Source: Solidesulfovibrio sp.
GTDB lineage: Bacteria; Desulfobacterota; Desulfovibrionia; Desulfovibrionales; Desulfovibrionaceae
Direction: 5' to 3'
DNA length: 46,125 bases
NCBI RefSeq assembly: GCF_029978005.1
Contig: NZ_JARKOZ010000053.1
Location: forward strand, 1 to 46,125
How positions within the stretch are numbered: position 1 is the first letter of the stretch; the number at the start of each line of letters is the position of its first letter. The notes beneath the pieces are model-generated. The model was given only the letters and a program-made list of their open reading frames with translations. It did no database searches and was not told the DNA's origin. Shown here piece by piece: positions 1-46,125 of the stretch. Position numbers and translations under genes: made by a program.

Positions 1-52
1 AATTTCGCCTGCCGAGCCTGCCGCCTCAGCGGCGGCATCGGCAGGCGAAATT
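1..52. repeat. Long GC hairpin at window edge
   Basis: Positions 1-15 and 38-52 are perfect inverted repeats (15 bp). Inside them 19-25 pairs with 31-37, leaving a 5-nt loop and a 3-nt bulge at 16-18. Neither side has a T-run, so it is not a standard intrinsic terminator. It may end a gene lying left of the window or be a dispersed palindromic element. Confidence 0.5.
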
Positions 53-133
53 CCGCCCCCATCATCCGTCCGCTACGCGACCGGCCTCCCGGTGACCGCA
101 GCCAACTCCGCCCGCCTACGCCGCCGAGGGGGT

Positions 134-179
134 CCGGGGGGCATCATGCCCCCCGGTGGGGTTCGGGGCAAAGCCCCGA
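134..179. repeat. Paired hairpins, REP-like intergenic element
   Basis: Two consecutive hairpins lie here. The first has 11-bp perfect arms (134-144 and 146-156) around one base. The second has 7-bp arms (163-169 and 173-179) around AAA. They are 6 nt apart. A similar two-hairpin arrangement recurs at 20171-20220, which suggests a repeat family of extragenic palindromes. Family membership is inferred from architecture, not from an alignment. Confidence 0.45.
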
Positions 180-214
180 TGCGTCCATCCAGGGCGACGC
201 CATGGCCGAAAACG

Positions 215-243
215 GCTAGCGCCTCCGCCAGGGCGGGGCTAGC
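215..243 (+). promoter_or_regulatory. Stem abutting the ada/alkA start codon
   Basis: GCTAGC at 215-220 is repeated at 238-243, immediately before the ATG at 244. As GCTAGC is its own reverse complement, the two copies can pair around a 17-nt loop holding the G-rich stretch (231-238) that would serve as ribosome binding site. A five-codon reading frame (ATG at 202, TAG at 217-219) ends within the left arm. Pairing could sequester the ribosome binding site; regulation is speculation. Confidence 0.25.
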
Positions 244-1701
244 ATGTCCGGCATGTTGCTGCATCCCGACGAATGCTACAGGGCGTGGGCGGCCAGGGAC
301 ACCCGGTTCGACGGCCGGTTCTACACCGGCGTGACGTCGACGGGCATCTACTGTCGCCCCGTCTGCACGGCCAGGTTGCCGAGGCCCGAGCATTGCAGGT
401 TTTTTCCCAGCGCGGCGGCGGCCGAGGCGGCGGGGTTCCGGCCGTGTCTGCTTTGCCGTCCCGAGCGCGCGCCGGGGTTGTCGCCGGTGGAGGCGGGAGC
501 GCGTCTGGCCGACGCGGCCGCCGTGCTGATCGCCGAAGGGGCTCTGGAGGACGGCGGCCTTGCGGCGCTTGGCGAACGGCTCGGGGTGAGCGCGCGGCAC
601 TTGCGGCGCGTGTTCCGGGAGCGCTACGGGGTCGCGCCCGTGGCCTACGCCCAGACCCGGCGCTTGCTTCTGGCCAAGGCCTTGCTGACGGACACGGCCA
701 TGTCCGTGACGGACGTGGCGTACGCCAGCGGTTTTTCCAGCCTGCGGCGATTCAACGCGCTTTTCGCCAGCCGGTATCGCCTTTCGCCTTCGGCCCTGCG
801 CCGGGAGCGGGGGGAAACGGCGACGTCGCCGGATGTGGCGGTCCTGGAGCTGGGATTTCGGCCGCCGTATGATTGGCAGGGCCTGCTCGGCTTTCTCGGC
901 CCCCGGGCCGTGGCCGGCGTCGAGACGACGGAGGCGGGCTGGTATCGCCGCACGTTGCGACTGCGCCGCAGGGACCGGGCGCACGACGGCTGGCTGGCGG
1001 CGACCACGGCGGAGGGGAAAAACGCGCTTCGCCTCGAAGTTGCGGCCGGCCTGCTGCCTGTGCTGCCCATGGTGCTGGCCCGGGCGTCGCATCTTTTCGA
1101 CCTGGGTTGCGATCCCGAGGCCGTGGCCAAGGGGCTTGGGGAACTGGCGTCCGGCCACGAGGGAGTACGCCTGCCCGGCGCGGCGGACGGCTTCGAGACG
1201 GCGGTGCGGGCCATACTCGGCCAGCAGGTGACGGTCGCGGCCGCGCGCACCCTGGCCGGGCGTTTCGCGGCCGCTTTCGGCGAGCCCGTGGCCACGCCCC
1301 ACGACGGGCTGACGACGCTTTTTCCCGAGCCGGCGACCGTGGCGGAGCTCAGCCAGGACGCCGTGGCTTCCCTTGGCGTCATCGCCTCCCGGGCCCGGGC
1401 CATCATCGCTTTGGCCAGGGCCGTACGCGACGGCGGGTTGGTCCTCGCCCCCACGGCCGACCTCGGGGCGAGCCTCGACGCCCTGCGGGCCCTGCCGGGC
1501 GTGGGCGAATGGACGACCCAGTACGTGGCCATGCGCGTGCTCGGCTGGCCGGACGCCTTTCCCCATTCGGACGGGGGCGTGAAAAAGGCCCTCGCCGAGA
1601 ACGACCCGCGCCGCATCCTCGACCTGGCCGAGGCCTGGCGGCCGTGGCGGGCCTATGCCGTCATGCACCTGTGGCGGACGCTCCATGGAGGAGACGCATG
1701 A
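244..1701 (+). CDS. alkA: Ada N-terminal/AlkA fusion: methylphosphotriester sensor and 3-methyladenine DNA glycosylase
   Basis: A 485-residue DNA repair protein. Residues 1-78 match the Ada zinc domain, with C37, C41, C68 and C71 at the spacing of E. coli Ada C38/C42/C69/C72; the first is the methyl acceptor from phosphotriesters. Residues about 85-185 form an AraC-type helix-turn-helix pair, so the protein probably activates transcription once methylated. About 195-310 is an AlkA N-terminal domain. About 320-485 is an HhH-GPD glycosylase with the hairpin [11 protein letters not shown] and a following Asp (PHSD) at the place of the catalytic Asp. It lacks the O6-methylguanine methyltransferase domain of Ada, which the next gene supplies with an ATGA overlap. 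A second ATG lies at 253. Family assignment is secure; autoregulation is inferred from Ada. Confidence 0.93.
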
Positions 1702-2192
1702 TGACGCACCTTCGGTATGAAAGCGCCTTCGGCCCGATGCTGCTCGCGGCCGAGGACGGCGGGATGCTCGGGGCCTGGTTCACGGGCCAGAAACATTTTC
1801 CCTGGAAACTGGCTTTCCCCGACGCCGCGCCGCCCGACGCTGTGCTGGCGGAAGCGGCGCGCCAGCTCGACGCCTATGCCGCCGGGCAGCGCCGGACCTT
1901 CGCCCTTCCGCTTGCGCCCCGTGGCACGCCCTGGCAGCGGGCGGTCTGGCAGGCCCTGCTCGCGATTCCGTACGGCGAGACCGTCTCCTACGGCGAACTG
2001 GCGGCGCGCCTGGGTCGACCGGGCAGCGCCAGGGCCGTGGGCGCGGCCGTGGGGCGCAATCCCCTTTCGATCATCGTTCCCTGCCACCGGGTCGTGGGCG
2101 CAAGCGGCGGGCTGACCGGCTACGCCGGGGGCCTGGACCGCAAACGCGCCCTGCTGGCGCTGGAAAAGGCCCTGCCGCCGCGCGCCGGCTGA
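1698..2192 (+). CDS. ogt: Methylated-DNA--protein-cysteine S-methyltransferase
   Basis: A 164-residue suicide repair enzyme that moves the alkyl group from O6-alkylguanine to its own cysteine. The active-site motif PCHR is at 128-131 (acceptor C129), preceded by the DNA-binding helix region with a GAAVGRNP motif. The length fits Ogt proteins, which have the short N-terminal ribonuclease-like domain and no Ada part. The start at 1698 overlaps the upstream stop (ATGA) and has GGAGGAG just upstream; an adjacent ATG at 1701 is possible. Translational coupling to the Ada/AlkA fusion suggests induction by alkylation damage. No alkB is present. Confidence 0.93.
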
Positions 2193-2349
2193 CCGGGCCT
2201 CCCCGGGTCTCGGCCGTGCAATGCGCGGCAGGCATCTTCCCCGGACAACATGCGCAGGCGTTGCGCTTTTCTGAAAAATACGAGCGCGCTTTTACGCGAC
2301 GCCGCGCGAGCGGCCGCTTTACGCCAGGACGCGGCCGCGATAGCTTGCC

Positions 2350-3015
2350 ATGATGGACATGCTCGGCGACGCTTGGCAACTTTTGCTGCGGCTCGATCTC
2401 GTGCTGGACCGGCTGACGGACGGGCTGGGGACCTGGACCTACGCGGTCATCTTCCTGGTGGTGTTCGTGGAGACGGGATTCGTGGTGACGGGCTTTCTGC
2501 CGAGCGGCACGCTGCTGTTCGCGGCGGCGGCCCTGGCGGCCCGGGGGACCCTGTCCTTCTGGCCGCTTTTTCTGGGCGGCACGGCGGCGGCCTTTCTCGG
2601 CGACCAGCTCAACTACGCCTGGGGCCGCTGGCTGCGCCGGCCGCTGGGTTCCCGGCGGCTGCCGCGGGCGCTCAAAAGCGAACAGATCGAAGCGGCGCGC
2701 CGGGCCTTCGACAAATACGGCCCCATGACCATCGTCCTGGCGCGCTACGTGCCCATGCTGCGTTCCGTGGTTCCCCTGGCGGCGGGGCTGGCCGGCATGC
2801 CCGGGCGGCGCTTCGCCTTCTACAATTTCTGCGGCAAGGTTCCCTGGACGCTGCTCTACGTCTGCGGCGGCTACTACCTGGGGCGCATCCCCTGGTTCGC
2901 CAAGCATTTCACAGCCGTGCTGCTGACGGCGGCGCTCTTTCCTTTTGTCATCGCCGGCGTCCGGGCCCTGGCGGCCGCCCTCGCCTCGCGGCGCGACAAC
3001 GATCAGCCGCGGTGA
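2350..3015 (+). CDS. DedA family integral membrane protein
   Basis: A 221-residue protein of the DedA / SNARE-associated (VTT) family, inner-membrane proteins linked to lipid carrier flipping and membrane homeostasis. Hydrophobic segments lie at about 30-52, 55-85, 135-165 and 185-210. The family signatures are visible: ETGFVVTGFLPSGT near residue 38, an Arg-containing RYVPMLRS segment with AAGLAGM, and the FYNFCGKVPWTLLY stretch. Three closely spaced ATGs (2350, 2353, 2359) leave the start uncertain, and the ribosome binding site is weak. The 3' end overlaps the convergent glycosyltransferase by 13 bases. The 157 bases between ogt and this gene show no confident element. Confidence 0.9.
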   Translation: MMDMLGDAWQLLLRLDLVLDRLTDGLGTWTYAVIFLVVFVETGFVVTGFLPSGTLLFAAAALAARGTLSFWPLFLGGTAAAFLGDQLNYAWGRWLRRPLGSRRLPRALKSEQIEAARRAFDKYGPMTIVLARYVPMLRSVVPLAAGLAGMPGRRFAFYNFCGKVPWTLLYVCGGYYLGRIPWFAKHFTAVLLTAALFPFVIAGVRALAAALASRRDNDQPR

Positions 3016-3719
3016 AAGAGGCCGAAGCGGGCGATCCACCAGAAGGCGGCCAGGCCGTCACGCCAGCCGATCTTTTTGCCTTCCTCATAGGTGCGGCCGT
3101 AATAGGATACCGGCACCTCGTAGATGCGCGCCCGCAGCCGAGCCACCTTGGCCGTCAGTTCCGGCTCCACGCCGAAGCGGTCGCTCTGGATGCGGATCTT
3201 GCGCAGGATCTCCGTGCGAAAGACCTTGTAGCAGACTTCCATGTCGGAAAGGTTGATGTCGTTGAGCATGTTGGAAAGCAGCGTCAGGGTCTTATTGGCC
3301 ACGGAGTGCCAGAAGTAGAGCACCCTATGCGGCCCGCCCAAAAAGCGCGAGCCGAAGACCACGTCGGCCTTGCCCGCGTAGATGGGGGCGAGCAGGACCG
3401 GGTAGTCGTCGGGATCGTATTCCAGGTCCGCGTCCTGGACGAGCACCACGTCGCCCATGGCGGCGGCGAAGCCGGTGCGAAGCGCCGCGCCCTTGCCCTG
3501 GTTTTGCTCGTGCAGCAGCACGCGGATGCGGTCCGTGCCGTCCAGCCCCTGCAAATAGGACCGGCTGCCGTCGGTGGAAGCGTCGTCCACCAGCACCACT
3601 TCCCAGGTTTCCGGCCGGGCCAGCACCTTGGCCAGCACCGTCGGCAGGGTCTGCATTTCGTTGTAGACGGGGATGACGACGCTGACGCGAAGCGTCGGAT
3701 CGGACGGCGTGACGTGCAT
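3003..3719 (-). CDS. Family 2 glycosyltransferase, polyprenyl-phosphate mannose/glucose synthase-like
   Basis: A 238-residue cytoplasmic or membrane-associated transferase. The GT-A fold is shown by VVIPVYNE at 14-21, a DDAST loop at 45-49, and the metal-binding DADLEYDP at 96-103. The C-terminal part (MEVCYKVFR, FGVEPELTAK, a YYGR motif) resembles dolichyl-phosphate mannose synthases, which charge a lipid carrier with a sugar from a nucleotide donor. It has no C-terminal membrane segments, unlike GtrB-type enzymes. The start at 3719 has GGAG upstream; an earlier in-frame start would overlap the preceding gene. It lies 17 bases after the AOR-aldolase stop and is probably cotranscribed. The substrate is not determinable. 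Confidence 0.9.
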   Translation of the reverse strand: MHVTPSDPTLRVSVVIPVYNEMQTLPTVLAKVLARPETWEVVLVDDASTDGSRSYLQGLDGTDRIRVLLHEQNQGKGAALRTGFAAAMGDVVLVQDADLEYDPDDYPVLLAPIYAGKADVVFGSRFLGGPHRVLYFWHSVANKTLTLLSNMLNDINLSDMEVCYKVFRTEILRKIRIQSDRFGVEPELTAKVARLRARIYEVPVSYYGRTYEEGKKIGWRDGLAAFWWIARFGLFHRG

Positions 3720-3736
3720 GCGGAGACTCCGGTTCT

Positions 3737-6604
3737 TCAGGCTTGTTCGAGGCCGAGCGCCTCGAAATAACAGGCGCGGCAACGGGTTTCAATGGCGCAC
3801 AGGTCGGCCAGGGCGTCGCGGAAATCGTGGCGGCCCATGGTGAACACGCCATGGCCGAGCACCACCACGCCGCGCCGCCCGGCCAGGGCCGGGGGCATGG
3901 TGTGGACCAGGCCGCGCGGGCCACAGCCCACCTCGCCCGGCACGATGGGTATGTCGTCCACGAAGCGGGAACGGTCGCAGTCCACGTGGCAGGAATCGCG
4001 CCTGGGGCAGAAATCGCTGTCGGCGCAGTCCATGGACATGATGACCGCGAACTTGGGGTGGCCGTGGAGAATGGCCCGGCGCGGGTCCCGGGCGATGAGG
4101 GCGGCGTGGGCCGAGAGTTCGCTCGAGGCGGTGAGCCCGGCGCAGGACGAGCCATCGAGCGGGCACAGGTCGATGGCCCCTTCCAGGGCGTCCAGGGCGC
4201 TTCCGGTCTGGCTTATGGCCAGCACGCCGTCCAGATTGCAGGAAATGTTGCCGAAAACGGAATCGACCAGTCCCAGGTCCACGGTGGCCCGGCCGGCCTG
4301 GGTCATGGCGGCAAGGGCCGTGCCGCTGTCGGGAAACGGCCCCTCGGCCAGGGGCGGCACGGCCGCGGGCGCGGGCGGCAGGGCGCGCACGGCGGCCTCG
4401 AAGGCGGCCAGGCGGGCGGCGTCCGGGGAGCCGGCGCGGTGGGCGGCCAGATGGTCGGCGAAAAATTTGACGAACCCGGCAAAGGCCACGGAGGAGACGG
4501 TGACGAAGGCCTGCTCGGGCGAGAGCGCGCCGTGGGCCAGGATGCCGAAGCCCGGCAGGTAGGCTCCCTTGCGCCGGGACAGGGCGGCGGCGGCGGCCTC
4601 GGGCCGGGGAGCCTCCACCACGGGGATGTCGTGGAAGAAGGTGCGCGTCTCGCAGTCCCGGGGCCGGATGGCCGGGGCCTCGCGGGCGGCCAGGTATTCG
4701 AGGACGGCGCGGTAGGGCTCGGCCGGGGGGACGAGCATGAGGCAGGCCACGCCCAGACGCGCGGCCGTCTCGGCCAGGAAGGCGTTGAGGGGAAAGTCCT
4801 GCCGGGAAAAGCTCGCCCCCTCGTCCAGGCAGACGATGGCCGCCTGCCCCGGGGCGCACAGCCCCGCCCGGGCCAGGCGCTCGGCGAAACGCCCGGTCAG
4901 GGCGTCCACCGGAGCCGGCGCGGCGGCCGGCGCGACGACGGCGGCCCCCTCCCCGCGCAGGCGGCGGTACTTGTCCCGGGCGGCCAGAAAGGCCCGGCGA
5001 TCCAGCGGCGGCACGACGATGCCGTCGCCGGCCGTGCCCGGGTGGGCGAAGAAGCATTCCGGCAGGTCGTCGGCCGATGCGTCCAGGCCCTGGAGCCTCT
5101 GTTGCGCCCGCTCGCGGCGCACCGCCCCCTCGCCCAAGGCGGCCAGGTCGCCGGCCGAGACGGCCTCGCCCGTGACGGCGCAAAGGGCCAGCGCCCATTC
5201 CTCCAGGGTCACGGCCAGGGAAAGGAAGGCACAGCCGCCAAGGCTCTGGGCGGCGGCCAGGGCGTTTTCGCCGAGCGCCACGGCCCGGGCCTTGCCCTCG
5301 AAAGTGAAACGGTCCGTGGCCACGGGCTTTCGCAGCAGTTCGTGGGCCAGACAGCCGCCGCGCCAGGGATCGGGGCCGCCCGTCCCCACGGCCAGGGACA
5401 GGGACAGGCCGCAAGCCCCGCGCGGATCGAAGGCCGGAAGCGGCACGCCCTTGACGGCCAGACGCAAGCAGGCCTCGATCTCCCGGCCCAAGGCGTCGCC
5501 GGCGGCCAGGGCGGCAAGCCCTTCGCGCACCAGGGCGGCGTCCGGGGCGATGGCCCGGCCCGTGCCCCAGGCGGCGAGGCAGGCGGCCGCACCGGCCGGG
5601 TCCAGGCCCTGGTCCAGGCAGAACCAGCGAGCCTCCACGGCAAGTTTCGGATCGGCCAGCCCCAGCAGGGCCGTGAAATGGGAGAGCGCGTCCGCGTCGG
5701 GCAAGAGCCGCCCGGCCGCGTCCAGCCGGCGGCAGGGCACGGGGCAGCCCGGGCAGGAAACGCCGCGGACGCCCTGGCCTTTGCCGAGGGCCGGGGCGTT
5801 GACCAGGGCCGTGGCCGGGAAAAAGGTGGCCCGGAAATCGTTGGTCGGCTGCATGCGCCGGCCGTGGGTCAGGTCGACCAGGGCGGCCGTGCCGTGACTG
5901 CCGAAGCCGCAGGGGCCGGCCAGGGCCGGCGAGGCGGCGATGAGGCGGTCCATGGCGGCCCGGGCCCGCGCGAGGCCCTCGGGGTCGGCGACGGCCACGC
6001 CGCCCGTGCCGAAAACGGCCACGTAAACGAGGTTTTTCGCGGCCAGGGCCAATCCTGCCCCGGTCGGTCCGGCGTCGTGCCAGCGGTCGGCCACGACCGT
6101 GGCCAGACCCGCGCCGGCCCGGGCGGCCGGCCCGCAGACCAGGGCCGCGTCAAAGGAAGACAGGGCGTCGAAAAGGGCCGGGACGGGCAGTTCGGCCAAT
6201 TCCCCGGCCGGGACCAGGCGGGCCTCGCCGTCTTCCAGGCACAGGCCGACGGGCTCCGGGGCGCGTCCGGTAACGACCACGGCCGCGAGGCCGGCCCGGG
6301 CCAGGGCGTGGCCCAGGCCGCCGCCCAGGGAGGCGACGGCCGGGCCGCCCGTGCGCGGCGAGAAAAAGGCCAGGGAGAGGTGGCCGCAGCCCGGCAGGTC
6401 GCAACCGGCAAGGGCCCCGGCCGCCAGGCACAGCGGCGCGCCGGGGTCGTCCCAGGCAAGGCGCGCCGGCGCGTCGCAAAGGGCCGTGGCCAGGGCCCGG
6501 CCGCCGCGCTGGCGCGAAAGGAGCAGCGGCGGGGCGGCCTCGCGGCGCACGGCGGCGGCGGCGAGATCGACGCGCAAAACGGCGGGAACGGGGCGTGGGG
6601 GCAT
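3737..6604 (-). CDS. Fusion of aldehyde:ferredoxin oxidoreductase with class II aldolase/adducin domain
   Basis: A 955-residue two-enzyme fusion. Residues 8-550 follow the AOR family (tungsten or molybdenum bis-pterin and one [4Fe-4S]): the N-terminal domain with a GGGLGHALARAG stretch, the cluster ligands C284, C287, C291, and distal C458. Residues about 765-945 are a class II aldolase/adducin domain with FGNISC at 784-789 and the zinc set seen in fuculose-phosphate aldolase: E829, H847, H849, H918. Residues about 660-720 look like a second, degenerate aldolase C-half (H691-G692). Between H849 and H918 lies a cysteine-rich insert (C860, C866, C872, C876). The ATG at 6604 has AAGGAG upstream. 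I see no stop or frameshift between the parts. The pairing suggests an aldolase producing or consuming an aldehyde that AOR oxidises, but this is inference. Confidence 0.85.
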   Translation of the reverse strand: MPPRPVPAVLRVDLAAAAVRREAAPPLLLSRQRGGRALATALCDAPARLAWDDPGAPLCLAAGALAGCDLPGCGHLSLAFFSPRTGGPAVASLGGGLGHALARAGLAAVVVTGRAPEPVGLCLEDGEARLVPAGELAELPVPALFDALSSFDAALVCGPAARAGAGLATVVADRWHDAGPTGAGLALAAKNLVYVAVFGTGGVAVADPEGLARARAAMDRLIAASPALAGPCGFGSHGTAALVDLTHGRRMQPTNDFRATFFPATALVNAPALGKGQGVRGVSCPGCPVPCRRLDAAGRLLPDADALSHFTALLGLADPKLAVEARWFCLDQGLDPAGAAACLAAWGTGRAIAPDAALVREGLAALAAGDALGREIEACLRLAVKGVPLPAFDPRGACGLSLSLAVGTGGPDPWRGGCLAHELLRKPVATDRFTFEGKARAVALGENALAAAQSLGGCAFLSLAVTLEEWALALCAVTGEAVSAGDLAALGEGAVRRERAQQRLQGLDASADDLPECFFAHPGTAGDGIVVPPLDRRAFLAARDKYRRLRGEGAAVVAPAAAPAPVDALTGRFAERLARAGLCAPGQAAIVCLDEGASFSRQDFPLNAFLAETAARLGVACLMLVPPAEPYRAVLEYLAAREAPAIRPRDCETRTFFHDIPVVEAPRPEAAAAALSRRKGAYLPGFGILAHGALSPEQAFVTVSSVAFAGFVKFFADHLAAHRAGSPDAARLAAFEAAVRALPPAPAAVPPLAEGPFPDSGTALAAMTQAGRATVDLGLVDSVFGNISCNLDGVLAISQTGSALDALEGAIDLCPLDGSSCAGLTASSELSAHAALIARDPRRAILHGHPKFAVIMSMDCADSDFCPRRDSCHVDCDRSRFVDDIPIVPGEVGCGPRGLVHTMPPALAGRRGVVVLGHGVFTMGRHDFRDALADLCAIETRCRACYFEALGLEQA

Positions 6605-6712
6605 GGGGCTCCTTGTCGCGTCGGGCAAGGTGCGGAAGTAGCAGATGCGCCAAAACGAGGCAACGCGCCGCGCCGGCCTAAACCTCGGCGCGTTTCGGCC
6701 GATGAGACGGAC

Positions 6713-7522
6713 ATGCAGATCGGTTCCCTCGGACAATCCACCGACGCGCTCGCGACGCTTCTGCCCCAAGCCCAGGCCGACGGCCACGGGCTCAAGCTCG
6801 GCCGCTACTCCCAGGCCGACGACACAACCACCGCCGCCCCCTCGCTCAACCTCTCGAGCAGCACCTCGGACGTGTTCGCCGCCGACATCCTGGAAAAGCT
6901 CCAGGCGGCCCAGACGGCCAGCAACGCCGGGGCCCTGGCCGCCGGCGGCGCGGCCGGGGACCTCCAGCAGTCCTTGGCGGAAACCATCGACTACGTGCGC
7001 GAAAAGCACGGCGACGCCGCCGCCACGGCGGTCATGGGCATCATCGTCAAGGGCGTGGGCGACGGCTCGGGCGGCGAGGACGCCCTGGGCAATGCGCTCG
7101 TCTCCTCGCTCAAATTCATCGACCGCAACTTCGGCGTCTCCTCGGGCGACGCGGCCATCGCCAAGTTCAACGGCGCGCTCAACGACGCGGTCAACGGCTA
7201 CTTCCAGAACGGCCACGACGAGCTGTTCTACGCCTCGGACGGCACGGGCGGCGCGACGAGCGACATCCAGAACACCCTGTCCGCGACCATCGCCGACGTG
7301 GCCGACAAGTTCGGCAAGGACACGGCCGAGGCCGTGTCCGACCTCATGACGCAAAGCCTCCAGGAAACCGGGGTCAACCGCCAGGGGCTCGGCATGGCCC
7401 TGGACGCGGCCGACGCCTATCTCACGGACCAGTACGGCGCGTCGGCCGGATTGGGCCAGGCGCTCCTGGCCAGCGACGCCCCCCTCCTGCCCAAAGGCTC
7501 CCTCGTGAACGTGACGGCCTAG
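6713..7522 (+). CDS. Hypothetical protein with a duplicated ~60-residue module
   Basis: A 269-residue, Ala/Asp/Gly-rich, cysteine-free protein that I do not recognise. Two segments, about 83-145 and 184-246, are clearly related: each begins D-[LI]-Q-x-[ST]-L-x-x-T-I, continues with a helix ending in K-x-G, then x-x-x-A-x-A-V, and ends with a Tyr/Phe-x-D motif before G-[AV]-S. The modules are 101 residues apart. There is no signal peptide or membrane segment. The composition resembles secreted or flagellar-associated proteins, but that is weak. It is divergent from the AOR fusion (108 bases between starts), and its last 4 bases overlap the convergent methyltransferase. The ribosome binding site before 6713 is poor, so the start is moderately certain. 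Confidence 0.75.
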   Translation: MQIGSLGQSTDALATLLPQAQADGHGLKLGRYSQADDTTTAAPSLNLSSSTSDVFAADILEKLQAAQTASNAGALAAGGAAGDLQQSLAETIDYVREKHGDAAATAVMGIIVKGVGDGSGGEDALGNALVSSLKFIDRNFGVSSGDAAIAKFNGALNDAVNGYFQNGHDELFYASDGTGGATSDIQNTLSATIADVADKFGKDTAEAVSDLMTQSLQETGVNRQGLGMALDAADAYLTDQYGASAGLGQALLASDAPLLPKGSLVNVTA

Positions 7523-8535
7523 CCCGCCGCCGCCTCTGCCGGAACCCGGCCGCAGAGAATGCGCGAACCGTTGGGGCCGGTAAAATCGAGCCGCTTCACC
7601 TCGCGTACTCCGGCCTCTTCGAGCATCTCCCGTATCTCGCCCTCGGCGTAGGCCTGGCCGCGCGGCGTGCCGAGCAGCATGTTGAGCGAAAAAAGCGTGG
7701 CGAAAAGCGGCCCGTCCCTGGCGTCGTCGAGCATGAATTCGTGCACGAAGACGAGCCCGCCCGGGACCACCGAGGCCACGGCCTTGGCGATGACGGTACG
7801 GCAGCCGGCCGGGTCCTCGGCATGGAGGATCTGGGACAGCCAGGCCACGTCGTAGCCGGCGGGCATGGGGTCGCGCAGGTAGTCGCCGGCGTGGAAGTCC
7901 ACCCGGTCCGCCACGCCAAGGCGCGCCGCCTTGGCCCGGGCGTATTCCCGGCTGCCCGGCAGGTCGAAGACCGTGGCCGTAAGCTCGGGGTTGGCCAGGC
8001 AGAAATGGGAGGCGTAGGTGCCCGGCCCGCCGCCCACGTCCAGGAAGCGCCGCCGGCCGGCCAGGTCGACCGTGGCCGCCAGCCCGGGCGCGATGGCCGT
8101 GGCGATGCCGTCCATGGCCAGGAGGAAATCCTCCCTGGCCCCGGGATCGCCGTGGTCGGTCATGTGCTCGCCAAGCGGCCGCCCCGTGCGCACGGCCTCG
8201 GGCAGCCGGGCCCAGGAACCCATGATGCGGTGGTGATGGCGCAGGACATGGGCCACGCAGCGCGGCGATTCCCGGTCGAGAAACGCCCGGGCGCAGGGTG
8301 TGGGAACGCAGCGCCCGGCCTCCCGGGTCAGCAGGCCCATGGCGGCCAGGGCGTCGAGGAGCATGGCCAGGGCCCTGGCGTCGCAGCCGAGGCGCGCCGT
8401 CAGTTCGGCCGCGTCCAGGGGCTCGCGGCAAAGAGGGGTGAACACGTCGAGCATGGCCGCCGCCTGCAGGGCGCAGCCCTGCCAGTAGGAGCCGGAAATC
8501 TCGAGCAGCCGTCCGGGACCGTCGGTCGCGTCCAT
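7519..8535 (-). CDS. SAM-dependent O-methyltransferase, plant/polyketide O-methyltransferase family
   Basis: A 338-residue enzyme of the Methyltransf_2 type (acetylserotonin/caffeate O-methyltransferase-like). Residues 10-100 form the winged-helix dimerisation domain; the SAM-binding motif FLDVGGGPGTY is at 164-174, the acidic residue of motif II is in VFDLPG near 189-194, and H238 in LSQILHAEDP occupies the place of the catalytic His. A GGGAGG ribosome binding site precedes the ATG at 8535. Methyltransferases of this class in anaerobes act on phenolics, antibiotics or tetrapyrrole-like pigments; the substrate here is unknown. It lies downstream of the signalling operon on the same strand, with 123 bases between them that show nothing clear. 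Confidence 0.88.
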   Translation of the reverse strand: MDATDGPGRLLEISGSYWQGCALQAAAMLDVFTPLCREPLDAAELTARLGCDARALAMLLDALAAMGLLTREAGRCVPTPCARAFLDRESPRCVAHVLRHHHRIMGSWARLPEAVRTGRPLGEHMTDHGDPGAREDFLLAMDGIATAIAPGLAATVDLAGRRRFLDVGGGPGTYASHFCLANPELTATVFDLPGSREYARAKAARLGVADRVDFHAGDYLRDPMPAGYDVAWLSQILHAEDPAGCRTVIAKAVASVVPGGLVFVHEFMLDDARDGPLFATLFSLNMLLGTPRGQAYAEGEIREMLEEAGVREVKRLDFTGPNGSRILCGRVPAEAAAG

Positions 8536-8658
8536 GGGGTCCTCCCGCCGGCCGAGCCGCCCCGCAGGGAGGGGGCGAATGCGGCCGCGCTTTCAGGGTT
8601 TCATGGCACGTCCGGCGACGCCGGGCAAGATGGGGGAAATCGCGTCGCGTCCGCGCGC

Positions 8659-9785
8659 CTAGGCGGCCGCTCCCGCCGCTTCGGGCTGGGGCAGGGCCAG
8701 GGTGACGGTGGTGGCGTCGGCCGCGTCGGAGGTCTCCATGCGGGCGAAGCCGCCGTGGGCCTCGACGATCAGGCGGGTGGAATAGGCGCCAAGGCCCGTG
8801 CCGCCGGGTTTGCCCGCGGTGGCGAACTTCTCGAAGAACCGGGAGCGTATTTCCGGCGGCACCACGCCCCGGTTGGCCACCACGACCAGGGTCGGGTCGC
8901 CCGGGCGCAGGTCCACGGTCACCGTCGCGCCCTCGGGCGAGGCCTCCAGGGCGTTTTTGAGGCAGTTGGCCAGCATGGTGTAGAAAAGGAGCTTTTCCGC
9001 GCGAAGCGCGACCGGGCTCGTTCCGTCGTCGGGCCGGCCGTCCACGGCGAGGTGCAGGGCGTTGCGCTTGTAGCCGGCCAAGGTGGCCAGCTCCACGAAG
9101 AGCCGCCGCACCACCGCCGCCGCGTCCATGGATTCGGGCCGCAGCACGTAAGTCCCCCGCTCCATCTTGAACAGATCCAGGGACAGGTTGATCATGGACA
9201 GCATCTTGAAGCCGTTTTCCTCCACGAGCCGCAGGAACATGGCCTGCCGGTCGGACAGCCCCCCCTCCTCGATGATCAATGGCGGCAGGCCGATGATGCC
9301 GGTCAGCGGGGCCTTGAGGTCGTGGCGCATGATCTGGTCCACGTCCTCGCGCAGCTTGGCCGCCTCGGTGAGTGCCTCGTTCTGGCGGGCCAGGGATTCC
9401 CGGGCCCGGCGCAGCTCCAGGTGGTTTTTCACCCGGGCCCGGACCACGGCCCGGCTGACCGGCTTGACGATGTAGTCCACCGCGCCGAGGGAAAGGCCCA
9501 GGGCCTCGTCCTCGGGGGCGAAGCAGGCGGTGACGAAGATGACGGGAATTTCGGCCAGGGCCGGGTCGGCCTTGAGCCGGCGGCAGACCTCGTAGCCGTC
9601 CATGTCCGGCATGATCACGTCGAGAAGGATGATGTCGGGGCGCAGCCGCTCGGCCAGGGTCAGGGCGTCCGCGCCGCTCGTGGCCACGTGCAGGTCGTGA
9701 CCCTCGCGCAAAAAATCCACCAACACCCTGATGTTGGCCGGCACATCGTCCACCACGAGCACGGACGGCCGGCTGGAATCTTCGG

Positions 9786-9789
<4 letters not shown>
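8659..9789 (-). CDS. Response-regulator/sensor histidine kinase hybrid
   Basis: A 376-residue soluble signalling protein. Residues 8-120 are a receiver domain with acidic pair D14-D15, phosphoacceptor D57, T87 and K109. A coiled-coil linker (about 122-150) leads to a HisKA-type dimerisation helix with phosphorylatable H156 in MRHDLKAP. Residues about 230-370 form the HATPase domain, with an N-box (NCLKNALE) and a GTGLGAYS G-box. The order REC-HisKA-HATPase, without a sensor domain, means the receiver probably gates kinase activity. The ATG at 9789 overlaps the stop of the HD-GYP gene (ATGA), so the two are translationally coupled and probably share a phosphorelay. The output target is not in the window. 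Confidence 0.9.
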
Positions 9790-10889
<1,100 letters not shown>

Positions 10890-10923
10890 ATTCCACCAGC
10901 CTTGGCAGCGGTTGTCCGTTCGT

Positions 10924-10944
10924 CGTCGCGCGTCGCGCGTCGCG
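10924..10944. repeat. Three perfect tandem copies of CGTCGCG
   Basis: Positions 10924-10930, 10931-10937 and 10938-10944 are identical 7-mers, in the region upstream of the HD-GYP gene. A further inverted pair (10972-10979 with 11026-11033, GGTTCCCC) spans the divergent promoter region shared with the P-type ATPase gene. Either could be a regulator binding region or slippage-prone sequence. No confident -10/-35 pair was found. Confidence 0.5.
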
Positions 10945-11093
10945 CCCTTCAGAATACGATAGTAGGATAACGGTTCCCCGGGGGTCAAGTCGCCCCGGCG
11001 ATCGCCCGGGGGCTTGAATTCCGCGGGGGAACCTGGGATGTGATAACACGGATTTTCCGCAACGCCAGCCACACCGCAACGAAAAGGTTCCGC

Positions 11094-13760
<2,667 letters not shown>

Positions 13761-13822
13761 CGCGCCGGGACTGTTGCTTGGCCGGCACGCATCATGCTAG
13801 GCAGGTTTCTCAGGGGAGGACG

Positions 13823-15664
13823 TTGCCTTACCGGAAACGTCGTGTCGGGCTTTTCATGCACATCCTGCATCGCGCCGTGCTTGCCGCCGCCTTGACGGTC
13901 GCCCTGGCCTGGCCCGGGACGGCCCCGGCCGCGACCCGCACCGCCGCGTCCCAGACGCCGGCGGGGCTTTCCTACGTCGTGCGCTACACCGGCGACGTGG
14001 CCCCGGACACACTGGAGCTGCTCAAGCAGGTGTCCAAGGCCGAAACCCTGATCAAGTCGCCGCCGGACTCGATCCTGCTCCTGGAGCGCCGGGCCGAGGA
14101 GGACAAAGCCGCCTTCGCCAAGGTCTTCCAGTCCGACGGCTACTTCGCCGCCGCCATCGCCGCCTCGGTGGACCAGGCCGCGACCCCGGCCGTGCTGACC
14201 TACGCCATTACGCCCGGGCCGCGCTTCACTCTGCGCCGCGTGACCCTTTCCCCAAAGGACGCCGCCCTGCCCACGCCCGAGGCCATCGGCCTCACCGTGC
14301 CGTCGCCCTTTTCCGCCAAGGCCGTGGTGGACGCCGAGGCCCAGATCACGACCCTCCTGCGCCGCCAGGGCCATCCCTACGCCAAGGTGGCGGACCGCAA
14401 GGTCACGGCCGACTTCGACGGCCACGACGTGACCGTGGCCTGGGAGGTCGACGCCGGCCCCAAGGCGGCCTTTGGCCCGCCGCGCTTTTCCGGCCTGACC
14501 TCGGTCAAGGAAGGCTACCTGGCCGGGCTCACGCCCTGGACCGAGGGCGCGCCCTACGACGCCGACCTGGTGGAGAAGTACCGCAAGAAGCTCGTGTCCC
14601 TGGACCTCTTTACCCTGGTCCAGGTCGAGCCCGCGCCCGAGCCCGGTCCGGACGGCCGCGTGGCCATGGTCGTGACCGTGGCCGAGCGCAAGCACCGCAC
14701 CGTCAAGGGCGGCGTGGACTACCGGACCGACGAGGGACCCGGAGCCAACCTCGGCTGGGAGCACCGCAACCTCTTCGGCGGCGGCGAAAAGCTCTCCCTG
14801 TCCGCCGGGGCCTCGGCCATCGAGCAGGTCGGCCAGGCCTCCTTCGAGAAGCCGGACTTCATCACGCCCAAGGAACTCTTCAAAGCCAGCGCCAAGGTGG
14901 CCAACGAGAACAAGAAGGCCTACGAGGGCCAGAACGTCCAGGCCACGGGCTCGGTGCGCCGCCAGTTTTCGGACGCCTTCTCGGCCGCCGCCGGCCTCGG
15001 CTACCGGGCCTCGCGCATCATCAAGGACCAGTCGCGCCCCTGGGAGGACGACAAGCGCTACGGCTTCGTGTTCGTGCCCGTGGAAGCGGGCTACGACACG
15101 CGAAACGACGTGCTCGACCCCCAGAAGGGCCTGCTGGCCAGCGCCTCGGCCGCGCCCTACTGGGGCACCCTGGCCGGCGGCCCCAACTTCGTACGTCCGG
15201 AATTCTCCCTGGCCAACTACCTGAAAATCATGGACAAGCCGGGCGTGGTCCTGGCCACCCGGGTGAGCGGCGGCGCCAACGTCGGGGCCGACCGCGACGA
15301 CGTGTCCCCGGACCTGCGCTACTACGCCGGCGGCGCCGGCTCCATCAGGGGCTATCCCTACCAGACCGTGGGGCCGCTTCGGGGCAAGACGCCCGTGGGC
15401 GGCGGCTCGGTCTTCACCTTCTCCTCGGAACTGCGCCTGCGCATCACCGAACTCATCGGCATCGTCCCCTTCCTCGACGGCGGCACGGCCTACGAAAACC
15501 CGCTGCCGCCGTACAACCAGCCCCTGCTGCTCGGCGCGGGCCTGGGAGTGCGCGTGTACACGCCCGTGGGGCCGGTGCGCCTGGACGTGGCCACGCCCGT
15601 GACGCCGCGCAAGGACATCGACGACATTGCCCAATTCTACTTCAGCATCGGACAATCCTTCTAG
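13823..15664 (+). CDS. tamA: Omp85-family outer membrane assembly protein TamA
   Basis: About 613 residues. After a signal peptide with an AWPGTAPAA cleavage region come POTRA-like domains (to about residue 290) and a C-terminal 16-strand surface-antigen barrel. The barrel carries a GSIRGY motif, the typical lid-lock signature, and ends in an aromatic residue (QSF). TamA works with TamB in outer membrane protein insertion and lipid transport; tamB follows directly, overlapping by 38 bases. Start choice: a strong GGGGAGG at 13813-13819 points to a TTG at 13823, while the first ATG (13856) has no ribosome binding site but gives a cleaner signal peptide of 602 residues in total. Weak promoter-like boxes (TTGCTT 13774-13779, TAGGCA 13798-13803) lie upstream. 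Confidence 0.9.
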   Translation: MPYRKRRVGLFMHILHRAVLAAALTVALAWPGTAPAATRTAASQTPAGLSYVVRYTGDVAPDTLELLKQVSKAETLIKSPPDSILLLERRAEEDKAAFAKVFQSDGYFAAAIAASVDQAATPAVLTYAITPGPRFTLRRVTLSPKDAALPTPEAIGLTVPSPFSAKAVVDAEAQITTLLRRQGHPYAKVADRKVTADFDGHDVTVAWEVDAGPKAAFGPPRFSGLTSVKEGYLAGLTPWTEGAPYDADLVEKYRKKLVSLDLFTLVQVEPAPEPGPDGRVAMVVTVAERKHRTVKGGVDYRTDEGPGANLGWEHRNLFGGGEKLSLSAGASAIEQVGQASFEKPDFITPKELFKASAKVANENKKAYEGQNVQATGSVRRQFSDAFSAAAGLGYRASRIIKDQSRPWEDDKRYGFVFVPVEAGYDTRNDVLDPQKGLLASASAAPYWGTLAGGPNFVRPEFSLANYLKIMDKPGVVLATRVSGGANVGADRDDVSPDLRYYAGGAGSIRGYPYQTVGPLRGKTPVGGGSVFTFSSELRLRITELIGIVPFLDGGTAYENPLPPYNQPLLLGAGLGVRVYTPVGPVRLDVATPVTPRKDIDDIAQFYFSIGQSF

Positions 15665-18600
15665 GCCGGCCTCCCCCCCCGGGCGGCCGCGTCCCCGGCC
15701 GGCGCGCCGCTTGGCGCGGCTGGCCGCGTTGTGTCTGGCCGGCCTGGCCGGCCTCGTGCTGCTGGTCCTGGCCGCCCTCCTCACCCCGGCCGGGCTTCGC
15801 GGCGCGGCCTTTCTCGCCGAGCAGGCCATCCACGCCGCCTCGGGCATGACCGCCACCATCCGCGACGTCTCCGGCGTGCTGCCCTTTTCCCTGCGCCTGG
15901 GCCGCTTCGCCCTGGCCGACCAGGACGGCATCTGGCTGGTGGTCAGCGACGCCCGCCTCGCCTGGTCGCCCTCGGCCCTGCTGCGCGGCCGGGTGCTGAT
16001 CGACGAGGCCACGGCCGACGTGGTGCGCCTGCGCCGCGCCCCGGAGATCCCCCCGTCCGCCGGGCCGCCCCAGGCCGTGGAATGGCCGCCGCGCTTTCCG
16101 CGCCTGCCGGCCCTCCTCGTCGACCGCCTGGCCGTCAACCGCCTGATCCTCGACGCGCCCGTGGCCGGGCAGGACGCGGTCATCGCCGTCACGGGCCGGC
16201 TGGCCGAATCCGGCAACGGCGTGGTGGCCCTGGCGCTCGAGGCCACGCGCCTGGACGGCGAGAAGCCCCTGGCCCTGCGCCTGGGCGGGGCGCTCGACTA
16301 CGCCGCCTGGAAGCTCTCGGCCAAAGCCACGCTCTCCGACGCCCCGGGGGGACTGCTGTCCTCGGCCCTGTCCGGCCCCGGGGGGGGCGGGGCGCTCACC
16401 GTGCAGCTGGCCGGCGACGGTCCCCTGTCCGCCTGGAAGGGACGGCTTTCGGGCGAGCTGTCCGGCAAGAAATTCCTCCACGCCGCCATCGGACTGGCCG
16501 TGCCCCTGGACAAGGCGGCCACGGCCTCCTTTTCCCTGGACGCGGGTCTGGTGCCGCCGGCCGGGCTTCTGCCCGCCCCCCTGGCCGCCGTGGCGGGCGA
16601 AAGCCCGGCCTGCCGCCTGGCCGGCCGCTTCGGCATCCTGTCCGGGGAGTTCTTCCTGGACGACGCCACCCTGACCACGGCCGCCGGCGTCGTCACGGCC
16701 ACGGCCCACCTGCCCCCGGACGGCAAGGCGCTTGCCGCCGCGGCCACCGTGCGCGTGCCCCAGGCGTCGCTGCTCGACCCGTCCCTGTCCGGCGCGGTCA
16801 CGGCCGAGGCCAATGTCTCGGGCAGCCTGGAGCAGCCGGCGCTGTCCCTGCGACTTCGCGCCGCCGATTTCGCGGCCGGCCCGGCGCGGCTGGCCTCGGC
16901 CGACGTCACGGCCACGGCCGGCCTTTCCGCCCCGGCCGCGGGCGATTTCCCCGGCGCAAGCCTCACGCTCTCGGGCGACGTCGCCGGCCTTTCCGGCCCC
17001 GACGGCACGACGCTGCTTGGCGACGCCCTGCGCCTGTCCCTGGAGGCCGCCGTGGACCGCCAGGGCGTGCTCACCGCCAAATCCCTTTCCATCGTCGGCC
17101 AGGGCGGCAAGATCGCCCTGACCGACGTGCGCCTGGCCGGCGGGCGCGCCTCGGGCGACGCCGCCGTGAGCGTGGCCGACGTGGCCGGCGCGGCCTCCCG
17201 GGCCGGGCTGCGCCTGTCCGGCGGGTTCTCGCTTTCGGCCGCCGTGACCGCCGACGCCGCCGGCCGGGGCCAGGCCGCCTTGCGGGCGGAGCTCTCCCGC
17301 CTGGCCGGCCCGGCTGCGCCGGCCGACGACGCCTTGAGCGCCGTGCTGGCCGCCCTGGCCGGCCCCGCTCCCCGCCTGACCGCCGCCGTGGATTTCTCGG
17401 CCGACGGCCTGCGGGCGCGCGACCTGACCTTCGACGGCAAGGGCGCGAGCCTGACCGGAACCGGGACCATCAATGCCGCCGGAATCCTGTCCGCCAAGGC
17501 CGCCCTCAAGGCCCCGGACCTGTCCGTTCTCGAACACGCCCTGGGCCAGCGCTGCGCCGGGGCCGTGGACCTGGATGTGGAATTTTCGGGCAAGGCCGTC
17601 GCGCCACGTCTGACGGTCAAGGGCAACGCCCAGAAGCTGGCCGTCGGCGAACTGGCCCTGGCCGGGGCGACCCTGGAAGGCGCGGCCGACGACGCCTTCG
17701 GCGCGCCCTCGGGCCGTCTCGCCCTCACCGCCCGCCGCGAGGGCGAGACGGCCAGGCTGGAGACGGCCTTCGCCCTGTCCGGCGACCGCCTGACCGTCAA
17801 GGACCTGCGCCTGGCCGCGCCCGACGCCGCCTTTTCCGGCGAGGCCGCGATTTCCCTGGGCAGCGGCCGCGTGACCGGCAAACTCTCGGGCAACGCCGCC
17901 AACCTGGCCGGCCTTGGCCGGTTCACGGGCCAGCGTCTGGCCGGCGCGTTGCGCCTGACCGCCACGGCCGAGGCCGGCCGCGACGGCCAGAGCCTGACCG
18001 CCGACGTGGGGGCGACCAATCTCGCCCTGCCGGGGCTCACGGCCGCTCGCCTCACCGTGGCGGCCAACCTCGGCGACGTCACGGGCAATCCGCGCGGCAA
18101 GGCCTCCGTCGCCGGCTCCGGCCTCGCGGCCGGGGGCGTGGCGCTCTCGAGCCTGTCCCTGACCGCCTCGGGCGACGGCCGGGCCCTGACGGCCAGCGCC
18201 GAGGCCAAGGGAACCATCCCCGGCGGCAAGCCGCTGGAGGCCGCGGCCAAGGCGTCGCTGGCCGCCTCGGGCAAGGGTCGCACGGTCACGGTCTCCGCCC
18301 TTTCCGGCAGCCTCGACGGACGCCGCTTCAACCTGACCGCGCCGGCCGCCCTGGGTTTCGGCCCCGACACGACCAGCCTCACCGGCCTGTCCCTGGCCTT
18401 CGACAAGGCCCGCCTGGAGGCCTCGGCCAGCCTCGGCCCGCGCGGAGTCTCGGGCAAGGCCACGGTGGGCTCCTTTCCCCTGCCGCTGCTCGCCGCCTTC
18501 GGCGCGCCGGGCATGGGCGGCACGGGCACGGCCACGGCCACGCTTTCCGGCTCCCTGGCCAAGCCCGAGCTCACGGCCGAGGCCCGTCTGGACGGCCTGA

Positions 18601-20093
18601 GCCTGGCCGCCGAGAAGGCCAAAAACCTCACGACCCTGGCCGTGCGGGCCGAGCTCGCCGCCGGCGGCGGCAAGGCGACGCTCAAGGCCGGCGTCTCGCC
18701 CACGGGCAAAAAGGAGGCCGTGACCGTGGAGGCCTCCGTGCCGTTGCGACTTTCCCTGTCGCCCTTCGCCTGCGACCTGCCCTCGGGCGGCGCGCTTTCC
18801 GGCCGCGTCGCCGCGGACAGCGACCTGACCCAGATGGCCGCGCTGCTGGCCCAGGCGAACACCCGCATCGACGGCCGGCTGACGGCCGACCTGCGCCTTG
18901 GCGGCACGCTCGCCGCGCCGTCGCTTTCGGGCTCTTTGGCCCTGGCCGCCAAGAAGCTGGAAAACGCCGACGCGGGGCTGGTGCTGCACAACGTGCTGCT
19001 TCGCGCCGACGCATCGAGCGGCGTGCTGACCGTGACCCAGGGCTCGGGCCAGGACGGCCGGGGCGGCAGCTTCACGCTCACCGGCCAGGTCGGCGTGTCC
19101 GATCTGGTCAACGGTCCGGTGGACCTGGCGCTGAAACTCACACGCCTGCGCGTGGCCGGCCTGGACCTGGCCACGGCCACGGCCGACGGCACGCTTGGCG
19201 TCACCGGCACCCTGTCGCGCATGCGGGCCGCCGGGAAGATCGTCCTGGGGCCGGCGGACATCAACCTGCCCACTTCCCTGCCGCCCGAGGTCACGGTCAT
19301 CCCCGTCACCCTGGTCAACGACCCGAGCGCGCCGAAGAAAAAGGGCAAGGCCGCCCCGCCGGCGGCGGCGCGCCACATCGACCTGGATTTGACCGTGGCC
19401 CTGGGACAGGCCGTGTACGTGCGGGGGCTCGGGCTCGAATCGCGCTGGGCCGGCGAGGTCAAGGTCACGGGCACGGCCGCCGCGCCCCGGGTGGTGGGCC
19501 GCTATTTCGTGGAGAAAGGCCAGGTGGAGCTTTTCGGCAGCAACCTCGAAATCAGCAAGGGCGAGATCGTCTTCCACGGCGAGACGCCGCCGGCCCCCAC
19601 CTTCGACATCCTGGCCCAGCATACCGCCAACGACATCACGGCCGGCGTGGCCATCACCGGCGACGCGACCAATCCCTCCATCAGCCTGGTCTCCCAGCCG
19701 ACGCTGCCCCACGACGAAATCCTCTCGCGCATCCTGTTCGGGCAAAGCGCCTCGACCCTGTCCCCGATCCAGGCGGCCCAACTGGCCCAGGCCGCGGCCT
19801 CCCTCTACGCCGGCGGCACGCCGACGAGCATCCTGGCCCGCACGCGGCGCATCCTGGGCCTCGACCAGCTCACCCTGGTCTCGGGCGGGGGCAAGGGCGG
19901 CATCGGCTCCACGGTGCTTAAAGCCGGCAAGGAGATCGTCAAGGGCGTGACCGTGGGCGTGGAACAGGGCATGGGCGCGCAGACCGGGGCCGTGTCCGTG
20001 GAGGTGCAGGTCACCCCCAACATCACCATCGACAGCCGGGTCGGGGCCAACAACAAGCAGGGCGTGGGCGTCAACTGGAAGTGGGACTACTAG
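15627..20093 (+). CDS. tamB: Translocation and assembly module protein TamB
   Basis: About 1488 residues, the length range of TamB/AsmA-like bridge proteins. An N-terminal Arg/Pro-rich stretch is followed by one membrane anchor (about 30-55), then a very long Ala/Gly/Leu/Thr-rich stretch of alternating beta-strands expected to form a hydrophobic groove across the periplasm. The C-terminal 350 residues are the conserved DUF490 domain, with a strand pattern ending in an aromatic residue (WKWDY). It pairs with TamA. The start is uncertain: the TTG at 15627 (inside tamA, AAGGA upstream) is the longest; TTG at 15711 is an alternative. Translation is probably coupled to tamA. Confidence 0.9.
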   Translation: MPNSTSASDNPSRPASPPGRPRPRPARRLARLAALCLAGLAGLVLLVLAALLTPAGLRGAAFLAEQAIHAASGMTATIRDVSGVLPFSLRLGRFALADQDGIWLVVSDARLAWSPSALLRGRVLIDEATADVVRLRRAPEIPPSAGPPQAVEWPPRFPRLPALLVDRLAVNRLILDAPVAGQDAVIAVTGRLAESGNGVVALALEATRLDGEKPLALRLGGALDYAAWKLSAKATLSDAPGGLLSSALSGPGGGGALTVQLAGDGPLSAWKGRLSGELSGKKFLHAAIGLAVPLDKAATASFSLDAGLVPPAGLLPAPLAAVAGESPACRLAGRFGILSGEFFLDDATLTTAAGVVTATAHLPPDGKALAAAATVRVPQASLLDPSLSGAVTAEANVSGSLEQPALSLRLRAADFAAGPARLASADVTATAGLSAPAAGDFPGASLTLSGDVAGLSGPDGTTLLGDALRLSLEAAVDRQGVLTAKSLSIVGQGGKIALTDVRLAGGRASGDAAVSVADVAGAASRAGLRLSGGFSLSAAVTADAAGRGQAALRAELSRLAGPAAPADDALSAVLAALAGPAPRLTAAVDFSADGLRARDLTFDGKGASLTGTGTINAAGILSAKAALKAPDLSVLEHALGQRCAGAVDLDVEFSGKAVAPRLTVKGNAQKLAVGELALAGATLEGAADDAFGAPSGRLALTARREGETARLETAFALSGDRLTVKDLRLAAPDAAFSGEAAISLGSGRVTGKLSGNAANLAGLGRFTGQRLAGALRLTATAEAGRDGQSLTADVGATNLALPGLTAARLTVAANLGDVTGNPRGKASVAGSGLAAGGVALSSLSLTASGDGRALTASAEAKGTIPGGKPLEAAAKASLAASGKGRTVTVSALSGSLDGRRFNLTAPAALGFGPDTTSLTGLSLAFDKARLEASASLGPRGVSGKATVGSFPLPLLAAFGAPGMGGTGTATATLSGSLAKPELTAEARLDGLSLAAEKAKNLTTLAVRAELAAGGGKATLKAGVSPTGKKEAVTVEASVPLRLSLSPFACDLPSGGALSGRVAADSDLTQMAALLAQANTRIDGRLTADLRLGGTLAAPSLSGSLALAAKKLENADAGLVLHNVLLRADASSGVLTVTQGSGQDGRGGSFTLTGQVGVSDLVNGPVDLALKLTRLRVAGLDLATATADGTLGVTGTLSRMRAAGKIVLGPADINLPTSLPPEVTVIPVTLVNDPSAPKKKGKAAPPAAARHIDLDLTVALGQAVYVRGLGLESRWAGEVKVTGTAAAPRVVGRYFVEKGQVELFGSNLEISKGEIVFHGETPPAPTFDILAQHTANDITAGVAITGDATNPSISLVSQPTLPHDEILSRILFGQSASTLSPIQAAQLAQAAASLYAGGTPTSILARTRRILGLDQLTLVSGGGKGGIGSTVLKAGKEIVKGVTVGVEQGMGAQTGAVSVEVQVTPNITIDSRVGANNKQGVGVNWKWDY

Positions 20094-20170
20094 CCGGCCT
20101 CTCCCGGGGAGTCGGCGGCGTGCTCAAAGGGCGGGCGGCTTTTGAACGGGTTGCGGACGGGCGGGGCGCG

Positions 20171-20220
20171 GCCGGGGGAAGACGGGCCCTTCCCCCGGCG
20201 CAAACGGGGCGCGCGCCCCG
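20171..20220. repeat. Paired GC hairpins between convergent genes
   Basis: An 11-bp perfect stem (20171-20181 with 20189-20199, 7-nt loop) is followed 5 nt later by a 16-bp perfect palindrome (20205-20220). It lies between the tamB stop and the convergent gene ending at 20229. It may stop transcription from both sides, though no T-run follows. Its layout matches the element at 134-179. Confidence 0.5.
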
Positions 20221-20228
20221 CAGACGGA

Positions 20229-20693
20229 CTATTGACCGGACTTGCGCTGCTGCTCGAGCTGCTTCTTGAGGCCCTCGCCGTACTTGCGGGACTGGACGAT
20301 GATCTCGTCCACCTTGTCGCCGCGCACCTGCATGAGTGCGATGCGGTAGGCTCCGTCGATGGGGATCATGGCGTTTTTCGAATCCGCGTACAGGGCGTTC
20401 ATGGCCGCGACGACCCGGTCGGGGTCCATGCCGGCGTAGGTGTTGAAGCAGTCGCGGAAACGGTTCTCGACGTCCTGGGGCTTGGCGTCCTTCTGGAACG
20501 AGCTCAGGTCGCTGCAGATGGCCCGAGCGGCCGTGGCCAGCCCGAACAGGAAGGCGTGCTTCTCCTTCTCCGTGTAACTGGTCCAGGCATGGGCGAAGGT
20601 GCCCGTGCCGGCGGCGGGAGCGGCGGCCAGGGCCGGACCCCGGAAGATCACGAACACGAACAGGACGGCGAGCAGCAGAGCCTTTTTGGACAT
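20229..20693 (-). CDS. Small exported protein of unknown function
   Basis: A 154-residue protein with a clear Sec signal peptide (KK, then a hydrophobic stretch to about residue 24, cleavage after an ALA-AAP region). The mature part is mostly helical and charged, with two cysteines (in AICSDL and FRDCFNTY) that could form a disulfide. The C-terminus is Lys/Gln/Glu-rich. The pattern resembles small periplasmic proteins of the Rap1a/Tai type, but I cannot assign it. The ATG at 20693 has AAGGAGAA upstream; an earlier in-frame ATG gives an unlikely Arg/Pro-rich leader. Divergent from the exported protein at 20858. Confidence 0.8.
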   Translation of the reverse strand: MSKKALLLAVLFVFVIFRGPALAAAPAAGTGTFAHAWTSYTEKEKHAFLFGLATAARAICSDLSSFQKDAKPQDVENRFRDCFNTYAGMDPDRVVAAMNALYADSKNAMIPIDGAYRIALMQVRGDKVDEIIVQSRKYGEGLKKQLEQQRKSGQ

Positions 20694-20857
20694 GACGGCG
20701 TTCTCCTTGGGATGGAAGCGGGCGACGGGCGCGCCCGGCGGACATGCGCGCCTTCTACGCCATGGCGCGGCGACCGGCAAGCCCGGCCCCTTGACAAGGA
20801 GCCCGCCCCCGGGCTTTGTGGGAGGCGGCTCGTACAACCCCGCCAAAGGAGCGCCCC

Positions 20858-21472
20858 ATGCACAGCCGTCTCACGGCCCTGCTCGTCCTGATCCTCGTCC
20901 TTGCCCTGGCCGGCCCGGCCGCCGCCGCCAAGGCCCCGTCGGAAATCGCCGGCATCGCCCTCGGCGCGGACGCCGACAGCCTGCGCGACCGCCTGGACCT
21001 CTCCCGCATGGCCCCGCTGTGGGACCGCCCGTGGCTCATCCGGGTCAACCTCAAGCCCACCAAAGGCTTCGACGCCGGCTACGTGATCCTCGGCGGCTGC
21101 GCCACCACCAACCGGGTGGAGCGGGTGCGCCTCAAGTACAAGGACGGCTCCCTGGCCCTTTTCAACAAGCTGGCCAAGGAACTCACCGCCCGCTACGGCG
21201 TGCCCACGCCCCAGCCCGGCGGCAAGGACGGCAAGTACAAGGGCCTGCGCTGGCTTTTCGGCACGAGCAAGACCGGCGGCACGGACCTGCTGCTCGAGCA
21301 CTTCGAAAAGGGCAGCGGCGAGGATCCGGCCGGCAACGTGATCCGCATCACGGACAACGGGGCCCTCAACCAGGAGCGCGACTGCTACGAGAGCATGGTG
21401 CGCGGCGTGCCCGAACCCCAGCCGGCCTTTCCGCTCTTCGAGATCGACGAGACCTGGCTTTTGCCGAAATAG
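20858..21472 (+). CDS. Exported protein of unknown function
   Basis: A 204-residue protein with an N-terminal signal peptide (hydrophobic 6-22, AAAA cleavage region). The mature part starts SEIAGIALGADADSL, a pattern seen in small secreted proteins where a flow of IAGI.LG residues precedes a helix. It has cysteines in GGCATT and RDCYES. No catalytic motif is evident. The ATG at 20858 follows AAAGGAG. A TTGACA box at 20791-20796 lies upstream, but its -10 partner is weak. It is followed after 12 bases by a YdjM-like membrane protein gene and is probably cotranscribed. Confidence 0.8.
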   Translation: MHSRLTALLVLILVLALAGPAAAAKAPSEIAGIALGADADSLRDRLDLSRMAPLWDRPWLIRVNLKPTKGFDAGYVILGGCATTNRVERVRLKYKDGSLALFNKLAKELTARYGVPTPQPGGKDGKYKGLRWLFGTSKTGGTDLLLEHFEKGSGEDPAGNVIRITDNGALNQERDCYESMVRGVPEPQPAFPLFEIDETWLLPK

Positions 21473-21484
21473 CAAGGCGACGCC

Positions 21485-21973
21485 ATGGTTTTCGGCCACC
21501 TCGCGGCGGGCTCGCTCGGCAATCGTTTTCTTTTTCGCCGGGCGGGCCTGTCGTTTTGTCTCGTCGCCGCCTTCGGACCGGACTGGATCGACAAGCCCCT
21601 CAAGCTCTTCTTCGGCCTGCCCGGGCACGGCATCGCCCACAGCCTGATCGGCGCGGCGCTGTTCCTTGCCGCCTTCGCCTGGGCCTGCCGCCGCCTTGCC
21701 CTGCCGGCGAGCTGGCCGTGGGTGGCCGCCTTCTTCTGGGGGCTGCATTTCGCCTGCGACCTGGTCAAGCCGGCGGTCCTTTTCTGGCCGCTGCTCGGCC
21801 CTTTTCCCGTCTATGCCGGGACCACGGCCGAGGCGGCCTGGAACTTCTACTCCTCGCGCCCCCTTTCCGGCCTGGCCTGGTGCGACCTGGCCCTGGTCGC
21901 CCTGGCCGCGGCGGTCCGGCCGGTCGACGCCTGGCCCCGTCCGGCCGTTGTTTCCGACCGTTCCCGGCCCTGA
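21485..21973 (+). CDS. YdjM-like (DUF457) inner membrane metal-dependent hydrolase homologue
   Basis: A 162-residue membrane protein with several hydrophobic segments (about 20-35, 50-70, 78-105, 128-145). It carries the histidine/aspartate pattern of the YdjM / LexA-regulated membrane hydrolase family: FGPDWIDKP near 30-38, GHGIAHSL near 47-54, and HFACDLVKP near 87-95. These residues are candidates for a metal site at the membrane face. Shorter than many family members, and the C-terminus (residues 145-162) is Arg/Pro-rich and likely disordered. Family assignment is tentative; the biochemical role is unknown. Confidence 0.7.
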   Translation: MVFGHLAAGSLGNRFLFRRAGLSFCLVAAFGPDWIDKPLKLFFGLPGHGIAHSLIGAALFLAAFAWACRRLALPASWPWVAAFFWGLHFACDLVKPAVLFWPLLGPFPVYAGTTAEAAWNFYSSRPLSGLAWCDLALVALAAAVRPVDAWPRPAVVSDRSRP

Positions 21974-22013
21974 CCGCCGGCGCGGTCCGACCGTGTCTTT
22001 TCACGCCGCTTCA

Positions 22014-22043
22014 TTGACACAAAACCGTGATCCGGCCTATCAT
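22014..22043 (+). promoter_or_regulatory. Sigma70-type promoter of gapA
   Basis: A perfect -35 box TTGACA (22014-22019) and a -10 box TATCAT (22038-22043, five of six consensus bases) are separated by 18 bases. This is the clearest housekeeping promoter in the window and predicts a leader of about 80 bases before the gapA ATG at 22129. Confidence 0.65.
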
Positions 22044-22128
22044 TTTGGCCGCTTGCGGACGCGTCGCCCGCCTGGGCATCTGCCTGCGCGTCCGGACACG
22101 ACACGAACCATCCCAGGAGGACGCGCAT

Positions 22129-23112
22129 ATGGCGGTGACCATCGGCATCAACGGATTCGGCCGCATCGGCCGGTACCTGACCAGGCTTGCGGCCGACGAC
22201 CCCGAGATCACCCTGACGGCCATCAACGCCCGGGCCGACAACGCCCAGCTTGCCCACCTGCTCAAGTACGACTCCGTGCACGGCCGCTTCGCCGGCACGG
22301 CCGTGCCCACGGACGAGGGCCTGCTCATAAACGGCAAGCCCGTGAAGATCACCCGCCACGGCGGCGGCGAATGGCGCTGGAACGAGTCCGGCTGCGACTA
22401 CGTGGTCGAGACCACGGGCAAGTTCGTGGACCGCGAGTCCTGCGAGAAGCACATGGCCGCCGGCGCGAAGAAGGTCATCATCAGCGCGCCCGGGAAAAAC
22501 GAGGACGTCACCATCGTCATGGGCGTCAACGACCACGAGCTTAGCGCCGGGCACAAGATCATCTCCAACGCCTCCTGCACCACCAACTGCCTGGCCCCCA
22601 TCGCCAAGGCCCTAAACGACGCCTTCGGCATCAAGCATGGCCTGATGACCACCATCCACTCCTACACCATGAGCCAGCGCATCCTGGACGGCTCCCACAA
22701 GGACTGGCGGCGCGCCCGGGCCTGCGCCCTGTCCATGATCCCCACCACCACGGGCGCGGCCCGGGCCGTGACCAAGGTCATCCCGGCGCTGACCGGCCGC
22801 CTGGACGGCATGTCCATCCGCGTGCCCACGCCCAACGTCTCGGTGGTGGACTTCACCTGCGAGCTGGAAAAATCCACGGACACCGCCGGCATGCTGGAGG
22901 TGCTGCGGGCCGCCTCGGGCGACAACCTGGGGTTCACCGACGAGCCGCTGGTTTCCATCGACTTCGTGGGCGACACCCACGGCGGCGTGGTGGACGCCAA
23001 GGCCTCACAGGTCCTGGACGGCACCATGGCCAAGATCCTGGCCTGGTACGACAACGAGGCCGGCTTCACCAACCAGCTCGTGCGCCTGATCAAGAAGGTG
23101 GCCGCCCTCTAG
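22129..23112 (+). CDS. gap: Type I glyceraldehyde-3-phosphate dehydrogenase
   Basis: A 327-residue glycolytic enzyme that oxidises glyceraldehyde 3-phosphate with phosphate and NAD(P)+. The Rossmann motif INGFGRIGR is at 7-15, the catalytic C150 in SNASCTTNCLAP and its base H177 in IHSYT are present, and the C-terminus has the WYDNEAGF signature. The residue that usually selects NAD+ (Asp in an IND motif) is Ala (INARAD at 32-37), so cofactor preference may be relaxed toward NADP+; this is inference. The ATG at 22129 has AGGAGG upstream. A consensus promoter (22014-22043) and an intrinsic terminator (23140-23181) bound it as a single-gene unit. Confidence 0.96.
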   Translation: MAVTIGINGFGRIGRYLTRLAADDPEITLTAINARADNAQLAHLLKYDSVHGRFAGTAVPTDEGLLINGKPVKITRHGGGEWRWNESGCDYVVETTGKFVDRESCEKHMAAGAKKVIISAPGKNEDVTIVMGVNDHELSAGHKIISNASCTTNCLAPIAKALNDAFGIKHGLMTTIHSYTMSQRILDGSHKDWRRARACALSMIPTTTGAARAVTKVIPALTGRLDGMSIRVPTPNVSVVDFTCELEKSTDTAGMLEVLRAASGDNLGFTDEPLVSIDFVGDTHGGVVDAKASQVLDGTMAKILAWYDNEAGFTNQLVRLIKKVAAL

Positions 23113-23139
23113 GCCGCCGCCCCTGCCCGCGTCTCTATC

Positions 23140-23181
23140 GCCGCCCGCCGTGCCTTGCGCCCGGCGGGCGGCTTGTTTTTT
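23140..23181 (+). terminator. Intrinsic terminator of gapA
   Basis: An 11-bp perfect GC stem (23140-23150 with 23162-23172) with an 11-nt loop is followed by a T-rich tract at 23173-23181. It lies 27 bases after the gapA stop on the same strand. Confidence 0.85.
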
Positions 23182-23285
23182 GGAGGCCCGGCAGGCCGTT
23201 CCCCTCTAAAGCATCCGGCCGTCCGGTCGATAGGGTGTAGGCAGGGGCCAGTCCGGCCCCGCCAAACCAGGACGAGGATTCGGCC

Positions 23286-24455
23286 ATGACCGCTCCAGAG
23301 ACGCCGCAGACGCTTTTCCGCTCGCCGCTCATCGTCACCGCCAGCGAAGGCCATGCCCGCATCGACCGCGACTTCTTCAAGCGCGCCCGCATGTTCGCCG
23401 CGCGTCACGCCGCGACCGGAACCGAGGCCCTGGCCCTGGCCCGGCGGGGCGAGGCGGATGTCATCTTCTGCGACGCCGCCCTGCCCGACATGGACGGCCG
23501 GACCTTCGTGGCCGCCCTGCGCGCCGATCCCGCCCTGGCCCATATCCCGGTCATCCTGGCCATGACCGACGTGCGCCGCGACGACGTGCTCTCGGCCGTG
23601 AAGCTCGGCGCGGCCGGCCTGTGCCTGCGCCCCTATTCCGAGGACACCTTCCGCAAGCACCTGTCCATGGCCTCCCACATGGCCCGGTTCGTTGCCGCCG
23701 AAAAGGCGGCCCTGGCCCGGGCGGCGCGGCAGGAAGCCGCCGGCGACGCGGACGGAGCCCTGGAGGCCTACGAGGCCGTGACCCGCCGGCCCGACGACGC
23801 GCCGCGCTTCTTTGAGGAGGGCATGGCCGCCCTGGCCGCCCGGGACGTGGAGCGGGCCATCCTGGCCTTCCACAAGGCGCTGTCCGTCAACGCCCTGTTC
23901 GTGGAGGCCTATCTCGGCCTGGCCCGGGCCTGGAAGACCAAGGGCAGCACCCGCCAGTACCGCCACTACATGAAGGAGGCGGCCTCGGCCTGCGCCAGGG
24001 CCAACCGGTTCGTGGAGCTGCGCGACCAGTTCGTGACGCTCCTTCGCGACGACGAGGCCGGGTTCAACCCCTTCCTGGCCCTTGGCAACGAACTCGTGCG
24101 CGAACGGCACTACACCGCCTCCATCGCGCTCTTCCGCCACGCCCTGGAGCTGGCCCCGAAAAACGCCGACATCTACCTGGGCCTCTCCAAAGCCTACCAT
24201 TTCCTGCGCCGGCCGGACCTGGCCCGGCGGGCCGCCAGCAAGAGCGTGGCCCTAAACGACCGCAACGAGGAAGCGCGCAACATCCACCGCCGCCTCTCCG
24301 GCGCGCCCCGGCCCGGGGACATCGCTCCCATGGAGGAGGCGGCCCGGGACGCCGAGGCCCCCCGCTATCCCCTGGTGCTGCGCGGCATGCTCTACCTGGC
24401 CGGCCTGGCGGCCGAGACCCTGGTGCGGCCGCGCAAGGCCGCCCGCGCTGCCTGA
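23286..24455 (+). CDS. Atypical receiver domain protein with TPR repeats
   Basis: A 389-residue cytoplasmic protein. Residues 12-125 form a receiver domain with phosphoacceptor D63 (FCDAALPDMDG), but the invariant Lys is replaced by Arg (R115, LCLRPYS), and the N-terminal acidic pair is reduced to E21. Phosphorylation may thus be altered or absent. Residues about 140-310 hold tetratricopeptide-type repeats (for example DVERAILAFHKALSVNALFVEA and the segment around HYTASIALFRHALELAPKN), a protein-binding scaffold. The C-terminus ends in a hydrophobic then basic tail. A GAGGA motif precedes the ATG. Such REC-TPR proteins in Desulfovibrio are adaptor-like; the partner is unknown. Confidence 0.85.
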   Translation: MTAPETPQTLFRSPLIVTASEGHARIDRDFFKRARMFAARHAATGTEALALARRGEADVIFCDAALPDMDGRTFVAALRADPALAHIPVILAMTDVRRDDVLSAVKLGAAGLCLRPYSEDTFRKHLSMASHMARFVAAEKAALARAARQEAAGDADGALEAYEAVTRRPDDAPRFFEEGMAALAARDVERAILAFHKALSVNALFVEAYLGLARAWKTKGSTRQYRHYMKEAASACARANRFVELRDQFVTLLRDDEAGFNPFLALGNELVRERHYTASIALFRHALELAPKNADIYLGLSKAYHFLRRPDLARRAASKSVALNDRNEEARNIHRRLSGAPRPGDIAPMEEAARDAEAPRYPLVLRGMLYLAGLAAETLVRPRKAARAA

Positions 24456-24515
24456 CGCCCTCCGTGGCGGTCCGGCCGTCCTGGCCGAAAAGCAATACCC
24501 CGGAATCCTTTGTCC

Positions 24516-24543
24516 TTTACTTGCTGCGATCCTGCCCTATGTT
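24516..24543 (+). promoter_or_regulatory. Possible promoter of the octapeptide-repeat gene
   Basis: A TTTACT -35-like box (24516-24521) and a TATGTT -10-like box (24538-24543) are separated by 16 bases; each matches four of six consensus bases. The gene start is 120 bases downstream. Confidence 0.3.
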
Positions 24544-24662
24544 ATCCGGAACAAGGCGCGAGGCCTTGGCGACAGTTCCGTAATGCCGCCAAGGATTGCC
24601 TCGCCGCCTGAAATGCGGCATAAGAACGGACAAGGACGCAACGCGTCCGAGGAGGAAGAGCC

Positions 24663-24950
24663 ATGTCCGACGCCGTCACACCAGCCGGACACGTCGAAGC
24701 GTCTCCCTCCGGCCATATTGAGGCCCTGCCCCCCGGGCGTTTCGAAGCGCTGCCCCCAGGCCGCTTCGAGGCCCTCCCTCCCGGCTCGGTGACGCCTTCG
24801 CCGGCGGGAGCCGTGCAGACGCCCCCGGCCGGGCATGTGGAAGTGCCCCTCGGCGGCCATGTGGAGCCCGTGCCGGCCGGCGTGATCCAAACGGTCCCGG
24901 CCGGCGTTTTGGAGGTCGCCCAGGGCGGCATCGTCAACATCCGGCTCTAG
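24663..24950 (+). CDS. Octapeptide-repeat protein, eleven tandem PxG repeats
   Basis: A 95-residue protein of unknown function. After a 6-residue leader (MSDAVT) the whole chain parses without a gap into eleven 8-residue units plus one final Leu. The consensus is P-[AP]-G-x-[VIF]-[EQT]-x-[LPV]; examples are PAGHVEAS, PSGHIEAL, PPGRFEAL (twice) and PAGVIQTV. Gly is at position 3 in all eleven units and a bulky hydrophobic at position 5 in nearly all, so a regular beta-strand and turn structure is plausible. There are no cysteines and no signal peptide. A strong ribosome binding site (GGAGGAAG) precedes the ATG. A GC hairpin (24950-24957 with 24968-24975) overlaps the stop codon. I know of no named family for this. 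Confidence 0.8.
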   Translation: MSDAVTPAGHVEASPSGHIEALPPGRFEALPPGRFEALPPGSVTPSPAGAVQTPPAGHVEVPLGGHVEPVPAGVIQTVPAGVLEVAQGGIVNIRL

Positions 24951-25000
24951 CGCCGCCGGCCTTATCGGGCGGCGCGCGACCGGGCTACCCGAAGTACGCC

Positions 25001-25312
25001 ATGCAACACGCCCTTTCCCTACGCGCAGGCCTCGTCGCCTGCCTGGCCGCCCTGCTCCTGGCGGGCGGCATCGTCGGATGCAGCGCCAAGATCACCCAGG
25101 ACCCCGGCCAGATGCTGGCCGACAAGGTCAAAACCAACCAGAACGCCTACCTGCGCTACTCCCAGGCCGAGGAGGAAGCCCGCCGCGACGGCAACGCCGA
25201 GGCCGCGGACCACTACCGCCAGGCCAAGGAGGCGGCGCTGGCGGACTTCCAGCGCTACGACCAGGAACTGGCCCAGTACAAGACCGCGCACCATACGAGC
25301 CTGTCCCAATAG
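25001..25312 (+). CDS. Small lipoprotein with helical C-terminus
   Basis: A 103-residue predicted lipoprotein. The signal peptide has a hydrophobic stretch (11-24) and a lipobox I-V-G-C, making C27 the lipidation site. The mature part of 76 residues is highly charged, rich in Ala/Glu/Gln/Lys/Asp, and likely one or two long helices (from about 38 to 98). This resembles small envelope lipoproteins that bridge membranes, but no family is evident. It follows the octapeptide-repeat gene by 50 bases on the same strand. The ribosome binding site is weak. A 12-bp perfect hairpin lies at 25339-25368 downstream. Confidence 0.75.
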   Translation: MQHALSLRAGLVACLAALLLAGGIVGCSAKITQDPGQMLADKVKTNQNAYLRYSQAEEEARRDGNAEAADHYRQAKEAALADFQRYDQELAQYKTAHHTSLSQ

Positions 25313-25805
25313 GCCCGCCGCGCGCCTCCTCTCTCGCTGCCCGTCGGCCGCCGCGCCGGCCGACGGGCCTCCGGTCCGGTCTTTCGACGGTCGCCGGTCC
25401 ATGGCGACGGGGTTCGCCGCTCCGGCTCCCTTCGGAGGGGAAACGCCCGGCCCGACCAGGCCAGCGGATAGAATGAAAAAGCCGCCGCACGCCCCCTGCA
25501 ACCGGCCGTCGGATGACGCCGTGCCTCCCTGACGGAATCCGGCGCCACCGCGATGCGGCCTGCCTTCCTCCCGCGCCCGACCCCGGCGCTGTTCGCCGCC
25601 GGCCTTCTCCCGCTCCTTGCCGCCCCGGCCCTGGAAAACGTCGTCGCGACCAGTGCCGCGCCCTTTGCCCTCCCGGCCCAGGCTGCGACGCCCCCGGCCC
25701 CGCGCCTGCGCCTGCCTTCCGGGCCATGGCCCGCCCTGGTCGCGCCAAAGAAAAGGCCGTCTCCTCGCGGAGACGGCCTTCGTCGTTGCAGCGGACCCCG
25801 GGGCG
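25313..25805. other. Intergenic stretch of about 490 bases between convergent genes
   Basis: No convincing gene is seen. A 12-bp perfect hairpin with a 6-nt loop lies at 25339-25368 (left arm 25339-25350, right arm 25357-25368), probably marking the end of the lipoprotein transcript, though no T-run follows. The right end holds the secF terminator. A plus-strand reading frame from 25553 starts with a hydrophobic signal-like stretch but runs through that terminator into secF antisense, so it is not called as a gene. Confidence 0.5.
25747..25780 (-). terminator. Intrinsic terminator of secF
   Basis: A perfect 12-bp stem (25753-25764 with 25769-25780) has a 4-nt loop. On the minus strand it is followed by a T-rich tract reading across positions 25754 down to 25747. 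It is 25 bases beyond the secF stop. Confidence 0.88.
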
Positions 25806-26903
25806 CTAGGCCTTGGCCGCGGCCTGGCCGGGCACGGCCGGAGCCTTGGGACGGGGAGTCAGGCCCGAGCCCAGGTCGAGCAGGATGGGACTGGCCACGA
25901 AGATCGAGGAATAGGTGCCGGCCAGGATGCCGATGAGCATGGCCAGGGCGAAGTCGTGGATGACCGGGCCGCCGAGAAAATACAGGCAGGTCACGGTGAT
26001 GAGCGTGGTGCCGGCGGTCAGGATGGTGCGCGAGAGGGTTTCGTTGACGCTCTGGTTGATGAGGTCCGCGAAGGGCATGTTCTGCTTGCCCGCCCCGCGC
26101 AGGTGCTCCCGGATGCGGTCATAAATGATGATGGTGTCATTGAGGGAGTAGCCGAGGATGGTCAGCAGCGCGGCCACGATGGTCAGGTCGAATTCCTTGT
26201 CGAGCAGGGAAAAGATGGCCACCGTGACCAGGATGTCGTGCAGGTCTGCCACCACCGCGCCGAGAGCGTACTTGAGCCGCATGACGAAGCACAGGACCAG
26301 GGTGATGACCATGGCCGCCACGATCATCCAGACCGTGGACGCGCCCGCGAGCTTGAGCAGGTAGATGCCGCCGGAAAGCCCGGCCGCCATGATGGCCGCC
26401 GCCATCCAGCGATGCTCGAACCGGCCCGAGATGTAGATGGCGATAAGCAGCACCGAATAGAAGATGGCTTCGAGGGCCTTGCCGCGCAGGTCCGCCCCGA
26501 CCTTGGGGCCGACCATTTCCAGCCGCTGCACGGAATAGCCGGAATCCGGCAGGTTCTTGGCCAGGGCCGCCTCCACCCCGGCGCGCACGGTCTCCTGGTT
26601 GACCTCGTGGTCCGAGGCCCGGATGAGGAACTCGTTGGCGTCGTCCTGGCCGTAGCGCTGGACGACCACGTTTTGCAGGCCCACCTCGTCCACGGCGCTG
26701 GCGATCGTCTTGACGTCGATGACCTTGGCGAAGCGGACCTGGATGGACAGGCCGCCGGAGAAGTCCACGCCGAAGCGCGGCCCGCCCTTGACGGCCAGGG
26801 AAATGAGCCCGGCCAGGACGAGAGCCCCGGACAGCAGGTAGGCCAGCTTGCGGTACTTGAGAAAATTGATGTTGGTGCCGGGCTTGATCAGCTCGAGGAC
26901 CAT
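25806..26903 (-). CDS. secF: Protein translocase subunit SecF
   Basis: A 365-residue inner-membrane protein of the RND superfamily that, with SecD, drives late steps of Sec-dependent export. The SecF signature VDFSGG lies near residue 45, there are six hydrophobic segments (first at about 18-36, the others in 130-330), and the conserved NDTIIIYDRIRE segment is present. A SecF-type periplasmic domain sits between TM1 and TM2. The start at 26903 has GGGGGAG upstream. No secD or yajC accompanies it here; upstream on this strand are hflK-hflC, 155 bases away. A GC hairpin (27032-27055) with no T-run sits between hflC and secF. Confidence 0.93.
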   Translation of the reverse strand: MVLELIKPGTNINFLKYRKLAYLLSGALVLAGLISLAVKGGPRFGVDFSGGLSIQVRFAKVIDVKTIASAVDEVGLQNVVVQRYGQDDANEFLIRASDHEVNQETVRAGVEAALAKNLPDSGYSVQRLEMVGPKVGADLRGKALEAIFYSVLLIAIYISGRFEHRWMAAAIMAAGLSGGIYLLKLAGASTVWMIVAAMVITLVLCFVMRLKYALGAVVADLHDILVTVAIFSLLDKEFDLTIVAALLTILGYSLNDTIIIYDRIREHLRGAGKQNMPFADLINQSVNETLSRTILTAGTTLITVTCLYFLGGPVIHDFALAMLIGILAGTYSSIFVASPILLDLGSGLTPRPKAPAVPGQAAAKA

Positions 26904-27031
26904 CGTCTCCCCCTCTGGGTTGGTGCGGCGGCGGCATCGCGCCGTACGACTGGCGGGGCAGGTCGCCGCCGCGCGGAAATGGCCCCGCACCTTCCGCCAA
27001 AGGCGCGGGCCTTGTCAAGGCCGGAGGACCG

Positions 27032-27055
27032 GCCCCCGTCCGCGGCGACGGGGGC
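27032..27055. terminator. GC hairpin after hflC without T-run
   Basis: A 9-bp perfect stem (27032-27040 with 27047-27055) has a 6-nt loop and lies 4 bases beyond the hflC stop. It lacks a U-tract and may slow transcription or protect mRNA rather than end it. Confidence 0.4.
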
Positions 27056-27058
27056 GGC

Positions 27059-27907
27059 CTATCGGAAATACTTGAGAAACGGGCTCTGGGGCGTGAGCAC
27101 CAGCCGCGACTTGTGTCCGAGGGCCTTCTGGTAGGCTTCGAGGCTGCGGGTGAAGGAGAAGAACTCCGGCGCCTTGGACACGGCCTCGGCCCAGACGACC
27201 GCCGCCTCGGCGTCGCCCGCGCCGCGCAGCACCTCGGCCTGCCTTTCGGCCTCGGCCAGGAGCACGGCCCGATCCTTGTCCGCCCCGGACTTGATCTTCT
27301 CCATCTCCTCCCAGCCCTCGGACCGGTAGAGCTTGGCCTGCCGCTCGCGTTCGGCCCGCATGCGGCCGTAGATGGCCTGGGCGTTTTCCGGCGGCAGGTC
27401 GGTGCGCTTGATGCGCACGTCCACCACCTCGATGCCGTAGGGCTTGAGTATCTGTGTGGACTTCTGCGTCACCTCGCCCATGATGGCGGCGCGCTTCTGG
27501 GAGACCACGTCCTGGAGGGTATACTGGCCGAGGGCCACGCGCAACTCGGCGTAGATGATGTCGTCGAGCCTGGCGTGGGCCCGGCCCACCGTGCGCAGGG
27601 TGCGGTAGAACAGCAGTGGGTCGACGATGCGCCAGCGGGCGTAGTTGTCCACCACCAGGTTCTTCTTGTCCAGGGTGAGGATCTCGGCCGTCTTGGCGTC
27701 GTAGGCGAGCAGCCTGGCGTCGAAGTAGACGACGTTCTGGATGAACGGAATCTTGGCGTGCAGGCCCGGGCCCTTGGCGTCGCCGGTCGGCTTGCCGAGC
27801 TGGAGCACGATGGCCTTTTCGGTCTGGTCCACCACGTACACGGTCTGGGCGGCGGTCACCAGGCCCAGGAAGGCCACGGCGGCGGCGATGATGACGGAAC
27901 TTTTCAT
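27059..27907 (-). CDS. hflC: SPFH/band 7 protein HflC
   Basis: A 282-residue subunit of the HflKC complex that encloses the membrane protease FtsH. A single N-terminal anchor (about 5-22) leads to the SPFH domain (20-200, including the VVDVRIKRTDLPPE segment) and a long helical region rich in Glu/Ala/Arg (about 185-250). The length is slightly under the 334 residues of E. coli HflC. The ATG at 27907 overlaps the hflK stop (ATGA), so the two are coupled. Confidence 0.93.
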   Translation of the reverse strand: MKSSVIIAAAVAFLGLVTAAQTVYVVDQTEKAIVLQLGKPTGDAKGPGLHAKIPFIQNVVYFDARLLAYDAKTAEILTLDKKNLVVDNYARWRIVDPLLFYRTLRTVGRAHARLDDIIYAELRVALGQYTLQDVVSQKRAAIMGEVTQKSTQILKPYGIEVVDVRIKRTDLPPENAQAIYGRMRAERERQAKLYRSEGWEEMEKIKSGADKDRAVLLAEAERQAEVLRGAGDAEAAVVWAEAVSKAPEFFSFTRSLEAYQKALGHKSRLVLTPQSPFLKYFR

Positions 27908-29031
27908 GACCGGCCTCCCTTGGCCTTGGCCGGTTCGGCCTTGGCCGGCTCGGGACGGGCGGCGGCGGGATCGGCCGCGCCCGGCGCGGGGGGAAGCTGG
28001 GAAAGCGGCAGGTAGGGCACGGCCTGGCGCGCCGCCGCGTCGTCGAGGATGGTCTTTTCGAGATCGGGGCTCGAAAACAGGTTCTCCATGGCCTCGATAT
28101 AGAGCCGCTCCCGGGTGACGTCCTTGGCCTTGTCGTACTCGGCGCGCAGGGCCGAGAAGCGGTCCGCGCCGCCCTTGGCCCGGCGGATGGTCTGTTCGCG
28201 GTAGGCCGTGGCCTCGTTTAAAATGGCCGCGGCCCGGCCCCGGGCCTTGGGCAGGATGTCGTTGGCGTAGGCGTCGGCCTCGTTGATGAGGCGGCTTTTG
28301 TCCTCGCGGGCGCTGGCCACGTCCTTGAAGGCGTCCACGACCTCCTTGGGCGGGTGCACGTCCTGGAGCTGCACGGCCAGCACGTCGACGCCGCTGTCGT
28401 AGCGGTTGAGCATCTCCTGGAGCAGGACCTTGGTGTCGGTCTGCACCTTGAGCTTGCCCGAGGTCAGCACGGAATCGATCTTGGCGTCGCCCATGACCTC
28501 GCGCAAGGCGGCCTCGGCGGCGCTTTTGACCGTCTCGTCGGGGTGGTCGATGCGAAAGAGGTAGTCCACGGGGTTGCCGATCTGGTACTGGACGATGAAT
28601 TGGGCGTCCACGATGTTCTCGTCGCCCGTAAGCATGAGGGATTCCTCGGGCACGGGTCGGTTCTGCATGGAGGCCCCGTCGCGGCTGGTCACGGAGCGGA
28701 AGCCGATCTCCACCCGGCGCACCTGGGAAACCTTCGGGGTCTTTACGGTTTCGACGGGAAACGGTAAGTGGTAATGCGGCCCCGGACCGGTGGAATAGGC
28801 GTAGGCTCCGAAGCGTTGGACCACGCCGGCCTCGTCGGGTTCCACGATGTAGATGCCGCTGGCCAGCCACACGAGGACCACGGCCAGGAGCACGATTTTC
28901 GGCCCGCCCGGCAGCCGGCCCTTGAGGGATGTCAGTTTCTTGCCCAGGTCCTCGCCGACGCGGCCGGGGTCCGGAAGCGGCGACCCCTGACGGCGTTTTT
29001 GCTCCGAGAGCTTTTCCCAATCCCAGTTCAT
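27904..29031 (-). CDS. hflK: SPFH/band 7 protein HflK
   Basis: A 375-residue partner of HflC. From the chosen start, residues 1-43 are a polar cytoplasmic tail, 44-62 the membrane anchor, then the SPFH domain with VEPDEAGVVQRFG, followed by a long coiled-coil (about 235-320) and a Pro/Ala/Lys-rich tail. Two other starts are possible: ATG at 29043 and TTG at 29067. None has a good ribosome binding site. I chose 29031 because the N-terminus MNWDWEKL is usual for family members of related bacteria, as I recall. Divergent from the mutase gene with under 90 bases between. Confidence 0.92.
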   Translation of the reverse strand: MNWDWEKLSEQKRRQGSPLPDPGRVGEDLGKKLTSLKGRLPGGPKIVLLAVVLVWLASGIYIVEPDEAGVVQRFGAYAYSTGPGPHYHLPFPVETVKTPKVSQVRRVEIGFRSVTSRDGASMQNRPVPEESLMLTGDENIVDAQFIVQYQIGNPVDYLFRIDHPDETVKSAAEAALREVMGDAKIDSVLTSGKLKVQTDTKVLLQEMLNRYDSGVDVLAVQLQDVHPPKEVVDAFKDVASAREDKSRLINEADAYANDILPKARGRAAAILNEATAYREQTIRRAKGGADRFSALRAEYDKAKDVTRERLYIEAMENLFSSPDLEKTILDDAAARQAVPYLPLSQLPPAPGAADPAAARPEPAKAEPAKAKGGRS

Positions 29032-29117
29032 TTCAGGCGGCATAGGAGAGATGCGGGGGAAGGTCAAGGGAAGCGCCCGCCGGCCGCCGGAACCAAATCC
29101 TCTTTGGAGAACGATGC

Positions 29118-30485
29118 ATGAAGCCAGTATCGCCGGGCGTTTTCCGGGCCTACGACATCCGGGGCGTGGTGGACGTCGACTTCGATCCCGACTGGGTGGA
29201 GCGGCTCGGCCGGGCGGCCGGGACGTATTTTCTGCGCCAGGGATATTCCCAGGCCGTGGTCGGCCACGACTGCCGCTTAAGCTCCCCCGAGTACCAGGCG
29301 CGCCTGGCTGTGGGCCTGGCCTCCTGCGGCATCGACGTGGTGTGCCTGGGCATGGTGCCCACGCCCGTTTTCTACTACGGCGTCAAGGCCCTGGCCCGAA
29401 AGGCCGGGGTCATGGTCACGGCCAGCCACAATCCGCCGGAATTCAACGGCTTCAAGGTCTGGTGCGGCGAGACCACCATCCACACCGGCGCCATCCGCGA
29501 ACTCTACGACATCATGGCCGCAGGCGATTTCGCCTCGGGCACGGGCATCGTGTGCGAGCACGACATCAAGCCCTCCTACGTGGAGCACCTGGCCGACCAG
29601 ATGGTGGTGCCGCGCGCGGTCAAGGTCGTGGTGGACGGCGGCAACGGGGCCGGCGGGCTCATCTGCGCCGAGGCGCTGCGCCAGTGCGGGGCGCAGGTCG
29701 TGCCGCTTTACTGCGAGCCCGACGGCCGGTTCCCCAACCACCATCCCGATCCGGTGGTGCTGGAGAACGTGGCCGCCCTGGCCGCCCGGGTCGTGGCCGA
29801 GGGCGCGGACTTCGGCGTGGGCCTCGACGGCGACGCCGACCGCATCGGCGTCGTGGACGCCTCGGGCCGGCTCATGTACGGCGATCAGGTCCTGGCCATC
29901 TACGCCCGCTCGGTCCTGGCGACGCATCCCGGAGCCACGGTCATCGGCGAGGTCAAGTGCAGCCACCTGCTCTACAAGGACATCGCCGCCCACGGCGGCG
30001 AGCCCGTCATGGCGGCCACGGGGCATTCGCTCATCAAATCCCGCATGCGCGAGACCGGCGCGATCCTCGCTGGCGAGATGAGCGGCCACATGTTCTTCGC
30101 CGACCGCTACTTCGGCTTCGACGACGGCATCTACGCCGCCGCCCGGCTGGCCGAGATCGTGGCCGCCTCGGGCACGCCGCTGGGCGAGATGCTGGCCGAC
30201 TGGCCGGCCACGGTCAACACCCCGGAAATCCGCATGGACTGCCCGGACGCCGTGAAGTTCGCGGTGGTGGAGCGGGCGCGCAATTTTTTCAAGGGCCGCC
30301 ATGACGTCCTCGACGTGGACGGAGTGCGGCTGACCTTCCCCGACGGCTGGGGGCTGCTGCGCGCCTCCAACACCCAGCCCGTGCTGGTGCTGCGCTTCGA
30401 GGCCGAGACGCCGGAGCGCCTTGCGGAAATCCGCCGCATGATCGAGGAGCCGGTGGCCGGCTGGATTGCGGAGCTTTCGGCGTAA
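29118..30485 (+). CDS. Phosphomannomutase/phosphoglucomutase
   Basis: A 455-residue alpha-D-phosphohexomutase of the AlgC type, which interconverts 1- and 6-phosphates of mannose or glucose, supplying sugar nucleotides for lipopolysaccharide or exopolysaccharide. Four domains are present: the phosphoserine loop TASHNPPEFNG near residue 100, the metal loop GLDGDADRIG near 236, the sugar-binding GEMSGHMFF near 318, and the C-terminal phosphate-binding RASNTQP near 415. A TTGGAGAA ribosome binding site precedes the ATG. GEMSGH suggests dual mannose/glucose specificity, as in Pseudomonas PMM/PGM. Confidence 0.95.
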   Translation: MKPVSPGVFRAYDIRGVVDVDFDPDWVERLGRAAGTYFLRQGYSQAVVGHDCRLSSPEYQARLAVGLASCGIDVVCLGMVPTPVFYYGVKALARKAGVMVTASHNPPEFNGFKVWCGETTIHTGAIRELYDIMAAGDFASGTGIVCEHDIKPSYVEHLADQMVVPRAVKVVVDGGNGAGGLICAEALRQCGAQVVPLYCEPDGRFPNHHPDPVVLENVAALAARVVAEGADFGVGLDGDADRIGVVDASGRLMYGDQVLAIYARSVLATHPGATVIGEVKCSHLLYKDIAAHGGEPVMAATGHSLIKSRMRETGAILAGEMSGHMFFADRYFGFDDGIYAAARLAEIVAASGTPLGEMLADWPATVNTPEIRMDCPDAVKFAVVERARNFFKGRHDVLDVDGVRLTFPDGWGLLRASNTQPVLVLRFEAETPERLAEIRRMIEEPVAGWIAELSA

Positions 30486-30537
30486 GCCGTTTCCGTCCGC
30501 CAGGCCCGGTTGGACCGCACGCGCAAGGAGAAAGAGA

Positions 30538-31023
30538 ATGCACACGCTTGCCGCCACGTTCGCCTGTCTGGCCGTGCTTTGCAGCGCCGGCCCGGCCCTG
30601 GCCCAGACCTACCATCCCAACCCGGCCCTGGGCGAGTTGCTCTCCAAGACGCTCTACATCGTCCAGCCGACCAACCCCGGCGGCAAGAACATCCTGGACA
30701 ACAGCTGCATCTACAAGGACAGCTTTTCCTTAAGCCCCTCCAAGCCGGTCCTCGAGCAGTGCGACGCGGCCCGGGGCACGGCCGAGTTCGTGGCCAAGTA
30801 CGGCCGCCCCGACGCCACCGCCCCGGCCCCGGGCGACAAGACGCTGCTCGAGTACTTCCTGCTTTTCAACGACAACAGCTACCACGTGAAGATGTTCGTG
30901 GGCTGCGCCGACGGCAAGACCGAGACCTTCGCCATGGTCGAGTGCAAGGTGGAAAAAAACCGCGCCAAGCCCGGCCCGCCCAAGGACAAGAAGCCGTTCT
31001 GGAAGCAGATTTCGCCGTTTTAA
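30538..31023 (+). CDS. Small exported protein of unknown function
   Basis: A 161-residue protein with a Sec signal peptide (cleavage after an ALA-QT region near residue 22). The mature part contains three cysteine positions that may pair (NSCIYKD, EQCDAAR, VGCADG and VECKV) and ends in a basic tail (KPGPPKDKKPFWKQ). No known domain is recognised. The ATG at 30538 follows an AAGGAG-type ribosome binding site. It sits between the mutase gene and the ABC exporter operon; whether it is part of either is unclear, as 100 bases separate it from the exporter. Confidence 0.78.
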   Translation: MHTLAATFACLAVLCSAGPALAQTYHPNPALGELLSKTLYIVQPTNPGGKNILDNSCIYKDSFSLSPSKPVLEQCDAARGTAEFVAKYGRPDATAPAPGDKTLLEYFLLFNDNSYHVKMFVGCADGKTETFAMVECKVEKNRAKPGPPKDKKPFWKQISPF

Positions 31024-31123
31024 CCTGCCGACGCGCCAGGCGGACCGCCTGACCGCGCCCCGATTTGCCCCCTCCCGCGTTCCGGGATATAGGACGGGAA
31101 AACCGTCCCCCGGATACGACCGC

Positions 31124-32385
31124 ATGCGCAGACTGAAGTGGCTTCTCCTCCTGGCCGTCGCCGCCGGGGCCGGGCTTTACGCCTGGACGCAATTCCATAA
31201 GACCGTCGAACCGCCCCGCGTGCTGGCCACGGCGGAAGCCAGGATCGGCGAGGTCCGCAAGGTCCTGGAAGCCACGGGCATCATCAAGGCCCAGGTCGGA
31301 GCCATCGTCAAGATCGGCGCGCGCGCCACGGGCACCATCAAGGAAATGAACGTCAAGGTCGGCGACGAGGTCCGCACGGGCCAGCTCATCGCCGTCATCG
31401 ACGACCGGGAACTGCGGGCCCAGCTCGACGAGGCCGAGGCCAAGCTCGCCCGGGCCACGGCCGAACTGGCGCAGGTCGAAGCCGTTTACCCCAAGCGCAT
31501 CGCCGAGGCCGAGGCCGAGGAACGCCTGTCCAAGGCCAAGAGCGAATACGCCGCAAGCAACCTCAAGCGCCAGGAAGAGCTCTACGGCAAGTCGCTCATC
31601 GCCAAGGACGTCCTCGACGCCGCCCGCCGTGACGCCCTGGTCGGCCAAAACGAGGTCCTGGCCCGCCAGGCCTCCCTGGTGCGGGTGCAGACCGAATTCG
31701 AAAAGGAGCGCTTCAAGGCCCAGAAGGCCAAGGAAGAGGCCGAGGCGGTCATCGAGTCGGCCAAGACCAAGATCTCCTACACCCGCATCGTCAGCCCCAT
31801 TGACGGCGTGGTGGCCCTGGTCGCCTCCCAGGCCGGCGAGACCGTGGTGGCCGGGCTGCAGGTGGCCAACCTCATCACCGTGCTCGACCCGACAAGGCTC
31901 GAGATGTGGATCTACGTGGACGAGACGGACGTGGGGCAGGTGCGGCCGGGTCTGCCCGTGGAGTTCCGGGTGGACGCCCAGCCCGGGGCCGTGTTCAAGG
32001 GCAGCGTGGACCAGATCTACCCCCAGCCGGAAATCCGCGACAACATCGTCTACTACCAGGCGCTGGTGCGCCTCGACCCCAGGGAATCCGCCCGGCTGCG
32101 GCCGGAGATGACCACCCAGTGCCAGATCGTGGTCCAGGAGAAAAAGGACGTGCTCGTCATCCCCAACGCCGCCCTCAAGTGGATCGGCGACCGGCAGGTG
32201 GTCTTCGCCGTGGCCGGGGACGGGACCGTGCGCGAGGTGCGGCCCAGGCTCGGCCTGGAGGGGCTCAACGAGACCGAAGTGATCGAGGGGCTTTCCCCGG
32301 GCGAGCCGGTGGCCACGCAGATCGTGCTGCCGGGGCTGGCCGCGCCGGTCATCAACGCCCCCAAGCCCAACAGGCCGTCCAGCCG

Positions 32386-32389
<4 letters not shown>
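31124..32389 (+). CDS. Periplasmic adaptor (membrane fusion) protein, MacA-like
   Basis: A 421-residue HlyD/MacA-type adaptor linking an inner-membrane ABC transporter to an outer-membrane channel. An N-terminal anchor (about 5-20) is followed by a biotinyl-lipoyl-like half (GTIKEMNVKVGDEVRTGQ near 68-85), a long Ala/Glu/Lys-rich coiled-coil hairpin (about 95-210), the second lipoyl half (RIVSPIDGVVAL near 222-233), and beta-barrel and membrane-proximal domains (VIPNAALKW near 346). The stop overlaps the next gene's ATG (ATGA). No TolC-type gene is in the window. Confidence 0.93.
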
Positions 32390-33076
<687 letters not shown>

Positions 33077-33102
<26 letters not shown>

Positions 33103-34342
33103 CCGCGCCCTGCGCACCCTCTGGCGCATCCAGCGCATGGCCGTGCTGGCCCTTTGCGCCCACAAGGCCCGGAGCCTTTTCGTCGTGGCCGCCGTGGCCA
33201 TGGGCGTGGCGGCGCTGACGGTCATCGTGGCCTCGGTGGACGGAGCCCGGCGCAAGGCCCTGGAGATCGTCGAATTCTTCGGCCCGGACGCGGTCATGGT
33301 CCTTGGCGGCGACATCGAGAACAGGCCCGTGGGCCAGCGCGTCTACACCCTGACCTGGGCCGACGCCCGGGCCGTGGCCCGGTCCCTGCCCGGGGCCTAC
33401 GCCGTGCTGCCCATGCGCTCGATCCGCAACATCACCCTCAGGTACGGCAACCAGAACCACGAATCGCCGGTGGTGGTCGGGGCCACGGAGAACTACGCCA
33501 GTACCTGGAACTGGCCCCTGGCCGAGGGCCGCGACCTGTCCGAGGAGGACGTGGCGCACGGGGCCAAGGTGGCGCTTATCGGCGACGAGCCGGCCAGACA
33601 GCTTTTCGGCGACGCCTCGCCCCTTGGCCGCACCATACTGGTCAAGAACCTGCCCGTGCAGATCGTCGGCCGGCTGGCCTACCGCGGGCTTTCCGGCGGC
33701 GGCTCGGACGTGACCATCGACGACCGCATCATCATGCCCATCACCACCCTGACCCAGCGCTTCAACCTGGACCGCAAGTACTTCCGGGGGCTTCGCGTCA
33801 AGTTCCACGACCCGGACCTCATCGACGTCCACAAGGACAACCTGCGCGCCCTGCTGCGCCACCTGCACAAGCTCGGCCCTACCGAGCCCGACGACTTCAC
33901 CATCCTCTCGGCCAGCGAGATACTCAAATTCCTCACGGCCTTCACCGGCGGGCTGGTGGCGTTTCTGGGCGTCACGGCCGGAGTGGCCATCGTGGTCGGC
34001 GGCTTCGTGCTGGCCAACCTGATGTTTTTGAGCGTCAGCGAGCGCAAGACGGAAATCGGCCTGCGCAAGGCCGTGGGCGCGAGCGGCGCGGCCATCGCCG
34101 CCCAGTTCCTGTCCGAGGCCCTGTACCTGACCGTGGCCGGGGCGTTTTGCGGGGTGGGGCTCGGGGTGGCCCTGGGCGAGTCGCTTTCGCGCCTGGGGCT
34201 TTTGCAGTTGCGCCTGTCGCCCAAGGTCTTCGTGCTCTCGCTTGTCGCCGCCCTGTCCATCGCCCTGGTCTTCGGCCTCAAGCCCGCCCGCAAGGCCGCG
34301 GCCATGGACCCCATCGAGGCCCTGCGCGGCGGCGGGGACTAG
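33077..34342 (+). CDS. ABC transporter permease, MacB-like
   Basis: A 421-residue permease with a first membrane segment (about 34-54), a large periplasmic MacB_PCD-type domain (about 55-285), and three C-terminal membrane segments (about 290-315, 340-370, 385-405) holding the FtsX-type region (SERKTEIGLRKAVGAS near 322-337). It ends with the family's RKAAAMDPIEALRGG signature. Together with the two preceding genes it forms a MacAB-like tripartite exporter, ATPase and permease being separate polypeptides. The substrate could be a lipid, peptide or lipoprotein. Confidence 0.93.
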
Positions 34343-34370
34343 CCACGGGAAACAGGGCCGTCCCCGGCTG

Positions 34371-34413
34371 AAAAAAGGCCGCGCCCGCTCGGGGGAACGT
34401 GAGCGGGCGCGGC
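34371..34413 (-). terminator. Intrinsic terminator of the minus-strand redox operon
   Basis: A 13-bp perfect stem (34378-34390 with 34401-34413) has a 10-nt loop. On the minus strand it is followed by six T residues (34376-34371). It lies about 40 bases beyond the aldo/keto reductase stop and also separates that operon from the convergent ABC exporter. Confidence 0.88.
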
Positions 34414-34453
34414 GGGAACCGGGGGAAGGCGACGCGACTCCCCGGAGGGAGCG

Positions 34454-35674
34454 TCAGGCCAGCAGCCTGGCGGCGTCGTCGACGATGGAGGCGATGGCGA
34501 GCCGGCGCGGGCAGGCCGCCTCGGCCTTGGAGAAATCCAGGGAACCGGGGTCACGGCGCAGGGCCTCGGGGAGGCTGGCGAAAAGCTCCCGGGCGATGGC
34601 CGTCTCGCCGTAGTCGCGGTGGTACATCATGGCCCGCATCACGTCGGCCACGGGCACGGCCCCGCCCATGGCCGTGCCGCAGATGTCGGCGCAGCCGGCG
34701 CAGTAGTCGCCGTGGGTGGCGTCGGCAAAGACGCGAAGGGCCTCGAAGTCCTCCCGGGCCAGGCTCGTGGCGTCGCGGGCGGCGGCCACGTTGGCCGAGA
34801 GGATGGTGAGGTTGGGCATCTGGGAGCAGACCGAGGCGATGTCCGGGTTCTGCCAGATGGCCTTGAGCTTGGCCTGCTTGTCGGTGAAGCCCTTCTCCAG
34901 GAAGCGGCCGGCCATGTCCAGCTCGGCCTGGGAGTCGGTCTTGACCGGGCCGCCGCCCTGGGTCTTCATGGCCACCAGACCGATGCCGGCCTTGACGCAG
35001 GCGGACACGGCGTCGCGCATCTTCTGCTCGTGCATGAGCCGGAAGTTGTAGGAGATCATCACGGCGTCGATCCAATCGAGCTTGGCCGCGCCGAGCAGGC
35101 AGTCCTCCATGTTCGAGTGGGTGCTGAAGCCGAAGAACTTGATCTTGCCGGCCTTCTTCTTGGCCGCCGCCCAGTCGCGCATCTGGCCGTCCACCTCGGC
35201 GATGCCCGAGATGCCGTGGACGTAGAAGAGGTCCACGTAGTCGGTCTTGAGGCGCGACAGCGCCGCGTCCAGGCGCTCGTCGAACTTGCCGCCCTTGGGC
35301 ACGAGCTTGGTGGTCAGGACGATCTGCTTGCGCGCCTCGGGGTTGCGGGAGAAAAAGCGCCCGAAGCCCTCCTCGGACATGCCGTTGCCGTAGGCCTCGG
35401 CCGTGTCCCAGAAGTTGACGCCCCAGCCCAGGGCCTGCTTGAGCAGGAGCTGGTTGTTGATGGTGTCGAACATGCCGCCGAGGTCGAGGATGGACACCTC
35501 GAGCCCGGTCTTGCCGAGCTTGCGCCGGGGCATGGGGCCCGGGGCGGCCTTTTCCGGCTCACCGGCGGCATAGGCCTGCCCGGCCACGCCCATGCCGGCC
35601 ACGGCCAGCCCGCCGAGCCCCAGGGTCTTCATCACATCGCGCCGGGTGAGCCCGGCCTTTTTTTCCGCCGCCAT
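34454..35674 (-). CDS. Tat-exported aldo/keto reductase with Fe-S binding C-terminus
   Basis: A 406-residue protein. Residues 10-37 form a twin-arginine signal (TRRDVMKTLGL, cleavage near AYA-A), so the folded enzyme is exported to the periplasm. The barrel has the aldo/keto reductase tetrad: D90, Y95 in WDTAEAYGNG, K123 in LTTKL, and H153 in YVHGISG. The C-terminus carries CxxCxxxC (C325, C328, C332) with a distal C388 followed by Pro, the pattern of a [4Fe-4S] site in the ferredoxin-like aldo/keto reductase subgroup. Export with an iron-sulfur cluster suggests electron input from a membrane polyferredoxin rather than NAD(P)H. Last gene of the operon; terminator at 34371-34413. Confidence 0.88.
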   Translation of the reverse strand: MAAEKKAGLTRRDVMKTLGLGGLAVAGMGVAGQAYAAGEPEKAAPGPMPRRKLGKTGLEVSILDLGGMFDTINNQLLLKQALGWGVNFWDTAEAYGNGMSEEGFGRFFSRNPEARKQIVLTTKLVPKGGKFDERLDAALSRLKTDYVDLFYVHGISGIAEVDGQMRDWAAAKKKAGKIKFFGFSTHSNMEDCLLGAAKLDWIDAVMISYNFRLMHEQKMRDAVSACVKAGIGLVAMKTQGGGPVKTDSQAELDMAGRFLEKGFTDKQAKLKAIWQNPDIASVCSQMPNLTILSANVAAARDATSLAREDFEALRVFADATHGDYCAGCADICGTAMGGAVPVADVMRAMMYHRDYGETAIARELFASLPEALRRDPGSLDFSKAEAACPRRLAIASIVDDAARLLA

Positions 35675-35739
35675 CGCCGTCCTCCTTGGCGCGCCGGCAA
35701 GCCGGCCTTGCGCCTTTCAGGGTGCGTATCCGTCACATC

Positions 35740-35811
35740 CCGTCGGCCGCCGGCGTCGCGTCCTCGACAAAGCGCATCCTTTTTCGAGGACGCGACGCCG
35801 GCGGCCGACGG
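35740..35811. repeat. Perfect 27-bp inverted repeat between polyferredoxin and aldo/keto reductase genes
   Basis: Positions 35740-35766 are the exact reverse complement of 35785-35811, with an 18-nt loop at 35767-35784. The hairpin begins 8 bases after the polyferredoxin stop. No T-run follows on either strand. In RNA this would form a very stable stem and an RNase III-type target or 3' stabiliser; alternatively it is a mobile palindromic element. Confidence 0.85.
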
Positions 35812-35818
35812 AAATTCG

Positions 35819-37549
<1,731 letters not shown>

Positions 37550-37552
37550 GAC

Positions 37553-38593
37553 CTACCCCGCCGCCGGTTCGGTGTTGACGGTGACCGGATTGAGGCTCGC
37601 CACGTCGGTGGTGCCGACGCCGGCGGCCTGGGCCAGGGCCAGGTAGGGCAGGTCGGCCGGCGTCTTGCCGAGGAGGCCGACGCCCAGCGCGTCCGTGGCC
37701 ACGGGATCGGCCGAAAGGTACATGACGCCGGCCTGGCGCAGGTCGGAGAGCGACCCGCCCGTGGGGCCGTTGGTCATCATGACCGTCGTGCCGTCGAGCA
37801 CGCACAACGTGGGCGTAAGCATGGCCCCGAGCTCGGCGATGATGCCGTTGATGTCCTGGTGGAAGATGTTGCGCCGCCCGCCGAGGAGTCCGTAGAGGTT
37901 CTTGAGCGACATGGAGGCCACGGCCCGCTGGTGGTCCTTGACCGGGGCCAGGGTGATGACCTTGGTCACGCCGGCGAAGGCCCCGGAGAAGACGGGCCAG
38001 TCCTTGAGCAGCCGGCCGTGCGGCAGGCTCAGCGGGGAAAAAAGGGCCGGGCGCGGCAGCACGAGCCGCGCCCCGGTCGCCCGGGCCGCGTCGGCCAGAC
38101 CGGCCACCTCGAAACAGCTCTCGGGATTGTTGATGGGATTGTCGGCCACGAGCACCCGCGACGCCCCGGCCTCGCGGCAGGCCGTGGCCACGGCGGCCAG
38201 GAGCTCCGGGCTCGTGGTCGCGCCGAGCACGGCCGGCGCGGCGAAGGCGGCGTTGACCTTGAGCAGCACCGTGTCGCCCCGGGCGACGAAGGCCGCCATG
38301 CCGCCGAGCGCCGCCACGCCGGCCGTAAACATGGCCGCCCGGTCCGTGCCGTGCACCTCGGCCAGCCGGGGCTTGCCGGCTATGGGCGCGGGCACGGCGA
38401 AATCGCCGAGCGTGGCCAGGGCCCTGGCGTTTTCCATGGCGGCCGGGCCGACGGCGTCGCGAAGCGACAGCCCGATGCCGCCCACGGCCGCGGCCGCCAC
38501 GCCCGCGCCGGCCAGGCGCCACAGGAAGGCGCGGCGGGAGAGCGCCTCGGGCCGCGCCTTTTGCGCGGCCGGGGCCGGATCATGATCCTTCAT
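37553..38593 (-). CDS. DUF362 domain protein with twin-arginine leader
   Basis: A 346-residue protein of the DUF362 family, whose members often carry or assist iron-sulfur clusters; the biochemical role is not established. The N-terminus has SRRAFLW (R20-R21) followed by a hydrophobic stretch (24-44), a Tat-type signal or anchor. The body contains the family's VNAAFAAPAVLGATTSPEL, the KDHQRAVASMSLKNLYGL region, and SADPVATDALG near the C-terminus. No ferredoxin-type cysteine cluster is present. It overlaps the upstream gene (ATGA) and precedes the polyferredoxin gene by 3 bases, so it is cotranscribed. Confidence 0.85.
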   Translation of the reverse strand: MKDHDPAPAAQKARPEALSRRAFLWRLAGAGVAAAAVGGIGLSLRDAVGPAAMENARALATLGDFAVPAPIAGKPRLAEVHGTDRAAMFTAGVAALGGMAAFVARGDTVLLKVNAAFAAPAVLGATTSPELLAAVATACREAGASRVLVADNPINNPESCFEVAGLADAARATGARLVLPRPALFSPLSLPHGRLLKDWPVFSGAFAGVTKVITLAPVKDHQRAVASMSLKNLYGLLGGRRNIFHQDINGIIAELGAMLTPTLCVLDGTTVMMTNGPTGGSLSDLRQAGVMYLSADPVATDALGVGLLGKTPADLPYLALAQAAGVGTTDVASLNPVTVNTEPAAG

Positions 38594-39621
38594 TTCACAG
38601 CGTCCTTGAGGCCGGCCGCCAGTGCGGCGGCCAGCTCCAGGGCAGCCTCGCGGCTGACGGCGTCATGGACGCCGGCCACGTAGCCGCCGCTTGTCCAGAT
38701 GATTTCGAACGAGCCCGGCGCGGCGAGCAGGACCGCGCCCTGGGGCAGGCCCTGGGCCTGCTGGGGGGCGTAGCCGTTCTCGGCCAGGAAGCCGGCGAAG
38801 GCCTTGGCGTCGGCCGCGGCCGCCTCGGGCGTGTCGCGCTGGGCCAGGAAGGCCGTGGCCGCGCCCGAGGGCATGGCGTAGTCGGCCGTGTAGACGTTGG
38901 AGAACCCGGCCAGGCCCATGGCGTCCGAGGCGGCCAGGCGCAGGCTGGCCGCGTCCAGGCCGGCGGCCGGAAACAGGGTCTTGGGATCGGGCGCGGCCCC
39001 GGCCCCGTCCGCGGCCGGCTCCGCCGCCGGCAGCCGCCCCGCCAGGTCCCTGGCCGCCTGGGCCAGGGCGTCCAGGGTGGCCGCGTCGGCCCGGTCGGCG
39101 GAAAGCTCGGCGTAATGGTTGCCTTTGTTGAAATAGAGGGCGTTTTGCGTGGCGTAGGCGTCGGGGGAGACGTCGCTTGGCGTCGCGCCGGGCCGGCGCT
39201 GGGCGCTTAAAACCGCGTAGGCGTCCCGGGGCGAGGCCTGGGCGTAGAGGTAGACGTCCAGGTGCGCGCCGGAGGGCAGGCTGAAGCCGCGCACGGACAT
39301 CTCCTGAAAGTTGGCCGCCAGGTAGAGTTCGGCCTTGCCGTCGATGCGGTCGGAGAGCGTCTCGGGGTCGTAGCTTTCCACGGGTCCGCCCGGCGTGGCC
39401 CCGGCCAGGGATTCGAGAAAGGCCGCCGTCTCGAAGACGCGCCCGTCGGCCGAGGCGACCGGCGCGGCGGCGGGCGGCGGCGGGCTCGTCGCCACGACCA
39501 CGGCCGGGGAAAGGCGCGACTGGACGGCCCCAAGCCAGACGATGGCGGCGGCAAGCAAGACCAGCACCGCGGAGGATGCCGCGCTCTCGGCGCGGCTCGG
39601 GCCCAGACGACGTAAAGCCAT
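38590..39621 (-). CDS. Membrane-anchored periplasmic protein, DUF6599-like
   Basis: A 343-residue protein with one N-terminal membrane segment (about 16-34) and a Pro-rich linker (about 45-55), placing the rest in the periplasm. Two halves look similar in layout: each has an aromatic-rich strand region followed by an alternating segment ending in an NxY/AEL-type helix. This resembles the DUF6599 family, but I assign it only tentatively. It has one cysteine-free periplasmic body. The start at 39621 has GGAGGGG upstream; it lies 9 bases after the upstream gene and overlaps the DUF362 gene. Confidence 0.7.
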   Translation of the reverse strand: MALRRLGPSRAESAASSAVLVLLAAAIVWLGAVQSRLSPAVVVATSPPPPAAAPVASADGRVFETAAFLESLAGATPGGPVESYDPETLSDRIDGKAELYLAANFQEMSVRGFSLPSGAHLDVYLYAQASPRDAYAVLSAQRRPGATPSDVSPDAYATQNALYFNKGNHYAELSADRADAATLDALAQAARDLAGRLPAAEPAADGAGAAPDPKTLFPAAGLDAASLRLAASDAMGLAGFSNVYTADYAMPSGAATAFLAQRDTPEAAAADAKAFAGFLAENGYAPQQAQGLPQGAVLLAAPGSFEIIWTSGGYVAGVHDAVSREAALELAAALAAGLKDAVK

Positions 39622-39629
39622 GGCCCCTC

Positions 39630-40250
39630 CTAACGCACCGCCTGTCCGGCATCGCAATCGTAGCGCGGCGGGCAGGACAGGGCCGTGGGCAGGACGGCCT
39701 GGGGCGAGGCCGGGTCCAGCACGCCGCCGCGCAGCACGAAGCGCAGCTCGCCCGAGACCGGGAACCCGTCGTTTATGGCTTTTTCCAGGCGGGCCACGGC
39801 GTCGGCGTATTCCGGCTCGGCCTTGTTCTTGTGGAACTGCCGCCGCCATTCGATCCACTGCCTGGGGCTCATGGCGCTCTGGTCCACGAAGACGAAGTGG
39901 GTCACGCCGTCCGGGCAGTCCTGCTCCAGGACCAGGGAGTACTCGAATACGGGGTTGGCCGGGTCGCGGGACTTGAGGCGCGCCGCCTCGTCCTCCTCGA
40001 TGAGCCAGGCCGTGGGGCAGGCGCGCGAGGCGGCGAAATCCGCCACCGGCCCGAAAAGGAAGGCGGGGCGGGTCTCGTCGGCGATGAAGTAGCCGTCGAG
40101 GAAGGCCTTGGGCGGCGCGTAGGGCGCGTAGCCCATTTCCCGGCGCAGGGCCTGCGCCTTTTCCGACTGCGCCGCCGCCGGCGCATGCAGCCCGAGCGCC
40201 AGGACAAGCGCCACGAGCGAACCCGCCAGAACCGAAACGAAACGCGGCAT
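39630..40250 (-). CDS. Exported protein, first gene of the redox operon
   Basis: A 206-residue protein with a Sec signal peptide (hydrophobic 5-26, AAA-QS cleavage). The mature part has paired cysteines (RACPTAW and EQDCPDG; SCPPRYDC at the C-terminus) and an aromatic-rich midregion (GYFIADETRPAFLFGPVADF). No known domain is recognised. GGGAGG precedes the ATG at 40250. Candidate promoter boxes on the minus strand lie at 40318-40313 and 40293-40288. Confidence 0.75.
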   Translation of the reverse strand: MPRFVSVLAGSLVALVLALGLHAPAAAQSEKAQALRREMGYAPYAPPKAFLDGYFIADETRPAFLFGPVADFAASRACPTAWLIEEDEAARLKSRDPANPVFEYSLVLEQDCPDGVTHFVFVDQSAMSPRQWIEWRRQFHKNKAEPEYADAVARLEKAINDGFPVSGELRFVLRGGVLDPASPQAVLPTALSCPPRYDCDAGQAVR

Positions 40251-40287
40251 GTCGCCTCCCGCCGGGAACGCTGCCCGGGCTTTGGGG

Positions 40288-40318
40288 ATCATGCCGGTCG
40301 CAGTAACAATTTTGTCAG
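40288..40318 (-). promoter_or_regulatory. Possible promoter of the redox operon
   Basis: On the minus strand a CTGACA box (five of six bases of TTGACA, 40318-40313) and a CATGAT box (40293-40288) are separated by 19 bases, about 40 bases before the ATG at 40250. The spacing is long, so this is tentative. Confidence 0.3.
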
Positions 40319-40374
40319 ACCGTTGGCAAGGCGTATGGGAAAAGTGCCTAGCCCACCGGGGCCATACCGCCCCG

Positions 40375-40405
40375 GGCCGGCCGGACGCCTACCGTCCGGC
40401 CGGCC
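40375..40405. terminator. GC hairpin after the small gene at 40416
   Basis: A 13-bp perfect stem (40375-40387 with 40393-40405) has a 5-nt loop, 10 bases beyond the stop of the minus-strand gene. There is no T-run, so termination strength is uncertain. Confidence 0.45.
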
Positions 40406-40415
40406 GCCGGGCCTG

Positions 40416-40826
40416 TCAGGATGACGAGGAAGTGCCCCGGAAGTTGGGGGACTTCTCGATGAGGTCGGTCAAAAGCAGCACCATGGACATGTCCCGCTTG
40501 TTGGCGGGGGTGATGGCCGAAAGCACGTAGTCCTTGAGCGAAGCGCCGGTGCCGGGCAGCGCCTCGTCGTCCCCCTGTCTGGTGTTGTGCACGGCTTCGA
40601 GGAACGAAAGAAGCAGGTACGGCCAGACGTCGTCGTAGTAGAGATGGTAGTCGAGGATCTCCTTGATTTTCATGATGGCGTATAAAATATTGTCCGTCTG
40701 CCGATAATCACGGGTCCACAGGTCCCGATCGCTCAGACGCGGCCGCTGCGGCGACAGGTTCGTAGCCATCTCCCGCCCCGGCTCCCGCATCCGACGATGG
40801 TCGTCGAGATGCACTATCTGGGCCAT
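40416..40826 (-). CDS. Conserved-looking small cytoplasmic protein of unknown function
   Basis: A 136-residue soluble, helical, cysteine-free protein. An N-terminal MAQIVHLDDHRRM stretch is basic/acidic; the core (about 45-80) is rich in Tyr/Leu/Ile (LYAIMKIKEILDYHLYYDD), and the tail is Ser-rich. No domain is recognised. The ribosome binding site is strong (GGAGGGAGG). It is divergent from the double-cubane reductase gene across an AT-rich 212-base region, so a regulatory link is possible but unproven. Confidence 0.7.
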   Translation of the reverse strand: MAQIVHLDDHRRMREPGREMATNLSPQRPRLSDRDLWTRDYRQTDNILYAIMKIKEILDYHLYYDDVWPYLLLSFLEAVHNTRQGDDEALPGTGASLKDYVLSAITPANKRDMSMVLLLTDLIEKSPNFRGTSSSS

Positions 40827-40936
40827 GCGCCTCCCTCCCTGGCGGCTTTGCGATCCGGCTTCCAGCCGGTCGCGCCTTGCTCACGAGCCTTTTCGGACGC
40901 TCCAGGAATTCCTTTAGCGCTCCCATCTATAGATTC

Positions 40937-40965
40937 TTACAATACTATCATGATGAAATTATTGA
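40937..40965 (+). promoter_or_regulatory. AT-rich divergent promoter region of the double-cubane reductase
   Basis: Boxes TTACAA (40937-40942) and TATTGA (40960-40965) are 17 bases apart, upstream of the reductase gene. The surrounding 60 bases are much more AT-rich than the rest of the window, and ATCATGAT (40947-40954) is a short palindrome inside the spacer. Promoter strength is uncertain. Confidence 0.4.
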
Positions 40966-41038
40966 AACTAACGATTTCACCCCCGGTCGATCGCCGGCTA
41001 TCAGGAAGCATCAAACCCTTTTTCGCCCGGAGGAAGCC

Positions 41039-42316
41039 ATGACGGATGCGGCCCATGCGGCCATGTGGGAACGCCTCGACCTCGACCTCGAGGCCCACGA
41101 CGCCCTGCTCGCGGTTCTTGGCAAGTTTTACGGCGACATCTACCTGTCCCAGCAGGGGCGGCTCAAGGGCGCGGAGTACCTGGACTTCGTGCTCTCCGAG
41201 GTCCACGGCCTGCGCATCAGGGAAATCCAGGAGGCCAAGGCGGCCGGCAAGAAAGTGGTGGGGACGTTTTGCGTGTTCGTGCCCGAGGAGCTGACCCTGG
41301 CCGCCGGGTGCGTGCAGGTGGGGCTTTGCGCCGGGGCCAAGGCCGGCACGGAGCTGGCCGAAACGCTGGTGCCGCGAAACACCTGCGACCTCATCAAGTC
41401 CTTCGTGGGCTTCAAGCTGGCCAGGCTTTGCCCCTACATCGAGTCCTGCGACCTGGTGGTCGGCGAGACCACCTGCGACGGCAAGAAGAAGGCCTACGAG
41501 GCCTTCGGCGAACTGGCCAACATGCACGTCATGGAAGTGCCCCAGTGCAAGGGGCCCTGCGACCTGGCCCTGTTCCGGTCCGAGATCGGCCGGTACAAGG
41601 AGGCGCTGGAAAAACTCACGGGCAAGGCCGTCACCGCCGAGGCCCTGGCCGAGGCCACCAGGCGCGTCAACGCCAAGCGCCGGGCCCTCCAGCGTCTGGG
41701 CCGGCTGCGCGCCGCCGACCCGGCCCCCATCTCCGGCCGCGACGCCCTGCTCGTCAACCAGATCAGCTTCTACGACGACCCGGACCGCTTCACGGCCAAG
41801 GTCAATGAGCTCTGCGACGAGATGGAGACGCGCATCGCCAGGGGCGAGGGCGTGGCCCCCAAGGGGACGCCGCGCCTGCTTCTGGCCGGCTGCCCCATGG
41901 CCGTGCCCAACTGGAAGCTGCCCTACCTCATCGAGAGCTCGGGCGCGGTCATCGTGGGCGAGGAATCCTGCATCGGCGAACGCAACAGCCGCGACCTGAC
42001 CGACGAGACGCCCGCCGACCTGGAAGCGATGCTCGACGCCCTGGCCGAGCGGTACATGAAGATCGACTGCGCCTGCTTCACGCCCAATGCCGAGCGCCTG
42101 GAGCACATCGCCGCCCTGGCCAAGGAACTGGGGGCCGACGGCGTCGTCCATTACGGCCTGCTCTTCTGCCAGCCCTACGCCCACGAGGCCCTCAAGGTCG
42201 GCAAGGCCATGGAGGCCGCCGGCCTGCCCTATCTCGCCATCGAGACGGACTACGGCATGGAGGACGCGGGTCAGCTCAAGACCCGGATCGAGGCCTTCGT
42301 GGAGACCCTGGCGTGA
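41039..42316 (+). CDS. Double-cubane-cluster-containing anaerobic reductase
   Basis: A 425-residue protein of the 2-hydroxyacyl-CoA dehydratase component D family. The sequence NTCDLIKSF at 114-122 and GETTCDGKKK at 142-151 are typical of double-cubane-cluster proteins (DCCP), which hold an [8Fe-9S] cluster and reduce small molecules such as acetylene. Candidate ligands are C78, C116, C146, C285, C311, C344, C346 and C377. It is one chain, as in DCCP, not paired subunits as in dehydratases. The ATG at 41039 has GGAGGAAG upstream. It is followed by its activator ATPase with a GTGA overlap. The natural substrate is unknown. Confidence 0.9.
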   Translation: MTDAAHAAMWERLDLDLEAHDALLAVLGKFYGDIYLSQQGRLKGAEYLDFVLSEVHGLRIREIQEAKAAGKKVVGTFCVFVPEELTLAAGCVQVGLCAGAKAGTELAETLVPRNTCDLIKSFVGFKLARLCPYIESCDLVVGETTCDGKKKAYEAFGELANMHVMEVPQCKGPCDLALFRSEIGRYKEALEKLTGKAVTAEALAEATRRVNAKRRALQRLGRLRAADPAPISGRDALLVNQISFYDDPDRFTAKVNELCDEMETRIARGEGVAPKGTPRLLLAGCPMAVPNWKLPYLIESSGAVIVGEESCIGERNSRDLTDETPADLEAMLDALAERYMKIDCACFTPNAERLEHIAALAKELGADGVVHYGLLFCQPYAHEALKVGKAMEAAGLPYLAIETDYGMEDAGQLKTRIEAFVETLA

Positions 42317-43071
42317 CCGAGTGCGCCGGCCTGGACATCGGTTCCCGGTCCATCGAGGTTGTCGTGGTGCGCGGCGGCGAGGTTCTCTCCCGCCGCCGCG
42401 CGCCCACGACCTTCGATCCCCTGTCCCAGGTCCGCGCGCTCTTCCCGGACGGCCCGCCGCCCCGGCTGGCCGTCACGGGCTACGGCCGCCAGTTGGCCCT
42501 GACCCTTTTCCCCGAGGCCCGGACCATCACCGAGATCAAGGCCCACGCCATCGGCGCGGCCAGCCTCTTTCCCGAGGCGGCCACGCTGCTGGACATCGGC
42601 GGCCAGGACACCAAGGCGGTGGCGCTTCTGCCCGGCGGCCGGGTCGGCCGGTTCGAAATGAACGACCGCTGCGCCGCCGGCACGGGCAAGTTCCTCGAAT
42701 ACACGGCCACGGCCTTCGGCCTGTCCGTGGCCGACTTCGCCGCCCTGGCCCTCGGCGGGTCCGACCCGCCGGAGATCAGCTCCATGTGCACGGTGTTCGC
42801 CGAGACCGAGGCCACCACGCTCATGGCCCGGGGCGTGGGCCAGGCCGACATCGCCCTGGGGCTGCACAAGGCCATCGTGGCGCGCACCGTGGCCATGCTG
42901 CGCCGGGTGGGGCTGCGCGCCCCCCTGGCCTTCGTCGGCGGCGTGGCGAAAAATCCCTGCGCCGTGCGCCTTGTGGCCGAGGCCGTGGGATTTTCTCCTC
43001 TGGTTCCCGACGAGCCGGACATGACCGGAGCCTTGGGCGCGGCCCTGTGGCTCGCGAAGACCCCCTCCTGA
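42313..43071 (+). CDS. ATPase activator (BadF/BadG/HgdC type) of the double-cubane reductase
   Basis: A 252-residue ATP-dependent electron-transfer activator of the ASKHA fold. It has the phosphate loop GLDIGSRS at 6-13, DIGGQDTKA at 94-102, and the homodimer-interface [4Fe-4S] ligands C120 (NDRCAAGTGKFLE) and C159 (SSMCTVFAETEA). It hydrolyses ATP to lower the potential of an electron delivered to the reductase. The start is GTG at 42313, overlapping the reductase stop, so the two are translationally coupled. The electron donor, probably a ferredoxin, is not in the window. Confidence 0.92.
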   Translation: MTECAGLDIGSRSIEVVVVRGGEVLSRRRAPTTFDPLSQVRALFPDGPPPRLAVTGYGRQLALTLFPEARTITEIKAHAIGAASLFPEAATLLDIGGQDTKAVALLPGGRVGRFEMNDRCAAGTGKFLEYTATAFGLSVADFAALALGGSDPPEISSMCTVFAETEATTLMARGVGQADIALGLHKAIVARTVAMLRRVGLRAPLAFVGGVAKNPCAVRLVAEAVGFSPLVPDEPDMTGALGAALWLAKTPS

Positions 43072-43387
43072 CGTCCGCCGGGCCGCCGAGGCCGCCCGCC
43101 TCGGCCCTGCGCCGCAGACCCTTTCCCCCAAAACATTGCGCGAATGTCACGAATGCCTTTGGATTCCACTGGCTCTTCAAACAAGCAAATCATTTCAAAC
43201 TGCATGGTTGCCGGGAAACGATTTCCCAACACTGTCACGGAATTAAAACATTTATTTTCTGCAATTAATTTATTGCAATGTGCCCCGGGCCCGATTAAGA
43301 AGAAAGCAGCGCCCTCCCGGATTCGCCACCGGGGCTACGGCGCGTCGTGGTGATTGCGCAAGGAATCCGAACGATCTGGAGGAAGTG
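43072..43387. promoter_or_regulatory. AT-rich regulatory region upstream of the first porin
   Basis: A 316-base non-coding stretch. Two perfect inverted repeats are present: GGGAAA-CGA-TTTCCC at 43213-43227, and TGCAAT-N6-ATTGCA at 43260-43277. Both are plausible operators. The region 43140-43280 is notably AT-rich, as expected for a promoter of a highly expressed porin, but I see no confident -35/-10 pair. The strong ribosome binding site GGAGGAAG lies immediately before the porin ATG. Confidence 0.45.
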
Positions 43388-44378
43388 ATGAGAAAGCGTT
43401 TGGGAGCTCTGGCCCTGGCGGCCAGCATGGTCGTGGGCCTCATCGGCGCCGCCCATGCCGCCACCGAGGTCAAGATGACCGGTGATGCGCGTGTCTACGG
43501 CAACTTCTTTGAAAACCGCAACTACACCGGCTGGAACAAGACCGGCACCAAGACCGAAGACACCTTCGAGATCTGGGAACGCTTCCGCCTGCGCACCGAC
43601 TTCGTGGCCAACGAGGCCGTGAAGTTCCGTTTCGGCGTCAAGGTGGAAGATACCTGGGGCTACGGCACCTTCACCGCCGCCAACCCCTCCGCTGCCGTGC
43701 AGGTCGACCTGGCCTACCTGCAGTTCAAGGTTCCCGGCTGCGACGGCGTCGAAGTGACCGCCGGTCTGCAGGACGTCAACCTGCCCCAGAGCGGCCTGTT
43801 CTACAACAGCCCGGTCTGGAGCGACAAGATGGCCGCCCTGACCATCAAGGCTCCGCTTATCGACAAGACCCTGGGCGTGCTGGTCGGTTTCGGTCGTCTG
43901 ATCGACACCAACCGGACCTTCGACACCACCACCACCCAGCGTGCTGACGAGCTGGACGCCTACTTCCTGGCCCTGCCCGTCACCCTCGAAGGCTTCAAGG
44001 CCACCCCGTGGGCCATGGTCTCCGTGGCCGGCCGCAACGCCGACTACACCTGGAAGGACACCACCGACGTCGCCGAATGGGGCAACAACTTCGCCAATAC
44101 CCTGGTCTCCGCCGCCAGCGCCAGGAACATGACGACCACCGGCGCCACAGGGTACTGGAAGAACAGCCAGAATCCCTACTACTGGATCGGCGGCGCGTTC
44201 GAAGTGACCGCCCTTGATCCGGTCAAGTTCTACGCTGACGTGATCTACGGCGCCGGCGCCCAGAACGACCACAAGGCCGCCAAGCGCGAAGGCTGGATGA
44301 TCGACTTCGGCGCCGAGTACACGGGCCTGGACGTCCTCACCCCGCAGGTGTTCGCCTTCTGGTCCACCGGCGAAGACA
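43388..44378 (+). repeat. Porin direct repeat, copy 1
   Basis: The coding part matching 45138-46125 in the second porin. Long tracts are identical at the DNA level, for example around 43480-43560 and 43780-43830. The repeat unit including the intergenic region is about 1750 bases. It offers a substrate for unequal crossover or gene conversion. Confidence 0.85.
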
Positions 44379-44863
44379 AGTCCACCCGCAACGGCTCCGA
44401 GCGCATGCCCTACATGCGTTCCCAGTGGGGTCCGGGCAACAGCTTCCTGTTCGACAGCAGCCAGGAGCTGGGCAAGGGTTCCAACATGTACACCGATCCG
44501 GTCGGCAACTACGGCATCGGCGCCTCGCTGAACAACATCTCGTTCATCGAGAAGCTGACCAACCGCCTGACCTTCGTGTACGTGCGCGGCAACAACAACG
44601 CCCGCGCCATCCGTGACGCCCGCGCCTACTACAACAGCTCCTACTTCGCCATGGGCAAGGACCTGACCACCAACGAGTACGTCATGGCCCTCAACCTTGA
44701 CACGAAGTACATGATCTACGAGAATCTGGCCGCCGTCATGGAGACCGGCTGGGCGCACGGCGAATTCCAGGAGAGCGTCTGGGGTCACCGCCTGGTCCAC
44801 CAGGCCGACTCCAACGGCAACAATGCCTGGAAGGTCGCCTTCGGCCTGACCTACAAGTTCTAA
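43388..44863 (+). CDS. Outer membrane homotrimeric porin
   Basis: A 491-residue outer-membrane protein typical of Desulfovibrio. A 24-residue signal peptide (MRKRLGALALAASM, AHA cleavage) precedes a 16-strand-like beta-barrel with many alternating aromatic strands; it ends in a classic C-terminal strand (VAFGLTYKF). Codon use is biased toward C-ending codons more uniformly than neighbours, which suggests high expression. It is about 90% identical at the protein level to the next gene over the shared 330 residues, by eye. The ATG has GGAGGAAG upstream. Substrates are not predictable; an intrinsic terminator follows. Confidence 0.93.
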   Translation: MRKRLGALALAASMVVGLIGAAHAATEVKMTGDARVYGNFFENRNYTGWNKTGTKTEDTFEIWERFRLRTDFVANEAVKFRFGVKVEDTWGYGTFTAANPSAAVQVDLAYLQFKVPGCDGVEVTAGLQDVNLPQSGLFYNSPVWSDKMAALTIKAPLIDKTLGVLVGFGRLIDTNRTFDTTTTQRADELDAYFLALPVTLEGFKATPWAMVSVAGRNADYTWKDTTDVAEWGNNFANTLVSAASARNMTTTGATGYWKNSQNPYYWIGGAFEVTALDPVKFYADVIYGAGAQNDHKAAKREGWMIDFGAEYTGLDVLTPQVFAFWSTGEDKSTRNGSERMPYMRSQWGPGNSFLFDSSQELGKGSNMYTDPVGNYGIGASLNNISFIEKLTNRLTFVYVRGNNNARAIRDARAYYNSSYFAMGKDLTTNEYVMALNLDTKYMIYENLAAVMETGWAHGEFQESVWGHRLVHQADSNGNNAWKVAFGLTYKF

Positions 44864-44888
44864 AGGCGGATTTGCGACACCACGACGA

Positions 44889-44913
44889 GGGGGCCTTCGG
44901 GCCCCCTTTTTTT
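44889..44913 (+). terminator. Intrinsic terminator of the first porin gene
   Basis: A 7-bp GC stem (44889-44895 with 44900-44906), TTCG loop, followed by seven T residues (44907-44913). A textbook terminator 25 bases after the stop. Confidence 0.92.
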
Positions 44914-45028
44914 GGGAGGTGTCTCTCCCGCCTCTCCGTCAACTCCGCCCCGGCGGGAGGCCGCCCAGATCGCGCCGTGCGTGGCGACGCGCGACCCACT
45001 CTTTTTTTTTTGTAACTTGTTTCCAAAA

Positions 45029-45047
45029 ATCCCCGGGTGTAGGGGAT
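45029..45047. promoter_or_regulatory. Inverted repeat upstream of the second porin
   Basis: ATCCCC (45029-45034) and GGGGAT (45042-45047) are perfect inverted repeats around 7 bases, about 90 bases upstream of the second porin ATG. A run of at least nine T residues lies just before, around 45002-45011. A TTGACG box follows the repeat. It may be a regulator site; no similar repeat is in the upstream region of the first porin. Confidence 0.3.
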
Positions 45048-45137
45048 ATTGACGATAACTTCCGGATAGCCACCGGAGGTTGCGGTGCGTCGATGGTCAA
45101 CCGTTAGCAAGCCGCTCGTGAGTTGGAGGAAGGACTT

Positions 45138-46125
45138 ATGAAGCGTTTGGGTTCTCTGGCCCTGGCGGCCAGCATGGTGCTCGGCCTTTTCGGCGCCGCC
45201 CATGCCGCCACCGAGGTCAAAATGACCGGTGATGCGCGTGTTTACGGCAACTTCTTTGAAAACCGCAACTACACCGGCTGGAACAAGACCGGCACCAAGA
45301 CCGAAGACACCTTCGAGATCTGGGAACGGTTCCGGCTGCGTTCCGACTTCGTCGCCAACGAAGCCGTGAAGTTCCGTCTGGGCATCAAGGTGGAAGACAC
45401 CTGGGGCCACGGCACCTTCACCGCCGCCAACCCTGACACCGCCGTGCAGGTCGATCTGGCCTACCTGCAGTTCATGGTTCCCGGCTGCGACGGCGTCGAA
45501 GTGACCGCCGGCCTGCAGGACGTCAACCTGCCCCAGAGCGGCCTGTTCTACAACAGCCCGGTCTTCAGCGACAAGATGGCGGCCTTGACCATCAAGGCCC
45601 CGCTGATCGACACGACCCTGGGCGTCCTGGCCGGTTTCGGTCGTCTGATCGACACCAACCGGACCTTCGACACCACCACCACCCAGCGGGCCGACGAGCT
45701 CGACGCCTACTTCCTGGCCCTGCCCGTCACCCTCGAGGGCTTCAAGGCCACGCCGTGGGCCATGGTTTCCGTGGCCGGCCGCAGCACCAACTACACCTAC
45801 AAGGACACCACCGACGTCGCCGAGTGGGGCAACAACTTTGCCAACACCCTGGTCTCCGCCGCCAGCGCCAAGGGCATGACCACTCCCGGCACCATCGGCT
45901 ACTGGAAGAACGACCAGAACGCCTACTACTGGGTCGGCGGCGCGTTCGAAGTGACCGCGCTTGATCCGGTCAAGTTCTACGCCGACGTGATCTACGGCGC
46001 CGGCGCCATGAACGACCACAAGGCCGCCAAGCGCCAGGGCTGGATGGTCGACTTCGGCGCCGAGTACACGGGCCTGGACGTCGTCACCCCGCAGGTGTTC
46101 GCCTTCTGGTCCACCGGCGAAGACA
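45138..46125 (+). CDS. Outer membrane homotrimeric porin, second tandem copy, truncated by window end
   Basis: The first 329 codons of a second porin gene; the 3' end lies outside the window. Signal peptide MKRLGSLALAASM with AHA cleavage, one residue shorter than the first copy. The mature protein differs from the first copy by a few dozen substitutions without any indel, for example FRLGIKVEDTWGHG instead of FRFGVKVEDTWGYG. GGAGGAAGG lies before the ATG, as in the first copy. Separate promoter and terminator regions mean the copies are transcribed independently. Confidence 0.92.
   Translation, partial: MKRLGSLALAASMVLGLFGAAHAATEVKMTGDARVYGNFFENRNYTGWNKTGTKTEDTFEIWERFRLRSDFVANEAVKFRLGIKVEDTWGHGTFTAANPDTAVQVDLAYLQFMVPGCDGVEVTAGLQDVNLPQSGLFYNSPVFSDKMAALTIKAPLIDTTLGVLAGFGRLIDTNRTFDTTTTQRADELDAYFLALPVTLEGFKATPWAMVSVAGRSTNYTYKDTTDVAEWGNNFANTLVSAASAKGMTTPGTIGYWKNDQNAYYWVGGAFEVTALDPVKFYADVIYGAGAMNDHKAAKRQGWMVDFGAEYTGLDVVTPQVFAFWSTGED

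Follow-up and report, generated by a model that had tools for sequence, protein, structure and literature searches.

A Solidesulfovibrio protein joining an AOR-like domain to a class II aldolase, a candidate for the aldolase step of a DHAP shunt

Comparison with its relatives identifies a 955-residue protein of Solidesulfovibrio sp., encoded in the window analysed here (the whole stretch of 46,125 nucleotides of contig NZ_JARKOZ010000053.1), as the fusion of a conserved two-gene unit, and we consider it about an even chance (roughly 0.5) that this chain performs the aldolase step in a DHAP-shunt salvage of S-adenosylmethionine by-products. Anaerobes rich in radical-SAM enzymes must dispose of 5'-deoxyadenosine and methylthioadenosine; to our knowledge, the way in which sulfate reducers do so is not established. 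Since the genome codes for methylthioadenosine phosphorylase (MTAP) and MtnA, has no ARD and contains one class II aldolase match, the fused chain most likely supplies the aldolase of such a shunt. In the proposed route, the phosphorylase and MtnA would act on 5'-methylthioadenosine or 5'-deoxyadenosine and yield 5-methylthio- or 5-deoxyribulose 1-phosphate. The C-terminal aldolase would split this product into DHAP and 2-methylthioacetaldehyde or acetaldehyde, and the AOR partner would oxidise the released aldehyde with ferredoxin. This last step is plausible in relatives whose AOR has an intact pocket and doubtful for the AOR half of the present chain. If the proposal is true, the AOR-aldolase pair would constitute a ferredoxin-coupled DHAP shunt, and this would assign a role to a group of tungsten oxidoreductases not found in the main text of the current classification (PMC13328260).

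Layout of the fused gene and its separate counterparts

The single frame with its own ribosome binding site reported in the initial annotation was recovered as such: it starts at 6604 and runs on the minus strand through 955 uninterrupted codons to a stop at 3737-3739, with AAGGAG before the ATG. Its features and its downstream neighbour are as follows.

3737..6604, minus strand: fused gene, 955 residues, with AOR-like domain, linker, degenerate aldolase-like domain and active-type class II aldolase (one open frame and Pfam)
6609..6614, minus strand: ribosome-binding site AAGGAG, 4 bases 5' of the ATG at 6604, read in the sequence
4952..6604, minus strand: AOR-like domain, residues 1-551, with AFOR_N at 9-199 and AFOR_C as two stretches (Pfam)
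5732..5755, minus strand: cluster ligands C284, C287 and C291, kept in 47/47 partner rows
5690..5692, minus strand: D305, replacing Glu313 of P. furiosus AOR (PfAOR), by mapping onto that protein
5429..5431, minus strand: F392, replacing PfAOR Tyr427, by the same mapping
5366..5368, minus strand: P413, replacing PfAOR His448, within GPD[PA]W, a motif of 11/11 genus rows
5231..5233, minus strand: cluster ligand C458, kept in 47/47 partner rows
4910..4951, minus strand: Ala/Pro-rich linker, residues 552-565, where the AOR stop and aldolase start of relatives sit
4334..4909, minus strand: degenerate class II aldolase-like domain, residues 566-757 (hhalign to the C-terminal domain)
3740..4333, minus strand: class II aldolase domain, residues 758-955, with E829, H847, H849 and H918 (PF00596, 5.2e-21)
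3977..4027, minus strand: four-cysteine insert C860-x5-C866-x5-C872-x3-C876 (53-row alignment)
3003..3719, minus strand: family 2 glycosyltransferase, directly downstream of the fused gene

The Pfam matches in the 955-residue chain are all over the cut-off and far beyond chance (AFOR_N 1.7e-35, AFOR_C 8.6e-38, Aldolase_II 5.2e-21), and the AOR-like domain is homologous to 1aor, 9g7j and 8c0z. The search for homologues with both domains that had been suggested for this protein yielded fusions in G001 and, independently, in G355, making three with the present one (G000), whereas most relatives examined carry AOR and aldolase as adjacent separate genes, split where this chain is joined. Of the 38 phylum loci that could be assessed, 31 have AOR upstream of the aldolase in the same orientation. 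Desulfovibrio sp. DV (G013) was rejected as a further fusion, as its AOR shifts frame near query residue 460.

At the joint of the present chain, a G-rich stretch is followed, in a frame shifted by one, by the former AOR stop, so that a one-base error could mimic a fusion, and the sister genome (G003) has two separate genes. That an error of sequencing or assembly created the fusion seen in the window, the cell in fact making two proteins, is nevertheless very unlikely. The ATG and Shine-Dalgarno sequence of the sister's second gene are both absent at this joint, where the second start is a GTG without visible Shine-Dalgarno sequence, and the linker measures 44 bases as against 34 in the sister. 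In G001, moreover, 300 bases across the joint are stop-free in every frame, which makes that fusion independent of any single base.

The partner of the aldolase is not always an AOR. In three f72 loci an alcohol dehydrogenase-type gene takes the place of AOR upstream of the aldolase (immediately adjacent in L124 and L125, at a distance of about 0.6 kb in L123), and three f31 genomes (G083, G211, G304) have the aldolase and MTAP with no AOR within the stretch examined. The glycosyltransferase adjoins the pair solely in this genus among the loci compared and thus probably has no functional tie to it; the genus neighbourhood, which also includes a 269-residue protein without Pfam match, is not kept outside the family and was rejected as functional evidence. 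BioB and TrmO are encoded upstream of the pair in G028 and their homologues are clustered in G023, a hint of S-adenosylmethionine metabolism seen in too few cases to weigh.

The aldolase half and the salvage genes

The aldolase half is, by profile comparison, a tandem in which a degenerate aldolase-like domain precedes an intact one. The middle domain (566-757) has no Pfam match, lacks the zinc ligands and carries a motif of its own, D-x-E-[TS]-R-T-F-x-H-D-x-P. An earlier comparison of both domains with 20 rows gave just 54% probability (P=1.9e-5); with 53 rows, hhalign aligned them at 95.7% probability (P=8.5e-9), and 30 column-shuffled control alignments all had P of at least 0.04. In the C-terminal domain, the zinc set occupies the positions claimed for it in the initial annotation and is invariant in 53/53 rows. 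All four cysteines of the insert are present in 45/53 rows and none in 8/53, being kept or lost en bloc, and the insert is possibly an Fe-S or zinc site. The PRK08660 aldolases (NF006413) are the best NCBIfam match of this domain and differ from it in that its score, 124.6 bits, lies under their 203-bit cut-off, which was exceeded in 1/14 control genomes; none of the NCBIfam equivalog cut-offs was reached by the aldolase.

The fused chain is the only PF00596 match in its genome. MtnB belongs to the PF00596 family as well, hence the genome has no separate MtnB. In the genus, 12 of the 13 genomes with a match have one and G011 has two, the 69% complete G002 having none. Both MtnA and MTAP exceed the cut-off in the own genome, where MTAP lies beside apt and is transcribed divergently from the gene of an amidohydrolase with kinship to deaminases of 5'-deoxyadenosine and MTA; ARD is absent in 14/14 genus genomes. 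The gene content that marks a DHAP shunt (MTAP and MtnA without ARD) is thus seen here, but its clustering with mtnA/mtnP is not: tblastn with the own MtnA and MTAP found neither in any pair locus examined.

Among 59 relatives (own genome included), MTAP (E<=1e-75) occurs in 20 of the 21 genomes with the aldolase among the matches listed and in 4 of the 38 others. In two of these four, MtnA and a class II aldolase domain are encoded next to MTAP, and in one the domain is fused to MtnA. The association is weak when the whole phylum sample is considered (MTAP at E<=1e-60 in 23/42 aldolase genomes versus 131/353 others, p=0.03, kinship uncorrected), and MTAP is missing from G018 and from the nine f38 genomes that carry the pair. 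MtnA was found in 57/59 relatives and was rejected as a discriminating sign.

The aldolase could instead act on another deoxy-sugar phosphate, of the fuculose or rhamnulose 1-phosphate type that yields lactaldehyde, or catalyse a different class II reaction (decarboxylase, epimerase or dehydratase). Its phmmer match 2fk5 (E=2.4e-7) and the top Foldseek matches of a low-confidence model of the aldolase half, L-fuculose-1-phosphate aldolases, point in that direction. The same Foldseek search, however, also matched the DHAP-shunt aldolase DrdA (6btg, 6btd) and so does not separate the two types, and fucI was found in 0/14 genus genomes; we consider this alternative unlikely. As Foldseek is silent on which half aligns, its matches were not taken as proof of the middle domain's identity. 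Lactaldehyde was dropped as the product in favour of acetaldehyde, in line with the pathways described in PMC10986504 and PMC6079011.

The AOR half and its replaced pocket

The description of this half as a complete AOR stands for the cluster ligands, C284, C287, C291 and C458, and fails for the pocket, three of whose four residues are replaced. The pocket of aldehyde oxidisers consists of Thr243, Glu313, Tyr427 and His448 (PMC13328260, section 5). Mapped onto P. furiosus AOR (1aor), the chain retains only T243, as T239; in our partner alignment of 47 AOR rows (11 from the genus, 36 from outside), E313 is replaced by D, Y427 by F and H448 by P or A in 11/11 genus rows, as are R444 and D489 (here G409 and Q453). 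All three of E313, Y427 and H448 are retained in 25/47 rows, that is, 25/36 outside the genus. We accordingly regard this half as an AOR homologue and do not class it as an aldehyde-oxidising AOR. In the genus it would have kept the fold and the cluster cysteines and lost the usual pocket residues. Either it has been reshaped to catalyse another reaction, or it now serves the aldolase as a structural or redox-sensing part.

The initial annotation had proposed that one chain could channel a reactive aldehyde. A partner handling the released aldehyde is supported for the family by AOR neighbours across the phylum sample and by the alcohol dehydrogenase-type gene in the three f72 loci, but it is doubtful that this protein channels the aldehyde to a functional AOR, because its pocket is replaced. 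A bifunctional enzyme whose AOR half oxidises the aldolase's aldehyde at a reshaped, working tungsten site would be compatible with the DHAP-shunt role, and the cluster cysteines conserved in every partner row and the uniformity of D, F and GPD[PA]W across the genus are what remodelling rather than decay would produce. The AOR also remains under purifying selection, with pN/pS of 0.33-0.63 among six genus members versus 0.27-0.50 for the aldolase. Yet it changes faster than the aldolase, E313, Y427, H448, R444 and D489 are all replaced in every genus row, and the AlphaFold models are too poor for tunnel or cluster geometry (mean pLDDT 44.8 with a 6-row alignment for the full-length chain, 56.1 with a 4-row alignment for the aldolase half), so that we hold such an enzyme to be improbable.

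We advance tentatively the alternative that the AOR half is a pseudo-enzyme that carries Fe-S and serves the aldolase as a scaffold or as a redox sensor; the cysteine insert of the aldolase may hold a second cluster. A structural or redox-sensing role would fit the repeated fusion of AOR to aldolase; the pocket is replaced in 3/3 fusions (G000, G001, G355), and G098 (L096), a congener of G355, combines an intact pocket with separate genes. Replaced pockets nonetheless occur in split copies as well (nine genus rows, G023, G028, L093, L098, L114), and aldolases without the cysteines also pair with AOR. In a broader and more speculative scenario, a salvage module of the Desulfobacterota would have consisted of the tandem class II aldolase and an AOR, which in some lineages lost its tungsten site, kept its Fe-S ligands and became by repeated fusion the regulatory half of a redox-gated aldolase, the insert perhaps holding a second cluster. 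The lineages in which the pocket is replaced offer a natural progression: enzyme, possible pseudo-enzyme, fusion.

Relation to known systems

The remark that no characterised enzyme has this layout agrees with the open-access literature, in which we found no description of the AOR-aldolase pair. In the main text of the 2026 five-class scheme of tungsten oxidoreductases the word "aldolase" appears nowhere and no class with an aldolase is presented; the single large subunit studied here resembles Class I (PMC13328260). With P. furiosus AOR and the Class I enzymes it has in common the two AOR domains and the four cluster cysteines; the replaced E313, Y427 and H448 and the fused aldolase set it apart.

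Ald2 and DrdA are single-domain proteins; unlike them, the present aldolase stands in tandem with a degenerate copy, carries a four-cysteine insert and has an AOR as partner or fusion. They are the DHAP-shunt aldolases of E. coli and Bacillus thuringiensis, respectively, with published pathways, and resemble our protein in belonging to the class II aldolase family and in that their genomes also encode MtnA and either MTAP or a kinase (PMC10986504, PMC6079011). Their genes lie in mtnK/mtnA clusters, whereas neither mtnA nor MTAP was found beside the AOR-aldolase pair. A comparable joining of a class II aldolase-family domain to a pathway neighbour is described in PMC6079011 for Arabidopsis DEP1, where the partner is a HAD phosphatase instead of an AOR; DEP1 works in methionine salvage and also splits 5-deoxyribulose 1-phosphate.

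Fused frame and tandem aldolase domains

In the window, the AOR and the class II aldolase are encoded in a single frame, annotated from the start as 955 residues long; it is open throughout:

start 6604, stop 3737-3739, minus strand: fused AOR-aldolase gene, 955 residues, no internal stops

The ribosome binding site attributed to it is present (AAGGAG, 4 bases 5' of the ATG), as is every one of the eight ligands named for the cluster (C284, C287, C291, C458) and the zinc site (E829, H847, H849, H918). The Pfam families AFOR_N, AFOR_C and Aldolase_II each score above cut-off in the fused protein.

Residues 758-955 form an intact class II aldolase, with E829, H833, H847, H849, H918 and E939 invariant in all 53 rows of the alignment. 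Residues 565-752, tested against Pfam, gave no match; profile alignment nevertheless relates residues 566-757 to the C-terminal domain (P=8.5e-9, 107 columns), the controls giving P>=0.38 for three AOR segments and P>=0.04 for 30 column-shuffled profiles. The aldolase half is a tandem of two aldolase-like domains. The first of them (566-757) is devoid of the HxH zinc ligands and carries a distinct motif, D650-x-E652-[TS]-R-T-F-x-H658-D659-x-P661, of which D650 and E652 occur in 53/53 rows and the other positions in 43 to 52. In the second, a cysteine insert (C860-x5-C866-x5-C872-x3-C876) comes after the HGHP motif. All four cysteines are found in 45 of the 53 rows and none in the other eight, exclusively from family f38; outside this alignment, loci L121 (f38), L127 (f31), L128 and L129 (both f23) lack them and L114 has them. 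Such an all-or-none pattern is to be expected of a site that binds a metal or an Fe-S cluster, although it does not prove one.

Among the 59 genomes of relatives searched, own genome included, the usual state is two overlapping or abutting genes, one for an AOR of ~560-610 residues and one for a 390-430-residue protein with the remainder, their border mapping to the linker of the window's fused chain (roughly residues 552-565). Thirteen genomes of the genus have both parts: two fused (own and G001), ten split and one, G013 (Desulfovibrio sp. DV), with a frame change within the AOR. The fusion in G013 (L040/L036, around 4304-4582) is only apparent, since the frame changes inside the AOR, whether by sequencing error or in reality. 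Both trees place the split copy of G003 as sister to the own fused copy and leave G001 outside the two, which requires at least two fused/split changes. A third fusion, L126 (genome G355), occurs among the loci fetched from the phylum.

A replaced pocket in the AOR half

Thr243, Glu313, Tyr427 and His448 of the Pyrococcus furiosus AOR (1aor) are described, in section 5 of a 2026 paper on tungsten oxidoreductases (PMC13328260), as little-varying pocket residues, particularly in aldehyde oxidizers. We mapped them by aligning a canonical AOR partner (L052) to 1aor and through an alignment of 47 partner rows; the window's residues there are T239, D305, F392 and P413. The AOR half, initially annotated as complete, retains its cluster cysteines but has Glu313, Tyr427 and His448 replaced. 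The four cysteines are present in all 47 rows. Glutamate, tyrosine and histidine are all kept in 25 rows, only the glutamate is changed in three, glutamate and tyrosine in two, and all three in 17, comprising the 11 rows of the genus (11/11, with D, F, and P or A, respectively), genomes G023 and G028, and loci L093, L098, L114 and L126. R444 and D489, kept in 33/36 and 34/36 rows from outside the genus, are each kept in 0/11 within it, where the R76 position holds histidine or phenylalanine; we take D489 and R76 to be pterin-serving positions.

Across six genus members, pN/pS is 0.33-0.63 for the AOR and 0.27-0.50 for the aldolase, rough values given the codon bias at this G+C, implying that the AOR is less constrained, yet no free pseudogene. 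The replaced pocket may be dead or remodelled; conservation of a new AOR motif, GPD[PA]W, throughout the genus favours a use that has been kept. The AOR half of the genus probably no longer oxidizes aldehyde by the customary route. Each of the three observed fusions has a replaced pocket, while in G098, from the same genus as the fused G355, the pocket is intact and the two genes are separate. Fusion may follow pocket loss, three cases being too few to prove it.

Partner genes across the phylum

The aldolase protein is encoded in 42 of the 395 genomes of the phylum sample (E<=1e-30), five of which, all f23, have a single-domain version. From these 42 genomes we fetched 40 loci. In 31 of them an AOR precedes the aldolase on the same strand, with at most 261 bases between matches except in L099 (673, the AOR match being partial there); it was not found within the fetched stretch in seven, and two more end at a contig end. 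Three f31 genomes have the aldolase and methylthioadenosine phosphorylase (MTAP), with no AOR found in the fetched stretch. In f72, no AOR was found next to the aldolase; the gene immediately upstream of the tandem aldolase is of the zinc alcohol dehydrogenase type in L124 and L125 (reverse strand in L125), and such a gene, with 68-69% identity to that of L124, lies ~0.6 kb upstream in L123. Alternative partners, oxidase or alcohol dehydrogenase, are what one would expect of an aldehyde-releasing aldolase. In L124 (6331-9387), an LsrF-type aldolase precedes the alcohol dehydrogenase-type gene. The f23 loci L128 and L129 have a 199-residue single-domain, cysteine-less aldolase shortly downstream of a canonical AOR, possibly an older form of the pair.

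A putative role in by-product salvage

In the published pathway, a kinase or phosphorylase, an isomerase and an aldolase convert 5-deoxyribose to DHAP and acetaldehyde (PMC6079011), and MTA to DHAP and 2-methylthioacetaldehyde (PMC10986504). The C-terminal aldolase most likely splits 5-deoxy- or 5-methylthioribulose 1-phosphate, and the AOR partner of those relatives whose pocket is intact would oxidize the aldehyde with ferredoxin; beyond the presence of the genes, we infer the steps. The own genome has one PF00596 match, the fused chain, and encodes MtnA and an MTAP above cut-off. This MTAP adjoins apt and a divergent amidohydrolase gene; the amidohydrolase matches 5'-deoxyadenosine and MTA/SAH deaminases, among others, without reaching their cut-offs. 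ARD and FucI were each found in 0/14 genus genomes, which gives no sign of the usual methionine salvage or of fucose breakdown.

Among the 59 relatives, MTAP (E<=1e-75) occurs in 20 of the 21 with a listed aldolase match versus 4 of the 38 that have none (p=7e-11, uncorrected for kinship). The exception, G018, has the pair and no MTAP; conversely, MTAP occurs without an aldolase match in G002 (69% complete, AOR fragment only), G014, G020 and G025. Two of these, G014 and G025, have MTAP clustered with MtnA and a class II aldolase domain, which in G025 (L148 2801-4531) is fused to MtnA shortly upstream of MTAP. The association weakens in the phylum sample, where MTAP at E<=1e-60 occurs in 23/42 aldolase genomes versus 131/353 others (p=0.03, again uncorrected for kinship); the aldolase genomes without MTAP at that threshold are nine from f38, three from f72, five from f23, G192 and G203. 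A nucleosidase and a kinase could substitute for MTAP. Neither MtnA nor MTAP was found in any fetched pair locus.

The layout had been said to match no characterized enzyme. Our searches of the open-access literature on the AOR-aldolase pair, on AOR with methylthioadenosine, on the DHAP shunt with ferredoxin and on Desulfovibrio class II aldolases carrying an iron-sulfur cluster likewise found nothing relevant, which is not proof of absence. The word 'aldolase' is absent from the main text of the 2026 tungsten-oxidoreductase classification (PMC13328260).

Beside the fused gene lies:

6713-7522, divergent: gene for a 269-residue protein, no Pfam match

Its homologues (38-69% identity) adjoin the pair in G022 and in 12 other stretches from the genus, one genome being represented twice. 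In G028 (L057 5016-8137), genes for ThiL, BioB, a protein judged BioY-like by eye, and TrmO lead into the pair, and G023 has clustered homologues of this run; BioB and TrmO are SAM users. In L145 (4882-5673), the own MtnA is followed by a protein resembling, by eye, a Thi4-type thiazole/ribulose-1,5-bisphosphate synthase.
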